NCBI GenBank assembly: GCA_018000995.1
Contig: JAGNIU010000001.1
Coordinates: forward strand, 186,001-250,000
Source of the DNA: Bacteroidia bacterium
GTDB lineage: Bacteria > Bacteroidota > Bacteroidia > B-17B0 > Aurantibacillaceae
Direction: 5' to 3'
Length of the DNA: 64,000 nt
Shown here in pieces: positions 1 to 64,000 of this stretch (positions within the stretch are counted from its first letter, which is position 1; the number at the start of each line of letters is the position of its first letter). The notes under the pieces were generated by a model. The model searched no databases. It worked only from the letters and a program-made list of their open reading frames with translations, and was not told the origin of the DNA. Position numbers and translations under genes: made by a program.

Positions 1-274
1 TGCTTACTCTGGTAAAAAATTTATTTCCCATTTGATCCATTAGGATAAGAGAACCATTTTCATCGTTAAGCGTTTTGTACGACATCATCATACTGCTCAT
101 TTCGGTTAATGACTTTTTATCCTTATAAAATATTTTTGTTTCCATATCACCCATCATGGCGGCTTGCTCAGGCGGTACGCCTTCCATTGCCATCAAATAA
201 GTAACTGAGCCCTCTTGTTGTGCATACGTAAACGCACACATAAAAATGGCAACTGCTGTAATTAATTTTTTCAT
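1..274 (-). CDS. Secreted DUF4412-like protein (partial, 3' end outside window)
   Basis: This gene runs off the left edge, so only the first 91 residues are visible. The start is the ATG at 274, followed by a clear Sec signal peptide (MKKLITAVAIFMCAFTYA, cleavage before QQEG). The mature part reads as beta-strand-rich and is rich in methionine (AAMMGDMETK, EMSSMMMSYK). It follows the same scheme as the two genes to its right: a short strand, then a block about changes in the protein's own film or state, then a Met-rich stretch. I therefore place it as a third, more divergent member of the same DUF4412-like group. Function is unknown. The family relation is an inference from the visible layout, not from an alignment. 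Confidence 0.7.
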   Translation of the reverse strand, partial: MKKLITAVAIFMCAFTYAQQEGSVTYLMAMEGVPPEQAAMMGDMETKIFYKDKKSLTEMSSMMMSYKTLNDENGSLILMDQMGNKFFTRVS

Positions 275-372
275 TTTAATTGTTTTGGTTTATAATAGTG
301 TGTAGTCCAATTGTTGTGCCAAAGTACAGTATTTAGGCTGTTAAAATTTGTAAAATACACCAACGGCTTAAA

Positions 373-1062
373 TTACTGAAGGCCGTCGAAAAACTTCTTC
401 ATTTCTTCCTGACTAACAATTTTAAAATAAGCAGGCACATCAAAATTATTATCAGCTACCTCAGCCTTTTTAACGCTCTTGGCAGTAAATTGCATTTCAA
501 GTCCCATTTTACGTAAACGGTATTGCATCAACATACCTTTCACACCAGCATAAGGACTTAAATCATTTACGGCTTCCATTCCCATATCCTTTGTGTAATA
601 AGCATCAAATGTAACAGAGGGGTCGTTTACCATTGTTACTTTTATTTTAGTGCACTTATATCCTGCAATTACTTTTGTGTCGGCCGTTTCTTCAAATTTA
701 ATTTTGTAAGCGTCGTTTTCTTTTTGAATATCTTTTTCCGTTTCAATACACGCTTGCTTAACATCCATAAACTTCACCATTTGGGTAAGCGTTTTATTAG
801 TGAGGTCGCAAATGAACATAGTATTAAACATGCCCATAGTGCTCATTTCCATAATAAATTTATCCTTCTTAAATTTTAAAGTTGCTGAACTTGGAGCAAG
901 ACCTGCTAATGGATGGTTTTCGTCTACTACTTTTGCGTCGTATTCAATAATACCTTCATCAATAACTTTATCGTTACCGGTACTGCAAAATGTAAAACCA
1001 GAAAGAATCAGGCATACAAACAGTAGTTGAGTTATTTTTAGTATTAAGGGCTTGGTATTCAA
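373..1062 (-). CDS. DUF4412-like exported protein, paralog 1
   Basis: A 229-residue exported protein with an N-terminal hydrophobic segment (residues about 8-27) that ends in a cysteine (FTFCS), so it may be a lipoprotein although the lipobox is not ideal. The body has the pattern of DUF4412: IIEYDA near the start, SATLKFKKDKF, a Met-rich MSTMGMF stretch, KTLTQMVKF, VIAGYKC, AYYTKDMG and a basic C-terminal part ending VSQEEMKKFF. It is clearly paralogous to the gene at 1154-1837; most of these blocks are shared almost word for word, including two cysteines. Such proteins are periplasmic or outer-membrane beta-rich proteins of unknown role in Bacteroidota. The two paralogs and the partial gene at the edge lie in the same direction and may be cotranscribed. 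Confidence 0.75.
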   Translation of the reverse strand: MNTKPLILKITQLLFVCLILSGFTFCSTGNDKVIDEGIIEYDAKVVDENHPLAGLAPSSATLKFKKDKFIMEMSTMGMFNTMFICDLTNKTLTQMVKFMDVKQACIETEKDIQKENDAYKIKFEETADTKVIAGYKCTKIKVTMVNDPSVTFDAYYTKDMGMEAVNDLSPYAGVKGMLMQYRLRKMGLEMQFTAKSVKKAEVADNNFDVPAYFKIVSQEEMKKFFDGLQ

Positions 1063-1153
1063 TGGTAAAACAAAGGCTTAAAATAAAAAAATATTAAGCA
1101 CAAAGCCAAATATATTTTCCCTTATTAGCCTTTAGTGTGAATGATTTAACAGC

Positions 1154-1837
1154 TTAGAACTGCTGGAAGATTTTTTCTATCTCTTGTTTGCTTACAATCT
1201 TGTAATAAGCAGGTATTTCAAAAGTATTATCTACTATTTCAGCCTTTTTTACATTTTTAGCAGTAAACTGCAATTCAAGACCCATTTTTTTGAGGCGGTA
1301 TTGCATTAACATCCCTTTAATTCCTAAGTACGGACTTAATGCATTTACGTTTTCGGCGCCCATTTCTTTAGTGTAATATGCTTCGAAAATTACAGTGGGG
1401 TCCTTTTCCATAGTTACCTTCACTTTATTGCATTTATAACCGGCAATTACCTTGGTCTCTTTCGTTTCTTCACATTTAATTTTATACTGAAGATTCTCTA
1501 TTTGGATATCCTTTTCGCTTTCTATGCAAGCTTGTTTGATGTCAAGAAATTTTACCATTTGCGTCAATGTTTTATTGCTTTGATTGCAAACGAACATGGT
1601 TGTAAACATGCCCATGGTGCTCATTTCTAAAACAAATTTATCGTCTTTAAATTTTAAAGTAGCAGTAGTAGGTATCATGCCTGCCCAAGGATGATTTTGA
1701 TCAACAGCAACTACATCATACTCAATAATTCCTTCGTTCAGAATTTTATCATTCTTTTCGGCGCAGCCTGTAAAAACAAAAATTGTAATTACAAACAGAA
1801 GGAGACGAGGGATATTAAGTATTGAGTTCAATTTCAT
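1154..1837 (-). CDS. DUF4412-like lipoprotein, paralog 2
   Basis: A 227-residue lipoprotein. The signal peptide ends in a good lipobox (VFTGC, Cys at about residue 25). The mature protein repeats the blocks of its neighbour at 373-1062: IIEYDVVAVDQNHP, ATLKFKDDKFVLEMSTMGMF, NKTLTQMVKFLDIKQACIE, YKCNKVKVTM, EAYYTKEMG, YRLKKMGLELQFTAK. This identifies a recent tandem duplication. Two conserved cysteines (in the CNQSNKTL and KQACIE blocks) could form a disulfide. No catalytic motif is visible. The role is unknown; the family is predicted to be periplasmic-facing and beta-rich. A terminator at 1902-1930 lies upstream and separates it from the gene at 1950-2309. Confidence 0.78.
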   Translation of the reverse strand: MKLNSILNIPRLLLFVITIFVFTGCAEKNDKILNEGIIEYDVVAVDQNHPWAGMIPTTATLKFKDDKFVLEMSTMGMFTTMFVCNQSNKTLTQMVKFLDIKQACIESEKDIQIENLQYKIKCEETKETKVIAGYKCNKVKVTMEKDPTVIFEAYYTKEMGAENVNALSPYLGIKGMLMQYRLKKMGLELQFTAKNVKKAEIVDNTFEIPAYYKIVSKQEIEKIFQQF

Positions 1838-1901
1838 TTGTGCTAAGGGCTTAAATTAAGAAATTATTAAACACCGCTGTTTAAAAGTCTTGGTTAGTTC
1901 A

Positions 1902-1930
1902 TAAAAAAAGCCCCTTAACGAGGCTTTTGT
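1902..1930 (-). terminator. Rho-independent terminator
   Basis: AAAAGCC (1906-1912) pairs with GGCTTTT (1922-1928) across a nine-base loop. A run of seven A on the plus strand at 1903-1909 gives the U tract when read on the minus strand. It ends the minus-strand lipoprotein gene at 1950-2309. Confidence 0.75.
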
Positions 1931-1949
1931 TTATAATGAAAATTATTGT

Positions 1950-2309
1950 TTAGCGAACCACAACGGTCTTCTCTACGCTCTTACCTTCTTCTAATTTAAT
2001 AATGCTGATGCCTGTCATAGAGGCGGTACCTATAGCTCTTACATCATAAATAGCAGGCAATTTAAATGTGAAAGAAACTCTTCCGGTTCCATCAGTAACT
2101 CCTGTTGCACGTATATCGGCAGTAATTGTTCCACTATTTGGTGTTTTTACATTAGCAAACAGATAAACTGTTGCGCCACTCATACCAACACCTGTTGAGT
2201 CGTGACAAATAATATTAGCAATACAGTCGGTATTTTTTTTACATGATGTGATGCATAAAAAACCAACTCCTAGAGTTGCTACTGCGATAAATAATCCTCT
2301 TAATTTCAT
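1950..2309 (-). CDS. Small Ig-like/carboxypeptidase-regulatory-like lipoprotein
   Basis: A 119-residue lipoprotein. The signal peptide (MKLRGLFIAVATLGVGFLC) leads to a lipobox ITSC followed by KK. The remaining 95 residues look like a single beta-sandwich of the carboxypeptidase-regulatory or big Ig-like kind: GATVYLF, a variable insert, then GVTDGTGRVSFTFKLPAIYDVRA and a final EKTVVVR strand. Such domains are found on Bacteroidota surface lipoproteins and usually act as structural or binding modules. No enzyme motif is present. It has its own terminator and stands alone between the DUF4412-like genes and a divergent cyclophilin gene, with 58 bases between the two start codons. Confidence 0.7.
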   Translation of the reverse strand: MKLRGLFIAVATLGVGFLCITSCKKNTDCIANIICHDSTGVGMSGATVYLFANVKTPNSGTITADIRATGVTDGTGRVSFTFKLPAIYDVRAIGTASMTGISIIKLEEGKSVEKTVVVR

Positions 2310-2367
2310 CTGTTCTAAAAATTTAATACGATATTCGTTAAAGCAAATGTAATAAATTAAGTTTTAA

Positions 2368-3204
2368 ATGACAAATAGTAAAGCCTTAGTTTTTAGTGTT
2401 TTAATGCTCTTTTTAGGGGCTTTTTGTGGCGCTCAAACCCATAGTAAAGAGACTATTTTGATAAGCACATCCCTAGGCAATATTAAAATTAAGTTGTTCG
2501 AGGAGACGCCTTTACATAAGAAAAACTTCCTAAAACTGGTTAAGCAAGGCTTCTATGACAGCCTCCTTTTTCATAGAGTAATTAATAGCTTTATGATACA
2601 AGGCGGCGACCCTGATAGCAAACGAGCAAATGATACAATATTGTTAGGGAATGGAGACGTTGGCTATTGGATTCCAGCCGAAATAAACCCAAAAATCTAT
2701 CACAAAAAGGGTGTTTTGGCAGCTGCGCGTGAGGGCGATGACATTAATCCTAAAAAAGAATCCTCAGGTTGTCAGTTTTATATTGTGATGGGGAAAAAAT
2801 ACGATTCGCTTGCCTTGCAAAAAGCAGAAATCAGAGTTAATCGGGAAATCATCACTAAAATAAATTATTTAGTGGGCTTTGGAGGAAAAAGTCCTGAATT
2901 GAAATCGTATTACACCCGATTGTTTGCTCAAGGAAAAGAAGACAGTTTGAAAATTGTAGTGAAACAACTTACCGATGCGGTTAGTAAAGCCGAATACGCT
3001 AAAACAAAACATTATACATGGTCGTCCACACAACGAAAAACATACGCAACGCTTGGCGGCACTCCACATCTAGATAATAACTACACTATTTTTGGAGAAG
3101 TGATTGAAGGCTTGGAAGTGATTGATAAAATTGCTGCTTCAAAAACCGACAAAAACGACAGACCAAAAGAAAATATCAGAATGAAAATTAGTATAATAAA
3201 CTAA
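2368..3204 (+). CDS. Periplasmic cyclophilin-type peptidyl-prolyl isomerase
   Basis: A 278-residue exported cyclophilin (SPI signal peptide ending FCGAQ at about residue 22). The cyclophilin core is easy to follow: ILISTSLGNIKIKLF, FLKLVKQGFYDSLLFHRVI, FMIQGGDP, GVLAAAR, SSGCQFYIVMG, and after an insertion DNNYTIFGEVIEGLEVIDKIA. The catalytic-loop FHRVI and MIQGGDP motifs are intact. Between QFYIVMG and the final FGEV block lies an extra helical segment of about 75 residues (about 150-225), which occurs in periplasmic cyclophilins of Bacteroidota and may be a substrate-binding arm. It should fold proteins in the periplasm. It is convergent with the next gene; the two stop codons overlap by four bases. 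Confidence 0.92.
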   Translation: MTNSKALVFSVLMLFLGAFCGAQTHSKETILISTSLGNIKIKLFEETPLHKKNFLKLVKQGFYDSLLFHRVINSFMIQGGDPDSKRANDTILLGNGDVGYWIPAEINPKIYHKKGVLAAAREGDDINPKKESSGCQFYIVMGKKYDSLALQKAEIRVNREIITKINYLVGFGGKSPELKSYYTRLFAQGKEDSLKIVVKQLTDAVSKAEYAKTKHYTWSSTQRKTYATLGGTPHLDNNYTIFGEVIEGLEVIDKIAASKTDKNDRPKENIRMKISIIN

Positions 3205-3710
3205 TCCTTTGTAAAGTACATATTGATGTTTAAATACGAGTGATTCCGGTCGCTAATCATAAAATCCTTTTCGTTTATCTTAAAAATTTTAAAGCGATTC
3301 GGCACATAGTTTACTGTTTCTTTTTTCAATAAATATTTTTGTACGGTTATCATACTATCGGCACAATTAATTTTAATCTTCGCAATCGCTTTACCATGAT
3401 ACGCCATTTTTCCCTGGTGCATAATATCCCAATCGTAAATCATTACAGTATCATTAGGATTGAATTTTATTTTATACTTAGCGATTTCCGATTTGTCTTC
3501 TGCAGATAAATTGCCTGCTAGTTGTAATTCAAATTTATAGTATTGCATTCTGTTATGAATTGCAGTATCGGTTGGAAAAAGTCGGGTGCGGCCATTGCGA
3601 TGAGTCGTGCCTTTGTATATAACACCTAATTCTTTAATACTTTCACAGGTAAGTTGCGCAAAAGAGCTTTGCAGAACTAAACAGAATATGAAACTAAAAA
3701 TAAATTTCAT
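3201..3710 (-). CDS. Hypothetical secreted protein
   Basis: A 169-residue protein with a signal peptide (MKFIFSFIFCLVLQSSFAQ). I do not recognise the family. The mature region alternates beta-like stretches with charged turns and has two cysteines (LTCESIK near the N-terminus and INCADSM). It starts one base after the stop codon of the methyltransferase gene (3711-4583), so the two are almost certainly cotranscribed. Its end overlaps the stop codon of the convergent cyclophilin gene by four bases. No function can be assigned. Confidence 0.6.
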   Translation of the reverse strand: MKFIFSFIFCLVLQSSFAQLTCESIKELGVIYKGTTHRNGRTRLFPTDTAIHNRMQYYKFELQLAGNLSAEDKSEIAKYKIKFNPNDTVMIYDWDIMHQGKMAYHGKAIAKIKINCADSMITVQKYLLKKETVNYVPNRFKIFKINEKDFMISDRNHSYLNINMYFTKD

Positions 3711-4583
3711 TTACTTTTCTAATTTTCCCCAAACTCCTAATGGAAGTTTAACGCCACTTTTAGCATTTAAAAATAACTCGCCAACACTTAATTCAGATTT
3801 GTGTTTTTTAGCGAAAGGACTTAATAAATTTTCAGGAACCATTGCCGAAAATCCTAATGAATAAGCATTTAAAATCAATAAATGTTTTTCATGGTCTAAC
3901 AATTGCAAAACCCCATCCATCATCTCTGCAATATTATCTTCTAATTGCCACTTTTCTCCGTTGGGACCGTGACCAAATGCAGGCGGATCTAAAATTATAC
4001 CATTGTATTTATTACCACGGCGAATTTCCTTTTTCACAAATTTCAAAGCATCATCTACTAACCAACGAATATTATCGAGGTTCGATTTTTGCATGTTTTC
4101 GTTAGCCCAGGTAACCACTTGTTTAATACTATCAACGTGAGTAACATCTGCCCCTGCTGCACGAGCAGCAATAGAAGCCCCGCCTGTGTAAGCAAATAAA
4201 TTTAAAAACTTAGGTTTGTTGAGTTTAGATAAGTAATCATAAATCACATCCCAATTCACAGCTTGCTCCGGAAAAACACCAACGTGTTTAAATCCGGTTA
4301 AACCCAAACGAAAGGTTAACTCACTTTGTTTTGATAAAGCGTAATTGATAGTCCACTGATCAGGCATTTGTTTCAACTTTTTCCAATCACCCTGCGAACT
4401 TGATTTAGGAATGAACTTCACGCTAGCTTGTTTCTCCCAATCGGCGTTCGAATAAATTTTTGGCCACACGGCTTGTGGTTCGGGACGAATAGTAATGTAT
4501 TTTCCAAAACGCTCGAGTTTTTCAAAATCACCACAATCAATTAATTCGTAATCTTTCCAGTTTTTAGGGCTTAGCAATTCCAT
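3711..4583 (-). CDS. Class I SAM-dependent methyltransferase, RlmI/RlmK-like
   Basis: A 290-residue cytosolic methyltransferase. The SAM-binding fold is visible from about residue 125: FLNLFAYTGGASIAARAAGADVTHVDS gives motif I and the acidic end of beta-2 is VTHVDS. The catalytic motif is DPPAFGHG, like the DPPxF of the RlmI/RlmK group that modifies 23S rRNA. The N-terminal 100 residues (ELIDCGDFEKLERFG, RPEPQAVWPK) resemble the region that precedes the catalytic domain in this group. The exact target base is not decidable from the sequence. It leads a two-gene minus-strand unit with the hypothetical secreted protein downstream. Confidence 0.82.
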   Translation of the reverse strand: MELLSPKNWKDYELIDCGDFEKLERFGKYITIRPEPQAVWPKIYSNADWEKQASVKFIPKSSSQGDWKKLKQMPDQWTINYALSKQSELTFRLGLTGFKHVGVFPEQAVNWDVIYDYLSKLNKPKFLNLFAYTGGASIAARAAGADVTHVDSIKQVVTWANENMQKSNLDNIRWLVDDALKFVKKEIRRGNKYNGIILDPPAFGHGPNGEKWQLEDNIAEMMDGVLQLLDHEKHLLILNAYSLGFSAMVPENLLSPFAKKHKSELSVGELFLNAKSGVKLPLGVWGKLEK

Positions 4584-4717
4584 AATACAAAGAAAATGAA
4601 AAACTCTTACTTACAAACCGATAACTAAACATTTAGTAAAGAGAAAATTGTTAATAAATGCCCGCGTTTACAGGCGTTTCAGTTTTTTAAAATAATACTT
4701 TAGATAAAATTTAATTC

Positions 4718-6334
4718 ATGGCCAAATCAGGTAATTCACCTTTCGTTGCAATCATCACTGTGTTTTTTTTCTGGGGCTTTTTAGCAGCCTCTAACGGAAT
4801 TTTTATTCCCTTCTGTAAAACACATTTTAATTTAACACAATTTCAGTCGCAGCTAATCGACAGCGCATTTTACGGTGCGTATTTTATTGGCTCTCTCCTG
4901 CTCTATATTTTTTCGCTTCAGTTAAATAGTGATATCATTAATAAAATAGGTTACAAAAAAGCAATTGTATATGGTTTAGGCATTTCTATTTTAGGAGCTA
5001 TTTGTATGATTCCTGCCGTTAACTCCGGCTCGTTTGCATTCATCCTTGTTGCATTTTTCATCATTGCACTTGGCTTTTCTCTTCAACAAACTTCTGCTAA
5101 TCCTTTAGTATTAAATATCGGCGATCCTGCAAAAGGTTCACACCGTTTAAATTTTGCCGGCAGCGTAAATTCATTCGGAACAACTATCGGTCCCATCCTC
5201 GTGAGTTTTGTTTTGTTTGGAAAAGCAATTGCAAGTGGTGCCGACAAAGAATCTGCTTCTATCACATCCATAAATATTTTGTACGTAATACTAGGTATTG
5301 CATTTGCTATGGCCGCTGTGATTTTAAATTTTACGCAAATACCAAAATTAACTATTGAGGAAAACGACAGCAACATGAAGATTTTAAAAGCACCTTTGTT
5401 CTTTATCATTGGCACTTTACTCTTTCTAATTTCAGTATTTGTTTATTTTGCTTTAGATGTTGTTGCAACAAATCAGAGTCAGTTTTTATTCTTAATTCTA
5501 TTTGCATTATTCCTCGGCGTTATCACTGCCATTCTTTTATTGCAGTATAAAAAAATAAAAAGAGAAGACCGCCTCGAAACAAAACCTTATCCGCAAGTTT
5601 TATTAGGGATGTTGGCCATTTTCGTTTATGTTGGCGTTGAAGTTTCTATACAAAGTAATTTAGGTTCATTATTGAAACTTCCTGATTTTGGCGGACTACA
5701 GGATTCTGAAATCGGTCCGTTTATTTCTTTGTATTGGGGAAGTTTAATGATTGGTCGCTGGACCGGTTCTATCGGCGCATTCGAAATGAAGAAATCTACG
5801 AATATAATTTTAACCATAATTGTTCCATTCGTTGCATTATGTTTAGTTCTTTACATGAATCATTTAAGCGGAGCCGATGCCTCTAAATTTATGATGTATG
5901 CCGTTTGTGTTGCCATTTTAATTGGTGCATTTTTTATGGGACAACAAAAACCTGCGCTTACTTTAATTATTTTTTCAGTGCTTGGAACTATAGCCATGCT
6001 AATTGGATTATTTACAACCGGCCCAATTAGTGTGTATGCTTTTTTAAGCGGCGGCTTATTTTGTTCTATCATGTGGCCCAATATTTTTTCACTCGCAACA
6101 GCTGGCTTAGGGAAATATACAAGTCAGGCTTCCTCGTTTTTAATCATGATGATTTTAGGGGGCGCGTTCATTCCGCCTATGCAAGGATTACTAGCAGATA
6201 AAACCAATATTCATTTATCTTACATCATTCCTGTAATTTGTTTTGCGTTTTTAGCTTGGTACGCATTTAAAGTAAAAGGCATTTTAAAAGCAAATGGTAT
6301 TGATTACGATAACACGAGTGAAACTTCACACTAA
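4718..6334 (+). CDS. Sugar MFS transporter, FucP/NagP family
   Basis: A 538-residue inner-membrane transporter with 12 or more hydrophobic segments. The start of the family is clear: VFFFWGFLAASNGIFIPFCK, FYGAYFIGSLL, GYKKAIVYGLGI, and FSLQQTSANPLVLNIGDP, which is typical of the FucP/glucose-galactose/NagP branch of proton symporters. It is longer than FucP (about 430) because of an extended central region with two extra hydrophobic segments (about 225-300). It is followed, two bases later, by tsdA and then by four glycoside-degrading enzymes, among them a hexosaminidase and a glycosylasparaginase. That context suggests import of N-acetylglucosamine or mannose released from glycans. The exact sugar is an inference. 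Confidence 0.85.
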   Translation: MAKSGNSPFVAIITVFFFWGFLAASNGIFIPFCKTHFNLTQFQSQLIDSAFYGAYFIGSLLLYIFSLQLNSDIINKIGYKKAIVYGLGISILGAICMIPAVNSGSFAFILVAFFIIALGFSLQQTSANPLVLNIGDPAKGSHRLNFAGSVNSFGTTIGPILVSFVLFGKAIASGADKESASITSINILYVILGIAFAMAAVILNFTQIPKLTIEENDSNMKILKAPLFFIIGTLLFLISVFVYFALDVVATNQSQFLFLILFALFLGVITAILLLQYKKIKREDRLETKPYPQVLLGMLAIFVYVGVEVSIQSNLGSLLKLPDFGGLQDSEIGPFISLYWGSLMIGRWTGSIGAFEMKKSTNIILTIIVPFVALCLVLYMNHLSGADASKFMMYAVCVAILIGAFFMGQQKPALTLIIFSVLGTIAMLIGLFTTGPISVYAFLSGGLFCSIMWPNIFSLATAGLGKYTSQASSFLIMMILGGAFIPPMQGLLADKTNIHLSYIIPVICFAFLAWYAFKVKGILKANGIDYDNTSETSH

Positions 6335-6336
6335 AC

Positions 6337-7389
6337 ATGAACGTATTTAAACACAATAGCGAAGAAAATTATATCGAGATAATACAGCGTCTTGTAAAAT
6401 GTATAGTTGTTTTACTTGTGATTATTGTTGCTCTACTTGTTTTGCAGGTTACAGGATTACCAACGCCGGAAAAAGAAATTCCTAAAAAAACTTCAGAACC
6501 AAAAACTGAAACGACTATTGAAAAACCTGTTGCTGATGTTTGGACAGCGCCCAATACAACAGAAATTAAAACTGAAAAAAACGCGGCACAAATAATTTAC
6601 GGTCGTGAATTAATAGCAAACACATCTTTATATCTAGGACCCCAAGGAAAAATTCAACATTCAAGCAATGGCATGAATTGTCAGAACTGTCATTTAGATG
6701 CGGGCACAAAACCTTTCGGAAATAATTACAGCGGTGTTGCGTCCACCTATCCAAAATTTCGTGAACGTTCCGGTAGCACAGAAACCATTTACAAACGTGT
6801 GAACGATTGTTTTGAAAGAAGTTTAAACGGAAAAGCATTAGATACTTTAAGTAACGAAATGCAAGCTATAGTTGCGTATATAAAATGGTTAGGCAAAGAT
6901 GTTCCTAAAGGCGAAAAACCAAAAGGCTGTGGCTTAACAGAACTTGCTTATCTCGGCCGAGCTGCTGATCCAGAAAAAGGAAAAGTGGTTTATATGCTGA
7001 AATGCAAAACTTGTCATACCGAAACCGGAGAGGGAAAATTATTTGATAACAAACTAACGTACCAGTACCCTCCTCTTTGGGGCGAACACAGTTACAATAA
7101 AGGCGCAGGGCTGTTTCGATTATCACGCTTTGCGGGATACGTAAAATCAAACATGCCGCAAAATGTTACTGCTGATATGCAATTAACCGATGAAGAAGCT
7201 TGGGACGTTGCAGCGTTTGTAAACTCTCAACCCCGACCCGAAAAAGATCAAAACAAAGATTGGCCAAGATTAGCCGGCAAACCAATTGATCATCCATTTG
7301 GTCCTTACGCGGATAAATTTTCAGAACAACAACATAAATACGGACCTTTTGGTCCAATTGCTGATGCCAGAAAGAAATCAAAAAAATAA
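6337..7389 (+). CDS. tsdA: Diheme cytochrome c, TsdA-like thiosulfate dehydrogenase
   Basis: A 350-residue protein with an N-terminal membrane anchor (about residues 18-40), a Pro/Lys/Glu linker and two cytochrome c domains. Heme sites are CQNCH (115-119) and CKTCH (223-227). The surrounding blocks match thiosulfate dehydrogenase TsdA: NCHLDAG after heme 1, RSGSTETIYKRVNDCFERSLNG, MQAIVAYIKWL, PPLWGEHSYNKGAGLFRL and the final EEAWDVAAFVNSQPRP. Cys158 sits where TsdA enzymes carry the cysteine ligand of heme 1. TsdA oxidises thiosulfate to tetrathionate or runs in reverse as a tetrathionate reductase. The next two genes are a split YeeE/TsuA-like thiosulfate channel, which supports the call. 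The direction of catalysis cannot be told from sequence. Confidence 0.82.
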   Translation: MNVFKHNSEENYIEIIQRLVKCIVVLLVIIVALLVLQVTGLPTPEKEIPKKTSEPKTETTIEKPVADVWTAPNTTEIKTEKNAAQIIYGRELIANTSLYLGPQGKIQHSSNGMNCQNCHLDAGTKPFGNNYSGVASTYPKFRERSGSTETIYKRVNDCFERSLNGKALDTLSNEMQAIVAYIKWLGKDVPKGEKPKGCGLTELAYLGRAADPEKGKVVYMLKCKTCHTETGEGKLFDNKLTYQYPPLWGEHSYNKGAGLFRLSRFAGYVKSNMPQNVTADMQLTDEEAWDVAAFVNSQPRPEKDQNKDWPRLAGKPIDHPFGPYADKFSEQQHKYGPFGPIADARKKSKK

Positions 7390-7427
7390 ATCACAATTAG
7401 TATATTAGTAAAACATAAAAATAACAC

Positions 7428-7988
7428 ATGGAAATTTTAACACAACCTTGGCCCTGGTATATAACCGGTCCTTTAATTGGATTAATGGTGCCTTTATTAC
7501 TTTTATTTGGCAACAAAGCTTTTGGTATCTCATCATCACTCCGTCATTTTTGCGCCATGTGCATTCCTACCAAAGCAAAATTTTTTCAATACGATTGGAA
7601 AGCTGAGAAATGGAATTTAATTTTTGCAGGCGGAATGATTATTGGCGGATGTATTGCCGGTTGCCTTTTAAAAAATCCAAATCCAATTGTCTTATCTGAA
7701 TCAGCTGTTGAAAGCATGAACAAATTAGGCATTACAGATTATTCAGGTTTAATTCCTAACGAAGTTTTTAATTTCTCTTCGCTCTTAACACTGAAAGGAT
7801 TTTTATTAATTATTGTTGGCGGATTCTTTATTGGCTTTGGCACACGTTACGCAGGAGGTTGCACATCTGGTCACGCCATTATGGGAATTTCTAATTTACA
7901 ATTACCTTCTTTAATAGCCACCTGTTGTTTTTTTGCAGGAGGATTATTAATGACTTGGTTTATTCTTCCACATATAATGCATTTATAA
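7428..7988 (+). CDS. YeeE/YedE-family transporter half, N-terminal type (TsuA-like)
   Basis: A 186-residue inner-membrane protein with about five hydrophobic helices. It carries the signature of YeeE/YedE proteins: [11 protein letters not shown] near residue 40 and [14 protein letters not shown] (about 136-149), where the cysteine in GCTSGH corresponds to a residue needed for thiosulfate passage in TsuA (YeeE). In the single-chain TsuA both halves are fused; here the second half is the next gene, one base further on, as in the PmpA/PmpB-type split systems. With TsdA directly upstream this pair most likely brings thiosulfate or a related sulfur compound into the cell. Confidence 0.85.
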
Positions 7989-7989
7989 T

Positions 7990-8400
7990 ATGAAAAATAT
8001 AAAATTTTTATTGCTCGGTACCATATTCGGAATTATTTTAATTAAAGGGGAAGTTATTTCCTGGTTCCGCATTCAGGAAATGTTTCGTTTTCAATCTTTC
8101 CACATGTATGGTACAATTTGTTCTGCCATCGCGGTTGGTATGCTTTCTATTTTTTTAATAAAGAAATTTAAAGTGAAAACATTCTCCGGAGAGGAAATTG
8201 TTATCGAAGACAAACAATTTTCAAAAGGAAATATTATCGGCGGTTTAATGTTTGGTATTGGATGGGCCATGACAGGTGCTTGTCCAGGACCGTTATACGC
8301 TCTCGTTGGAACAGGCTTACCAATTGTAATAGTTATTTTATTAAGTGCTGTTTTTGGCACTTATGTTTATGGGGTAATAAGAGAAAAATTACCGCACTAA
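7990..8400 (+). CDS. YeeE/YedE-family transporter half, C-terminal type (DUF6691)
   Basis: A 136-residue membrane protein with four hydrophobic segments, the partner of the preceding gene. The key motif is GIGWAMTGACPGPLYAL (about 89-105), the mirror of GCTSGH in the other half and the mark of the DUF6691 part of YeeE/YedE transporters; Cys98 is the likely sulfur-relay residue. The start follows the preceding stop codon by one base (TAATATG), which indicates translational coupling. It should form a heteromer with the upstream half. The gene ends ten bases before the hexosaminidase gene, so the sulfur module and the glycan module are probably on one transcript. Confidence 0.83.
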   Translation: MKNIKFLLLGTIFGIILIKGEVISWFRIQEMFRFQSFHMYGTICSAIAVGMLSIFLIKKFKVKTFSGEEIVIEDKQFSKGNIIGGLMFGIGWAMTGACPGPLYALVGTGLPIVIVILLSAVFGTYVYGVIREKLPH

Positions 8401-8410
8401 GTTTCAATCA

Positions 8411-10042
8411 ATGACTAAAAGATTTTATTCCCTTCTGTTTTTATTTTTGTTCGCAGGTTCGTTTGCGCAACACAATACTTTACCAATTATTCCACAACCT
8501 ACTGAGGTCACTTTAAAAGAAGGAAATTTTACCATATCTCCAACTACTAAAATTGTTTTAAGAGGTTCGGATAGTTTTACAAATGACATTAATTGGTTTA
8601 ATGACTATCTCGAAAAAAATTATGGCTTCCGTTTAGAAACCATTCCTAACGAATCTAAAATTGGAAATTTCATTCAGTTTGAATATCCTGATTTTGAAGG
8701 TGGCTTTAAAGAGAATTATCACTTAGACATTAATAAAGCCAGAATAAAAATTATCGCTGAAGGAAATGGCTCCGGCGCATTTTATGCTTTGCAATCCTTA
8801 GTTCAACTAATACCCGCTCAAGAAATAAAATCTTTAAAAGTTGCTCCAAAAAAAACGTTTGAGGTTCCTTGTGTTTACATAAAAGATCGTCCTCGTTACG
8901 AATGGCGCGGCATGCATTTAGATGTTTGTCGCCACTTCTTCCCGATTTCTTTTGTAAAACGCTATATCGATTTAATTGCTGCTTACAAAATGAATGTCTT
9001 TCATTGGCATTTAACCGAAGATCAAGGTTGGCGTATCGAAATAAAAAAATATCCTAAGCTAACTTCTGTTGGTGCGTGGCGTAGCGGAACAATGGTTGGT
9101 TCTGATAAAGACAAAAAATACGATACCATTCGTTATGGCGGTTTTTATACTCAGGAAGAAATTAAAGATGTTGTAGCCTATGCCACAGCGCGACATATTA
9201 CAGTTGTTCCGGAAATTGAAATGCCGGGACATTCATTAGCAGCCATTGCAGCTTACCCTTGGTTATCTTGCACCGGACAAAAACAAGAAGTGGCAAAAGG
9301 CTGGGGCGTGTTTGATGATGTATATTGCACAAAAGATTCAACCTTTCAATTTTTACAGGATGTACTGACTGAAGTGATGGATTTGTTTCCCGGAAAATAT
9401 ATTCATATTGGTGGAGATGAATGTCCGAAAACACGCTGGAAAACTTGTTCTCATTGTCAAAGTTTAATCAAAAAAGAAAAATTAAAAGATGAACACGAAT
9501 TACAAAGTTATTTCATCACCCGCATCGAGAAATTTTTAAATAGCAAAGGCAAACAAATTATAGGCTGGGATGAAATTTTAGAAGGTGGTCTGGCTCCTAA
9601 TGCTGCTGTGATGAGTTGGCGCGGAACCGAAGGAGGAATTGCAGCCGCTAAACAAAAACATAAAGTGGTAATGAGTCCGGGTAAACCTTGTTATTTCGAT
9701 CACTATCAAAACAAAAATAAATCTGCCGAGCCTTTAGCCATTGGCGGATTTAATCCGGTTGATTCGGTTTACAATTACAATCCAACTCCAAAAATACTGA
9801 ACGAACAAGAAGCGCAATTTATAATGGGCGCACAAGGAAATGTTTGGACAGAATATATTTTAAATGAGAAACAAGTAGAATACATGGCCGTGCCTCGTAT
9901 GATTGCTTTAGCAGAAGTGCTATGGACAAAACCTGAAAATAAAAACTTCGACAATTTTTATAAACGCTTAAATCAGAATAGATTTATTTTAGATATGTGG
10001 CAAATTAATTACGCCAAACATTTTATTACCAAAACCAAATAA
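8411..10042 (+). CDS. GH20 beta-N-acetylhexosaminidase
   Basis: A 543-residue exported enzyme (signal peptide ending GSFAQ, residue 20). Residues about 23-150 form the GH20 N-terminal domain; from 160 the catalytic barrel starts with RYEWRGMHLDVCRHF and runs through HWHLTEDQGWRIEIKKYPKLT. The catalytic Asp-Glu pair is D336-E337 in HIGGDECPKTRW, and IGWDEILEGG and GAQGNVWTEYI complete the active site. It removes terminal beta-GlcNAc or GalNAc by substrate-assisted catalysis in the periplasm or at the surface. Next to glycosylasparaginase, beta-mannosidase and a GH92 alpha-mannosidase the natural substrate is probably the antennae or the chitobiose core of N-glycans. Confidence 0.95.
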   Translation: MTKRFYSLLFLFLFAGSFAQHNTLPIIPQPTEVTLKEGNFTISPTTKIVLRGSDSFTNDINWFNDYLEKNYGFRLETIPNESKIGNFIQFEYPDFEGGFKENYHLDINKARIKIIAEGNGSGAFYALQSLVQLIPAQEIKSLKVAPKKTFEVPCVYIKDRPRYEWRGMHLDVCRHFFPISFVKRYIDLIAAYKMNVFHWHLTEDQGWRIEIKKYPKLTSVGAWRSGTMVGSDKDKKYDTIRYGGFYTQEEIKDVVAYATARHITVVPEIEMPGHSLAAIAAYPWLSCTGQKQEVAKGWGVFDDVYCTKDSTFQFLQDVLTEVMDLFPGKYIHIGGDECPKTRWKTCSHCQSLIKKEKLKDEHELQSYFITRIEKFLNSKGKQIIGWDEILEGGLAPNAAVMSWRGTEGGIAAAKQKHKVVMSPGKPCYFDHYQNKNKSAEPLAIGGFNPVDSVYNYNPTPKILNEQEAQFIMGAQGNVWTEYILNEKQVEYMAVPRMIALAEVLWTKPENKNFDNFYKRLNQNRFILDMWQINYAKHFITKTK

Positions 10043-10043
10043 T

Positions 10044-11039
10044 ATGGCATCAAGACGGAAATTTTTAAAAACATCTGGGATTTTATCAGCGTTAGCTTTA
10101 ACTAGTTTGCCAAAATTCGGAAAAGCAATTTCGGTTGAAGAAAAATCAACTACTGAAGGTGAGGTAAGAAAACCAGTTGTCATTTCAACTTGGAATCATG
10201 GTTTAGCTGCAAATGAAGGAGCTTGGAAAGTTTTATCTGCCAACGGAACAGCATTAGATGCCGTTGAAAAAGGTGTAATGGTTACTGAAGCGGATTTCTC
10301 AAATTTAAGTGTTGGTCTTGGTGGTTTACCTGATAGAGATGGTAATGTAACTTTAGATGCTTGCATTATGGATGAAAAAGGAAGATGTGGCGGCGTTGCG
10401 TTTTTACAACGTATTAAACATCCTGTTTCGGTTGCAAGAATGGTAATGGAAAAAACTCCTCACGTTTTAATTGTTGGAAGTGGCGCTCAAAAATTTGCAT
10501 TAGACAACGGATTTAAATTAGAACCAAAGAAATTAAGTGCTGCGGCAGAAAAAGCTTATAGAGAATGGCTGAAAACAAGTCAATACAAACCCGTTGTTAA
10601 TGTTGAAAATCACGATACAATAGGCATGGTGGCTTTAGACGCGCACGGAAATTTATCAGGCTCGTGTACTACAAGCGGATTAGCTTATAAAATGAATGGT
10701 CGCGTTGGTGATTCTCCAATTATTGGTGCCGGAATGTATGTCGACAATGAAGTTGGTGCGGCTTGTGCTACAGGATTAGGCGAAACTGTTTTACGTATTT
10801 GCGGTTCTTATTTAGTGGTTGAATTAATGCGACAAGGAGCCTCTCCGGCCGAAGCTTGTAAAAAAGCGGTTGAACGTTTAGTTTCTAAAAATCCAAATTA
10901 TAAAGATGTACAAGTTGGTTTTCTTGCTATAAACAAAAAAGGTGAACACGGCGCTTACGCTTTACAAAAAGGTTTTAATTACGCGCTTAACGATAACACC
11001 GGAAATAAATTATTTGATGCTGATTATTTTTTAAAGTAA
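10044..11039 (+). CDS. N4-(beta-N-acetylglucosaminyl)-L-asparaginase, Tat-exported
   Basis: A 331-residue Ntn-hydrolase that splits GlcNAc from asparagine. The precursor should self-cleave before Thr192 in NHDTIGMVALD, the nucleophile site of glycosylasparaginases, followed by GNLSGSCTTSGLAYKMNGRVGD and GAGMYVDNEVGAACATGLGE, which bind the substrate. The N-terminus is a twin-arginine signal (SRRKFLKTSGILSALALTS), so the enzyme is likely folded before export to the periplasm, as in related Bacteroidota enzymes. It starts one base after the GH20 stop codon and ends flush with the cutC start. It would perform the last step of asparagine-linked glycan breakdown. Confidence 0.93.
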   Translation: MASRRKFLKTSGILSALALTSLPKFGKAISVEEKSTTEGEVRKPVVISTWNHGLAANEGAWKVLSANGTALDAVEKGVMVTEADFSNLSVGLGGLPDRDGNVTLDACIMDEKGRCGGVAFLQRIKHPVSVARMVMEKTPHVLIVGSGAQKFALDNGFKLEPKKLSAAAEKAYREWLKTSQYKPVVNVENHDTIGMVALDAHGNLSGSCTTSGLAYKMNGRVGDSPIIGAGMYVDNEVGAACATGLGETVLRICGSYLVVELMRQGASPAEACKKAVERLVSKNPNYKDVQVGFLAINKKGEHGAYALQKGFNYALNDNTGNKLFDADYFLK

Positions 11040-11702
11040 ATGCTTCTTGAAATAGCCTGTTTTAATTTAGAATCTTGCTTAATTGCGCAACAAACAGGCG
11101 CTAACAGAATAGAACTTTGCGAAAATTATTCTGTAGGCGGAATTACCCCTTCCGAAAAATTAATTATTGAAGTTCGTAAACAAATAAACATTGACCTATT
11201 TGTTATGATTCGTCCCCGTGAAGGAAATTTTGCTTATTCAGATTCTGAATTCGAACTAATGAAAAAGCAAATTGCTTTTTGTAAAGAAAAAAACTGTAAC
11301 GGTATTGTGTTTGGTATTCTGACTAAAGAAAATAAAATAGATGTTGTCCGTTGTAAAGAATTAGTTGAATTAGCAAAACCGATGTCCTGCACATTTCACA
11401 GGGCTTTTGATGAAATTGAAAACTCGGAGTCGGCTTTAGAAGAAATTATTGAATGTAGTTTTTTAAGGGTTCTAAGTTCAGGTAAACAAAAAACAGCAAT
11501 TGAAGGTTCAGACCTACTTTCGCAATTAATTAAAAAATCTGAGGGAAGAATTATAATAATGCCTGGTGGAGGAATCCGATCTTCAAATATTTCTGACCTA
11601 ATAAAAACTACCGGCGCTAGTGAGTTTCATTCGGCCGCTATTACAAACACCAGTGAAATCGCTGATGAAGTCGAAATCAAAAAATTGATCTCTGCCTTTT
11701 GA
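11040..11702 (+). CDS. cutC: CutC family protein
   Basis: A 220-residue TIM-barrel protein of the CutC family: ACFNLESCLIAQQTGANRIELCENYSVGG at the N-terminus, then VMIRPREGNFAYSDSE, CNGIVFGILT, CTFHRAFDE, and IMPGGGIRSSNIS near the end. The family is annotated as copper homeostasis but its true reaction has not been settled. No signal peptide, so cytosolic. Its start follows the glycosylasparaginase stop directly and its end overlaps the beta-mannosidase start by four bases, so it is an integral part of this glycan operon. The location suggests a role in processing an imported sugar product rather than copper, but this is inference only. Confidence 0.9.
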   Translation: MLLEIACFNLESCLIAQQTGANRIELCENYSVGGITPSEKLIIEVRKQINIDLFVMIRPREGNFAYSDSEFELMKKQIAFCKEKNCNGIVFGILTKENKIDVVRCKELVELAKPMSCTFHRAFDEIENSESALEEIIECSFLRVLSSGKQKTAIEGSDLLSQLIKKSEGRIIIMPGGGIRSSNISDLIKTTGASEFHSAAITNTSEIADEVEIKKLISAF

Positions 11703-14221
11703 AAAAACTAATTTTATATAGCTACTTATTGTTGATTTGTGTTTTTGCTTACGCGCAAAATACCGAACTCGTTTTAAATCCAAAATGGGAATTCCGACAA
11801 AAAGGAACTGACACGTGGTATCTGGCTTCAGTGCCCGGAACTGTGCATACAGATTTACTGTCTAATAAATTAATTCCCGATCCTTTCTTTTCTGATAACG
11901 AAAAAAAAGTACAGTGGGTAGAAAATGAAGATTGGGAATACAAATCTGAATTTACTTGCGATAAAAAAACAATTTCACAAAACAACATTGAACTCAAATT
12001 TGAAGGTCTGGATACCTACGCTAAAATCTATCTTAATAAAAAACTAATTCTTGAAACTAATAATATGTTTCGCTCTTGGTTAGTGAATATTAAGAAAGAA
12101 GTTAAAGAAGGAAATAATACTCTATTGATTGTATTCGAGTCTGCCGTTAAAAAAGGAAAAGCTTTAGCTTCTAAATTATCTTACACTTTACCCGGCGAGG
12201 AAAAAATATTCACCCGAAAAGCCCAATACCAATATGGTTGGGACTGGGGACCGCGTTTAGTGACTTGTGGGATTTACAAACCCATAAAACTAATAACGTG
12301 GAATAAACTAAAAATTGAATCTATATACGCACATACAAAAGAGATTAAAGACACAGTAGCTAAAACTGATTTTATTTTTGAAATCCTCTGCAATAAAGAA
12401 GGTTATTATGAAATCAGATATAATATTTCAAGTAAAGGAAGAAATCGCGAGCAATCCAGAATTAAAACTCAACTGGTAAGTTTAAAGGCAGGATTAAACA
12501 CTGTAACGGTCAGCACAAGTATTCCCAACCCTAATTTATGGTGGTGTAATAATATGGGTAACAGAAGAGCTTCACTTTACTCAGCAGCGTTTAAAATAGT
12601 TAATGATGATAGTTTAATTACTCAGGAATCCGTTCAGTTTGGAATTCGCACCATCGAATTGATACAAGATAAAGATTCTGTTGGCTCATCGTTTTATTTT
12701 AAATTAAATGATGTTCCTGTTTTTATGAAAGGGGCAAATTATGTTCCGCAACATAGTTTTTTGCCCAATTTAAATTCAAGTAACTACAGAGACATAATAA
12801 GTATGGCAAAAGACGCAAACATGAATATGCTCCGTGTTTGGGGTGGTGGTGTTTATGCTGATGAAGAATTTTATAAAGATTGCGATCGTGCCGGCATTTT
12901 AGTTTGGCAAGATTTTATGTTTGCCTGTGCGATGTATCCCGGCGATAAGTCTTTTATTGAAAATGTAACACAAGAAGCAATTGAACAAGTAAAAAAATTA
13001 CGCAATCATCCTTGTATTGCTCTATGGTGTGGCAATAATGAAATAAGTGAAGGTTGGTATAATTGGGGCTGGCAAAAACAATTCAAATACTCAAAAAAAG
13101 ATTCTGCAAAAATTTGGAAAGATTACGAAAATCTGTTTCAAAAAACACTTCCCGAAATTGTAAAACAAAATGATTTTCAAAATGCTTATTGGCCTTCATC
13201 GCCTTCTATTGGATGGGGACGTAAAGAAAGTTTACAGCAAGGTGATTCCCATTATTGGGGGGTTTGGTGGGGCAACGAACCTTTTGAACTATATGAGAAG
13301 AAAGTGGGACGATTTATGAGTGAATATGGTTTTCAAAGTATGCCACCTTTATCAACTTTCAAAACCTTTAGTGATTCGGCTGATTTAAATTTCAACACGG
13401 CTGCCGTAAAAAATCATCAGAAACATCCTACAGGCTATCAAACTATAACTAATTATATGGAGCGGGATTATTTTGTTCCTAAGGATTTTGAAAAATATAT
13501 TTATGTTTCTCAATTGCTGCAAGCACAAGGCATGAAAACTGCCATCGAATCACATAGAATTGCTAAACCTTATTGTATGGGCACGTTGTTCTGGCAGCTT
13601 AACGATTGTTGGCCGGTTACATCGTGGAGTGCAATTGATTTTGAAAATCAACCGAAAGCATTTTTATACCATTTAAAAGATTTGTATGCCAACGTTGCTG
13701 TAGTCATAAAAAAATCAGGTGCCGAATACAAAATTCACATTGTTAACGATAATTATTTCACTTTTGATGGCAGGCTAACATTAACTATAAAAGATTTTTC
13801 CGGAACTGAAATTCTCAGTAAAAAAATTGATACAAAAATTATTTCAAATAGCGCTTCCATTTATTTTACTTTAATAGAGAGCGAAATTCCCAACTTTAAT
13901 CCTGAAAAAATTTATTTGAGTTGCTCACTGAAGAGTAATGACGAAAAAATTAAGATTGAGAACTTATTCTACTTCACATCGCCAAAAAATTTAAAGCTTA
14001 CCACGCCGAAAATAAATTTAAATTACTTTTCGGACCAAGGAATTCTCAAAATACAATCTGACGTGTTGGTGAAAAACTTCTATATGTACACCGAAAAAAC
14101 AGATTACGAGAACAACTATTTCGACCTTGAGCCAGGCAGAGAATACCAAATAAAGTTAAAAGGCAAAGTAACTCAAGTTGAAGAAATTAAGTTTATGTCG
14201 CTAAACGATATAAATCATTAA
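11699..14221 (+). CDS. GH2 beta-mannosidase
   Basis: An 840-residue exported GH2 enzyme. It starts at a TTG that overlaps the cutC stop by four bases; the signal peptide (MKKLILYSYLLLICVFAYAQ) confirms this start. The sugar-binding domain covers about residues 25-205 (WYLASVPGTVHTDLL, GLDTYAKIYLN, YQYGWDWGPRLVTCGI), an Ig-like domain follows, then the barrel from about 330. The acid/base Glu448 lies in GNNEIS and the nucleophile Glu542 in RFMSEYGFQSMPP. The GWDWGPR and MRVWGGG-like (NMLRVWGGGVY) motifs are those of mannosidases rather than galactosidases. It would remove the beta-1,4-mannose of the N-glycan core. Confidence 0.93.
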   Translation: MKKLILYSYLLLICVFAYAQNTELVLNPKWEFRQKGTDTWYLASVPGTVHTDLLSNKLIPDPFFSDNEKKVQWVENEDWEYKSEFTCDKKTISQNNIELKFEGLDTYAKIYLNKKLILETNNMFRSWLVNIKKEVKEGNNTLLIVFESAVKKGKALASKLSYTLPGEEKIFTRKAQYQYGWDWGPRLVTCGIYKPIKLITWNKLKIESIYAHTKEIKDTVAKTDFIFEILCNKEGYYEIRYNISSKGRNREQSRIKTQLVSLKAGLNTVTVSTSIPNPNLWWCNNMGNRRASLYSAAFKIVNDDSLITQESVQFGIRTIELIQDKDSVGSSFYFKLNDVPVFMKGANYVPQHSFLPNLNSSNYRDIISMAKDANMNMLRVWGGGVYADEEFYKDCDRAGILVWQDFMFACAMYPGDKSFIENVTQEAIEQVKKLRNHPCIALWCGNNEISEGWYNWGWQKQFKYSKKDSAKIWKDYENLFQKTLPEIVKQNDFQNAYWPSSPSIGWGRKESLQQGDSHYWGVWWGNEPFELYEKKVGRFMSEYGFQSMPPLSTFKTFSDSADLNFNTAAVKNHQKHPTGYQTITNYMERDYFVPKDFEKYIYVSQLLQAQGMKTAIESHRIAKPYCMGTLFWQLNDCWPVTSWSAIDFENQPKAFLYHLKDLYANVAVVIKKSGAEYKIHIVNDNYFTFDGRLTLTIKDFSGTEILSKKIDTKIISNSASIYFTLIESEIPNFNPEKIYLSCSLKSNDEKIKIENLFYFTSPKNLKLTTPKINLNYFSDQGILKIQSDVLVKNFYMYTEKTDYENNYFDLEPGREYQIKLKGKVTQVEEIKFMSLNDINH

Positions 14222-14238
14222 ATTTACATTTAGATTCT

Positions 14239-17196
14239 ATGAAACATTCCATTGTTATAATCGCCCTCGTTTTAACTTCCATCTTTTCTTACCAAAAGTT
14301 AACCGCGCAGAATGATTTTGCAAAACACGTAAATCCATTTATTGGAACCGGCGGTCACGGCCATACATTTCCCGGCGCAACATTACCATTTGGAATGGTA
14401 CAGCTAAGTCCTGACACTAGAATTGATGGCAGTTGGGATGGTTGTGGTGGTTATCATTATAGTGATAGTATCATTTACGGCTTTTCACACACTCACTTGA
14501 GCGGAACAGGTGTTAGTGACTACGGTGATGTTTTATTAATGCCGATGCTTGGTGATCCCAGTATTGAAAATAAAATTTATGCTTCCAAATTTTCTCACTT
14601 AAAAGAAAAAGCGAGTGCCGGATTCTATGAAGTGATGCTGGAAGATGATAAAATAAAAGCTGAACTCACCACAACACTAAGAACAGGAATTCACAGATAT
14701 ACATTTCCGAAAGCAGAAAAAGCAAATGTTATTTTAGACCTGCTTCACCGTGATAAAGCTTTAAATTGTGGTATAAAGGTTATTGACAGTTTAACTATTT
14801 CAGGATTTAGAATAAGTGAAGCCTGGGCAAAAGAGCAACACGTTTATTTCATAATTAAATTCTCCAAGCCTTTCAAAAAAATAGAATACTCGGTAAAACG
14901 AAAGTTTCAGCCGACAGTAAATAAAAAATTAAAAGAAAATGTTGAAGGTGCTTATTTTGAATTTGACATTCGTGACGGAGCTCCATTAATTATGAAAGTG
15001 AGCATATCAGGTACCGACACTGACGGCGCTTTACGGAACATGGAAGCAGAAGCTAAACATTGGGATTTTGATAAATACAAAAAAGAAGCAGAGCAAAGTT
15101 GGAATAAAGAATTATCAAAAATTGAAGTGGAGAGTGATGATAAAAACAAACTCGCTATTTTTTATACGGCACTTTATCATTGCATGATTCATCCAAGTAC
15201 AAATATGGATGTTGACGGAAAATACCGAGGGCGGGATAATAAAATTCACACTGCAAATAACTTTACTTATTTCACAGTATTTTCTTTGTGGGATACTTTC
15301 AGAGCCTTGCATCCGTTATTCACTATTATTGACAGAAAAAGAACCAGCGACTTCATCAATACTTTCTTTTGGCAATACGACGCCGGTAGACGTTTACCGG
15401 TTTGGGAACTCGCTTCCAACGAAACGGATTGTATGATTGGATATCATTCCGTTTCAGTAATAGCCGATGCGGTTACAAAAGGCATTGGCGGTTTTGATAC
15501 AGTTGTTATTTATGATGCCATAAAGGCTGCCTCTAATCACACAGCATTTGGTGCGCCTATCTACAACCAAAATGGATATCTCCAAATTGATGATGAACAC
15601 GAAAGCGTTTCTAAAACACTGGAGTATGCATACGATGATTGGTGCATTGCGCAAGTAGCTCAAAAATTTAAACAAACAAAAGATTATTATTACTACATCA
15701 AAAGAGCGCAATCTTACAAAAATGTCTTTGATGTATCAACCGGATTTATGCGCCCGAGAAAAAATGGCAATTGGTTATCTCCGTTTGAACCCAGTGAAGT
15801 AAATAATCATTTTACAGAAGCCAATAGCTGGCAATATTCTTTTTTTGTTCCGCATGATATTGATGGTTTAATTAAACTTCACGGTGGTGATGCCGGTTTT
15901 GAAAAAAAATTAGACGATTTATTTTCCACCTCCAGTAAAACAACAGGACGAGATCAAGCAGACATAACTGGTTTAATTGGTCAGTATGCGCATGGCAACG
16001 AACCAAGTCATCACATGGCTTATTTGTATAATTATGTTGGCAAACCGGAAAAAACAACACAAAAAGTTCATCAAATTTTAAATGAGTTTTATAAAAATTC
16101 TCCCGATGGTTTAATTGGTAATGAAGATTGCGGACAAATGAGTGCATGGTATGTTTTAAGTGCAATGGGCTTGTATCAGGTTTGTCCGGGCCAACCTGAA
16201 TACGCTTTAAGCACACCGTTTTTTGAAAAAATAAAAATCAACCTTGAAAACGGGAAAGCGTTTGAGATTACATCTCCAAGAACAAGTTTAGGTAACGAAA
16301 GTAATATAGTAACCGCAATAAATCTCAATTCAAAACAACAATACCGTTCTGCTATTTCTCATCAGCAAATTGCAAATGGGGGTAAATTAGCTTTTAGTTT
16401 CACGCCTCAAAAAGATAGCGCTAACAAATACGGGAGAAGTAAATTTATGAGGCCGCATACAAAAATTACAGGCAACTTAATAATTCCTGTTCCTATTATT
16501 CAAAGTTTTTCAAAATCGTTTAAAGTGAGTCAGGAAATTACTTTAAGCAGCGGTTCTATGCCAAACGCAAATGTAGTTTATACAACCGATGGAACTGAGC
16601 CTACAAAAAAATCTTCGCTGTACTTTAAACCATTTCTTATTGACACTACGTGTACTATTAAAACAAAAATTTATACCGAAAATGATAGCAGTAAAACAAC
16701 TACCGCCCATTTTTTTAAGGCTCCAAACAATTACAAAATAACATTAAATTGTAAATACAACAGACAATATACAGCAGGTGGAGATGAAGGTATAATTGAT
16801 GGCATTTACGGTGAAACTAATTGGCGTAAGGGAGAATGGCAGGGTTATCAAGCGCAGGATTTTAATTGTGTGATTGATATGGGGGTTGCTAAAAACATCA
16901 ATTTAATTAGTAGTAACTATTTACAGGATACCAGGTCGTGGATTATTTTCCCAACTGAGTTAGAATATTTTATTTCAACTGACGGGAAAAAATTTACTTC
17001 CGTAACCAAGATGCTGAACCCGGTGGCCGCCAGTGATTACGAATCGCAATTAAAAAAATTCGAATACCGTTTAGAGAAAACACTTAAAGCGCGTTATGTA
17101 AAAATTGTGGCTAAGAACTTTGGAAAATTACCCGACTGGCATCAAGGAGCCGGCGGCGATGCCTTCATTTTTATTGATGAAATTGAAATAAAGTAA
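14239..17196 (+). CDS. GH92 alpha-mannosidase with C-terminal accessory domains
   Basis: A 985-residue exported enzyme (signal peptide ending KLTAQ, about residue 23). GH92 begins with VNPFIGTGGHGHTFPGATLPFGMVQLSPD and continues through HTHLSGTGVSDYGD, LWDTFRALHPL, ELASNETDCMIGYHSV and, at the active site, HGNEPSHHMAYLYNY and GNEDCGQMSAWYVLSAMGLYQVCPG. GH92 enzymes are calcium-dependent exo-alpha-mannosidases that trim high-mannose N-glycans. After the catalytic part (to about 735) there is a chitobiase C-terminal-like strand domain (VVYTTDGTEPTKKSSLYF, about 780-800) and a discoidin-like F5/8 domain (NWRKGEWQGYQAQDF to the end), which may bind sugar. It closes the glycan operon. Confidence 0.93.
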   Translation: MKHSIVIIALVLTSIFSYQKLTAQNDFAKHVNPFIGTGGHGHTFPGATLPFGMVQLSPDTRIDGSWDGCGGYHYSDSIIYGFSHTHLSGTGVSDYGDVLLMPMLGDPSIENKIYASKFSHLKEKASAGFYEVMLEDDKIKAELTTTLRTGIHRYTFPKAEKANVILDLLHRDKALNCGIKVIDSLTISGFRISEAWAKEQHVYFIIKFSKPFKKIEYSVKRKFQPTVNKKLKENVEGAYFEFDIRDGAPLIMKVSISGTDTDGALRNMEAEAKHWDFDKYKKEAEQSWNKELSKIEVESDDKNKLAIFYTALYHCMIHPSTNMDVDGKYRGRDNKIHTANNFTYFTVFSLWDTFRALHPLFTIIDRKRTSDFINTFFWQYDAGRRLPVWELASNETDCMIGYHSVSVIADAVTKGIGGFDTVVIYDAIKAASNHTAFGAPIYNQNGYLQIDDEHESVSKTLEYAYDDWCIAQVAQKFKQTKDYYYYIKRAQSYKNVFDVSTGFMRPRKNGNWLSPFEPSEVNNHFTEANSWQYSFFVPHDIDGLIKLHGGDAGFEKKLDDLFSTSSKTTGRDQADITGLIGQYAHGNEPSHHMAYLYNYVGKPEKTTQKVHQILNEFYKNSPDGLIGNEDCGQMSAWYVLSAMGLYQVCPGQPEYALSTPFFEKIKINLENGKAFEITSPRTSLGNESNIVTAINLNSKQQYRSAISHQQIANGGKLAFSFTPQKDSANKYGRSKFMRPHTKITGNLIIPVPIIQSFSKSFKVSQEITLSSGSMPNANVVYTTDGTEPTKKSSLYFKPFLIDTTCTIKTKIYTENDSSKTTTAHFFKAPNNYKITLNCKYNRQYTAGGDEGIIDGIYGETNWRKGEWQGYQAQDFNCVIDMGVAKNINLISSNYLQDTRSWIIFPTELEYFISTDGKKFTSVTKMLNPVAASDYESQLKKFEYRLEKTLKARYVKIVAKNFGKLPDWHQGAGGDAFIFIDEIEIK

Positions 17197-17220
17197 TTTT
17201 TATTCCCCAATAAACTCTCG

Positions 17221-17228
17221 TACTTTTG
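17221..17228 (+). promoter_or_regulatory. Bacteroidota -7 box upstream of ispG
   Basis: TACTTTTG matches the TAnnTTTG -7 consensus exactly and ends nine bases before the ispG ATG. No clear -33 TTG element is seen at the proper distance. It marks a likely transcription start between the GH92 gene and ispG. Confidence 0.5.
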
Positions 17229-17237
17229 CTTTATTAA

Positions 17238-19175
17238 ATGTCAGACATCATTCCATACTGCAATAGCTTAACTGAATACAAACGCTTTTTAACCCGCGAA
17301 GTTAAAATTGGTGATTTGTTAATGGGCGCACATCATCCTATTCGTATTCAAAGTATGACGACCACTGATACTATGGATACAAAAGCTACTGTTGAGCAAA
17401 GTATCCGAATGATTGATGCCGGTTGTGAATTAGTTCGCATTACTGCCCCAAGTTTAAACGAAGCCAAGAATTTAGAGGTCATTAAAAAAGAATTAAAAGC
17501 GAGAGGTTATAATACTCCAATTTGTGCCGATATACATTTCACTCCCAACGCAGCTGAATGGGCTGCGCGAGTTATAGAAAAAGTTCGAGTGAATCCGGGT
17601 AATTACGCCGACAAGAAAAAATTTGAAACTATTGATTATACAGATTCGGGTTACGAAGCTGAATTAGAAAGAATAAGAACTCGCTTCACTCCTCTTGTAA
17701 AAATTTGTAAAGAATATGGGACTGCGATGCGTATCGGAACCAATCATGGTTCATTAAGCGATAGAATTTTGAGTCGTTATGGTGATACGCCTTTAGGAAT
17801 GGTTGAAAGTGCTTTTGAGTTTTTACGCATCTGTGAAGAAAACAATTATCACAACATTGTTATTTCGATGAAAGCTAGTAACACACAAGTGATGGTTCAG
17901 GCTTATCGTTTGTTGGTTGCGAAAATGATCGAGACTAATCGTAATTATCCTTTGCATTTAGGAGTTACGGAAGCGGGTGATGGTGAAGACGGAAGAATTA
18001 AATCTGCAGTTGGTATCGGAACTTTATTAGAAGATGGTTTAGGAGATACCATTCGTGTTTCATTAACTGAAGAACCTGAATTTGAAATTCCTGTTGCGAA
18101 AATATTAGTGGACAGATATTCAAATAGAAATTCACATAAAGCTATTCCTGAAATAAAATCTACACTTCCCTACTCACCATTTGAATATTCCAGACGAAAA
18201 ACGAAAGAAGTTATAAATCTTGGTAATCATAATGTACCTCGCGTTATTGCTGATTACTCAATGAAAGAAGGCATTACAGCAGCTTCTTTGTTTGGTGTTG
18301 GATATATGTATTCAGTTCCTACTGATAAATGGAATCTAACAGACATGGCCGTGGATTATATTTATTTAGGGGATAATATTATTGATTTTGAAATTCCCGG
18401 CACATTAGGTTTAATTTATAATTCTGAAAATTGGAAATATCATAAGGATAAAGACAGAACTTATCCTTTGTTTTGTGAAGAAGAATATTTTAGAGCGGAA
18501 GAAAAATCGGAGAAATTAAATTTCGTAGCTGTTGATATTAATTCTTTAAATGAAAATTTTATTCAAAAAATTAATAAAGAAAAAAATGTTGTTTTAGTTC
18601 TCGATACCTTTAACGAACACGCTATGCCGGAATTACGACGCATGGTTATTGAATTAGAATTAAAAAAATGTTCTCTTCCAATTATTATTAAACGTAATTA
18701 CGCCAATTTAAACGAATCGCAATTTCAATTATATAGCGCTACTGATATTGGAGGATTATTGCTAGATGGTTTTGGTGATGGCATCTGGATTAAACAAAAA
18801 GATTGTGTTTCGGTTCAAATTTGCAACTCAACAGCTTTCGGAATTTTACAAGCAACAAGAACGCGTATTAGTAAAACCGAATATATTTCTTGCCCTAGTT
18901 GCGGGCGAACTTTATTTGACCTTCAAGAAACCACTCAAAAAATACGTGAACGCACCCACCATTTAAAGGGCATCAAAATTGGTATTATGGGTTGTATTGT
19001 TAATGGTCCGGGCGAAATGGCCGATGCCGATTATGGTTATGTTGGAACCGGAACTGATAAAATCTCCCTCTATAAAGGCAAAGAAGTGGTGAAAAAAAAC
19101 GTCACCAGCGAAACCGCTGTTGATGAACTCATTAATTTAATAAAGGAGCATGGCGATTGGGTAGAAAAACCTTAA
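17238..19175 (+). CDS. ispG: 4-hydroxy-3-methylbut-2-enyl-diphosphate synthase, long form
   Basis: A 645-residue enzyme of the MEP pathway that converts MEcPP to HMBPP using a 4Fe-4S cluster. The N-terminal barrel shows PIRIQSMTTTDTMDTKATVEQ, CADIHFTPN, KVRVNPGNYAD, RIGTNHGSLSDRI and GVTEAGDGEDGRIKSAVGIG. The cluster ligands are at the C-terminus: YISCPSCGRTLFD and GIMGCIVNGPGEMADADYGYVG. At 645 residues it is far longer than the E. coli enzyme (about 370) because of a large inserted domain (about 330-530) between the two parts; this long form is normal in Bacteroidota, Chlamydia and plants. It is followed after nine bases by an FAD oxidoreductase. Confidence 0.97.
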   Translation: MSDIIPYCNSLTEYKRFLTREVKIGDLLMGAHHPIRIQSMTTTDTMDTKATVEQSIRMIDAGCELVRITAPSLNEAKNLEVIKKELKARGYNTPICADIHFTPNAAEWAARVIEKVRVNPGNYADKKKFETIDYTDSGYEAELERIRTRFTPLVKICKEYGTAMRIGTNHGSLSDRILSRYGDTPLGMVESAFEFLRICEENNYHNIVISMKASNTQVMVQAYRLLVAKMIETNRNYPLHLGVTEAGDGEDGRIKSAVGIGTLLEDGLGDTIRVSLTEEPEFEIPVAKILVDRYSNRNSHKAIPEIKSTLPYSPFEYSRRKTKEVINLGNHNVPRVIADYSMKEGITAASLFGVGYMYSVPTDKWNLTDMAVDYIYLGDNIIDFEIPGTLGLIYNSENWKYHKDKDRTYPLFCEEEYFRAEEKSEKLNFVAVDINSLNENFIQKINKEKNVVLVLDTFNEHAMPELRRMVIELELKKCSLPIIIKRNYANLNESQFQLYSATDIGGLLLDGFGDGIWIKQKDCVSVQICNSTAFGILQATRTRISKTEYISCPSCGRTLFDLQETTQKIRERTHHLKGIKIGIMGCIVNGPGEMADADYGYVGTGTDKISLYKGKEVVKKNVTSETAVDELINLIKEHGDWVEKP

Positions 19176-19184
19176 TTTAGTTGT

Positions 19185-20555
19185 ATGCTTTATGATGTTA
19201 TAGTAATTGGTGGTGGACCTGCGGGCTCTTCTTCAGCAACTTATTTAAGAAAACTTGGTTTAAGTGTTTTAGTTCTGGAAAAAGAAAAATTTCCTCGCGA
19301 TCACGTTGGCGAATCACTTATACCTTTCTGCTATCACAAAATGAAGGAATTAGGTGCGCTAGATGAAATTAAAAAATTCGCCACCCTAAAACCAGGTGTT
19401 AACTTTGTTGACAATACAGGAAAACAACAATCCATCTGGTGTTTTAAAAATGTGATTGCTGATGAGAGCCATATGTCATTTCACAGTTTACGCGCTCCTT
19501 TTGATAACGCACTTTTAAGAAATTCAGAAAAACATGGCGCAACTGTATTGGAAGAGCATCATGTTAAAAATGTAATTCTCGACGCTCCCGATAATTTAGT
19601 TACCGTTGAAACAGAAGATTCACAAAAAAACAAACACACATTTACAGGGAAATTTTTAATTGATGGTAGCGGGCAAGGTAGTTTTCTGGCAAAAAAATTT
19701 AATAGTAAAAAAGTTTATAAAGGATTAGACCGCACCGCATTTTTTTGTCATTGGTTAAATAACACTTACGACCTCCCACTAAATGAAGGTTTAATAAAAA
19801 TTATTTATTTAGGTGGTGAAAAGCAAGGCTGGCTATGGGTTATTCCTGTTGGGCCCGACCATTTAAGTGTTGGTGTAAGTCTTAATAATTCATACGTAAA
19901 AGAACAAAAGAAAAAAATTTGTGAAACGAATTCAAACGACTGGCACACCGAACTTTATTTGAATGAAGTAAAAGAAGCCATAGCTTTAAATCCCATTTTA
20001 AAAAATGCGAAATTAGAACACGACGTTCTCACTATTGGTGATTACTCGTATTACAACGAAAAAAAGTTCGGAAAAAACTATGCAATGATTGGAGATTCAG
20101 GCGCGTTTTTAGATCCCATTTTTTCTAGTGGCATTTATGTGGCGTTTGAATCGGCTAACATTGTAAGTAAGGCAATTGCTAAAGGATTTAAAGCACCTGA
20201 AGCGATGGAGCAACATTTAGGTGAAGCTTATAAGCAAATTGATGGCGCGTACGCTCTGCTGGAAAAATTTATCCGTCTGTTTTATACTCCCGATGTAGTG
20301 AATTTTGCACATATGGGCTCATCCTCAAAAATTGAGTACGAAAGTTTTAAAAATGCTTACAATATTTTTCATTACCTCTTATCCGGCGATTTTTTTAACA
20401 ATTACGAGCATTATTCGGCTTTTTTAGATCAAATCAGCTCCGAAAAAACATTTCACAAGTACATTAATCTTACCCGAAGCCAGCATAACGAATTAATATC
20501 GCCTGAGTCGTGCGGTCATAGCTTTGAAAGTATTTACGGGCACCTCATAAAATAG
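19185..20555 (+). CDS. FAD-dependent oxidoreductase, tryptophan halogenase-like family
   Basis: A 456-residue flavoprotein. The N-terminal Rossmann motif is VIGGGPAGSSSATYLRKLGLSVLVLEK, followed by FPRDHVGESLIP, which is characteristic of the halogenase/geranylgeranyl reductase-like group; a second FAD motif is GKNYAMIGDSGAFLDPIFSSG. The lysine and the WxWxIP motif of true flavin halogenases are replaced by WLWVIPVGPDHLSVG, so halogenation itself is not shown. Members of the group act on isoprenoids, aromatic acids or halogenated substrates. It lies nine bases after ispG, which favours an isoprenoid-related role, but it also precedes the paa operon. Substrate undetermined. Confidence 0.75.
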   Translation: MLYDVIVIGGGPAGSSSATYLRKLGLSVLVLEKEKFPRDHVGESLIPFCYHKMKELGALDEIKKFATLKPGVNFVDNTGKQQSIWCFKNVIADESHMSFHSLRAPFDNALLRNSEKHGATVLEEHHVKNVILDAPDNLVTVETEDSQKNKHTFTGKFLIDGSGQGSFLAKKFNSKKVYKGLDRTAFFCHWLNNTYDLPLNEGLIKIIYLGGEKQGWLWVIPVGPDHLSVGVSLNNSYVKEQKKKICETNSNDWHTELYLNEVKEAIALNPILKNAKLEHDVLTIGDYSYYNEKKFGKNYAMIGDSGAFLDPIFSSGIYVAFESANIVSKAIAKGFKAPEAMEQHLGEAYKQIDGAYALLEKFIRLFYTPDVVNFAHMGSSSKIEYESFKNAYNIFHYLLSGDFFNNYEHYSAFLDQISSEKTFHKYINLTRSQHNELISPESCGHSFESIYGHLIK

Positions 20556-20578
20556 CCTAAAACCCTCCTTTTTCGTTC

Positions 20579-20609
20579 TTGTTTTAACCCTCCTTTTGGC
20601 TTAAATTTG
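20579..20609 (+). promoter_or_regulatory. Putative promoter of the paa operon
   Basis: TTG at 20579-20581 and TAAATTTG at 20602-20609 (exact fit to TAnnTTTG) are separated by 20 bases, as expected for Bacteroidota sigma-70-type promoters. A 12-base direct repeat (AACCCTCCTTTT at 20561-20572 and 20586-20597) spans the same region and could bind a regulator. Confidence 0.55.
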
Positions 20610-20638
20610 CTACATTGTACTCTAGTTTTTTACAGAAC

Positions 20639-21580
20639 ATGGAAAATAAAAATTTTGAAGATGTTTTTGAAGCCAAATTGGCCAAAAACGAAATGGTGGA
20701 ACCTAAAGATTGGATGCCGGAAAATTACCGCAAACATCTTATCCGCCAAATATCACAACATGCCCATTCAGAAATTGTAGGGATGTTACCGGAAGGTAAT
20801 TGGATTACCCGCGCCCCAAGCTTACGTGCTAAAAAAGTTCTTTTAGCAAAAGTGCAAGACGAAGGCGGACACGGATTATATCTATATACAGCCGCAGAAA
20901 CTTTAGGGATTAGCCGCGATGAATTATTAAATGCATTACATACCGGTAAAGCAAAATACTCTTCTATTTTTAATTACCCTACTCTTACTTGGGCTGATAT
21001 TGGAGCAATTGGTTGGTTAGTAGATGGTGCTGCTATCATGAATCAAGTAATGTTACAGCGTACATCTTACGGTCCGTATGCAAGGGCAATGGTGCGTATT
21101 TGTAAAGAAGAAAGTTTTCATCAACGTCAAGGTTACGAAATCATGACTCACTTATCATTCGGAACTAAAGAACAAAAAGAAATGGCGCAGGATGCATTGA
21201 ACCGTTGGTGGTTTCCTACGCTTATGATGTTTGGACCACCGGATTCTGAATCCCCGAATAGCGAAAACGCCATTAAGTGGAGAATTAAACGTGAGACTAA
21301 CGATCAATTACGTCAGCGTTTTGTTAATCAAACTATAAAGCAAATTGAATATTTAGGATTAACACTTCCGGATAAAAATTTAAAATGGAACGAAGCTAAA
21401 CAAGGTTACGATTACAGCGAGCCGAATTGGGTGGAGTTTAAAAATGTTATTAGCGGAAACGGACCTTGTAACAAAGAACGTTTAGCAGCAAGAAACGCTT
21501 CTCACAAAAATGGTGAGTGGGTTCGCGCAGCAGCAATGGCATACGCAAAAAAACATGCTGAACCTTTTATGGCAGCTTAA
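20639..21580 (+). CDS. paaA: 1,2-phenylacetyl-CoA epoxidase subunit A
   Basis: The catalytic subunit of the multicomponent phenylacetyl-CoA epoxidase, 313 residues from the ATG at 20639; an upstream in-frame TTG (20615) falls only six bases after the -7 box and is unlikely to be used. The di-iron carboxylate ligand sites are readable: [28 protein letters not shown] and [17 protein letters not shown], the last with the typical ExxH. The enzyme adds oxygen to the ring of phenylacetyl-CoA. Downstream are B and C, then D after two inserted genes. The gap to paaB (86 bases) contains an AT-rich inverted repeat. Confidence 0.96.
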
Positions 21581-21600
21581 AAAATTGTTGATTTACTGAA

Positions 21601-21642
21601 TTTTTGAATTCTAGAATGTCTCTAAAATCAAAAATTCAAAAA
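21601..21642. repeat. AT-rich inverted repeat between paaA and paaB
   Basis: TTTTTGAATT (21601-21610) and AATTCAAAAA (21633-21642) are perfect inverted repeats with a 22-base loop, inside the only sizable gap of the operon. It could be a stem-loop that adjusts expression of paaA against the downstream genes or an RNA-processing site. The low GC content makes chance possible. Confidence 0.4.
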
Positions 21643-21666
21643 ATATAAAATTCTAAAATTAAAATA

Positions 21667-21954
21667 ATGAGCGATTCACAAGGACCAATTTGGGAAGTGT
21701 TTGTACAAAAAAAAGCAGGACAACCCTACGTACACTGCGGAAGTCTGCATGCATTTGACAGAGAGATGGCGTTACAAAACGCACGCGATTTATATACTCG
21801 CCGTAACGAAGGCATGGCGCTTTGGGTAGTACCATCAGCAGCAATTACTGCAAGTAGCCCTGAAGATATCGGTTCCTTTTTTGAACCGGCTGATGACAAA
21901 GTTTATCGTCACCCAACATTTTATCAAATTCCCGATGCAATCGGACACATGTAA
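21667..21954 (+). CDS. paaB: 1,2-phenylacetyl-CoA epoxidase subunit B
   Basis: A 95-residue subunit of the epoxidase complex; PaaB has no catalytic site and bridges the PaaA-PaaC units. Recognisable family blocks are WEVFVQKKAGQPYVHCGSLHAFDREMALQNARDLYTRRNEGMALWVV and YRHPTFYQIPDAIGHM at the end. Length is normal for PaaB. paaC starts three bases after the stop codon. Confidence 0.95.
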   Translation: MSDSQGPIWEVFVQKKAGQPYVHCGSLHAFDREMALQNARDLYTRRNEGMALWVVPSAAITASSPEDIGSFFEPADDKVYRHPTFYQIPDAIGHM

Positions 21955-21957
21955 TTT

Positions 21958-22707
21958 ATGAATCCATTATTTACATACACCTTACGTTTAGCAGATAATG
22001 CTTTAGTACTTGGTCAAAGATTAAGTGAGTGGACTGGTCATGGTCCTTTTTTAGAAGAAGATTTAGCATTAACTAATATTGCCTTAGATACATTTGGAAC
22101 CGCTACTTCTTTATTGGAATACGCAGCGCTAGTTGAAAATAAAAATAGAGATGCTGATGCATTAGCTTACAGAAGAAGCGAACGTGATTTCTGTAATGTT
22201 TTATTAGTTGAACAAAATAATGGCGATTACGCAAAGACAATTTTACGTCAGAGCTGTATTGATGCTTACAACATTTTATTATATACCGAATTAGCAAAAA
22301 GTAAAGACGAAACTTTAGCAGGTATTTCTCAAAAAGCAATTAAAGAAGTAACTTACCATTTTCGTCACACCTCTTCATGGGTGATTCGTTTTGGTGATGG
22401 TACTGAAGAGAGTCATAACAAAATTCAAGAGGCCTTAAATGAGTTATGGCGTTTTACAGGAGAGTTATTTGAGCAAGATGAAGTTGAAGAGACTTTAATT
22501 AAGCAAGGCATTGCTGTTGATGTAAATGCATTTCAAGCGAAATGGGAAAAACAAATGGAAGAGTTGTTTACTAAAGCTACTCTTAAAAAACCGGAAACTG
22601 TATTTATGCAAACTGGCGGAAGAAAAGGATTACACACCGAACATTTAGGTTATATGCTTTCAGAAATGCAAACTTTACCAAGGATGTTGCCGGATGCTAA
22701 GTGGTAA
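21958..22707 (+). CDS. paaC: 1,2-phenylacetyl-CoA epoxidase subunit C
   Basis: A 249-residue structural subunit, a ferritin-like helical protein related to PaaA but without a complete di-iron site. Landmarks are RLADNALVLGQRLSEWTGHGPFLEEDLAL, NIALDTFGTATSLLEYA, RSERDFCNVLLVEQNNGDYA, EVTYHFRHTSSWVIRFGDGTEESH and GGRKGLHTEHLGYMLSEMQ. It pairs with PaaA in the core of the complex. In this genome the operon does not continue directly to paaD: a small membrane-peptide gene and a SpoIIE-type phosphatase follow after 70 bases. Confidence 0.95.
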   Translation: MNPLFTYTLRLADNALVLGQRLSEWTGHGPFLEEDLALTNIALDTFGTATSLLEYAALVENKNRDADALAYRRSERDFCNVLLVEQNNGDYAKTILRQSCIDAYNILLYTELAKSKDETLAGISQKAIKEVTYHFRHTSSWVIRFGDGTEESHNKIQEALNELWRFTGELFEQDEVEETLIKQGIAVDVNAFQAKWEKQMEELFTKATLKKPETVFMQTGGRKGLHTEHLGYMLSEMQTLPRMLPDAKW

Positions 22708-22777
22708 ATTAATTTGGCGATTTGATAATTTGTCAATTGCTCTTCGATAAAAAAATCTAGAATCAATTTGAGGGGAT

Positions 22778-22885
22778 ATGAGCTTAAAAGAAAATTGGAA
22801 AAAATTATCTCCCTACTTCGTTGACATTTGGCAATACTTAGTCATCATTGTAATTATGATTATTGCCGCTATTTTTATTCTATAA
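22778..22885 (+). CDS. 35-residue single-helix membrane peptide
   Basis: A short reading frame of 35 codons with an ATG at 22778, preceded at a proper distance by a purine-rich GAGGGG, an unusually good Shine-Dalgarno-like site for this phylum. The peptide is MSLKENWKKL followed by SPYFVDIWQY and then a hydrophobic tail of about 16 residues (LVIIVIMIIAAIFIL), so one helix with a basic N-terminus inside the cell. Its TAA stop is followed without any gap by the ATG of the SpoIIE-type phosphatase, which points to coupled translation. I do not recognise a family. It may be a membrane anchor or regulator for its neighbour. Confidence 0.6.
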   Translation: MSLKENWKKLSPYFVDIWQYLVIIVIMIIAAIFIL

Positions 22886-24943
22886 ATGCATTTAAGATTA
22901 CGCATATTTGTTTTTCTGATTTGCACTTCGCTTAGTGGTTTGTTGTATTCACAAAAAACAAATGACACAGTAGCCATCAACACAATTATAAAATTAACCG
23001 ATCAGCTTCTTGAAAGAAAAGTGGATTCAGCGTTCTTCACTATACAATCCACACTTCAGTCGTCTTATAAAAGTAAATACGTTTACGGTTACGCAAAGTC
23101 GAACATGCAGTTGATGCGTTACTATATGCTAAAGGGACAAGACGACTCTGCTACTTACACTTCAAATAAAGCCATCAAATATGCGCGCATTAGCAAAGAT
23201 ACTTCGCTTATCATTAGTGCTTATCTAATGACCTCTCGTGCTTATAGTTCTTCTTCACAATATACCAAGGCAATTGAATATTGTTTGATTGCGCAAAAAT
23301 ATGCTGATCATAAAAAAAACGCAAAATTTCAAATAAAAATCAATCACGATCTCGGTTACATTTATAGTAACATGCATTTAAACGCAAAAGCAATTACGTA
23401 TTATAAAAACGGACTCAAGCTAAGCGAAGAAGCAAAAGATACTTTTAATTTTGCCAATATTTCAGCCAGATTAGGAGGTGAATTTGATATTACGTTTCAA
23501 TACGATTCTGCACTTAAATACAATCAGCAATCTTTAAAATATTTTACGCTTATAAAACACAAGCGTGGCATTGGTGTAAGTTTAGTTAATTTGGCCTCTA
23601 ATTATAAAGGTTTGGAATTATATGATAAAGCTATTCAAACCAATCTTGAAGCAATTAAAATCAGAACAGAATTAGGAGATAATTACGCTTTAACTATTTT
23701 AAAAAGCAATTTAGCCGCATGTTATACGAAAAAATGTGATTATAAAAATGCCTTGATCGCAGCTAAAGAAGCTGAAGTGTTGTGTAGAGAACAAAATGAC
23801 TTATCGTTGTCACTTGAAGTATATAATCAGTTGTATGTAATTTATTATAATACGAATGACTACGAAAATGGGATCAAATACGCTAATAAATATATCACCC
23901 TCAAAGATTCTATTTTCGAGGCTTCTAACGTTCAATCCTTAACCGAATTGCAAACTAAATATGAAACAGATAAAAAAGAAAGAGAAATAGAATTGTTACA
24001 ATTAGAAAAGAAAAGTGCCGACGAAAAAGCCTCAGCAGAAAGCACGCGCCGTAATCTTATTTTGTTTTCGGTTAGCATCATTACCCTTTTAATTACTGGT
24101 TTCTCTATTATGCTTTTCAGAAGGTTCAGAGAATCGAACAAACAGAAAAACATTATTCAACTTCAAAAACACATCGTAGATTCAAAAAACAAAGAAATTA
24201 TTGATAGTATTAATTACGCACAAACTATTCAGGAAGCTTTAATCCCTGAAGAAAATGAAATTAAACAGCATGTTAAGGATGCCTTTGTAATATTTAAACC
24301 AAAGGATATTGTAAGTGGTGATTTCTATTGGCAAGCTGCAACAAAAAATTATTATTTCATTGCTGTAGCAGATTGTACCGGTCATGGTGTGCCGGGCGCT
24401 TTTATGAGTATGATGGGGATTTCGTTTTTAAATGAAATTATTAATGAGAAAAACGTTTATGATACGGACAAAATTTTAGATTTGTTAAGAGAAAGAGTTA
24501 TCAATAGCTTAAATAAAAGCGGCGGAAAAGACAAACGCGACGGGATGGATATGGTAATTCTAAGAATAGATTTAAAAGAAAATAAAGTAATGTTTAGTGG
24601 CGCCAATAATTCTGTTTATCACCAATCAGGCGGAACTTTAAACGAAATGAAAGGTGATAAAGCACCTGTAGGTTTATATCATAACGAATTAATTCCATAC
24701 ACATCTGCCACTTTCACAATTAAAAAAAGAGACCGCCTTTTTGCAACAACAGATGGTTTACCTGATCAGTTTGGTGGACCAAAAGGAAAAAAATTAATGT
24801 ATAAAGCATTTGAGGCTTTATTAATCGCCAACCAAACCAATTCACTTTCCGGACTTAAACAAGCTATGATCAGTGATTTTGATAGTTGGCAAGGCGTTAA
24901 CGAACAAGTGGATGACATAACAGTTATAGGAATAGAAATTTAA
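22886..24943 (+). CDS. TPR-containing membrane PP2C (SpoIIE-type) phosphatase
   Basis: A 685-residue sensor. After a signal-like N-terminal segment (residues 5-20) comes a periplasmic-side TPR array (about 40-345; for example KAIEYCLIAQKYADH, AITYYKNGLKLSEEAKD, KAIQTNLEAIKIRTELGD), a coiled coil (about 350-390), a membrane helix (about 392-412) and a second coiled coil. The cytosolic C-terminus (about 440-685) is a PP2C/SpoIIE domain with metal-binding aspartates in IVSGDFYW, ADCTGHGVPGAFMS, RDGMDMVIL and FATTDGLPDQFGGP. Such proteins dephosphorylate serine on anti-sigma-factor antagonists. It starts flush with the 35-residue peptide and ends with a one-base overlap with paaD (TAATG), so it is built into the paa operon. 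Its partner is not visible here. Confidence 0.88.
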   Translation: MHLRLRIFVFLICTSLSGLLYSQKTNDTVAINTIIKLTDQLLERKVDSAFFTIQSTLQSSYKSKYVYGYAKSNMQLMRYYMLKGQDDSATYTSNKAIKYARISKDTSLIISAYLMTSRAYSSSSQYTKAIEYCLIAQKYADHKKNAKFQIKINHDLGYIYSNMHLNAKAITYYKNGLKLSEEAKDTFNFANISARLGGEFDITFQYDSALKYNQQSLKYFTLIKHKRGIGVSLVNLASNYKGLELYDKAIQTNLEAIKIRTELGDNYALTILKSNLAACYTKKCDYKNALIAAKEAEVLCREQNDLSLSLEVYNQLYVIYYNTNDYENGIKYANKYITLKDSIFEASNVQSLTELQTKYETDKKEREIELLQLEKKSADEKASAESTRRNLILFSVSIITLLITGFSIMLFRRFRESNKQKNIIQLQKHIVDSKNKEIIDSINYAQTIQEALIPEENEIKQHVKDAFVIFKPKDIVSGDFYWQAATKNYYFIAVADCTGHGVPGAFMSMMGISFLNEIINEKNVYDTDKILDLLRERVINSLNKSGGKDKRDGMDMVILRIDLKENKVMFSGANNSVYHQSGGTLNEMKGDKAPVGLYHNELIPYTSATFTIKKRDRLFATTDGLPDQFGGPKGKKLMYKAFEALLIANQTNSLSGLKQAMISDFDSWQGVNEQVDDITVIGIEI

Positions 24944-25428
24944 TGCTTAGCAAAGAAAAAATAAAAGAACTCATCTCAGTTATTCCCGATCCGGAAATTC
25001 CTGTAATAACTATTGCAGAACTTGGCGTTATCCGTGATGTTATTGTTGAAGGTGAAAATGTAGAAATAAAAATTACACCAACGTATAGTGGTTGTCCCGC
25101 CATGAAACAAATGGAAGACGACATCCGCTCTACTCTTCTTCAAAACGGAATTAAAAATCTTAAAGTCACGTTGGTTTATTCTCCGGCGTGGACTACAGAT
25201 TGGATTCCTGAAGAAGCTCGTGAAAAATTACGTGTTTATGGTATTGCACCTCCTGAAAAAACAACTGAAGATAAATCTTGGTTAACCGGAAAAAGTAAAA
25301 TTGTTTTATGTCCGCGCTGTAAATCTCAAAACACAAAACTAATTTCTCAATTCGGAAGCACGGCATGTAAAGCTCTTTATCAGTGTCAAGATTGCTTAGA
25401 GCCTTTTGATTATTTTAAGTGTATTTAA
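24943..25428 (+). CDS. paaD: 1,2-phenylacetyl-CoA epoxidase subunit D
   Basis: A 161-residue protein of the DUF59/MIP18 group, thought to help in iron-sulfur cluster delivery for the epoxidase complex. The DUF59 part shows IPDPEIPVITIAELGVIRDV and TPTYSGCPAMKQMEDDI; the C-terminal extension specific to PaaD carries four cysteines in CPRCKSQ and YQCQDCLEPF, a metal-binding knuckle. It overlaps the phosphatase gene by one base. paaE, the reductase that normally completes the set, is not in this window: the operon stops at a terminator right after this gene. Confidence 0.94.
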   Translation: MLSKEKIKELISVIPDPEIPVITIAELGVIRDVIVEGENVEIKITPTYSGCPAMKQMEDDIRSTLLQNGIKNLKVTLVYSPAWTTDWIPEEAREKLRVYGIAPPEKTTEDKSWLTGKSKIVLCPRCKSQNTKLISQFGSTACKALYQCQDCLEPFDYFKCI

Positions 25429-25463
25429 TCCGCTGGATTGGACACCCAACGGATTAATTTTTT
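25425..25463 (+). terminator. Rho-independent terminator after paaD
   Basis: TTAATCCG (25425-25432) pairs with CGGATTAA (25450-25457); inside, TTGG (25438-25441) and CCAA (25446-25449) close a second helix with an ACAC loop. A TTTTTT run follows at once. The paaD stop codon lies inside the 5' arm, and the convergent T9SS gene ends next to it. Confidence 0.8.
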
Positions 25464-28400
25464 ACTTCATGACAACAATTTTCTTACGCACAAATCCATT
25501 CTCTATAAAGTAAACCCCGCTTGATAAGCCAAACACCTCAACCGTATAATTATTAGATGCGTTTACCTGTTTAGTATGTATTAATTGTCCAAGCTCATTT
25601 GTAATCGTTACAACCATTTCTTTTGTTGCAGTTATTTTAAATTCGCCATGACTTGGGTTCGGGAAAATGGTGAATGCCTCTGCTCCCGAAAGAATTTCAT
25701 TAATTCCTGTACAAGGTGCGGTTACAGATACTGTTGCCGCCGCAGTGTTTGAACAGCCATTTGATTTTGTATAAACATAATACAACTGATGCGTTCCAAT
25801 TCCCGCAGTTGTTGAATTAAACAGAGAACCTGTAACACCCGGACCAGAAAAAATGCCGCCGGCAGGACTTCCGCTCATGCTAATATTATTTCCTGAACAA
25901 ACCATTGATGGCATGGAGACAAAATTTACAACAGGCACGCTGTCAATTGTAATAGTTTTTGTTCCCACTATTGCACAGCCTCCATTCATTACCTGAACAG
26001 ATAAAGTTGCTACACCACTTGCTAATGCGCCTACGTTTATTGATGGAATAGAATTTAATCCAATAATAGAAGCATTGCTCGTCGTCCAGCTATAAGTTGC
26101 GCCGCTGATTGGACTAACTCCGTAAGAATTTAAAAAAGTACTTCCTTTACAAATTACTGTTGGTCCGGATATAGCTGTTGTTGCAGGTATAATACTTACA
26201 ACCTGACTAACTGCAGGAAAAGAATAACTTCCTATACTTAAAACCATGCTTACCGTAAATGTACCTGTTGAAGTATAGGTGTGACTTACTAATAAACCTG
26301 AAGCGTTTCCGCCATCTCCAAAATTCCAATTTGCAGTATAAGCTTGCCAACAACTATCCACTACAAATTGTGTGGTATTACAATTAAGTTGTGATTTAGA
26401 AAAACTAACAGGAAGTGCCGGTGGTTTTTTTGCATCAATCATATTCGGTAGTGCCAGCTTTACAACATGCGTTGGCAATAACACAACTGTATTAAAACTA
26501 AAAGAAGCGGCCGCTCCCTGCAAATCCGGAAAATTAATTACAGATAAACGATTCTGTGTGGATGTTGGTGTTGATCCGTAAATTTTGTTATCTGGCCCTA
26601 ATTGAAAATATAAACGATTCATGTTATTATTAAATAAAACCGTTGATGTAGGGGAAGTTGCTACAGTTAAATCAATTTGCGTTACTGCATTTCCGTTACT
26701 GATATATAAGTATTTACTGTTTGGGCTAAATTGTTCGCACATTGCCGGAATTGCACTTGGCAATGGAATCGAACTAAGAAGGTTTAGTTTTCCGGTTGTG
26801 TTATTAAATGAATATACTTTCATTGAAACCCAAACGCTTGTTGCGTTATCTGTTATCGCTATCATTTTTCCATCAGGCGATGCTTCAATAAAACTCAAAT
26901 AACCATCCGTTGTTGTAGCTGTTGCACTTGGAACCGGATAACCACCATTACTTATAACCGGTGCTGAAAATCCGCCAGGTGTAATTAAATAGGCTGCAAT
27001 TTTATCAGAGTATCCTGTTGTTTTTGCCCCGTGAACAATGTACCAATAATCACGACCATTACAATGTGGCACAGCAGTCTGACCTTCTGTAGTTAAAAAG
27101 TATGGGCCGGGTAAAGGTTGGTTAATCACAGAAATATTACCGAGACCGGAATTTAAATTCATATCGATGATGCTATAAGTATGACGACGCGTTGAATCTG
27201 TTGTAACTGAAGGTTGCTGACAACCTGTTAGCACATAGTATTTTTTATTATCACCCGGGACAGGGATTATTAATGCACCTTGACTGGCACTGATGTTGTA
27301 GTAAGGTCCGCCTGCCAATAATCCACCAAGCGCCATCATTTGCGCATGATTTTTATTCCATACTTTATTTCCATCAGTATAAAATAATAAATTTCCTAAA
27401 CTATCGGATATTGATGCTGCGGGTTCAAAAGTATTTATTGAAGATGGAGACGTTCCTACAGGCGCGCCTGAGTTAAAGTTAACAGCAACTTTATCACCGA
27501 AATGCCAATTAGCTTCATCTAATTTTGTTGGATCGAGTGTACAATTACTTACAGCTAGAAGAAGGCTATCTTTAGAAGTTACCGTTCCATCACTTACTGA
27601 TAATCGCACCCAATAACTTCCGTTTGATGTATAAGTAACTGAAACGCTACTTGTATTTGCGCTTGCAGGACTTGCGCCCGGCATCGTCCAGGTCCAACTG
27701 GTTGCAGTATTCCCTGTTAAAGGGTTGCTAAATTGAACAGGCACATTTTTACAAACACTCCCCGGATTAACGTTTATGGTGGTCATTAAAAAAGGATTAA
27801 TGCAACTTCCAACGCCGACAATTCCGGTGTTAATTAAATTAGTGGTTTGCCACAAACTAAATCTTGTTGTATTTAATGTAGCAATCATACGTTGTGTTTG
27901 ATTGGAAGTAAAAGTATTCATACAGTCGTCATCGGCATAACTCATGTAACTTTCAATCATATCCATATTGGTTGTACCGGTTGTATATGAAGCTGAACAT
28001 GTATTTGGAATTGGAGAAGAACAACTAATGTTTTGCGTAGTACAAGGTTCTATATCACAAATCATATCACCGTTTAAATCACATTGATCACTCGAGGCAG
28101 TAGCAGCATTAGCACCGGCGCATCCGCCTTCAAAAATATGCATCAGGTTAAAATAGTGACCCGCTTCGTGAGCTAAAATTTTTCCTTGTGTAAGTCCATA
28201 CCCTAAAGAAAAAGTATTACCGGTTGTGTTATCTCCGATTATATCAGAGCGCATTACAATCCCGTCTAATGGATAGGAGCCCATAAGTGGTTTGGGCGCA
28301 TACCCCATAACGGTTCCCGGACCACCTCCAATTGAGGTTACAACCCAAATATTTAAATAATTGTCTTCAGGAAAATAAGCTGCAGTTGGATGAGTTAACC

Positions 28401-28953
28401 CTTTTAAAGCCGTTGCACTTGGATTACTTATGCTATGATTCGTGAGTGTATTATCAGCGTAGCGCATAACACCAAATTCTGTCCCGCTAGTGCCAACATA
28501 AAAATTTGCTATTGCAGGCATTGGCGTTTTAGCCAGACAAAATTGTATGGTGGTGTTTTGTGCATAAGAAGGATGCGTTTGTCCGTTATAAGTTGGATAC
28601 GATTTACTGAATGCCGCATTTAAAGCATTTATTTGCGAAATTATTTGATTGTAAGGAATATTTGCTCCTGTGCCATAGGCTTGCCCAACCGGATGAACAA
28701 CATGAAATACTACAGGAATAATATAACCTCCTGCGGCAGTTGTTTTTAAACTGTTGTTGTCTTTAAGATTATTGTCGATGTAGTTTTTTAAATTCAGATT
28801 CATCTCACGAACCACGTTTTCGTAATCCGTGATATTTGCTTTTTGTAGATTTATAACTGCATCATCTCCACAAGAAATGTTTTGAGAGGTTAAAGCCTTT
28901 GTACTTAACAAGCCTGCTAGAATAATAGCCTTAAAACTGAATTTGAATTTCAT
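25462..28953 (-). CDS. T9SS-secreted M43 (pappalysin-like) metalloprotease with PKD domains
   Basis: An 1163-residue secreted protein with a signal peptide (to about residue 23). The catalytic domain is M43: HEAGHYFNLMH at 262-272 gives the HExxHxxGxxH-type zinc site and ESYMSYADD supplies the Met-turn. A PKD domain follows (about 385-465; VPVQFSNPLTGNTATSWTWTMPGA), then a beta-propeller-like region (about 475-815; DSLGNLLFYTDGNKVWN, EASPDGKMIAITDN, FSPNSKYLYISNG), a second PKD (about 835-900), Ig-like domains with many glycines, and finally a type A sorting domain (FTIFPNPSHGEFKI ... LSSGVYFIENG) for T9SS export. It should be a surface or released protease; substrate unknown. Confidence 0.9.
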   Translation of the reverse strand: MKFKFSFKAIILAGLLSTKALTSQNISCGDDAVINLQKANITDYENVVREMNLNLKNYIDNNLKDNNSLKTTAAGGYIIPVVFHVVHPVGQAYGTGANIPYNQIISQINALNAAFSKSYPTYNGQTHPSYAQNTTIQFCLAKTPMPAIANFYVGTSGTEFGVMRYADNTLTNHSISNPSATALKGLTHPTAAYFPEDNYLNIWVVTSIGGGPGTVMGYAPKPLMGSYPLDGIVMRSDIIGDNTTGNTFSLGYGLTQGKILAHEAGHYFNLMHIFEGGCAGANAATASSDQCDLNGDMICDIEPCTTQNISCSSPIPNTCSASYTTGTTNMDMIESYMSYADDDCMNTFTSNQTQRMIATLNTTRFSLWQTTNLINTGIVGVGSCINPFLMTTINVNPGSVCKNVPVQFSNPLTGNTATSWTWTMPGASPASANTSSVSVTYTSNGSYWVRLSVSDGTVTSKDSLLLAVSNCTLDPTKLDEANWHFGDKVAVNFNSGAPVGTSPSSINTFEPAASISDSLGNLLFYTDGNKVWNKNHAQMMALGGLLAGGPYYNISASQGALIIPVPGDNKKYYVLTGCQQPSVTTDSTRRHTYSIIDMNLNSGLGNISVINQPLPGPYFLTTEGQTAVPHCNGRDYWYIVHGAKTTGYSDKIAAYLITPGGFSAPVISNGGYPVPSATATTTDGYLSFIEASPDGKMIAITDNATSVWVSMKVYSFNNTTGKLNLLSSIPLPSAIPAMCEQFSPNSKYLYISNGNAVTQIDLTVATSPTSTVLFNNNMNRLYFQLGPDNKIYGSTPTSTQNRLSVINFPDLQGAAASFSFNTVVLLPTHVVKLALPNMIDAKKPPALPVSFSKSQLNCNTTQFVVDSCWQAYTANWNFGDGGNASGLLVSHTYTSTGTFTVSMVLSIGSYSFPAVSQVVSIIPATTAISGPTVICKGSTFLNSYGVSPISGATYSWTTSNASIIGLNSIPSINVGALASGVATLSVQVMNGGCAIVGTKTITIDSVPVVNFVSMPSMVCSGNNISMSGSPAGGIFSGPGVTGSLFNSTTAGIGTHQLYYVYTKSNGCSNTAAATVSVTAPCTGINEILSGAEAFTIFPNPSHGEFKITATKEMVVTITNELGQLIHTKQVNASNNYTVEVFGLSSGVYFIENGFVRKKIVVMK

Positions 28954-29105
28954 AATTTAAAAAAAATAGTATTCATAAAAATACAAATTAATATTGCGAG
29001 CGAGTCTTAACTCACTCAATTATACTGCTATCTCAATAGTTTAATGCTTAGCTAAAAGATTTTTAGACTTGAAAGGATTTAAGTTTTCTTTATAAAAATG
29101 TTGAC

Positions 29106-29121
29106 GAGCTGTATTAAGCTC
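29106..29121 (-). terminator. Weak candidate terminator of the Ig-like T9SS gene
   Basis: GAGCT (29106-29110) and AGCTC (29117-29121) form a five-pair hairpin, and on the minus strand a TTTTTA run follows six bases later. The stem is short. The rest of the 181-base gap 28954-29134 shows nothing else definite. Confidence 0.3.
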
Positions 29122-29134
29122 TTTTGGCGTCTAA

Positions 29135-30892
29135 TTATTTTATCACTACAACTTTCTGCCGGTGGAATTTATTTCCTACAAAATAAATTCCACTTTGTAG
29201 ATTATTTAATTTAACGGAATAGTTGTTTTCATGAGTTAACTCTTTTGTTGCGATTAATTGTCCTAACTCGTTTGATACAAAAATAGTTTCTTCTTTTATT
29301 CCTTTAATTTCAAATTCGCCATTGTTGGGGTTGGGGAATACATAGATGAAAGATTTATACAAACGGAACTCATCAACACCAACGCAAGAAACAACTTTTT
29401 GTGCAAAATAATGGTAATAGATACAGCCGAAAGAATCCATCATTCTTATCTTATATGTTGTATTTACAGTTGGACTTACTACAATGGAACCGGGACCGCT
29501 TATAAACTGGTTGGTTATCGAATCATACCAGGAATGATAAACGGATCCATTAAATGATAAAATAGCAGCATCCCCTACACATAAAGTATTTTGACTTGTT
29601 GATACTGTAAAAACTGGTAAAGGCTTCACAGTTTGTGTATAAGTAAGTACTCCAGGGGGACAACCGCCACTCGAAAAGGAGCCCATAACTGTATAAATAG
29701 TATTTGCAACCGGATTTATTATAATAATTTGATTATTTGCACCTGTACTCCATGAATAACTAGATGCTCCATTTACTGTAAGCTGGACCGGTTCTCCGGA
29801 ACAAGTTTCACTTGGCGTAGCACTAACAGTAAGATTTGGAAACGCTAAAACATTTATGTTTATACTTTTTGTATACGAACAACCGAAAGTATTAGTAACA
29901 CCATAATTTATTGTCGCTGTACCTAAACCGGTAATTGAAGAATTAAAAACATTCCCTGACACGCCCAGACCTGTAAAAGATCCTCCGGAAGGGGAAGCAG
30001 TTAAATTTAAAGTACTTCCATTACACACAGACATTAGAGAATTTGTGAATACAATAGAAGGCAACGGATTTACAGTAATAGTTAGCACAGAAGGATTGGC
30101 ACAACCAGTTGAATAAAACAAAGAATAGATTCCTGGTGAACTGGAAGGTGGAGAAAAGACATTCCCCGTTACATTAAATCCACCATAAAATCCACCAGAA
30201 GGCGTAGCGGATAGTGTCGTTGAATTTCCCGCACATAAATTCGACAATGTCGTTGTGAATGCTGGAGTTACTGAACTGGTAGTAGCAGTGTGCCTAAATG
30301 CATATGACACTATTTCATCTGTATTACCAACAAAGGTCTTTAGTTTTGCCCAACCGTATATTGTATCTCCACTTAGTATTTTCCGAAAACCAATATACCC
30401 TGTGTAGGAGCCCGAAGATTGATTTCCAAATGCGCATTTATAAGGACAATAATTGCTAGAAGACCAACCAGAACAGTTTCTATATATAATTTGATTTGGC
30501 GTATTACTCCAATTAGAAGTGGCTTTTAATAATGTATGAAATGGAAGGTCTGTCACGATATTCGGTGGGGTATAGGAGCAAAAAGGCGGGGCTATCTGGT
30601 ATACAAACTCAACACTTGGTGTAGAAACACAGGTTAATTCAGTTTTATGATAAACACCTGGTGAGGTCTCCCCATTAATATTCCATTTAAAAGAAACATC
30701 ATTTGCAAAATCACCGTCAACATCAATACCATAACCTGTAGTATAGCTATATGCCGATGTACTGCCAGGGGCTAAATTTACAGAAGCATTAAGTAAAACA
30801 TAATTACATGTTGAATCACCAACAAACATTATTTGACTTTTTAGAATTATACTAAACAAGCAAAATCCAAATATTAGGGAAAAGGTCTTCAT
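29135..30892 (-). CDS. T9SS-secreted Ig-like repeat protein
   Basis: A 585-residue secreted protein with a signal peptide (MKTFSLIFGFCLFSIILKSQ). The first 200 residues are an unrecognised domain with several cysteines (YKTELTCVSTP, NCSGWSSSNYCPYKCAFG) and end in GFRKILSGDTIYGWAKLKTF, a phrase seen in other Bacteroidota surface proteins. Then come several short Ig-like or SprB-like repeats of 60-80 residues (for example SGGFYGGFNVTGNVF, SGGSFTGLGVSGNVF). The C-terminus is a type A sorting domain (YVFPNPNNGEFEIKG ... LQSGIYFVGNK). It is likely a surface adhesin or structural protein. Its sorting domain closely resembles that of the neighbouring metalloprotease (NELGQLI..TK). Confidence 0.85.
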   Translation of the reverse strand: MKTFSLIFGFCLFSIILKSQIMFVGDSTCNYVLLNASVNLAPGSTSAYSYTTGYGIDVDGDFANDVSFKWNINGETSPGVYHKTELTCVSTPSVEFVYQIAPPFCSYTPPNIVTDLPFHTLLKATSNWSNTPNQIIYRNCSGWSSSNYCPYKCAFGNQSSGSYTGYIGFRKILSGDTIYGWAKLKTFVGNTDEIVSYAFRHTATTSSVTPAFTTTLSNLCAGNSTTLSATPSGGFYGGFNVTGNVFSPPSSSPGIYSLFYSTGCANPSVLTITVNPLPSIVFTNSLMSVCNGSTLNLTASPSGGSFTGLGVSGNVFNSSITGLGTATINYGVTNTFGCSYTKSININVLAFPNLTVSATPSETCSGEPVQLTVNGASSYSWSTGANNQIIIINPVANTIYTVMGSFSSGGCPPGVLTYTQTVKPLPVFTVSTSQNTLCVGDAAILSFNGSVYHSWYDSITNQFISGPGSIVVSPTVNTTYKIRMMDSFGCIYYHYFAQKVVSCVGVDEFRLYKSFIYVFPNPNNGEFEIKGIKEETIFVSNELGQLIATKELTHENNYSVKLNNLQSGIYFVGNKFHRQKVVVIK

Positions 30893-30922
30893 ATTACGAA
30901 TTTACAAAAAATTCCTATAAAA

Positions 30923-30940
30923 CTACGGTCTCGTACGTAG
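30923..30940 (-). terminator. Weak candidate terminator after ruvC
   Basis: CTACG (30923-30927) and CGTAG (30936-30940) form a hairpin; read on the minus strand it is followed by TTTTATAGG. The T run is short and the element overlaps the likely promoter region of the next minus-strand gene, so the call is weak. Confidence 0.3.
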
Positions 30941-30979
30941 CAGTTTTTCGATAATAAATTGTCAGCTTTAATTGTGAAA

Positions 30980-31534
30980 TCAAACCTTCCTCTTCGGATT
31001 CTCTGCTAAAAAAGCTTTCCAACCTGTATAAGATTTACCGCGTGCTTTATGATTACTGTTTTGAAAAAAATGACACATGGCTGCGCCGAGCGCATCGGTG
31101 GCATCTAAATGTTTTGGCGCGTTTTTAAATTTTAATAATTGTTGAAGCATGGCAGCCACTTGTTCTTTACTCGCGTTTCCATTTCCGGTAATGCTCATTT
31201 TGATTTTTTTTGGCGAGTATTCTGTAATGGGAATGTTTTTACTTAATGCCGCGGCAATAGCAACACCTTGCGCTCTTCCCAATTTCAACATACTTTGTAC
31301 GTTCTTCCCAAAAAAAGGCGCTTCAATAGCTAATTCATCAGGTTTATATTCTTCAATAATAGCAATGGTTCTCTCAAATATTTTTTTTAATCGCTCTGCA
31401 TGGTCATCGTCTTTGTCCAATTTAATTACACCCGCCCCTATCAATTCAGGATTTACCCCCTTAATATGAATAAGTCCATAACCCATTATTACCGTTCCCG
31501 GGTCAATTCCTAATATAATTCTGTCGGTGGCCAT
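30980..31534 (-). CDS. ruvC: Crossover junction endodeoxyribonuclease RuvC
   Basis: A 184-residue Holliday-junction resolvase with an RNase H fold. Catalytic acids are visible: Asp11 in LGIDPG, Glu71 in [23 protein letters not shown], and the Asp pair in [17 protein letters not shown] near residue 143. The length is normal. It cuts four-way junctions made during recombination together with RuvAB, which are not in this window. It is transcribed alone, divergently from the flippase gene. Confidence 0.97.
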
Positions 31535-31599
31535 TTGCTATATAAAACGTAAATTTAGGCGAATAAATCATCTATTCTCTGGGCGCATATAAAAACATA

Positions 31600-32547
31600 A
31601 TAACATGGTTAGTTAAAATCTTAGTCGGACTAGGTAGTTTCGCTATTATTTACTGGCGCTTAAAAGATGATTTTACGCCCGATAAAATTTCAATACTTCA
31701 AAATTCACTTTCGAACGCTACTGCCTATTACCTACTTGCTATTTGTGTATTTTTAGTGCCTGTTAATTGGGGAATAGAAAGTTATAAATGGAAATTAATC
31801 ACTCAGCCCATTGAAGCCATTTCTTTTGCCACTTCCATGAAATCAGTTTACTCAGGTTTATGTGTTGGTAATTTAGCACCGGGAAGAGCTACTGAGTTTT
31901 TAGCAAAGATTTTGTTTTTTAAACCCGACAACAGACCAACCATAACATTGCTTCATTTTGTAAATGGAATGTTTCAATTATCTATTACTATTGTATTAGG
32001 ATTAATTGCTTTGATTTTAAAATTTAATCCCGAAAACGGTGTTAGCTCCACTCAGTTCTTGTTGATTGGAATTTTCTGTATGCTGCTGTTGTCTTTCTTC
32101 TCACTTTTTATTTTCCGTTTTAATGCTTTACAAAAATGGATTTTCGGATTGTTTAAAAAATCACTTACTGCTAAGCAACTACCCTATACGTTTACGAAAG
32201 ATTCGGTTGCGAAATTATTTTCGTTTTCCATTATCCGGTATTTCGTTTTCACAACTCAATTTGTGTTAATTCTAAAAATGTTTTATTCGGGACCACTTGA
32301 TGTAATGGTGTTGGCTTCTGTTTGTGTTTATTTTTTACTCACCACTATTTTACCAATGATAAGTTTTATTGAACCCGCCATTCGTGCCGCTATTGCGCTT
32401 TTAGTTTTTTCAGGATTAGAGATAAGCGAAATTTCATTGGTAACCACCGCTATTTTAGTCTGGTTAATTAATATTGTGTTGCCAAGCATTGTTGGCTACA
32501 TTATTATTGTGAAAGAAAAATTTGAATTCAGTCTCTTCAGAAAATGA
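31600..32547 (+). CDS. Flippase-like (LPG synthase TM region family) membrane protein, unusual start
   Basis: An inner-membrane protein of the UPF0104/AglD-type family, a multi-pass protein with the signature SGLCVGNLAPGRATEFLAKILFF. The only standard start in frame is a GTG at 31756, but the coding frame clearly continues upstream with a typical first helix (WLVKILVGLGSFAIIYWRLKDDF) and a second one (AYYLLAICVFLVP). No ATG, GTG or TTG exists in frame between 31567 and 31755. I therefore place the start at an ATA (31600), with ATA at 31597 and CTG at 31579 as alternatives, or assume a base error near the out-of-frame ATG at 31605. It overlaps the downstream glycosyltransferase by four bases, so lipid-linked sugar handling is likely. 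Confidence 0.7.
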   Translation: MTWLVKILVGLGSFAIIYWRLKDDFTPDKISILQNSLSNATAYYLLAICVFLVPVNWGIESYKWKLITQPIEAISFATSMKSVYSGLCVGNLAPGRATEFLAKILFFKPDNRPTITLLHFVNGMFQLSITIVLGLIALILKFNPENGVSSTQFLLIGIFCMLLLSFFSLFIFRFNALQKWIFGLFKKSLTAKQLPYTFTKDSVAKLFSFSIIRYFVFTTQFVLILKMFYSGPLDVMVLASVCVYFLLTTILPMISFIEPAIRAAIALLVFSGLEISEISLVTTAILVWLINIVLPSIVGYIIIVKEKFEFSLFRK

Positions 32548-33662
32548 TGCTCATTCTTAAAATAGTTTCTTTATTAAGTTTACTCATTTATATTGGGTAT
32601 TTAGTGCGTAGCCATATTGGTTTTTCAAAAACAGAAACATTCATGATTAATGATTCCCACATCAATAAAACAAAAACCTGCATTATTATTTGTGCGCGAA
32701 ACGAAGAACTTGCCATTGAAAAATGTTTAACCTCTGTTTTTAATCAGAATTTCGACAAACACCTTTTAGAACTGATTTTGGTGAATGATGGCTCGACAGA
32801 TAATACCAAAGCCATTGCCGAAAAACTTTTTCAGGAAAATAAAATCACTTATCAAATTATAAACAATACTGAAAGCCTTGGCAAAAAGAAAAGTATTACC
32901 TCAGCCATTGAAAATTGTAATTCAGAATTAATTATTTGCAGAGATGCTGATACTTACACCGAAAATTCGAATTGGCTAAAAACTATTGTTTCGTTTTACG
33001 AAGAAACGGATAAACAATTTATTATTGCGCCCCTCGAAATTGAAAACAAAAATGGTTTCTTAAATCAATTACAGTTTTTCGAAAATTCGGCGCTTGCCAT
33101 TATTACCGGAGGTTTTGCGTTTTATAAAAAAGCATTTTTATGCAACGGCGCCAACTTAGCGTTCACTAAAAAAATATTCGAAAAAGTGGGCGGCTATAAA
33201 AATCATATCGATTTAAATTCAGGTGATGATGTATTGCTTTTAGAAGATGTGAAAAAAGTAAATCCCCATTTAGTGGGCTATCTCAAAACTAAAAACGCGT
33301 CGGTTATTACTTATCCCTTAAAAACCTTCCAAAAATTACTACAACAAAAGGTAAGATGGGCCTCAAAATTTGACAAAAATCCAAATCAAATCAATGCTTT
33401 TTTGGGCATTATTGTGTTTTTAGTACACCTATTTAGCCTGTTTTATCTAATTAAACCAATATTTACCCATCATATCCCTGTATTTGGTATAATTTTCATT
33501 TGTTTGAGGGTTTTAATTGACTTTTTGTTATTATTTTTAGCCTCACGTTATTTTAACAGGCCCGTAAAATGGCTTTGGTTTTTGCCAATGTCGGTTTTAT
33601 ACAGTTTTTATGTTATTCTAACTACATTGTTAAGCGTTGTTGTTAAACCAAACCGAAACTAA
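32544..33662 (+). CDS. Membrane glycosyltransferase family 2
   Basis: A 372-residue GT2 enzyme. An N-terminal helix (about 3-22) is followed by a GT-A domain: CIIICARNEELAIEKCLTSVFNQNF, LILVNDGSTDNTKAIAEKLF, CRDADTYTEN (DxD), a GGYKNHIDLNSGDDVLLLEDV block with the catalytic acid, and QKVRWASKF, which fits the QxxRW motif of processive GT2 enzymes. Three C-terminal helices lie at about 285-365. It resembles glucosylceramide or polysaccharide synthase-like transferases at the membrane. The start overlaps the stop of the flippase-like gene (ATGA), and an ABC permease follows after three bases. The product is unknown. Confidence 0.88.
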   Translation: MMLILKIVSLLSLLIYIGYLVRSHIGFSKTETFMINDSHINKTKTCIIICARNEELAIEKCLTSVFNQNFDKHLLELILVNDGSTDNTKAIAEKLFQENKITYQIINNTESLGKKKSITSAIENCNSELIICRDADTYTENSNWLKTIVSFYEETDKQFIIAPLEIENKNGFLNQLQFFENSALAIITGGFAFYKKAFLCNGANLAFTKKIFEKVGGYKNHIDLNSGDDVLLLEDVKKVNPHLVGYLKTKNASVITYPLKTFQKLLQQKVRWASKFDKNPNQINAFLGIIVFLVHLFSLFYLIKPIFTHHIPVFGIIFICLRVLIDFLLLFLASRYFNRPVKWLWFLPMSVLYSFYVILTTLLSVVVKPNRN

Positions 33663-33665
33663 AAG

Positions 33666-34928
33666 GTGTTTTTAAAAAAGAAAAGCTTATCCCAATTCGA
33701 ATCTGAATCGTTATCCAAACAAACCTGGAGACGATTTAAGAAAGATAAGTTAGCCATGACCGGTTTAGTGCTTATTGTTATTGCTACACTCATTTCAATT
33801 CTTGGTTACACGATTACTCCTGATTCAACACCTTTTGCTAACGATCAAAAACCTGAACTCCATATTAAAGAACCGGGCTTTAATATCGAATTGTTGTTGA
33901 TGCGTAAAAACGAAATGGAGAAATCGGAAAATATTTTTACCAAGATGTTTTTTGGGGTGAACGGAAAATTTACCACTGTTCCGGTGTACGAATACAAATT
34001 TGAAGGCGCGAATATTATTGTTGAAGAATTTACAGGCAACACTCCAAACAACGGCGGTAAAACTCCTTACAATATTGCAGATGTTGTTTATGATGTAAAT
34101 CCAAACACAAATGTAAAATACGATGAAGCTTCTCAAACTTTAGAGTTTTACGTAATTAGTACAGGTGAGAAAATGAAAAAAACAGTTTCTGAATTACAAG
34201 AAATCGTTAAAGAAGATCATATAAAATCAAAAACATTTTTATTAGGAACAGATTTAGCGGGACGTGATTTATTAAGTCGTTTAATGATTGGAACTCGCAT
34301 TTCGTTAACTGTTGGGTTTATTTCTGTTCTCATTTCTATTTTCCTTGGTATTTTATTAGGTGCCATTGCAGGCTATTACCGTGGTAAAGTTGACGATTTA
34401 ATTATGTGGGTGATTAATGTGGTATGGTCGATACCAACTTTACTTTTAGTAATTGCAATCACATTAGTTTTAGGAAAAGGGATTTTCCAGGTATTTATCG
34501 CTGTAGGTTTAACCATGTGGGTAGATATTGCACGGATTGTGCGTGGACAAATTTTAAGTATCCGCGAAAAAGAATTTGTGGAAGCGGGACGTGCTTTAGG
34601 TTATAAAAATTTCAGAATTATTTTCAAACACATTTTACCTAACGTAATGGGGCCCGTAATTGTAATTGCAGCTTCCAACTTTGCGAGTGCTATTTTAACG
34701 GAGGCAGGTTTAAGCTTTTTAGGAATTGGCGCGCAACCTCCTACTCCATCGTGGGGAGAAATGATTAATGCACACCGCGGTTATGTATTAGTAGATAAAG
34801 CTTATTTAGCATTTATCCCCGGTGTTGCCATTATGGTTTTAGTTTTAGCTTTTATGTTGGTTGGTAACGGCCTTCGCGATTCACTTGACACTCGCTCTCT
34901 GGATTCTAAGCCTATAATGGGAAGTTAG
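33666..34928 (+). CDS. ABC transporter permease, DppC/OppC family
   Basis: A 420-residue permease that starts at GTG. The N-terminal OppC-type helix (KDKLAMTGLVLIVIATLISILG) is followed by a large soluble insertion of about 130 residues (about 55-185), which is outside in the predicted topology, then by the permease domain from GTDLAGRDLLSRLMIGTRISL. The EAA loop is EAGRALGYKNFRIIFKHILPN. It should work with a second permease, ATPases and a binding protein for oligopeptides or similar; none of these is in the window, so they must be elsewhere. The insertion between the first helix and the rest is seen in Bacteroidota DppC proteins. Confidence 0.9.
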   Translation: MFLKKKSLSQFESESLSKQTWRRFKKDKLAMTGLVLIVIATLISILGYTITPDSTPFANDQKPELHIKEPGFNIELLLMRKNEMEKSENIFTKMFFGVNGKFTTVPVYEYKFEGANIIVEEFTGNTPNNGGKTPYNIADVVYDVNPNTNVKYDEASQTLEFYVISTGEKMKKTVSELQEIVKEDHIKSKTFLLGTDLAGRDLLSRLMIGTRISLTVGFISVLISIFLGILLGAIAGYYRGKVDDLIMWVINVVWSIPTLLLVIAITLVLGKGIFQVFIAVGLTMWVDIARIVRGQILSIREKEFVEAGRALGYKNFRIIFKHILPNVMGPVIVIAASNFASAILTEAGLSFLGIGAQPPTPSWGEMINAHRGYVLVDKAYLAFIPGVAIMVLVLAFMLVGNGLRDSLDTRSLDSKPIMGS

Positions 34929-34958
34929 TCTACTCCCAAAAATACGAAGTATTGCGTA

Positions 34959-34989
34959 TTTGTGATTCAAAATTCAAGGTCTACTTTTG
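34959..34989 (+). promoter_or_regulatory. Promoter of the beta-barrel gene
   Basis: TTTG at 34959-34962 and TACTTTTG at 34982-34989, separated by exactly 19 bases, are a textbook Bacteroidota promoter. It supports the ATG at 35005 over the TTG at 34987, which lies inside the -7 box. Confidence 0.72.
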
Positions 34990-35004
34990 ATAAAAATTCA
35001 TACT

Positions 35005-35655
35005 ATGAAGTCACTTTTTATCTCTGCATTACTTGTTATAGGAATCATTTCAACACCTAAACTTTCTGCCCAATCATTTCAATTCGGAACCGTTGTAGCT
35101 GATGCCGGTGTAGGTTTTGGGTTATATGGCATTCGAGCGTATTCACCCATTAACCAAACAGAGCATACAGGTATTGGAGGTGTTGGAACTTTGCCTTCTG
35201 TTGACGCTGAATTTGGTTTGTTAAGATTAATTGGTGTTGGTGTGCATTACAGAAGAGGTACGTATGGCCCCTACTCGAATGGAAAAATCAGAGGTACTGA
35301 TATTTGCGGAATGGTGAATATACATTTAGCAAACAAAAAAGATAAGTTTGATTTATTTATTGGCGCCGGTTACGGAATAAGTAGCATGAAAACCCCTTCA
35401 GGATTAACAGAAAGCCTTGTTGCAAAAGGCGGAATTTTTAGAGTACAAGTAGCGCCACATTTATATTTTGGAAAACACATTGGTATGTTTTTCCGTGTAG
35501 CTTATAACAAACATTTGTTAAGCAATAACCTTACCATAACTGAAAGCAGCGGAAAAATTTGGACACAAGCTGATGGCGCCACTTGGAATATGGGCGGACT
35601 TGAATTTAATTTAGGCGTAAGCTTTAAAATTGATGTGCTAAAGAAAAGTGAGTAA
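35005..35655 (+). CDS. Putative outer-membrane beta-barrel protein
   Basis: A 216-residue exported protein. The start at 35005 gives a perfect signal peptide (MKSLFISALLVIGIISTPKLSAQ); the earlier TTG falls inside the promoter. The mature part has alternating strands ending in aromatic residues: VADAGVGFGLYGIRAY, DAEFGLLRLIGVGVHYRR, DLFIGAGYGIS, VAPHLYFGKHIGMFFRVAYN and GLEFNLGVSFKIDVL at the end, typical of eight-stranded outer-membrane barrels of Bacteroidota. No specific family recognised. It stands alone with its own promoter; a cluster of palindromes lies after it and may end its transcript. Confidence 0.7.
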   Translation: MKSLFISALLVIGIISTPKLSAQSFQFGTVVADAGVGFGLYGIRAYSPINQTEHTGIGGVGTLPSVDAEFGLLRLIGVGVHYRRGTYGPYSNGKIRGTDICGMVNIHLANKKDKFDLFIGAGYGISSMKTPSGLTESLVAKGGIFRVQVAPHLYFGKHIGMFFRVAYNKHLLSNNLTITESSGKIWTQADGATWNMGGLEFNLGVSFKIDVLKKSE

Positions 35656-35696
35656 CCGCTCTTAAACGAAAGTGGTTTGAAATTTAATTCTGTGCA

Positions 35697-35813
35697 TTAT
35701 CCCGGAGGGATAAAAGCTTTATAAAAACATCAATCTCCATACATCTACGACCCCTTCGGGGTCGAACGTTTTAACACTCACCGCTTTTATAAAGCTTTGA
35801 TGCCTTTGGCATC
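35697..35813. repeat. Cluster of four palindromes
   Basis: In the 199-base gap 35656-35854 lie TTATCCC-GGA-GGGATAA (35697-35713), a 14-base inverted repeat AAAGCTTTATAAAA / TTTTATAAAGCTTT (35713-35726 and 35785-35798), inside it CGACCCC-TTC-GGGGTCG (35748-35764), and next to it GATGCC-TTT-GGCATC (35799-35813). All hairpins are perfect with three-base loops. The build resembles dispersed palindromic elements in Bacteroidota intergenic regions rather than a simple terminator. Confidence 0.65.
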
Positions 35814-35854
35814 AGTTTGTTTTTTGCCGAACTTTTTTGTAGTTTAGGTATAGA

Positions 35855-36325
35855 ATGAGGCAGACACTTTTTATACTTTCAACTGTTTTTAGTCTTGGTT
35901 TGCTTTTTAATTCCTGCAAAAAGTATCCTGAAAATAATTTATGGATTAAGAATCCTAATAAGGTAATTCGAAATGATTGGTTTATGGAAAAGTACACAAT
36001 CAATGGCGAAGATTCAACCACTAATGATAATGTAAGGCTCTACAAGGAAAAAAGCATGACGTTTTACGTTTCAGATAATTCCCAGCGTATTAATCCCTAT
36101 GAACAATTTAGTGGTTATTGGGAAATGAGCAAGAATAAAAAATATATAAAATTAAGCTTTTATAGAAATACGCCTATCCTAAGTGGTTATCAATTTCCTA
36201 ATCAAAAAAATTTATTTTTAATCGAAGAAGGGTTGGATTGGCGCATCGACAAATTATGCAAAAATCAATTTTGGATAAGTTTAACTCACAACAATATTAA
36301 ATACGAAATTCGTTTTAAGAGTTAA
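35855..36325 (+). CDS. Hypothetical lipoprotein
   Basis: A 156-residue lipoprotein with a signal peptide and a lipobox FNSCKK (Cys21). The body is rich in aromatic and polar residues (ENNLWIKNPNKVIRNDWFMEKYTINGED, YWEMSKNKKYIKLSFY) and reads like the lipocalin-like single beta-domains common among small Bacteroidota lipoproteins: a sum of strands describing a value or state. No family is recognised and no catalytic motif seen. It ends two bases before the end of the convergent acetyltransferase gene. Confidence 0.6.
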   Translation: MRQTLFILSTVFSLGLLFNSCKKYPENNLWIKNPNKVIRNDWFMEKYTINGEDSTTNDNVRLYKEKSMTFYVSDNSQRINPYEQFSGYWEMSKNKKYIKLSFYRNTPILSGYQFPNQKNLFLIEEGLDWRIDKLCKNQFWISLTHNNIKYEIRFKS

Positions 36326-36327
36326 TC

Positions 36328-36861
36328 TCACTCAAACAACGAAAGCGCTTTCCCTGTTGTTGGTCCCTGAATATTTTTTCCTAGAATTATAAGATCGCGT
36401 TTAATGCCATCCATGTCGGCCACTTTTGGTAGGTGTCCCCATTTCTCGAAACCGTAATCGTAAAATAATTTTAAGCTGGGTTCGTTGTGACCAAAAATAA
36501 ATCCTAATAAATTATTTATTCTTAATGCAGGCGCCACTTCAATTGCTTTTTTAAGAGATGCTTTTCCAATTCCTAAACCACGAAATTTTTCATCAATGTA
36601 AATACTCACCTCAACAGTTCCATCATAAGCAGGGCGACCGTAAAAAGAATTAAAGCTCATCCAGCCTGCGTATTCGCCATTATATAAAACTAACCACAAC
36701 GGACGTTTATCATTGTTGTGCGCATTAAACCATTGTAATTTACTTAAAGCGGTAACAGGTTCTAAATCGGCAGTAACTAAACGGGATGGAATTGTTGAAT
36801 TATACGTCTGCACAATTTTTGGTAAATCTTGTAGTGTTGCGTATGTAAATTCAATTGCCAT
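36328..36861 (-). CDS. GNAT acetyltransferase, phosphinothricin acetyltransferase-like
   Basis: A 177-residue GNAT enzyme. The fold is visible from IEFTYATLQDLPKIVQTYNSTIP, the strand VLYNGEYAGWMSFNSFYGRP, the acetyl-CoA loop IDEKFRGLGIGKASLKKAIEVA and the final NEPSLKLFYDYGFEKWGHLP. The N-terminal YN and the WxxFxxR-like elements are those of the phosphinothricin/methionine sulfoximine acetyltransferase group, which acetylate small amines. It starts one base after hflX, so it is the third gene of a minus-strand operon (cytochrome, hflX, this gene). Confidence 0.85.
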   Translation of the reverse strand: MAIEFTYATLQDLPKIVQTYNSTIPSRLVTADLEPVTALSKLQWFNAHNNDKRPLWLVLYNGEYAGWMSFNSFYGRPAYDGTVEVSIYIDEKFRGLGIGKASLKKAIEVAPALRINNLLGFIFGHNEPSLKLFYDYGFEKWGHLPKVADMDGIKRDLIILGKNIQGPTTGKALSLFE

Positions 36862-36862
36862 T

Positions 36863-38059
36863 TTAATATAAGAGGTTATTGTAAGGATATCGTTTTACGT
36901 GCATCTCTTTCACCAATTCATAAACCTTAGTTTTCAGTTCATCAATGTTCTCTTTGTTCTGTGCACTAATAAATATACAATTCTTATTTAGATTTTTCAT
37001 CCAGGTTTTTTTCAAATCTGCTAACGATAAGTTGTGACGGGTTTCAGGCGTTAAATCAAATTCCTCTTTCTCGGTATAACTGAAGGCGTCTATCTTGTTA
37101 AAAATTAAAATGGTAGGTTTATCACCGGCGCCTATGTCTTTTAAGGTTTGATTCACCACATTAATATGATCTTCAAAATTAAAATGAGAAATATCAACAA
37201 CGTGTAACAAAATATCAGCTTCACGTACTTCATCTAAAGTAGACTTAAAACTTTCTACCAATTGCGTTGGGAGTTTGCGGATGAATCCTACAGTATCACT
37301 TAATAAAAAATATAAGTTATCAATCGTTACTTTTCTTACAGTTGTATCCAGCGTTGCAAATAATTTATTTTCGGCAAACACTTCGCTCTTACTCAACAAA
37401 TTCATGATGGTAGATTTCCCGACGTTGGTATAGCCCACTAGAGACACTCGGATCATTTCACCACGACTCTTCCGTTGGGTGGCCATTTGCTTATCAATGG
37501 TTTTTAGTTGTTCTTTTAGCAAAGAGATTCTATCACGGATATTACGACGATCTGTTTCAATTTCTTTTTCACCCGAACCACCGCGGGTTCCTGTTCCACC
37601 TCGTTGACGTTCTAAGTGAGTCCACATACCTGTTAAGCGTGGCAATAAATATTGATACTCTGCTAACTGAACTTGCGTTTTTGCGTGAGCCGTTTGTGCG
37701 CGTTGCGAAAATATTTTTAAAATTAAAGTGGTGCGATCGAGAATTTGTAGGCCAAATGCTTTTTCTAAGTTACGTTGTTGCGATGGTGAAAGTTCGTCGT
37801 CAAAAATAATTAAATCAATTTCGTTGGCTTTAGCGAAAGTCTTTATTTCTTCCACTTTTCCTTTTCCAATAAAAGTAGATTTGTCTGGCTTCTCGAGTTT
37901 TTGCGTAAACCATTTTTTGGTTTCAACACCGTAAGTCTCCGCTAAAAAAGCAAGTTCTTCTAAAAATTCTAATGACCTATCTTCTTCTTGAAATTTAGAA
38001 GTTACACCAACTAAAATTGCTAAACGTTTTTTTGAATTAAAGGTCGGTTCCGATTTCAT
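36863..38059 (-). CDS. hflX: GTPase HflX
   Basis: A 398-residue ribosome-associated GTPase. The N-terminal HflX domain carries FIGKGKVEEIKTFAKANEIDLIIFDDELSPSQQRNLEKAFG and the linker HLERQRGGTGTRGGSGEKEIETDRR. The G domain starts at about residue 205: GYTNVGKSTIMN (G1), DTVGFIRKLP (G3), NKID (G4). HflX splits stalled ribosomes under stress. Length and motif order are normal. It lies three bases after the cytochrome gene stop. Confidence 0.97.
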   Translation of the reverse strand: MKSEPTFNSKKRLAILVGVTSKFQEEDRSLEFLEELAFLAETYGVETKKWFTQKLEKPDKSTFIGKGKVEEIKTFAKANEIDLIIFDDELSPSQQRNLEKAFGLQILDRTTLILKIFSQRAQTAHAKTQVQLAEYQYLLPRLTGMWTHLERQRGGTGTRGGSGEKEIETDRRNIRDRISLLKEQLKTIDKQMATQRKSRGEMIRVSLVGYTNVGKSTIMNLLSKSEVFAENKLFATLDTTVRKVTIDNLYFLLSDTVGFIRKLPTQLVESFKSTLDEVREADILLHVVDISHFNFEDHINVVNQTLKDIGAGDKPTILIFNKIDAFSYTEKEEFDLTPETRHNLSLADLKKTWMKNLNKNCIFISAQNKENIDELKTKVYELVKEMHVKRYPYNNLLY

Positions 38060-38062
38060 TAA

Positions 38063-38671
38063 TTATTTACCTTTTACTTCGGCCTCCACATAAGCGGCAA
38101 CAGCAGCAGCTTGTTCATCTGTAATATCTACAGCCATCATTAAACCTTTTCCATTTAATATAGTTAGCTTAATGCTATCGGCACTCATCATTGTTTTAGA
38201 AATATCAGCTGCGCCGGAAAATCCTAATTTACCATCTGCACCGTGACAATTAGCGCATTTAAGAGCATAAATTTCTCCGCCATTACTATTTGTTGTCGCA
38301 ACAACTTCACCTTTTTCGCGTTTTTTCTTTTGAACTTCAGCAAGTCCATAAGAAGCAGTAATCATTAATAAAGAAAGTGCTGCCAGTATTTTATTATTCT
38401 TTTTGAAACCTACAATTGCAATCGGAATGGATAACACTACCAAAATAACTTTCACCCATAACATGGTAGATATATGCTCGAGACCCATCATCAAATAAAC
38501 CCCGGTAATTAAAAATAAAGAGCTCACTATCATTTCAGGGACCTTTGTGGTTTTTGTGAATTTTTGGAGTAAGTCGGCACGATTGCTTAAAAGCAGAACC
38601 GTTTTAACAACATAAATTAAAAAAAACAGTGTTACGGTTATTCTGTGGGTAAGTGATATGGCTTCGTTCAT
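38063..38671 (-). CDS. SirB-like four-helix membrane protein fused to cytochrome c
   Basis: A 202-residue protein with four hydrophobic helices (about 8-30, 48-64, 70-90, 92-108) whose start (SLTHRITVTLFFLIYVVKTVLLL) resembles SirB2-type membrane proteins, followed by a periplasmic cytochrome c domain with one heme site CANCH (about 142-146), GADGKLGFSGAADIS and a distal Met ligand candidate in GLMMAV. Such a fusion could pass electrons from the membrane to a periplasmic acceptor. It opens the operon with hflX and is divergent from the amidohydrolase gene, with 58 bases between the starts. Confidence 0.75.
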   Translation of the reverse strand: MNEAISLTHRITVTLFFLIYVVKTVLLLSNRADLLQKFTKTTKVPEMIVSSLFLITGVYLMMGLEHISTMLWVKVILVVLSIPIAIVGFKKNNKILAALSLLMITASYGLAEVQKKKREKGEVVATTNSNGGEIYALKCANCHGADGKLGFSGAADISKTMMSADSIKLTILNGKGLMMAVDITDEQAAAVAAYVEAEVKGK

Positions 38672-38707
38672 CGGTATTATATTTTACTCAAAATTAACAA
38701 TTAATAT

Positions 38708-38715
38708 TATATTTG
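38708..38715 (+). promoter_or_regulatory. -7 box upstream of the amidohydrolase gene
   Basis: TATATTTG fits TAnnTTTG exactly and lies 14 bases before the ATG at 38730. No clear -33 element was found. It argues for that ATG and against the in-frame ATG at 38658, which would lie upstream of the promoter and inside the divergent cytochrome gene. Confidence 0.5.
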
Positions 38716-38729
38716 AGTACTATTATACT

Positions 38730-41700
38730 ATGCTTTTACGACTAAAAACCTTTATTGTTTTAGGTGTTGTGTTTGCATCCCATTTAGTGGGACAAACCAC
38801 TTTTCCGAGCAACGGCGCGCCTAATCCCGTTCATACCATTTATGCTTTTACCAATGCGGTAATTCATATTGATTATGAAACCACTCTTAATAACGCAACA
38901 CTTGTTTTTCAAGACGGTAAAATTATTGCTGTTGCCGAAAAAGCTGTTGTTCCGCAAGGGGCATTAGTGTACGATTTAAAAGGGAAACACATTTACCCAT
39001 CGTTTATTGATTTGTATAGCAATTACGGTTTGCCCGAACCACCAAAAGATGCTGCTCGTCGTCCGGCTGCTCCCTCACAAGATGCAACAAAAGGCGCTTA
39101 TGGTTGGAATCCTGCTATAAAAGCAGATGTGGAAGCTTACAAAACATTTTCTCACAATAAAGAAAAAGCTGATGAATTACGTAAATGCGGAATTGGTGTT
39201 GTATTAACTTCGCAAAAAGACGGCATTGTAAGAGGAAGTGGTTCTTTAGTTCATGTTAGCAATCAAAAAGAAAATGAAAGTTTTATTAAAGATAAGGCCG
39301 CAGGATTTTATTCATTCAGCAAAGGCTCATCACCTGAACCATATCCGGGTTCTTTAACAGGAGCGATTGCTTTATTGCGTCAAACTTATTATGATGCTAA
39401 ATGGTATAAAGAAAACAGCACGAAAACAGAATACAATATTTCGCTCGAAGCATTTAATCAATTACAAACATTACCTGCAGTTTTTGAAGCAAACGATAAG
39501 TATAATGCATCACGTGCCGCTAAAATTGGAAGTGAGTTTGGTGTCAAATATTTAATTAAAGGTGGTGGTAACGAATATCAACGCATAAGTGATGTTCAAG
39601 AACTATATTCAAAATTTATTATTCCCGTTAATTATCCTGAAGCTTTAGATGTTGAAGATCCGTTTGATGCAGAACAAGCTTCGTTAGCAGAATTAAAACA
39701 CTGGGAAATGGCACCTTGCAACGCTGCCGAAATGGAAAAGAACGGCATTCAATTTTGCTTTACCTCAGCCGATTTAAAAGAGCGAAAAGATTTTTTACCG
39801 AACATCCGTAAAGCCATTAAATATGGCTTAAGTGAGAAAACAGCTCTTAAGGCTTTAACCAACAATCCGGCTTCATTTATAAATGCACAAACACAAGTTG
39901 GTGCTTTAAGAGCGGGTATGTTCGCCGATTTCTTTATCAGTAATAAAAATATTTTTGAAGACGACGCAACTATCTTTCAGCACTGGGTAAACGGACAAGG
40001 AAATGTTTACGATGATATTAGCGCGCCTGATATCAGAGGTAATTACGAAATGGCAATTGCCAATAAAAATTATAAAGTAACTATTAATGGCGAAGCTGGT
40101 AAACCAAGCGGAACTGTAAAAGTGGATACAACAAAATACAAACTCAGCATTACTTTCAAAAATAATTTAGCATCTTTTAGTTTTGATTACGACAGTGCTA
40201 AAACAGCACGCTTAAGCGGAAACTACAATGAGATTAGTAAAGCTATCGACGGTAAAGGTCAGTGGGCTGATGGTAATTGGTTCGATTTCAAAATGAGTTT
40301 TGTTTCGGCCGATACAACGAAAGCAAAGCCTGCCGATAAAAAAGAAAAAATTAATTATGGAAAAGTTTATTATCCGTTCTCTGCTTACGGAGAACCTTTA
40401 CCAAGTGATGGCGTTTTTAAAACCGCCATGCAAAAATTTAAAAACCGTTACGATGCTATTCTAATTAAAAACGCAACGGTTTGGACTAACGAAGGAGATT
40501 CTGTTTTAAAAGAACATGATGTTTATATTACTGAAGGAAGAATTGTACGCATTGCTCCAAACATTGATGCACCTAAATTAGCATTCGCGAAAACAATTGA
40601 TGCTAAAGGTATGCACTTAACGCCGGGTATTATTGACGAACATTCACACATTGCTTTAACTGCTGGTGTTAACGAATGGGCACAAGCCAGCAGCGCCGAA
40701 GTAAGAATGGGCGATGTAATTAATCCTGAAGACATAAACATTTATCGTCAACTTTCAGGTGGTGTTACAACTGCACAATTATTACACGGTTCAGCTAATC
40801 CGGTTGGTGGACAAAGTCAATTAATAAAATTACGTTGGGGATTAAATGCTGAAGAAATGAAATATGAGAAAGCTCCGGGCTTCATCAAATTTGCTTTAGG
40901 AGAAAACGTAAAACAAGGTAATGGTCCGGGCGGCACTCGCTTTCCGCAAACACGAATGGGTGTTGAGCAGGTGTACTTTGATATTTTTACCCGCGCTAAA
41001 AATTATAAAAAACAAATGGATGACTTTTCGAAAGTTAGTCCAAAACAAAAAGGAACTGTTATTGCACCAAGAAAAGATTTAGAGTTAGATGCCATTGCGG
41101 AAATTTTAGATGGTAAACGTCATATTACTTGTCACAGTTACGTGCAAAGTGAAATCAATATGTTGTTGCACGTAGCAGACAGCATGAAGTTTAAAGTAAA
41201 TACGTTTACTCACATTTTGGAAGGTTATAAAATGGCCGACAAAATGAAAGCACATGGAGCAAACGCATCAACTTTTGCTGATTGGTGGGCTTATAAATTA
41301 GAGGTGATGGAAGCTATTCCGTATAACTCGGCTCTCCTTACAAAAATGGGCGTTAACACGTGTATTAATAGTGATGATGCTGAAATGGGAAGAAGATTAA
41401 ATCAGGAAGCAGCTAAAGGAATTAAATACGGTGGCCTAACAGAAACTGAAGCTTTAAAATTAGCAACGCTTAATCCTGCTAAAGCTTTACATATTGATGA
41501 TAAAGTTGGAAGTATTAAAGTTGGGAAAATAGCTGATTTAGTTTTATGGACGGATAATCCTTTAAGTATTTATGCAAAAGCCGATAAAACAATTATCGAC
41601 GGACAAATTTATTTCGACAGAGAAGAAGACGCTAAGTTGCGTGAAGACATTAAAAAAGAACGCGCAAGAATTATCAATAAATTAATTGCCGAAAAAAATA

Positions 41701-41777
41701 AAGGTGGTAAAGTAGTAAAACCGTCGGGCAGAAAAAGAGGATTAGACCATTGTGACACTATAGAAGGAGAAGATTAA
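38730..41777 (+). CDS. Secreted double amidohydrolase-fold protein
   Basis: A 1015-residue exported protein from the ATG at 38730 (signal peptide MLLRLKTFIVLGVVFASHLVGQ). It contains two amidohydrolase units. In the first (about 40-450) the metal site is lost: IDLYSNYG stands where IDxHxHxG is expected, although the fold ends normally (KALTNNPASFINAQTQVGALRAGMFADFFI). The second (about 590-960) is complete: PGIIDEHSHIAL, a histidine in HITCHSY, THILEG, INSDDAEMGR and LATLNPAKALHIDDKVGSIKVGKIADLVLW. It should hydrolyse an imide, dipeptide or related bond outside the cytoplasm. A third, degenerate unit is encoded by the next gene one base later. Confidence 0.87.
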   Translation: MLLRLKTFIVLGVVFASHLVGQTTFPSNGAPNPVHTIYAFTNAVIHIDYETTLNNATLVFQDGKIIAVAEKAVVPQGALVYDLKGKHIYPSFIDLYSNYGLPEPPKDAARRPAAPSQDATKGAYGWNPAIKADVEAYKTFSHNKEKADELRKCGIGVVLTSQKDGIVRGSGSLVHVSNQKENESFIKDKAAGFYSFSKGSSPEPYPGSLTGAIALLRQTYYDAKWYKENSTKTEYNISLEAFNQLQTLPAVFEANDKYNASRAAKIGSEFGVKYLIKGGGNEYQRISDVQELYSKFIIPVNYPEALDVEDPFDAEQASLAELKHWEMAPCNAAEMEKNGIQFCFTSADLKERKDFLPNIRKAIKYGLSEKTALKALTNNPASFINAQTQVGALRAGMFADFFISNKNIFEDDATIFQHWVNGQGNVYDDISAPDIRGNYEMAIANKNYKVTINGEAGKPSGTVKVDTTKYKLSITFKNNLASFSFDYDSAKTARLSGNYNEISKAIDGKGQWADGNWFDFKMSFVSADTTKAKPADKKEKINYGKVYYPFSAYGEPLPSDGVFKTAMQKFKNRYDAILIKNATVWTNEGDSVLKEHDVYITEGRIVRIAPNIDAPKLAFAKTIDAKGMHLTPGIIDEHSHIALTAGVNEWAQASSAEVRMGDVINPEDINIYRQLSGGVTTAQLLHGSANPVGGQSQLIKLRWGLNAEEMKYEKAPGFIKFALGENVKQGNGPGGTRFPQTRMGVEQVYFDIFTRAKNYKKQMDDFSKVSPKQKGTVIAPRKDLELDAIAEILDGKRHITCHSYVQSEINMLLHVADSMKFKVNTFTHILEGYKMADKMKAHGANASTFADWWAYKLEVMEAIPYNSALLTKMGVNTCINSDDAEMGRRLNQEAAKGIKYGGLTETEALKLATLNPAKALHIDDKVGSIKVGKIADLVLWTDNPLSIYAKADKTIIDGQIYFDREEDAKLREDIKKERARIINKLIAEKNKGGKVVKPSGRKRGLDHCDTIEGED

Positions 41778-41778
41778 T

Positions 41779-43086
41779 ATGAAAAAGTATATTTTATTTA
41801 TTTTAGTTTTTGTTTGTGGAATTAGCTTTTCGCAAAATAACCCACCTGCCGCACGGGCAGGAAAACGCGTGTTATTAATGAATGGCATTGCGCATCTTGG
41901 TAACGGACAAGTAATAGAAAATAGTTATATCTCGTTTGCCAATGGAAAATTAGAAATGGTTTCTCCTGTGCAAGGGATTAAATTAGATTTAAAATCGTTT
42001 GATACTATTATTGAAATTGAAGGGAAACATGTTTATCCTGCATTAATTTCTGCCAATACAATCTTAGGTTTACAGGAAGCAGAATCTATAAGAGCCAGTA
42101 GTGATTATAACGAAGTGGGCGGTATTAATCCAAACGTACGTAGTTTAATTGCTTATAATACCGACAGTAAAATTTTACCTACGGTGAAAACAAACGGCGT
42201 GTTGTATACGCAGTGTACGCCACGTAATGGTTTAATTTGCGGTTCTTCTTCTATTTTAGCAACTGAAGGTTGGAATTGGGAAGACGCTGTTTTAAAAGCA
42301 GATGATGGCATTCATATTAATTTTCCAAAATCAATTCAAAAAAATGGTTGGTGGGCCGAGCCTGAACCTAGTGGAAAAAATACAAAATTTGATGAAGAGC
42401 TTTCTGCACTAAATAATTTTTTTGCAGAAGCTTCATCCTATTGTAAAAGCGCTTCGGGTACATTTGAAAACAATGTTCGTTTCGAAGCTATGCGTAATGT
42501 GTTTGGCGGAACTCAGAATTTATACCTTCATACTAACAGCGCAAAAGACATTGTGCTTGCAGTTAATTTCGCAAAAAAACATAACATTAAAAAGCCCGTT
42601 ATTGTTGGCGGAAAAGATGCCTGGAAAATAACTTCGTTTTTACGCGAGAATAAAATTCCTGTTATGTTAAACCGTTTATTTGATTTACCTGAGTTATCAG
42701 ATGATGATGTAGATATTACGTTCCGCACCCCTTACCTTTTACAAAAAGACAGTGTGTTATTTTGTTTACAAATGGAAGGTGATATGGAAGCTATGCAAAG
42801 TCGCAACTTACCTTTTTTAGCAGGTTATTCGGTGGCTTATGGTTTAACTAAAGAGCAAGCTTTACAAAGTATTACTTTAAACGCCGCCAAAATATTAGGT
42901 ATCGATAATTTGGTAGGGTCTTTAGAGACTAATAAAGTAGCTTCATTAGTAATATCCGACGGTGATTTACTAGATATAAAATCTAACAAAGTGATTGCTG
43001 CTTTTATTAATGGCAAGCCCGTTAATTTGGTTAACGAGCAACAACTATTATACGAGAAGTACAAAACCAAGTATGGTCTTAAATAA
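41779..43086 (+). CDS. Secreted degenerate amidohydrolase-fold protein
   Basis: A 435-residue exported protein (signal peptide ending GISFSQ). It has the amidohydrolase frame: a short N-terminal strand domain (LMNGIAHLGNGQVIENSYISFANGKLEMV), HVYPALISANTILGL at the place of the metal site, and the closing QSITLNAAKILGIDNLVGSLETNKVASLVIS. The two metal-binding histidines are missing (SANTIL instead of DxHxH), so it is probably not a hydrolase on its own. It begins one base after the double amidohydrolase gene and may form a complex with it. Confidence 0.8.
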   Translation: MKKYILFILVFVCGISFSQNNPPAARAGKRVLLMNGIAHLGNGQVIENSYISFANGKLEMVSPVQGIKLDLKSFDTIIEIEGKHVYPALISANTILGLQEAESIRASSDYNEVGGINPNVRSLIAYNTDSKILPTVKTNGVLYTQCTPRNGLICGSSSILATEGWNWEDAVLKADDGIHINFPKSIQKNGWWAEPEPSGKNTKFDEELSALNNFFAEASSYCKSASGTFENNVRFEAMRNVFGGTQNLYLHTNSAKDIVLAVNFAKKHNIKKPVIVGGKDAWKITSFLRENKIPVMLNRLFDLPELSDDDVDITFRTPYLLQKDSVLFCLQMEGDMEAMQSRNLPFLAGYSVAYGLTKEQALQSITLNAAKILGIDNLVGSLETNKVASLVISDGDLLDIKSNKVIAAFINGKPVNLVNEQQLLYEKYKTKYGLK

Positions 43087-43182
43087 CCACTTGTCAGTAT
43101 AAAGGGTATTTAGTACTATTTAACAGCTTTTCTTTTTCTTATTTCGTATCTTTATTGTACCCCCGCATATTATACCCATATT

Positions 43183-43569
43183 ATGCCAAATCATCATTTA
43201 ACAACGCGTACTGCTAAAATCAGTTTAGAGAAAGACGGATACATTAAGATACAAATGCTTTCTGATATTATAGTTGATGAAGAAGATGCATTGGACAATA
43301 TGTTGGTTATTAAAAATCTCTCGGCCGGAAAAAAAACATTGAAGCTGATTGACGCCAGAGGAAAATGGAGTATGACTGCGGAAGCAAGAAAGGTTTCTAA
43401 AAAAAATTTTACACCTGAGACCACTCTGGCAAGGGCTTATATAATTGATTCTTTTTTAACCAAGTTAACTCTCAATTTTTTAATGTCTTTTTCAGATAAG
43501 AAAGTTCCTGAAGAATTCTTTAATCACGAAGAAGAGGCTATCACTTGGCTCTTATCATTCAAAAAATAA
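43183..43569 (+). CDS. DUF7793/STAS-SEC14-like domain protein
   Basis: A 128-residue cytosolic protein. The pattern (a strand with YIKIQM, a helix EEDALDNMLVIKNLSAGKKTLKLIDARG, then TLARAYIIDSFLTKLTLNFLMSF and a final EEFFNHEEEAITWLLSF) is that of small Bacteroidota proteins related to STAS or SEC14-like domains. Such proteins have no known enzymatic role; they may bind partners or a ligand. A strong terminator follows nine bases after the stop codon. It is a single-gene unit. Confidence 0.65.
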   Translation: MPNHHLTTRTAKISLEKDGYIKIQMLSDIIVDEEDALDNMLVIKNLSAGKKTLKLIDARGKWSMTAEARKVSKKNFTPETTLARAYIIDSFLTKLTLNFLMSFSDKKVPEEFFNHEEEAITWLLSFKK

Positions 43570-43577
43570 AACACATA

Positions 43578-43613
43578 AAAAAGCCCCCCAACAATTATGT
43601 TGGGGGGCTTTTT
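43578..43613. terminator. Strong bidirectional terminator
   Basis: AAAAAGCCCCCCAACA (43578-43593) and TGTTGGGGGGCTTTTT (43598-43613) form a perfect 16-pair stem with an ATTA loop. A on one side and T on the other serve both convergent genes (43183-43569 plus and 43634-44983 minus). Confidence 0.95.
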
Positions 43614-43633
43614 AGTATTTAGTTTATTAACGA

Positions 43634-44983
43634 TTACTCGATAATAATCTTTTGTACAAATTTTTGTTCTTGTGTAGTGATATTCATGAAATAAATTCCT
43701 GACGCAAGATTATCTAATTTTAAAGTGCGGTTTTCAAGAGTTGTTGTGATTGTTTTTTCAGTATAAACAACATTTCCTAAAGCATCAGTAATAGTTACTG
43801 TTAAACCACTTTTTGCTGCCGGTAAATTGAAATGTACAACACCGTTGCTTGGGTTTGGATAAACCTCGATAGCCTTTGGAGCTAAATTAGAAGTAATACC
43901 TAATGGTAAACCACTGAATTTATATACACCACCAACACCAACAACTGCGCCATCAGAAAAAGTTCCTGCCCAACCTGTAACATTATCAGCAAAACCAACT
44001 TGTAAATAGCCAATGTTTGATCCACCCCAAGAATTCCAAGTTACACCATTGTCAGTTGTATAAGCAATGCTTAATGATGGATTAGAAACTGAAGCAAACC
44101 ATGAAGTTCCTGTAATAGGAGCAATATCATTAAAACCACAGTTAATTGGTTGACCAAGGTTTGTCCAAGTAGCACCACCGTCAGTTGTTTGCCACAAATT
44201 AGAAGCTGTACCAGAAGTTCCTGAACACAAACCATTGCTTGCATCAGTAAAAGCAATACGTGAAACTTCTGTTACTCCCGCCATTGTTGCACTAACTGTC
44301 CACGTAGAACCCGCATCAGTTGATTTGAATACACGGCCATTGTTAGTTCCATACCAAATAGTATTTCCCAAACTAAAGTAAGAATCAGTTAAACCATATT
44401 CACTTCCTGAAAGTGGATTTGGAATATTAGCGCCTGCGATCTTCGCCCAATTAGAACCTCCATCGGTAGTTTTCCAGATTTCATATTCACCTCCAACAGG
44501 GTCGCCTTGAACAACACCAACAGAAGGAGTTACGAAACAAACAAAGTTTACGAAAGCAGAATTATTAGTATAAGAACCTACAGGCGTTACGTTAGCCCAT
44601 GATGTTCCGCCATTAGTTGTGTTATATACTACACCTTTGTTTCCTGTTGCTTTAGTCCATGCTGACATCCAACAAGTGTTTGCGTCAACACCTTCAATGT
44701 TACTAATTTGGTACGTATTTGTATCAGGTAAAATTGGTCCTGTAGTCCATGTAGTACCACCATTGTTTGTCATTGTAAACAAATTCGATTGTCTTCCGTT
44801 TGAACCATAGTTTCCAAGTCCCCATACTGTGTTAACATCAAGCACATCCATCATAATTAAACCTGCTGATGTATGAGGGAAATTAGTGTTTTGGAGAGTA
44901 TTCCAAAACGGGCTTGGTACCGCCTGTGCAAATGCACCAACCGATAAAGCTGCTGTAAAAATTGTAAGTAAAGATTTTTTCAT
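43634..44983 (-). CDS. T9SS-secreted BNR/Ycf48-like beta-propeller protein
   Basis: A 449-residue secreted protein (signal peptide MKKSLLTIFTAALSVGAFA). The body is made of BNR/Asp-box repeats, each with a form of TTDGGxxW: TNNGGTTWTTG, TTNGGTSWANV, TTDGGSNWAK, STDAGSTWTV, TTDGGATWTNLG, TTDNGVTWNSW. This builds a propeller related to Ycf48 or sialidase-like folds, without the catalytic residues of sialidases. The C-terminus is a type A sorting domain (IEVYPNPSNGVVHF, LASGIYFMNITT) for T9SS secretion. It stands alone; the role at the cell surface is unknown. Confidence 0.9.
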   Translation of the reverse strand: MKKSLLTIFTAALSVGAFAQAVPSPFWNTLQNTNFPHTSAGLIMMDVLDVNTVWGLGNYGSNGRQSNLFTMTNNGGTTWTTGPILPDTNTYQISNIEGVDANTCWMSAWTKATGNKGVVYNTTNGGTSWANVTPVGSYTNNSAFVNFVCFVTPSVGVVQGDPVGGEYEIWKTTDGGSNWAKIAGANIPNPLSGSEYGLTDSYFSLGNTIWYGTNNGRVFKSTDAGSTWTVSATMAGVTEVSRIAFTDASNGLCSGTSGTASNLWQTTDGGATWTNLGQPINCGFNDIAPITGTSWFASVSNPSLSIAYTTDNGVTWNSWGGSNIGYLQVGFADNVTGWAGTFSDGAVVGVGGVYKFSGLPLGITSNLAPKAIEVYPNPSNGVVHFNLPAAKSGLTVTITDALGNVVYTEKTITTTLENRTLKLDNLASGIYFMNITTQEQKFVQKIIIE

Positions 44984-45082
44984 GTTTTTATTTTTTTGGT
45001 TACGTAAAACTACGAATTTTTGCCCTAAAAAAAGAATTAAACTGTTTCATATTTTACATTTTATTGCTAATCAATAATTAAT

Positions 45083-45090
45083 TAACTTTG
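45083..45090 (+). promoter_or_regulatory. -7 box upstream of ferredoxin-NADP reductase
   Basis: TAACTTTG fits TAnnTTTG and lies 16 bases before the ATG at 45107. A TTG occurs at 45064-45066, but with a 16-base spacer this is shorter than usual. Confidence 0.45.
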
Positions 45091-45106
45091 CGCAGATTTT
45101 ATCTAA

Positions 45107-46117
45107 ATGGTTTCAACAGACATAGCTATTATTGGTGCAGGCCCGGTTGGTTTATTTGCCATATTTGAGTGTGGTTTATTAAAATTACGTTGCCATTTAA
45201 TTGATTATTTACCTCAGGCAGGCGGACAACTTTCTGAAATTTATCCTAAAAAACCTATTTACGATATACCGGGTTATCCTACCATTTTAGCTCAGGAACT
45301 AGTGGATAATTTAATGAAACAAGCTGAACCCTTTAATCCTGGATTTACTTTTGGAGAGCGAATTGAAACTTTAGAGAAAAAGGGAGAACGTGATTTTATT
45401 TTAACGACGAACCTTGGAACTACCATTCACGCTAAAGCTGTTGTTATTGCTGGCGGACTAGGTTGTTTTGAGCCAAGAAAACCAGAAGTTGCTGGTTTAG
45501 AGCAATTTGAAAACGGAAAAGGTGTTAATTATATGATTTTAGACCCTGAAAAATACAGGGGAAAGCGTATGATTTTAGCCGGTGGCGGAGACAGCGCTTT
45601 AGATTGGGCCATTTTTTTAGCTGATGTAGCAAAAGAAGTAACGCTTGTTCACCGCAGCGAATCTTTTAGAGGTGCGCCTGATAGTGTAAATAAAGTGATG
45701 AATTTGGCGAAAGAAGGAAAAATAAAATTACTCCTTAACTCTAATTTATCCTCTGTAAGTGGTAATGGTCACTTAGAAAATGTGGTTATTTTAAACACCA
45801 AAACCAACGAAACTTCTACAATAGAAACGGATTATTTAATTCCGCTTTTCGGTTTATCTCCAAAGTTAGGACCAATAGAAAATTGGGGTTTAAATATTGA
45901 TAAAAACGCTATTGAAGTTAATACGGATGATTATTCTACCAATGTAGAGGGTGTTTGGGCTATTGGCGACATCAATACCTACAAGAATAAATTAAAGTTG
46001 ATTTTATGTGGTTTTCATGAAGCTTCTTTAATGAGCCATAGTGTCTATAAATACATTAATCCCGGCGTAAAGTACACCATGAAATACACCACCGTTAACG
46101 GGGTTAATTCGTTTTAA
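45107..46117 (+). CDS. Ferredoxin--NADP(+) reductase, type 2 (thioredoxin reductase-like)
   Basis: A 336-residue FAD enzyme. It has two Rossmann motifs: AIIGAGPVGLFAIFECGLL for FAD and ILAGGGDSALDWAIFLAD for NADP. The CxxC disulfide of true thioredoxin reductases is replaced by GGGDSALDWA, so it belongs to the YumC-like type-2 FNR group. Also visible are LPQAGGQLSEIYPKKPIYDIPGYP and GVWAIGDINTY near the end. It shuttles electrons between NADPH and ferredoxin or flavodoxin. The window has no ferredoxin next to it. It might serve as a reductase for the phenylacetyl-CoA epoxidase whose PaaE is not in the operon, but this is speculation. Confidence 0.92.
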   Translation: MVSTDIAIIGAGPVGLFAIFECGLLKLRCHLIDYLPQAGGQLSEIYPKKPIYDIPGYPTILAQELVDNLMKQAEPFNPGFTFGERIETLEKKGERDFILTTNLGTTIHAKAVVIAGGLGCFEPRKPEVAGLEQFENGKGVNYMILDPEKYRGKRMILAGGGDSALDWAIFLADVAKEVTLVHRSESFRGAPDSVNKVMNLAKEGKIKLLLNSNLSSVSGNGHLENVVILNTKTNETSTIETDYLIPLFGLSPKLGPIENWGLNIDKNAIEVNTDDYSTNVEGVWAIGDINTYKNKLKLILCGFHEASLMSHSVYKYINPGVKYTMKYTTVNGVNSF

Positions 46118-46124
46118 GCTTTTT

Positions 46125-46185
46125 AGCCGAAGGCTTCCCTTTGGGATATTTTTTTCATTCGTAAATTCTGTTTCCGCCTTAGCGG
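46125..46185. repeat. Cluster of three small palindromes
   Basis: AGCC-GAA-GGCT (46125-46135), TCCC-TTT-GGGA (46136-46146) and CCGC-CTTA-GCGG (46174-46185) sit between the reductase gene and the PBP gene. They recall in style the cluster at 35697-35813, with small stems and three- to four-base loops. Confidence 0.5.
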
Positions 46186-46193
46186 GATTTTAG

Positions 46194-46201
46194 TACTTTT
46201 G
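46194..46201 (+). promoter_or_regulatory. -7 box upstream of the PBP1A gene
   Basis: TACTTTTG matches TAnnTTTG exactly and ends 13 bases before the GTG start at 46215. The -33 element is not clear. The motif supports the GTG as the start. Confidence 0.5.
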
Positions 46202-46214
46202 ATAAAATTCTTCT

Positions 46215-48458
46215 GTGGCCAAAAACAAAAAATATATTGCCATTACCTGGCTGCTAATCTGGCTACCCTTTCTCAGTATTTTTTTATTGCTATCTCTTGT
46301 TGCTTACGAAGTGTTAGGTGATTTGCCGAGCGTTGAAGAATTACAAAACCCAAAGAGTAATCTGGCGACCGTTATATACAGTTCTGATGCAAAAGTTTTA
46401 GGAAAATATTATAACGAGAATCGCGTTAACGTTACGTTTAAAGAATTAGATAAAGATTTAACCAATGCACTTGTTGCAACAGAAGACGCGCGTTTTTACG
46501 AGCACAGTGGTGTAGATATTAAAGCATTAGCTCGGGCAGTTTCAGGAGTTGTTACCGGCGGATCAAAAGGTGGGGGAAGTACCATCACGCAACAGTTAGC
46601 GAAGATGATGTTCCCTCGCGAAAAACTCAGTAAACTTCAATTAGCAACTCGTAAAATGAAAGAATGGGTTATCGCTACCCGTCTCGAAAAAAATTATACC
46701 AAAGAGGAAATCATGGCGATGTACCTCAACAAATTCGATTTTTTGAATTTAGCCGTTGGAATAAAATCTGCATCAAAAATTTATTTTAATGTTGGTTCTG
46801 ATAGTTTACGTATTGAGCAAGCTGCCATGTTAGTGGGAATGGCGCAAAATCCATCACTTTACAATCCAATTCGCTTTCCTGAAAAAACAAAACACCGCCG
46901 TAATGTTGTGTTAAGTCAGATGTTGAAATACGGTTATATTAATCAAACACAATTTGATACCTTGAAAGTAAAACCTCTTGGATTAAGCTTTCATCCGGAA
47001 GATCACAACGATGGTTTAGCCCCTTATTTCAGAGAGTATTTACGAGAGAATTTTTTAAAAACCTGGTGTAGTACTCATATTAATCCGGAAACAAAAAAAC
47101 CATACAACATTTACAAAGATGGCTTGCGCATTTACACCACAATAGACTCCCGCATGCAACAATATGCTGAAGAAGCTGTAGCTGAACACATGTTCGAATT
47201 ACAAAAAGCTTTTAATAAAGATTGCAAACAAAAAAAGAATGCTCCTTTCGCTTGGAATGTTAGTCAAAAAGAAATTGAGAACATCATGAACTCGGGCATG
47301 AAACGAAGCGACCGTTACCGCGAATTAAAACAACAAGGTTTAACGCCACAACAAATCGAAAAAATATTTAAAACACCAACACCAATGACGGTGTATAGTA
47401 ACAGAGGAGAAATTGATACTATTATGTCGCCAATGGATAGCATTCGTTATTACAAAAGTTTTTTACAAACCGGATTTACTGCTATTGAACCTCAAACAGG
47501 TTATGTAAAAGCTTGGGTGGGTGGTATTAATCATAAACATTTTAAATACGATCACGTAAAAGTGGGTCGCCGTCAAGTGGGTTCAACATTTAAAACATTT
47601 GTTTACGCAATGGCTATTCAAGAAGGATACTCACCTTGCTATCAATTACCCTGCGTAAGAACATGTGTAACTGATGGCGTAGGAAAAGAATGGTGTCCGG
47701 ATAATTCAGGTGGAGATGAGAAGTACGAAAACAAAATGATTACGTTGAAGTTAGCTCTCGCAATGTCTATCAACTGGGTGAGTGCAGAATTAATAAAACG
47801 ATTTGGACCGAACGCTGTTGTTAATTTAGCCAAACGGATGGGCATCACTGCGCCACTCGAGGCCGTGCCTGCTATTTGTTTGGGCACCCCTGATATTTCG
47901 GTATATGAAATGGTCGCGGCTAATGCTACCTATGCCAATAAAGGAACTTATGTTCAACCAACATTTATTACGCGAATAGAAGATAAAAACGGAAAAGTTT
48001 TAGAAGAATTTATTCCGAATACAGACGAAGTTTTTAGTGAAGAAAAGGCATATGTAATGATTCAATTAATGCGCGGTGTGGTAGATTATGGTACAGGATC
48101 ACGATTAAGATTTAAACATAATTTACGTAACCAAATAGCAGGGAAAACAGGCACCACACAAAATAATTCTGATGGTTGGTTTATTGGTTTAACACCTGAA
48201 TTAGCAGCGGGTTGTTGGGTTGGTGGTGAAGACAGAAGTGTGCATTTTAATAGTATGGAACACGGACAAGGAGCTAGTATGGCCCTTCCAATTTGGGGCA
48301 AATTTTTCAGTAAAGTTTATGCTGATAAAACACTTAAAGTTAGCAAAGGTGATTTCGAAAAACCAGCTAATTTGGGTGATATAGAGCTCGATTGTTCTAA
48401 ATACGACAGCAAAATCAACACCGGAGAAGAGACTTTTGAGGGTGATGGCGGATTTTAA
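46215..48458 (+). CDS. Bifunctional penicillin-binding protein 1A
   Basis: A 747-residue class A PBP that starts at GTG, with a short cytosolic N-terminus and one helix (about 9-30). The GT51 glycosyltransferase domain shows [15 protein letters not shown] (catalytic Glu90), [15 protein letters not shown] and [22 protein letters not shown]. The transpeptidase domain has the serine in [13 protein letters not shown] (SxxK), SIN-like MSINWVS and KTGTT. It polymerises and cross-links peptidoglycan in the periplasm. Length is normal for the family. It is a single gene with its own promoter. Confidence 0.96.
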
Positions 48459-48486
48459 TTTCCCTTCCTAAAACCAAAAAAAATCC

Positions 48487-48494
48487 TATTTTTG
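48487..48494 (+). promoter_or_regulatory. -7 box upstream of scoA
   Basis: TATTTTTG fits TAnnTTTG and lies 17 bases before the scoA ATG. It would drive the long run scoA to the OafA-like gene. The -33 element is not obvious. Confidence 0.42.
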
Positions 48495-48511
48495 TATCCC
48501 TATTATTTCTT

Positions 48512-49222
48512 ATGATTAACAAGGTTGTAAATAACGCTGATGAAGCGATAAAAGACATTAAAGACAACATGACTTTAATGCTTGGTGGATTTGGTTTATG
48601 CGGTATTCCGGAAAACTGCATTAATGCTTTAGTTAAAAAAGGCGTTAAAGGTTTAACCTGTATTAGCAACAATGCCGGCGTTGATGATTTCGGTTTAGGA
48701 TTGTTATTGCAAACTCGTCAGGTTAAAAAAATGATTTCGAGTTACGTTGGTGAAAATGCAGAATTTGAAAGACAAATGTTGAGTGGTGAGTTAGAAGTAG
48801 ATTTAATTCCACAAGGAACATTAGCTACACGTTGCATGGCTGCCGGTTATGGTATGCCTGTTATATTTACACCTGCAGGCGTTGGTACTGAAATTGCGCA
48901 AGGTAAAGAAGTGCGCAAATTTAAATTCAATGGTGTAGAAAAAGATTATTTAATGGAGCACGCTTTCGATTCGGATTTTGCGATTGTAAAAGCATGGAAA
49001 GGTGACACTGCCGGAAATTTAGTTTACCGTTCAACAGCACGCAACTTTAATCCCATGATGGCAATGGCAGGAAAAATTACGATTGCTGAAGTTGAGCATT
49101 TAGTTCCTGCCGGCGAATTAGACCCAGATCATATACATACGCCGGGTATTTATGTTCATCGTATTTTTCAAGGAGAGAAATATGAGAAACGCATTGAACA
49201 ACGAACTGTCAGAAAAAAATAA
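48512..49222 (+). CDS. scoA: 3-oxoacid CoA-transferase subunit A
   Basis: A 236-residue subunit A of the succinyl-CoA:3-ketoacid type. Markers are [76 protein letters not shown] and [17 protein letters not shown]. It transfers CoA from succinyl-CoA to acetoacetate together with subunit B. Usually scoB follows directly; here it comes only after three surface-polymer genes (49233-52203). The operon order otherwise is uninterrupted. Confidence 0.94.
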
Positions 49223-49232
49223 TTTCTAAGCT

Positions 49233-50642
49233 TTGCTTTTTAACTCACTACATTTTTTGTTTTTTTTACCAATTGTAGTTGGTTTGTATTATCTATTGCC
49301 ATTTAAATTCCGCTGGATTTTAATTTTATTTTCAAGCTGTTATTTTTACATGGCCTTTGTGCCCAAGTATATTCTTATTTTATTTCTGATTATTATTATC
49401 GATTACATTGCCGGACTTACCATCGAACAAATCCAAGATAAAAAATTAAAAAAATTCTACCTCGTTATAAGCATTCTTGCCAACCTCGGACTTTTAGCTT
49501 TTTTTAAATATTTTAATTTTTTGAATGAAAATGCAGAATACGTTTTTCATTTGTTCGGAAAAGAATTTCATCCCATTAATTTAAATATCATTTTACCGAT
49601 TGGCCTTTCATTTCACACTTTTCAATCGATGAGTTACACTATTGAAGTGTATCGCGGCACACAAAAAGCAGAAAGACATTTAGGATATTTTGCTAACTAC
49701 GTTTTATTCTTTCCTCAAATGGTAGCCGGCCCCATTGAGAAATATGAAACATTAGGTAATGAACTGAAAAAAGAAGCAAAACCTCTTTACGAAAATTTTG
49801 CCAATGGCTTTCGTTTAATTTTATTCGGGATGTTTGTGAAAATGGCCGTCGCTGATAACCTTGCTCCTATTGTAAATACAATTTATTCCGACCCTACCGC
49901 ATTCAACTCTTACGAGATTATCTTAGGGCTTATATTTTTCTCGTTTCAGATTTACGCCGATTTTTATGGCTACTCTACTATCGCCATTGGCGCAGCAAAA
50001 TTGTTAGGAATAAACTTAATGACCAACTTCAATACACCCTATCTTGCTATAAGCATCCAGGATTTTTGGAAGCGTTGGCATATTTCATTAACCTCTTGGT
50101 TCAGAAATTACGTTTACATTCCATTAGGTGGCAGCAGAGTAAATGTGGTACGTTGGACACTAAACATTATAATTATTTTCTTCATAAGCGGCTTGTGGCA
50201 CGGAGCTAGTTGGACCTTTGTAATTTGGGGCGTGTTACACGGTGTGGTGTATTTATTGGAATCAGCTTTTTCGAAAATTTTCAAATTCAAGGCAAAGCCC
50301 GGTTTTAGTTTTTTAAATCTATTGCTTGGCATAAAAACATTTTTTGTTGTCACCTTTATCTGGATATTTTTCAGAGCCGAGAGTTTTGAAAAGGCGAAAC
50401 TCATTATAAATTCAGTTTTAAATAATCGTCATTTAGAATTTCATCACATGGATATTGTTTATCCGCTTGTTTTCACCGCCCTTACTGTTATTTTTGATAT
50501 TTTCTTTTTTAATAAACGTGGGGACGAATGGTTTGGTTCAAAAGCACAATACGTACGTTGGTCGGTATACGGACTTTTGTTATTTGGAATTTTGTGCATG
50601 TCGGGCATAGAAAATTTACCCTTTATATATTTCCAATTTTAA
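49233..50642 (+). CDS. MBOAT O-acyltransferase (AlgI/DltB-like), system 1
   Basis: A 469-residue multi-pass membrane acyltransferase that starts at TTG; the N-terminus LFNSLHFLFFLPIVVGLYYLLP is the typical first segment of this family and supports the TTG. Diagnostic parts are PIGLSFHTFQSMSYTIEVYRG, FFPQMVAGPIEKYE, FWKRWHISLTSWFRNYVYIPLGG and the catalytic histidine in GLWHGASWTFVIWG. AlgI-type enzymes bring acyl groups across the membrane for polysaccharide O-acylation. The next gene, starting flush with its stop, is an SGNH-like protein as usual for these systems. Confidence 0.92.
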   Translation: MLFNSLHFLFFLPIVVGLYYLLPFKFRWILILFSSCYFYMAFVPKYILILFLIIIIDYIAGLTIEQIQDKKLKKFYLVISILANLGLLAFFKYFNFLNENAEYVFHLFGKEFHPINLNIILPIGLSFHTFQSMSYTIEVYRGTQKAERHLGYFANYVLFFPQMVAGPIEKYETLGNELKKEAKPLYENFANGFRLILFGMFVKMAVADNLAPIVNTIYSDPTAFNSYEIILGLIFFSFQIYADFYGYSTIAIGAAKLLGINLMTNFNTPYLAISIQDFWKRWHISLTSWFRNYVYIPLGGSRVNVVRWTLNIIIIFFISGLWHGASWTFVIWGVLHGVVYLLESAFSKIFKFKAKPGFSFLNLLLGIKTFFVVTFIWIFFRAESFEKAKLIINSVLNNRHLEFHHMDIVYPLVFTALTVIFDIFFFNKRGDEWFGSKAQYVRWSVYGLLLFGILCMSGIENLPFIYFQF

Positions 50643-51653
50643 ATGCTGAAACAAATAACATATAAACTTTTATTATTCGGTGCGGTTTGCGTCGTTATAA
50701 ATTATTTGTATGCTTTTACTCTGTATAACCACGATATTAAAAAGAACGCTACCAATATTTACCAGTGTTTAAATTTAAAAAAGGGGGTTCATGTTCTGTA
50801 TCTTGGCGAATCCTCAAACATGACCTTTGGGAAAGATGATTCTACACAAAAAACAATTTCAGAATTATTAGCTCAGTTTACTCCTGAGTTAAATCATTTA
50901 ACCATTGATACCTTTGCGGTTCATAGTGGCATTTACAAATACTGGATAAAGAATTTAAAAAACCACAAACCAAAATCTATTATCGTCACAATGAATTTAC
51001 GCTCGTTTGGTGCCGCTTGGATACATTCTCCTTTAGAAAACAAAATACAAAAAACGGTAATTGCAGGAAAAACTCCTTTTGTTGCAATAAATCGTTTACT
51101 TATGTCGTTAAAGTTACCGAGCGAGAAAACTGATAAGGAAAGAGAGCAAGATGTTTTGAGTGCTTGGAAAACCGATGAATTTAAATTTCCATACCCATTT
51201 AAACATAAAAATGTAAGGCAGTGGGATGACGCCATGGCAAATGGCGGATGGTTAAAAGCGGATGGCAGCTGGGACTTTGAAAAAATTGAATTAGCTTGTC
51301 ATTATATTAAAGGTTACGCGTTTAGTGTAGATGAGAAAAATCCGAGGGTAAAAGATTTTGACGAAATAGCTGAATGGGGCAAAAACAATAATGTGAAAAT
51401 ATATTTTAATTTACTGGCAGAAAATGTAGAAACAGCAGATTCTTTAGTTAAAAAGGATTTAGTATTTTTAATGAAGCAAAACAGAGATTTTTTAGTGAAG
51501 CGATATTCGAAAAAAGGGGCTACAGTAATTGATAATCTGGAAATAGTGCCCGCCGAATGTTTCCTTGATAAAAAATGGACTACCGAACATTATAATGATA
51601 AAGGTAGAATAATGATTGCTAAAAATATTGCAAAAAATATAACTATAAATTAA
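50643..51653 (+). CDS. SGNH-hydrolase-like partner of MBOAT system 1
   Basis: A 336-residue membrane-anchored protein: one N-terminal helix (about 8-24), then an extracytoplasmic domain. VLYLGESSNMTFG looks like the first SGNH block (GxS) and near the end TEHYNDKGRIMIAKNI carries the possible catalytic histidine in the DxxH place. Such proteins (AlgX/DltD-like) take the acyl group from MBOAT and place it on the polymer. It begins right at the stop of the MBOAT gene. The family match is weaker than for the MBOAT gene. Confidence 0.65.
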   Translation: MLKQITYKLLLFGAVCVVINYLYAFTLYNHDIKKNATNIYQCLNLKKGVHVLYLGESSNMTFGKDDSTQKTISELLAQFTPELNHLTIDTFAVHSGIYKYWIKNLKNHKPKSIIVTMNLRSFGAAWIHSPLENKIQKTVIAGKTPFVAINRLLMSLKLPSEKTDKEREQDVLSAWKTDEFKFPYPFKHKNVRQWDDAMANGGWLKADGSWDFEKIELACHYIKGYAFSVDEKNPRVKDFDEIAEWGKNNNVKIYFNLLAENVETADSLVKKDLVFLMKQNRDFLVKRYSKKGATVIDNLEIVPAECFLDKKWTTEHYNDKGRIMIAKNIAKNITIN

Positions 51654-51666
51654 TAAAATAATTCTT

Positions 51667-52203
51667 ATGAAAACCATTTTACCATTTTCTCTTGCTTTTC
51701 TTTGTCTTCTTTTCATTTACAGCTGCTCAGATAATGAATTTGAAAACACATCTGTTGAAGGTGTAAACCTAGATCTTTCCGGAGAAATAGTTTATGCATG
51801 TCCGAGCTGTTTAATTACAGACGAGAATGACCCAAGTAATTCTTACGGACGTATAGATAGCATTTCACAATATGGGTTCGGTGTTTACTACACCTTACCG
51901 GATTCTCTAAAAGATTGCACACTCAAATTAATATTGACCGGTAAAATGCGTGAAACGGAAAGTATAAGCGGATATTTGGCAGTTGCATTGCACAGCACAG
52001 ATTCTATTTATCACTGGGGTTATGTTTTTTCAGAACATCATTTAAAAGAATTAAACAAATGGGGCGAGTTTAAGGATAGCGTCATTATTCCACGACAAGC
52101 CAATAAACCTTCATCTCGTCTTCTTAAAATTTTTCAATTTAAAACTACAGGTAAGGGCGCTTACGATGTTGATCAGTTAAATGTTAAAATTATTCGTCAG
52201 TAA
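51667..52203 (+). CDS. Hypothetical lipoprotein of the acylation cassette
   Basis: A 178-residue lipoprotein with lipobox IYSC (Cys at about residue 18). The rest reads as a beta-sandwich, with strands such as GVNLDLSGEIVYA, YGFGVYYTLPDSLKDCTLKLILTGKMRE and a final KGAYDVDQLNVKIIRQ, and two cysteines in ACPSCL. It may bind a carbohydrate, but no family was recognised. It lies 13 bases after the SGNH-like gene and ends two bases before scoB, so it is part of the block inserted between scoA and scoB. Confidence 0.6.
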   Translation: MKTILPFSLAFLCLLFIYSCSDNEFENTSVEGVNLDLSGEIVYACPSCLITDENDPSNSYGRIDSISQYGFGVYYTLPDSLKDCTLKLILTGKMRETESISGYLAVALHSTDSIYHWGYVFSEHHLKELNKWGEFKDSVIIPRQANKPSSRLLKIFQFKTTGKGAYDVDQLNVKIIRQ

Positions 52204-52205
52204 TT

Positions 52206-52862
52206 ATGTTAGATAAAAATGGTATAGCAAAACGCATTGCCCGAGAAGTAAAAGACGGCATGTATGTAAATTTAGGAATTGGTATTCCTACTTTAGTGGC
52301 CAATTATATTCCTGAAGGAATTAATGTTGAGCTGCAATCTGAAAACGGAATTTTAGGTATGGGGCCGTTTCCATTCGAGGGTGAAGAAGATGCGGATTTA
52401 ATAAATGCAGGAAAGCAAACTGTAACTCTGTTAAATGGTTCTTCTATTTTTGATTCAGCAACGAGCTTCGGAATGATACGTGCACAAAAAGTAGATTTAA
52501 CTATTTTAGGAGCGATGGAAGTGAGCGAAAATGGAGATATCGCTAACTGGAAAATTCCAGGCAAAATGGTTAAAGGAATGGGCGGCGCTATGGATTTAGT
52601 AGCCTCTGCAAAAAACATTATAGTAGCCATGCAACAAGTAAACAAAGCAGGCGAATCTAAATTATTAGCAAGTTGTTCTTTACCCCTTACCGGTGTAAGA
52701 TGTATTAAAAAAATTGTAACCGAATTAGGTGTGTACGATGTATTACCGGAAGGCGGATTTAAATTATTAGAACGCGCTCCGGGCATTTCAGTTGAACAAA
52801 TTAAAAATGCAACAGCCGGAAAATTAATTATTGAAGGTGAAATTCCTGAAATGACACTCTAA
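52206..52862 (+). CDS. scoB: 3-oxoacid CoA-transferase subunit B
   Basis: A 218-residue subunit B with the catalytic glutamate in ELQSENGILGMGP (about residue 46). Other family blocks are RIAREVKDGMYVNLGIGIPTLVANYIP, DSATSFGMIRAQKVDLTILGAMEVSENGDIANW and GGFKLLERAPGISVEQIKNAT. It joins ScoA to form the CoA-transferase. It stands 2984 bases after the end of scoA with three acylation-type genes in between, yet all five genes run in one direction with gaps of at most 13 bases, so they are probably one transcript. Confidence 0.94.
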   Translation: MLDKNGIAKRIAREVKDGMYVNLGIGIPTLVANYIPEGINVELQSENGILGMGPFPFEGEEDADLINAGKQTVTLLNGSSIFDSATSFGMIRAQKVDLTILGAMEVSENGDIANWKIPGKMVKGMGGAMDLVASAKNIIVAMQQVNKAGESKLLASCSLPLTGVRCIKKIVTELGVYDVLPEGGFKLLERAPGISVEQIKNATAGKLIIEGEIPEMTL

Positions 52863-52894
52863 ATAAAAAGAAGCTGCAATAAACAACGACCTTA

Positions 52895-54400
52895 ATGAAA
52901 GAATTTATTTTAAAATACAAATGGGTTCTGTTCATTATAATTGTTAGTGTAAACTTTCTTTTCAAGTTTTTATTTGTTGGCGATAATAGCTTGTGGCTCG
53001 ATGAATGTTACAGCGTTCAACTCGCTCATAAATCGGTTGGCGAAATAATTACAGTTGCTATGGTGGATGAACCTAATCCACCACTCTACGGTATAGCAAT
53101 GCATTATTGGATAAATATGTTTGGTGATTCGGAAGTAAGCGTTCGCTCTCTTTCAGTATTAGCAAGCGCTTTAGCAGCAGGAATTTTATTTCTGTTGTGT
53201 CTGCATTTCTTTAATTGGCAAAGTGCCGTTTTTGCTTCAATAGCCTATTTAACTTCAAACGAGCTATATTATTATGCCCAAGAAGCAAGAACCTATGCTC
53301 TCATTGTACTATGGGTGATTTTGTCTTATTATTTATTTCTATCGCTTATTAACCGACCAACACTTTTGAAAGCGATTTTATTTGCAATAGTAAATGCCTG
53401 TATATTTTATTCGCATTTTTTAGCGTGCTTTATTATTGTTGGCGAAATCATCCTCTTTCCTTTATTTGCATTTCAAAACAAAACCGAAATTAATACTAAT
53501 GGGAATAAGGTTCTTAGTTTGCAAATCAGAAAATCACTTTTGATTTATTTTATTTTATCAGGATTTATTCTCGTCGGCCTTCTTTTTCCTTGGAAAGATC
53601 GACTTGTGTTTTTATTGCTTGAAGGCGGTAAGGCCATGTGGTTAGCGAAACCCACTTACGCCGACTTCAAAAATTGCATCTACGATTTTTATAATAGTAA
53701 GGGCTTATATCAAGCTCACATTTACAGCGCATTACTTTTCATTGTTTTGCTATGTATAAAAAAATTCAGACACGAAGGTTTTAATTGGAAAATGTTGCTC
53801 TTTGCTTTAGTTGCGGGCCCCGGCTTATTATATTTAAATTATTTTCTGGCAGGATACACTCCAATATTTCTTAAGCGCTACGTTCTTTTCACTACACTTG
53901 GATTTATCCTCGCATATGCTTACCTGTTCTCGCTGCTTAATTTTAATTTCTATATAAAGCTTGCTCTATTTTTAACGCTTTCAATTTTTTCCTTTTCAAA
54001 AATGATTATTCCGCGCGAATCGTTAAATGATTATAATAAAGCGATACCACATCTTAAGAGTTTACAAAAAGACAACACGACATTAATCATTAATGATATG
54101 CAAGATCAATTCGCTTATTATTATGATAAAGAAATTTTCAGAATAGGGGCCTATCATTTAAAACATCAGGCCTTACGTAAAAACAATGTTTATACGCCAT
54201 TTACGCAAACGTGGCCCGAAGATGAAGATTTTTCAATGTATCATCATATTTACTACACAAGGTCGTTCTTTGGGTATTACGACCCGCAGGAAACTATTCC
54301 AAAAAGATTAGCGCTAAAATATAAACAGGCAGAGGATATTTCAGACTATAAAGGCATAAAAATTACACATTACATTAATCAGGACTACAAACCAAAATAG
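52895..54400 (+). CDS. Membrane glycosyltransferase, GT39/ArnT-like
   Basis: A 501-residue protein with about eleven helices. The first loop carries GDNSLWLDECYSVQLA and, further, DEPNPPLYGIAMHYW, both marks of GT-C enzymes (GT39/GT83) that use lipid-linked sugars. The region YYYAQEARTYALIVLW (about 130) is another typical block. A C-terminal soluble part (about 390-501) lies outside. It would add a sugar to a surface molecule from polyprenyl phosphate. It lies 32 bases after scoB and 31 before the mutase-like flavoprotein. Confidence 0.82.
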   Translation: MKEFILKYKWVLFIIIVSVNFLFKFLFVGDNSLWLDECYSVQLAHKSVGEIITVAMVDEPNPPLYGIAMHYWINMFGDSEVSVRSLSVLASALAAGILFLLCLHFFNWQSAVFASIAYLTSNELYYYAQEARTYALIVLWVILSYYLFLSLINRPTLLKAILFAIVNACIFYSHFLACFIIVGEIILFPLFAFQNKTEINTNGNKVLSLQIRKSLLIYFILSGFILVGLLFPWKDRLVFLLLEGGKAMWLAKPTYADFKNCIYDFYNSKGLYQAHIYSALLFIVLLCIKKFRHEGFNWKMLLFALVAGPGLLYLNYFLAGYTPIFLKRYVLFTTLGFILAYAYLFSLLNFNFYIKLALFLTLSIFSFSKMIIPRESLNDYNKAIPHLKSLQKDNTTLIINDMQDQFAYYYDKEIFRIGAYHLKHQALRKNNVYTPFTQTWPEDEDFSMYHHIYYTRSFFGYYDPQETIPKRLALKYKQAEDISDYKGIKITHYINQDYKPK

Positions 54401-54431
54401 ACCGTTACAGAAAATTAACTAAATTAGAACA

Positions 54432-55850
54432 ATGAAAGTAGCCGTAATAGGCGCGGGACCAGCCGGGATGACAGCCGGATATGAACTAGCGAAGAAAATA
54501 AACGAAATAGATTTATATGAGGCGAGTCCTTCTGTGGGAGGTATGTCAAAAACAATTGAACTTTGGAATCAAAAAGTTGATATTGGTCCGCACCGATTTT
54601 TTAGTAATGATACTCGCGTAAACGAATTATGGCTTGAAGTAGTTGGTAAAGATTATGAAATGGTAGATCGTTTAACACGCATTTACTATAACAAAAAGTT
54701 TTTTCATTATCCCATAAAAGCATTTAACGCTTTAATGAATCTCGGAATATTTAAAGCAATTACCTGTATTATTTATTACGGCATCGAAAAAATTTCTCCA
54801 ACAAAAGACATCAGTACATTTGAAGGATGGGTTACCAATCGTTTTGGGAAAAAATTATATCAGGTATTTTTTAAAACCTACACCGAAAAGTTATGGGGAA
54901 TACCTTGTAATGTTTTGGATGCAGACTTCGCTGCACAACGTATTAAAAAATTCAGTTTAGGAGAAGCCATTAAAACCGCATTGTTTGGCAATAGCGGTAA
55001 ACACAAAACTTTAGTTGATCAATTTGCGTATCCACATGGCGGCACAGGAATGGTTTATGAACGCATGGCCGCATTTATTAAAAGCAAAGGCGGAAACGTA
55101 AATTTAAAAAGTCCCGTAAAAAAAGTAATTACAAAAAACGGCGTGGCTTGTGCTTTGGAATTAGAAGATGGAACTATAAAAGAATACGATCATATTATTT
55201 CTTCAATGCCATTATCGCTTATGGTTACGCGTTTGCCAGAAGTGCCTGATACTATTAAACAAGCAGCAAACAGTTTGAAATTCAGAAATACTATTATTGT
55301 TTATTTAAATGTTCAAGCCGTAAATTTATTTCCTGATAACTGGTTGTATGTACATAGCAATGATTTAGAAATGGGTCGTTTAACTAATTTCAGAAATTGG
55401 GTGCCAAGTTTATATGGAAATGAAAAAAGTACTATTTGTGCTTTAGAATATTGGTGTTATGATGAAGATGAAATTTGGACAAGAGATGAAAACAAATTGA
55501 TTGAATTAGGAAAAGAAGAACTTCGTAAAACCGGCTTAATTGGTTCTGCAGAAATAAGCGCCGGTCATGTTTACAAAATACCACGTTGTTATCCTGTTTA
55601 TAGTACCGGTTATAAAGATACTTTAAAACCTATTGAAGACTATTTGAGTGAGATAAAAAATTTACACGTGATTGGACGTTACGGCGCTTTCAAATACAAT
55701 AATCAAGACCATAGTATTTTAATGGGAGTACTTGCTGCAAAAAACATTCTCGACGGAACCAAACATAATTTATGGGAGATAAATACGGATTACGAAAACT
55801 ATCAGGAAAGCAGCGTAATTACTAAAACAGGTTTACAGAAAAGTAATTAA
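54432..55850 (+). CDS. FAD-dependent oxidoreductase, UDP-galactopyranose mutase-like
   Basis: A 472-residue flavoprotein. VAVIGAGPAGMTAGYELAKK is the FAD motif, followed by SVGGMSKTIE, the GPHRFFSND block of UDP-galactopyranose mutase-like enzymes and GRYGAFKYNNQDHSILMG at the C-terminus. The central region (TFEGWVTNRFGKKLYQVFFKTYTEKLWG) also fits this group. True Glf enzymes are about 370 residues; this one belongs to the longer amine-oxidase-like branch whose reaction is not settled. In a surface-glycan operon a role in making furanose sugars is likely, but not proven. Confidence 0.75.
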   Translation: MKVAVIGAGPAGMTAGYELAKKINEIDLYEASPSVGGMSKTIELWNQKVDIGPHRFFSNDTRVNELWLEVVGKDYEMVDRLTRIYYNKKFFHYPIKAFNALMNLGIFKAITCIIYYGIEKISPTKDISTFEGWVTNRFGKKLYQVFFKTYTEKLWGIPCNVLDADFAAQRIKKFSLGEAIKTALFGNSGKHKTLVDQFAYPHGGTGMVYERMAAFIKSKGGNVNLKSPVKKVITKNGVACALELEDGTIKEYDHIISSMPLSLMVTRLPEVPDTIKQAANSLKFRNTIIVYLNVQAVNLFPDNWLYVHSNDLEMGRLTNFRNWVPSLYGNEKSTICALEYWCYDEDEIWTRDENKLIELGKEELRKTGLIGSAEISAGHVYKIPRCYPVYSTGYKDTLKPIEDYLSEIKNLHVIGRYGAFKYNNQDHSILMGVLAAKNILDGTKHNLWEINTDYENYQESSVITKTGLQKSN

Positions 55851-55858
55851 TTTAAAGC

Positions 55859-56902
55859 ATGGGCATTTTAAGATTTTTACTGGCGCTCTCAGTTATAGCC
55901 TCTCATGCTACCGGGATTGGAATTCCATTTCCGGGAGAAAAGCCCTACCCCATGTGGGCCATGCAATTAATTGATGGCAGGCAAGCTGTAGCTCTATTTT
56001 TTATTATTTCCGGCTTTTATATGGCCATGGTTTTAAACACAAAATATCAGAATAATACTTTACGTTTTTATGGTAACCGCTTCCTTAGACTGTGGCCTAC
56101 ATATATTGTTGTTCTAATTCTGGCTTGCACTTTTACTGATTTAGGTACAAATATTTTAAATGCTGTTAAGGATTGTGGTTTAAGCGTTAAGGCTTATGTT
56201 TGGCTTAGCAACATTTTTATTTTTGGAACCGATTCGTTTTGGCTATTAAGTCTTGATAATTGTGATCTTCATTATTATCCGGCTTTTCTTAATGACACTT
56301 CTAATGGCTACCGCTTGTTGGTTAATCAACCATCATTTAGTATCAGTATGGAAATGGTTTTTTATTTAATGGCTCCTTTTATCTTAAAATCACTAAAACG
56401 CATTTGGATATATTTTGTAATTGGTGTTTTGTATTACTTTTATTTTATTCTTTCAGGTCATTTTAATATTATTTACCAATATCATTTACTGCCGTCTAGT
56501 TTTATTTATTTTGCATTAGGCGCACTGGCTTGGCATTATTCAAAAAATATAAATTTCGAGTTAACCGACAAAAAAGTAATTCTGGTCTTTTTGGTTTGTC
56601 TTGCATTAATGTTCTCCTATACTCTATTTCCAATGATTATTATTTTACCATTTGCTATAATGGTTCCTAAATTATTCAGTATAACTAAACATAGTAAGGC
56701 CGATCGTTTAATTGGAGAGCTTTCTTATCCCTTGTACATCGTTCACTATCCTGTACTATATTATTTATGGGGACAAGGCGTTGCAGGCAATCATATCGGA
56801 CTATATTGCTTTTTGGCAACATTAGTCATTTCTGTAATCATACATTTTATAATTGAACGGCCGATTGATTTGTGGAGACAAAAATTAGCTTTAGGTAGCT
56901 AA
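55859..56902 (+). CDS. Acyltransferase family 3 (OafA/YrhL-like)
   Basis: A 347-residue membrane protein with about ten helices. The motif at the start, GILRFLLALSVIASHATG, holds the histidine typical of the family; then GRQAVALFFIISGFYMAMVL and NRFLRLWPTYIVVL follow, which match the FFxxSGF and RxxRIxP motifs. Members move acetyl or other acyl groups onto sugars. No SGNH domain is attached. It ends the plus-strand run and converges with the AlgX-like gene, with only two bases between the stop codons. Confidence 0.88.
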   Translation: MGILRFLLALSVIASHATGIGIPFPGEKPYPMWAMQLIDGRQAVALFFIISGFYMAMVLNTKYQNNTLRFYGNRFLRLWPTYIVVLILACTFTDLGTNILNAVKDCGLSVKAYVWLSNIFIFGTDSFWLLSLDNCDLHYYPAFLNDTSNGYRLLVNQPSFSISMEMVFYLMAPFILKSLKRIWIYFVIGVLYYFYFILSGHFNIIYQYHLLPSSFIYFALGALAWHYSKNINFELTDKKVILVFLVCLALMFSYTLFPMIIILPFAIMVPKLFSITKHSKADRLIGELSYPLYIVHYPVLYYLWGQGVAGNHIGLYCFLATLVISVIIHFIIERPIDLWRQKLALGS

Positions 56903-56904
56903 AC

Positions 56905-58188
56905 TTATTTTTTCTGATTCTCTAATCCAACTGCATAATTAGCGTCTTGTTGTATTTGCAAGTCCACATTTTTATTACTTTGTTTAGCTTTATCTTTTAT
57001 CTGTTGAAGCCACACCGAATCATTCTTTATTTTATCTATATAATAAATTAATCTTGCGCCGCTAGGTGTGCAGAATGCTTGCCAAGCCTGTTCAATAAAT
57101 CCCCATCCCAAATTACCAAGATTAGTTTCTGTAGCAATTAATGTAATTACGTCATGTTTTCTTATTTCAGATACCAAACTAAGGTCGCCAACAGATTTCC
57201 ACGCATTAGGTCCATTTGAAGAAATAGAACCATTATAATACCAAAACGAGTGCTCGTCAAAAGCTTCTACCGGCACTTCACTTTCTAATACTACAAAATA
57301 AAAACTGTCACCTATAGTTAGCAGTTTCAATTTTTGCTTATTAACTCGGTTAAATCTAAGTTTAGGATAAGCCATCAAATTATTTTTAACGGGCCAAATT
57401 AAATTTAAGGTGCTGTTCAAATCTGCATCTGCTCCTCTTGCCTTTTTACTTTGTTCTATTTTTGAGAATTTAATATCCGGCAAATCCACACCTCTTAATT
57501 TTTCGATATATTTCACCATAGAATCAGCGGCAATAGCTCCTCCATAATTACTCCAGTGAATTCCACATTTTGTAAATAACGGATATTTCGAAGTTTCTTT
57601 TTTCTGTAAAAATGCTGCATTAAAATCTATATAATTAATTTTTGTGCCCGACAATGACTTAATGTAGTGTTGATAATCTGATTCGTGCGCAGGAGTTAAA
57701 TCGTACCAAGAAGGGGCTAGTTCCTTATAAAAAGCACCTCTGCTTGGTGCAAATATTAAAATAAGAGACTTGTTCATTTTAGTCAAAGTGTCGTTCAATT
57801 GTTTTAACATGTTTACTGTCGAATCAATCTTAGATGGCCGTTCATGATTTTTGCCAAGGTGGTAATCTATATGCGTAGTTGCAATTAAATAACCTTGTTT
57901 GCCAACTTCAATATCATAAGAATGACATTTATCAAACAAGGAAAAATCTATTTGATTTCTCAGTCTTACAAGGTCTTGATGAAATCCCACAGTATCATTC
58001 AGATATTGCTCATATTGCTTCTGGTAATCACCATTAAACCATGAAGAATCACTTAACTCAGGCTTAGCATGTGGCACGAAAGCTCCCTTCAGACCTCCAC
58101 TTTCTACTAAATGAAATACCATTTGAAAAAGAGGCAACCACATCACCAAAAGTAATGTCCAAAAACAAATATGTTTTGCTTTGCTCAA
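56905..58188 (-). CDS. AlgX/AlgJ-like SGNH protein, partner of MBOAT system 2
   Basis: A 427-residue protein with one N-terminal helix (about 8-28), then an extracytoplasmic domain of the AlgJ/AlgX (DHHW) type. Possible catalytic parts: IATTHIDYHLG near 105-115, IFAPSRGAFYKELAPSWYD, GIHWSNYGGAIAADSM with the histidine, and LLTIGDSFYFV with the SGNH serine. Such proteins carry out the last step of O-acetylation of exported polysaccharide. The gene starts flush with the stop of the MBOAT gene upstream, which confirms the pairing. Confidence 0.82.
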   Translation of the reverse strand: MSKAKHICFWTLLLVMWLPLFQMVFHLVESGGLKGAFVPHAKPELSDSSWFNGDYQKQYEQYLNDTVGFHQDLVRLRNQIDFSLFDKCHSYDIEVGKQGYLIATTHIDYHLGKNHERPSKIDSTVNMLKQLNDTLTKMNKSLILIFAPSRGAFYKELAPSWYDLTPAHESDYQHYIKSLSGTKINYIDFNAAFLQKKETSKYPLFTKCGIHWSNYGGAIAADSMVKYIEKLRGVDLPDIKFSKIEQSKKARGADADLNSTLNLIWPVKNNLMAYPKLRFNRVNKQKLKLLTIGDSFYFVVLESEVPVEAFDEHSFWYYNGSISSNGPNAWKSVGDLSLVSEIRKHDVITLIATETNLGNLGWGFIEQAWQAFCTPSGARLIYYIDKIKNDSVWLQQIKDKAKQSNKNVDLQIQQDANYAVGLENQKK

Positions 58189-59613
58189 TTAAAATCTAAA
58201 ATAAATAAAAGGATTAAAGTCGGATGCTACAATATAACCAGAACACAAGATAAATAATATTAAACACGCGAAGCATTTCAATACAAGTGTGGAGTTTGTT
58301 GTTCCGAATAATATTTTCTCCTGAAACAACTCCGCTTTTTTGAACGACCACATAAAAATGAAAACAATAGCCATTATTGAAACGCAGATAGCTTTATAAT
58401 CAAATCGAACCGGCATGTGTGAAAAATCGAACGCAAATAATTTTCCAACAAACTGATTGGCTGTACTCAAATCTTCTACTCTAAAATAAATCCAACCAAT
58501 ATTGACAATGAAAAAACAAATGATGATACTAACGGCCTTTCCTAATTTTTCATAAACTCTAAGGAGGAACATTCTTTCCAATACCAAAAACAAACCATGA
58601 TAAGCACCCCATAACACAAAATTCCACGAAGCGCCATGCCATAAGCCGGAAGCCAAAAAAACAAGCCATAGATTCAAATACAATCTGTAATTTGATTTTA
58701 CTTGATTACCTCCTAAAGGAATGTATAAATAATTTTTCATCCAGGCTCCCAATGAAATGTGCCAGCGACGCCAGAATTCAGTTATGCTTTGCGAGATGTA
58801 TGGATTATTAAAGTTCTCCGGAAATTTAAAACCGAACATCAAAGCCAAACCAATTGCCATATCTGAATACCCCGAGAAATCAAAATAAATCTGAAACGTA
58901 TAACATAACATCGCTACCCAAGCCATAGAACTGTTCACTTGTTCTATTGGTAAATTATAAGCATTGTCGGCTACTTCTCCCAATACATTTGCAATCAATA
59001 TTTTTTTAGACAGCCCTATTACAAATCTGAAAAAACCATTTATTTTATTGTCGATATTGTCACTCGAAAAACGGCCCTTAATTTGATCCGCAATATCATG
59101 ATAACGGATAATTGGTCCGGCAATTAGTTTCGGGAACAGAATAATATACAATTGATACTCCCAGAAATTCTTTAACGGCGCATGCACTCTTCGGTAAACA
59201 TCGATTACATAAGTTAAGGACTCGAAAGTGTAGAAAGAAATACCAATAGGCAAAACCAATTTTAGCCATACAATTTCTTTTACACCAACACCGGCCAGAA
59301 TTACATTTATGTTTTCGATAAAGAAATTACAATACTTAAAATAGAATAAGAGGCCGAGATTAATGGATAAGGATAAAATCAAAAACAGATTTCGTTTAAA
59401 CTTAGTTTCTGAACTATGTAATAATCTAACGAAGAAATAATCTACAAAAGTTGTTCCTAAAATAACAAATATAAATTTCGGCGCACCCCATGCATAAAAG
59501 AAAATACTGGAAATTAAGAGTACAATATTTTTAAATTGCTTAGGCACCAGAAAGTAAACCGACAAAACTATTGGCAGAAATATAAAGAGGAATATGGAGG
59601 AGCTGAATACCAT
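58189..59613 (-). CDS. MBOAT O-acyltransferase (AlgI-like), system 2
   Basis: A 474-residue multi-pass acyltransferase. VFSSSIFLFIFLPIVLSVYFLVP is the usual family start; PIGISFYTFESLTYVIDVYRR, LFPKLIAGPIIRYHDIADQI, FWRRWHISLGAWMKNYLYIPLGG and the catalytic histidine in SGLWHGASWNFVLWG are all present. It is a second copy next to, but clearly different from, the one at 49233-50642 and belongs to an operon with a UbiA-like enzyme. It should transfer an acyl group over the membrane to the AlgX-like partner downstream. Confidence 0.93.
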   Translation of the reverse strand: MVFSSSIFLFIFLPIVLSVYFLVPKQFKNIVLLISSIFFYAWGAPKFIFVILGTTFVDYFFVRLLHSSETKFKRNLFLILSLSINLGLLFYFKYCNFFIENINVILAGVGVKEIVWLKLVLPIGISFYTFESLTYVIDVYRRVHAPLKNFWEYQLYIILFPKLIAGPIIRYHDIADQIKGRFSSDNIDNKINGFFRFVIGLSKKILIANVLGEVADNAYNLPIEQVNSSMAWVAMLCYTFQIYFDFSGYSDMAIGLALMFGFKFPENFNNPYISQSITEFWRRWHISLGAWMKNYLYIPLGGNQVKSNYRLYLNLWLVFLASGLWHGASWNFVLWGAYHGLFLVLERMFLLRVYEKLGKAVSIIICFFIVNIGWIYFRVEDLSTANQFVGKLFAFDFSHMPVRFDYKAICVSIMAIVFIFMWSFKKAELFQEKILFGTTNSTLVLKCFACLILFILCSGYIVASDFNPFIYFRF

Positions 59614-59616
59614 TTC

Positions 59617-60213
59617 TTATCCGTTCTTTACTAAATGAGTTTCGTTTGCTAAATCAAACATTGCTTTATCCCCGCTACTATTTCCATAAGCGATGATTTT
59701 AGAGTAGTCTGACAAATTATATTTTTGCTTAATACGCACAGCTTTTTCAGCGCGATTACAATTTGGTGTTTCTAATTTTCCCGTGGAAATGCCGTTGATA
59801 AAATTCAGCTCTGTACACAAATATTCAATACCGTGTTTTTTACAGAAAGGCTCTATCCAAATATCTAATGAGGCAGATACAATACAAACATCACTTCCCT
59901 CCATTTTTGCTTTTGCTAATTTTTGTATAAGGGAGGTGTTAAACTCTTCAAGTTTTATTAAGTTTTGAATAAAAGATTCGCCCTTTGCCCTTAATACATC
60001 CTTACTTTGTCCCATAAAATAAAAAGAAATCATTTTTTCTTTAAGTGTGTCACCGCTCAGTACTTTTATAAAAAACAAAAAAATCAAAGGTGAAAAGATG
60101 ATAAATCCCATTATCCCCTTAAAATAACCTTGCGAGAAAAAGATGAATTGGGGGAATGTATCACTTTTGGTGAGTGTTCCATCAAAATCAAATAATACAA
60201 GCGTTTTACTCAT
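59617..60213 (-). CDS. HAD-IB family phosphatase
   Basis: A 198-residue HAD enzyme from the ATG at 60213, two bases after the methyltransferase stop; a TTG five codons earlier would overlap it. The nucleophile motif is LVLFDFDGTLTKSDTF, motif II is VCIVSASLDIW, and motif III/IV is KIIAYGNSSGDKAMFDLA. It belongs to the phosphoserine phosphatase-like branch with a helical cap (about 20-85) that includes a hydrophobic segment (GIMGFIIFSPLIFLFFIKVL). Position next to a decaprenyl-phosphate phosphoribosyltransferase-like gene suggests it may dephosphorylate a polyprenyl-phosphoribose 5-phosphate. Confidence 0.85.
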   Translation of the reverse strand: MSKTLVLFDFDGTLTKSDTFPQFIFFSQGYFKGIMGFIIFSPLIFLFFIKVLSGDTLKEKMISFYFMGQSKDVLRAKGESFIQNLIKLEEFNTSLIQKLAKAKMEGSDVCIVSASLDIWIEPFCKKHGIEYLCTELNFINGISTGKLETPNCNRAEKAVRIKQKYNLSDYSKIIAYGNSSGDKAMFDLANETHLVKNG

Positions 60214-60215
60214 TC

Positions 60216-60857
60216 TTATTTCTGACAAATAACAAAGTAGTGGGCGTAAACAAAAACTGTTTTCTTGAAGCTATTAGTGATTTTAAAACCTGCAGTACTT
60301 AACATGTCTTTTGCTTTCGTGAAAGAAATTTCTTTTCCAATCTCTCCAGCAAAAACCATATCGTGCATTTTATTGCAAACTACAAGCGGAGAACCGCCAT
60401 CAATATCTTTAAAAATTAAAACAGCGCCCGGTTTCATTTTTTGTTGCAACTGTTGCATGAATGCGATTTGCTGGGCCGGAGGAATATGATGAAACACATC
60501 TATCATATATACCAAATCGTAATCCTTTATTTCATCAGGTATAACTTTACCATCAAACACCGAAAACTTAATTTCCTTTTTATCGCGAAACTCCTCATTA
60601 ACTTCATTAGCGTTATTTACTAAGCGTTCGTTAATCTCAATTCCCATTATTTTTTCGACCCCGGTGTATTTTGCAATTAAGGCGCAAAATTGTCCTGAGC
60701 CACAACCAATATCAAATACGGATTTTTTGTCTTTAGCAAACTCAATTAAATCTATAAACGGACAAATAATCGGTCTGTACTTTATTTTTAATCTATCTAC
60801 AAATCCGGCATTAGTTGTTTTAGCCGTTAAAAATTTTATGATGTCGGAATTAGTCAT
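60216..60857 (-). CDS. Class I SAM-dependent methyltransferase
   Basis: A 213-residue methyltransferase with SAM motif VFDIGCGSGQFCALIAKYTGVEKIMGIEIN, an acidic motif DYDLVYMIDVFHHIPPAQQ, and KPGAVLIFKDIDGGSP after the fourth strand. It resembles methyltransferases of small or lipid-linked substrates. No membrane segment. It lies one base after the UbiA gene and two bases before the HAD gene, so it takes part in the same pathway, perhaps modifying a sugar or polyprenyl intermediate. Confidence 0.85.
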   Translation of the reverse strand: MTNSDIIKFLTAKTTNAGFVDRLKIKYRPIICPFIDLIEFAKDKKSVFDIGCGSGQFCALIAKYTGVEKIMGIEINERLVNNANEVNEEFRDKKEIKFSVFDGKVIPDEIKDYDLVYMIDVFHHIPPAQQIAFMQQLQQKMKPGAVLIFKDIDGGSPLVVCNKMHDMVFAGEIGKEISFTKAKDMLSTAGFKITNSFKKTVFVYAHYFVICQK

Positions 60858-60858
60858 T

Positions 60859-61725
60859 TTATTTTGTATAAATAATTACAGCGAAAAAAATCATCCATAA
60901 TAGTATGGTAATTTGAAGGAAGCCGTCCCTCATTAATACTTTTGTTGGGGAGCCGCTATTTTTTTCAACCAAAGTAATTTGCAAATAGCGAAGAATGCCC
61001 ATAATCACAAACAGTGTAGAAATATACGCATGCTTGTTTTGAAAACGTAAAGTAATCTCAGGAGAAGTGATGTATAACAAATACGACACCACTAAAATAC
61101 CGCAAAGAATACTGATGGCTGATGAAATAAATTCCAGATTATATCCCGATACTGATTTCCGCATCTTTTCACCTGTCTCCATTTCCAATAATACATCATC
61201 ACGACGTTTAGCAAAAGCAATAAAGAGTGCTACTAAAAAAGTCATGATATACAACCAATGCGAAATTTCAATTCCGGTCACTGCGCCACCCGCTGTAACG
61301 CGCAAAACAAACCCTATCGCGATAATAAAAATATCAATTAAAGAAACTTTCTTTAAGCCAAATGAATAAATAAGGTTCATCACAAAATAAACACTAATTA
61401 CAATTCCAAGATTTGTGCCTATACCAAATGCCAAAATAAAGGAAGCGATGGAAAGAAAACAAAATAAAGTTACAGCTGATGCTTTTGAAATTGTGCCGGC
61501 TGCCAAAGGACGTAATCTTTTTGTTGGATGTAACCTGTCTTTTTCAATATCGTTATAATCATTGATTATATAAATACTACTTGCGTTTAAACTAAATGCT
61601 AAAAAAGCTAATGCACAGTAAGACAATTTATCCAAATCCAATAAATGGCCTGAAAAAAACAATGGCGCAAAGATGAAAAAATTCTTAAGCCATTGCTGAA
61701 CGCGTATAAGTTGTATGTGCTTCAT
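60859..61725 (-). CDS. UbiA-family decaprenyl-phosphate phosphoribosyltransferase-like
   Basis: A 288-residue membrane prenyltransferase with about nine helices. The catalytic aspartate motif is NDYNDIEKD (55-63), followed by HPTKRLRPLAAG, exactly the pattern of decaprenyl-phosphate phosphoribosyltransferase (mycobacterial Rv3806c). The second site is FAKRRDDVLLE, with K/R and D near residue 168. The family attaches phosphoribose to polyprenyl phosphate, the first step of decaprenyl-phosphoryl-arabinose formation. Its neighbours (HAD phosphatase, methyltransferase, membrane glycosyltransferase-like protein) fit that pathway, which would supply a pentose for a surface polymer. Product not proven. 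Confidence 0.82.
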   Translation of the reverse strand: MKHIQLIRVQQWLKNFFIFAPLFFSGHLLDLDKLSYCALAFLAFSLNASSIYIINDYNDIEKDRLHPTKRLRPLAAGTISKASAVTLFCFLSIASFILAFGIGTNLGIVISVYFVMNLIYSFGLKKVSLIDIFIIAIGFVLRVTAGGAVTGIEISHWLYIMTFLVALFIAFAKRRDDVLLEMETGEKMRKSVSGYNLEFISSAISILCGILVVSYLLYITSPEITLRFQNKHAYISTLFVIMGILRYLQITLVEKNSGSPTKVLMRDGFLQITILLWMIFFAVIIYTK

Positions 61726-63479
61726 TATTTTCCTATTTCATTTTGGGCCTTTTCATCCAGCTCTACAATATATTCTGCATCTAACCGTATTACCTGCTCA
61801 AAGGTCATATTCCATTTCTTCGCTTTCTCGTGTATTTGAGCTGTCCAATCTTTTGAACTCAAAATTTTACCGTAAGCAGCCTGCACTTTTCGTTCATGAA
61901 TTACTTTATAAATCTGGTCACTATTAAACGACGTTTCAAACCCGTCTAAATATCCCCAGTCGTAATTAAACTTCACAGTCTTTTTCATTTCAGCTATATC
62001 TTCTTTTCTATACCCAAAATCAACAAGTCTGTCTAATGTGTTTCTATTGGCTAAAACTTTTTTCACTTTCTTTTCTTCATCAAAAAAAACAAAAGGCGAA
62101 TTGTCTTCTACCAAGTTAGTATACGGCTGAGTTCTTAAAGCAAAAATATATGGATCGGGAGAATACCATGTAGGATGATGATTAAGTATCCATTTTGCTA
62201 ATGGAGTGTGTTGATTCTGGCTCCAATCATACTGATTAAATTTTTGGTGGTACAATATTGTTATCGCTTGTGTAAAAAAGAAATAATGAAACAAACTAAA
62301 AGATTTTAAAATATTGAGCTTGTCTGCTAAATAGAAAACGTGAATCATGACAATACAACTTATCCATGAAACATAACGGTTAACAATGGCCATACCGTGA
62401 TTCCAGTTGCCCATAGTAGATATGGTTATACTAATGGCGATAATGCACAACGGAAGAAGCAATGAAAAATCAAACGCCGACTTCTTCTGTCTTATATTTT
62501 TCAGTTCAATAATTAATAAAGGCAAATAGATTAAAAGTATTAAAGGAATAGCTAAAATTAAGCCTTGATTGACATCAAAATAAAATCCTGTAACTCTGTT
62601 CAAGGTAATATACTTGGTGTCTAAAAATCCTGCGTCTTTTATTAAATTGGTTGAATTGTAATTTATTAAATAGAATAAAGGTGGGATGAAAGCAATAGCA
62701 CTCAAAGCAGCAATGATGAGAATGTTCTTTTTGTTAAACCCTTTTTCAATTAATGTTGCCAAACCAATAAATCCTACCAATAATACCAAAGGCTGAGTTT
62801 GCAAACATACAAGCCCCATAACAAACAACGACCAATAATGTTTTTTATTAAAGAAAAGAACCAAGGCAATTGTTACCAATGAAGCCGAAAACACCTCGGT
62901 ATGCTGCCAGCCTAAATACCAGTAGCAGGTGCCAAAACAAAAACAAAGTGCCGCTAAAATTTGTTTGTAAAAATGGAAAGGCGTGAAAAAAAGTAAAACA
63001 ATTGTTGTAAGTATGACCAGAATTGCATTTGTAAAATAAAATGAGCGCAGAGGGCCGTAATGCTGACTAATAGCATAAGACGGTAAATTAATAAGTGAAT
63101 AAAAAAAGAAGTGATAAGAATAGAAATTCTTATTCCTATTCACATAAAATCCTCCCTTACCCTCCCTGAAATCACGTTTCGAAGTTTCAAAATAAACAAT
63201 CAGGTTGTCTACAAATTCTTTTTTATAAAAAACATCCCAGTTGTGATGCTTAACAAATTTTTCTTTAAAGCTCTTAATGTCGCTCGCTTCAATTTTCGGA
63301 CTTAAATGATTGTAAAAAGCTTCAGTCATTAAAATGTACTCAAACCCGTCGCCGGTTACGTAAGGTGTTTTAAAACTGTTAAACGAACGGTACAGATACA
63401 GATAAGAAATCAAAAAGAGCACAAGAATCTTGAGCAAAAATTCTTTATTCGTTATCCGTGAAAAGAGCTCTTTTTTCAT
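61725..63479 (-). CDS. Large membrane protein, GT-C glycosyltransferase-like
   Basis: A 584-residue multi-pass protein with about ten helices, then a soluble tail of about 140 residues (about 440-584). The N-terminal loop has TPYVTGDGFEYILMTEAFY, which fits the acidic motif in the first loop of GT-C enzymes such as GT39, and further helices follow. It overlaps the UbiA gene by one base. The tail is repeated, in changed form, in the next gene: WYSPDPYIFALR, VLANRNTLDRLVDFGYRKEDIAEMKK, KFNYDWGYLDG, IYKVIHERKVQAAYGKI, AQIHEKAKKWNMTFEQV. It may place a sugar from a polyprenyl donor onto a surface molecule. Family assignment is moderate. Confidence 0.65.
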   Translation of the reverse strand: MKKELFSRITNKEFLLKILVLFLISYLYLYRSFNSFKTPYVTGDGFEYILMTEAFYNHLSPKIEASDIKSFKEKFVKHHNWDVFYKKEFVDNLIVYFETSKRDFREGKGGFYVNRNKNFYSYHFFFYSLINLPSYAISQHYGPLRSFYFTNAILVILTTIVLLFFTPFHFYKQILAALCFCFGTCYWYLGWQHTEVFSASLVTIALVLFFNKKHYWSLFVMGLVCLQTQPLVLLVGFIGLATLIEKGFNKKNILIIAALSAIAFIPPLFYLINYNSTNLIKDAGFLDTKYITLNRVTGFYFDVNQGLILAIPLILLIYLPLLIIELKNIRQKKSAFDFSLLLPLCIIAISITISTMGNWNHGMAIVNRYVSWISCIVMIHVFYLADKLNILKSFSLFHYFFFTQAITILYHQKFNQYDWSQNQHTPLAKWILNHHPTWYSPDPYIFALRTQPYTNLVEDNSPFVFFDEEKKVKKVLANRNTLDRLVDFGYRKEDIAEMKKTVKFNYDWGYLDGFETSFNSDQIYKVIHERKVQAAYGKILSSKDWTAQIHEKAKKWNMTFEQVIRLDAEYIVELDEKAQNEIGK

Positions 63480-63542
63480 AAAGGGTAAAAGTAATAAAAA
63501 AGCATGAATTTTCCCTTAAAATTAAGGTTAGAAAAGGGGGAC

Positions 63543-64000
63543 TTAGTCCTCATCTTCAGCCTTCTCCCCCAATGAAACAGCGTATTCAGCATCTTTCAGT
63601 AACACTTCTTCTACTGTTAAATTCCAACTTTTCGCTTTTTGATGAATTTGCTCCATCCAAGACGGTGATGTTTGTATTTTTTTAAGTACTGTTTGTATTT
63701 TACGTTCTCTTAACTTATAAAACACTTGTTCTCCGGTAAGTGTACTTTTATAATCACCATCATTTATATAGGCCCAATCAAAATTAAACTTTAATTTATT
63801 TTTCATGTCAGCAATATCATTTGACGAAAAACCATAATCCTTTAAATCATCGATTTTATTGCGATGCACCATTATCTTTTTTACCAGCTTATGATGAAAA
63901 TATATAATGGGAGAAGATTCAGGATTTAAAACACTTCCCGGAGGGACGCGTCCTGCAAAAATCATTGGATCCGGATTATATACTGCCGGATGATTTCTCA
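63543..64000 (-). CDS. Paralogous membrane protein, C-terminal tail only (partial)
   Basis: Only the last 152 residues are visible; the frame continues beyond the right edge (RNHPAVYNPDPMIFAGR is still open there), so the ATG at 63965 is not the start. The segment matches the tail of the gene at 61725-63479: NHPAVYNPDP/NHHPTWYSPDP, IMVHRNKIDDLKDYGFSSNDIADMKN/VLANRNTLDRLVDFGYRKEDIAEMKK, KFNFDWAYIND/KFNYDWGYLDG, EQIHQKAKSWNLTVEEV/AQIHEKAKKWNMTFEQV. The complete protein is probably also a multi-pass membrane protein. It stops 63 bases before the paralog. Confidence 0.75.
   Translation of the reverse strand, partial: RNHPAVYNPDPMIFAGRVPPGSVLNPESSPIIYFHHKLVKKIMVHRNKIDDLKDYGFSSNDIADMKNKLKFNFDWAYINDGDYKSTLTGEQVFYKLRERKIQTVLKKIQTSPSWMEQIHQKAKSWNLTVEEVLLKDAEYAVSLGEKAEDED

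Follow-up and report, generated by a model that had tools for sequence, protein, structure and literature searches.

Why should the genes of a phenylacetyl-CoA epoxidase be parted, between paaC and paaD, by a 35-residue membrane peptide and a TPR/SpoIIE phosphatase, and does either of the two serve the epoxidase? We addressed this question in a 64-kb stretch of Bacteroidia DNA (hereafter the window, meaning the whole stretch analysed) and by comparison with related genomes. The original prediction had placed the two genes between paaC and paaD, where we confirmed their coordinates, and had proposed that the phosphatase, made in step with the complex, could report on the state of the epoxidase or on membrane stress. 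The features concerned are as follows:

20639..21580, + strand: paaA, 1,2-phenylacetyl-CoA epoxidase subunit A, 313 aa (TIGR02156, 510 bits, cut-off 280)
21667..21954, + strand: paaB, 95 aa (TIGR02157, 126 bits, cut-off 85)
21958..22707, + strand: paaC, 249 aa (TIGR02158, 297 bits, cut-off 133)
22778..22885, + strand: 35-aa single-pass membrane protein MSLKENWKKLSPYFVDIWQYLVIIVIMIIAAIFIL, conserved, of a family without a name (homologues, dN/dS, predicted helix)
22886..24943, + strand: SpoIIE (PPM) phosphatase, 685 aa, laid out as signal peptide, TPR array, TM helix, coiled coil and SpoIIE domain (PF07228, TPR_12)
24943..25428, + strand: paaD, Fe-S maturation-type subunit, 161 aa (TIGR02159, 198 bits, cut-off 108)

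PaaA, PaaB, PaaC and PaaD all passed their equivalog cut-offs, identifying this as an epoxidase operon, with the + strand order paaA-paaB-paaC-peptide-phosphatase-paaD. The predicted tight junctions, TAA-ATG and TAATG, were both found: the peptide's TAA ends at 22885 and the phosphatase ATG begins at 22886, and the phosphatase TAA ends at 24943, on the first base of the paaD ATG. Between paaC and the peptide gene lie 70 nt, so tightness is a property of the last two junctions only. The + strand shows no terminator-like site in any of the gaps from paaC through peptide and phosphatase to paaD, and the genes of the operon are presumably co-transcribed. Bacteroidetes-type promoters gave no + strand match from 20.5 to 25.5 kb and no enrichment across the window. 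A structured RNA in the paaC-peptide gap was considered and rejected, as there was no Rfam match and shuffled sequences folded equally well. Upstream, between ispG and paaA (19185-20555), lies a gene for an FAD-dependent halogenase-like protein, with a relative in the same place (46%) in G007 only, among the relatives compared.

Of the two genes, that of the peptide is the more interesting. A profile search recovered the peptide in 72 of 87 genomes from the host's family in GTDB, as a single copy in almost every case (one of the 72 being a weak match), and in 60-65 of 396 genomes sampled over the class, i.e., in 25-28 of 198 genera and ~15% of the sampled Bacteroidia. The homologues measure 29 to 39 residues, their N-termini are mostly basic, and the motif YF-V/P-D-x-WQY is followed by a hydrophobic helix that runs to the stop codon, usually as AAIFIL; both PYFVD-WQY and the exact C-terminus are kept. 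Within the host's family alone, ~70 homologues share the motif. The peptide's dN/dS (0.02-0.14) falls within the range of PaaC and PaaD, and residues 3-34 are predicted to form one helix (pLDDT 86). The gene is genuine, and purifying selection on it is strong. Searches for known relatives gave a best Pfam E of 0.027 (viral SHP, below the cut-off), a best PDB E of 1.5, which indicates no relative, and no match in NCBIfam or PHROG; the family is a small membrane protein of Bacteroidia that is missing from all four. A search of plasmids for the peptide gave no copy. That the peptide might be a chance ORF or a leader peptide was excluded by its homologues, its dN/dS and the copies beside unrelated genes. 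A degenerate second copy, covering the peptide's first 20 residues, was seen in a 43-aa ORF at 7705-7797 of locus L034 (paa-strand reading), where it adjoins the intact peptide on its upstream side; it also occurs on contig C57 of G005.

In the host family, paaC-peptide-paaD is the peptide's usual address: 46 of the 57 loci examined lie at paaC and/or paaD, with paaC upstream in 43 (at 100 nt or less in 29) and paaD downstream in 37. The same order recurs in G211, a member of another family (L257), and again at L236, in a MAG that carries the label Chryseobacterium gleum. The PaaC proteins of these two are only ~46-62% identical to other Bacteroidia PaaC, the host family being no nearer than the rest, so that a recent transfer from the host family is not supported as the origin of the shared order, which argues for a genuine tie to Paa. 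Ten loci of relatives (L031, L034, L036, L037, L039, L043, L101, L105, L138 and L139) hold one or two copies of a gene for a secreted ~115-aa protein between paaC and the peptide, one of these inserts weakly resembling the GldM C-terminal domain (E 0.006, below the cut-off).

Elsewhere in the class, the peptide is found beside unrelated genes, and its job is therefore probably wider than Paa. In Crocinitomicaceae-type genomes, among them those of the cultured Lishizhenia tianjinensis and Brumimicrobium glaciale, the gene after it encodes a ~780-aa secreted protein and is followed by a glycosyltransferase gene; in genus g9 it is flanked by genes for a universal-stress protein (UspA) and a TPR protein; still other copies have SuhB-like and SulP-type genes as neighbours or lie near the gene for a cytochrome c oxidase subunit. 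A second form, KKYGNYFVD (L070, L121, L122, L123 and L126), has spermidine-synthase-like, methyltransferase, SulP- or NuoL-like transport and DUF983-like genes for neighbours, the spermidine-synthase-like and transport genes being named by eye. At L334 (G233, 2173-4117), a SuhB-like gene stands between paaA and the downstream peptide, and neither paaB nor paaC is beside them.

These addresses bear directly on the main rival to a general role, namely a Paa-specific membrane tether or assembly factor, by which the peptide would bring soluble PaaABC, or maturation by PaaD/PaaE, to the membrane, its copies elsewhere being paralogues with other jobs or orphans left by operon breakup. The paaC-paaD address, seen across most of the family and again in two distant lineages, favours such a tether, as does a conservation as tight as that of PaaC and PaaD. 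So does the presence of paaA in 59 of 60 peptide carriers versus 294 of 396 genomes overall (class sample, counted by hand), a count confounded by descent, as both genes track aerobic lineages. On the other hand, Lishizhenia and Brumimicrobium carry the peptide beside other genes altogether, G179 has it without paaA, and G028, G035 and G064 have paaA without a detected peptide. It is on the strength of these exceptions and of the copies away from paa that we prefer a general membrane role and regard a Paa-specific one as possible, though somewhat unlikely. By the same token, the peptide's presence away from paa in so many genomes leaves the label 'peptide of the epoxidase' unproven.

As a general membrane protein, the peptide would be bitopic, with a basic, cytoplasmic N-terminus and a hydrophobic C-terminus (-AAIFIL-stop) ending within the membrane. 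It may serve a membrane complex, one not dedicated to phenylacetate degradation, either as a small accessory subunit or as a regulator. The paa operon would then be its usual site of expression in the host family rather than a mark of its specific function, a distinction suggested by the same peptide family standing beside unrelated genes in other Bacteroidia.

The phosphatase presents a different picture. It matched PF07228 with 76.8 bits (cut-off 25) and TPR_12 with 44.2 (cut-off 30.1), and an N-terminal signal peptide was called by eye. In its AlphaFold2 model (low overall confidence, mean pLDDT 65, taken for domain layout only), a helical repeat array spans residues 46-340, long helices at 326-452 take in the hydrophobic stretch near 390-412, and residues 465-684 form an alpha/beta domain. 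The PPM aspartates D479, D496, D552, D555, D623, D676 and D677 are invariant in an alignment of four orthologues, and stand in the motifs SGD479, AD496CTGHG (the G-H-G motif), D552/D555, TTD623G and D676D677.

The host genome (G000, 3.6 Mb) gave 42 SpoIIE matches, which reduce to 41 loci since two are halves of a single gene, and the paa-located phosphatase belongs to an orthogroup of 15 (support 100/99), within which values run from 44 to 83%, versus 35% for the best paralogue. Nine of the 15, from two genera, are located at paaD and six lie away from paa among unrelated neighbours, a distribution that requires three location changes on the orthogroup tree. At the paa locus, the orthologue follows the peptide in G000, G003, G005 and G007 of the host's genus and in G068, G069 and G083 of another; the G005 contig ends within the phosphatase gene, and the other six run into paaD. 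In G032 and G074 (L056 and L327), the TPR receptor orthologue directly precedes paaD and ends at the coiled coil, and hence has no phosphatase domain. Within the host's genus, G006, with Paa proteins 87-97% identical, shows paaC-peptide-paaD and no phosphatase orthologue anywhere, and G001 likewise retains an intact paaABC-peptide-paaD with the orthologue absent from the operon and elsewhere. The phosphatase is an optional addition to the paa operon.

The view that both genes are built into the operon thus survives in part: the peptide is a standing paa member in most of the family, and peptide-phosphatase-paaD is the arrangement in two genera, but the phosphatase itself can be left out. The original prediction had also considered that close relatives with paaC and paaD adjacent and the phosphatase elsewhere would reveal a one-off insertion. 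Close relatives do lack it, as G006 and G001 illustrate, yet its orthologues occupy the slot in two genera, so only half of that scenario holds, and a one-off insertion is ruled out.

Could the phosphatase nevertheless have arrived by chance, as a member of a large, expanding family whose position means nothing? The presence of about 41 paralogues in 3.6 Mb, and the recurrence of absence, relocation and truncation alike, are in line with such pure hitch-hiking. We consider it unlikely, given that one and the same orthogroup occupies the position ahead of paaD in three tree branches and that the protein is under amino-acid constraint (dN 0.10 at saturated dS, G000 versus G003). A further reading, which strikes us as improbable, makes the peptide an undescribed membrane micropeptide of Bacteroidia and an obligate epoxidase partner that keeps the complex, or its Fe-S maturation, at the membrane; in some lineages the TPR phosphatase would then equip this membrane-bound module with a sensor.

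Least probable of all is that the phosphatase monitors the epoxidase's state, a toxic epoxide or stress at the membrane and passes the signal on through an anti-sigma cascade: the TAATG overlap with paaD, the equal position in two genera and the conserved active-site residues speak for it, but the operon is intact without an orthologue in G006 and G001, six orthologues sit off paa among unrelated neighbours, G032 and G074 keep the place at paaD without a catalytic domain, and the TPR region past the signal peptide would lie on the periplasmic side of the membrane, away from the cytoplasmic epoxidase. The idea of a built-in epoxidase reporter is, on these same grounds, not supported. The sensing of an epoxide or of membrane stress by the phosphatase is possible as such; none of our results points there.

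What, then, might the phosphatase act upon? Both STAS models identified the same, sole STAS protein of the genome, an RsbV-like protein of 125 aa with a YMNSSG site (L333), and there is one clear RsbW-like kinase of 136 aa with a strong family match (L332), these being counts from Pfam models, by which diverged partners could be missed. Neither gene is linked to that of the phosphatase, the STAS gene being on contig C46 and the kinase gene ~160 kb away, on C19. With a single STAS protein and only one clear kinase of the RsbW-like type available, a shared hub is the most likely target of the phosphatase. The STAS protein is a candidate substrate by analogy with the family (PMC11418112). Provided that Pfam misses no partner, the wiring would be many-to-one, with ~41 phosphatases converging on one switch. 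Streptomyces coelicolor, for its part, has 46 SpoIIE-like phosphatases (PMC2887360).

Taken together, the two genes are best accounted for, with moderate confidence, by a two-part reading: the peptide has a general membrane-complex role, and the phosphatase is an optional element feeding a shared RsbV/RsbW-type switch. According to this two-part reading, the periplasmic TPR domain would receive a signal, upon which the cytoplasmic phosphatase domain would dephosphorylate the single RsbV-like STAS protein and thereby shift the shared switch. Its position in the operon would tie the dose of the phosphatase to phenylacetate catabolism, for which it would nonetheless be dispensable.

Our literature search found no paper on these genes together, and the main text of a 2026 survey of the pathway mentions neither Bacteroidota nor Bacteroidetes (PMC13186573). 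A gene of 35 codons, conserved to its last residue over many Bacteroidia yet missing from the curated family libraries that we searched, is of the type that annotation overlooks, and its defined position in a catabolic operon offers a first handle for testing its function. As for the phosphatases, the convergence of ~41 of them on a lone STAS protein and a single clear RsbW-like kinase, if real, would amount to an extreme many-to-one sensor network.

Compared with known systems, the locus shares the order paaA, paaB, paaC, paaD with the paaABCDE phenylacetyl-CoA epoxidase operon, and departs from it in the two genes between paaC and paaD and in the absence of paaE and paaG from the 64-kb window, where a relative's PaaE-like protein, used as a tblastn query, found no match. 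In many relatives, a paaE-like gene lies upstream in divergent orientation. The peptide calls to mind small bitopic proteins of the CydX/CcoM type, which likewise have 30-40 residues and one TM helix, with aromatic and polar residues conserved at one edge of the membrane; it differs from them in matching none of the family libraries searched and in a window that offers no link to an oxidase operon. By sequence, the nearest solved phosphatase domain is 6k4e, which we take to be SiaA of Pseudomonas aeruginosa. SiaA resembles the phosphatase as a membrane sensor phosphatase with a STAS-like partner, but our protein has no adjacent SiaBCD-like gene and scored 156 bits with NF038263, below the SiaA cut-off of 700. 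With SpoIIE/RsbU-type PPM phosphatases at large it has in common the catalytic domain, the metal-binding aspartates and an N-terminal sensor; unlike them, it has its rsbV/rsbW-like partners elsewhere in the genome, and its sensor is a TPR array behind a signal peptide, joined to the catalytic domain through a TM helix and a coiled coil.
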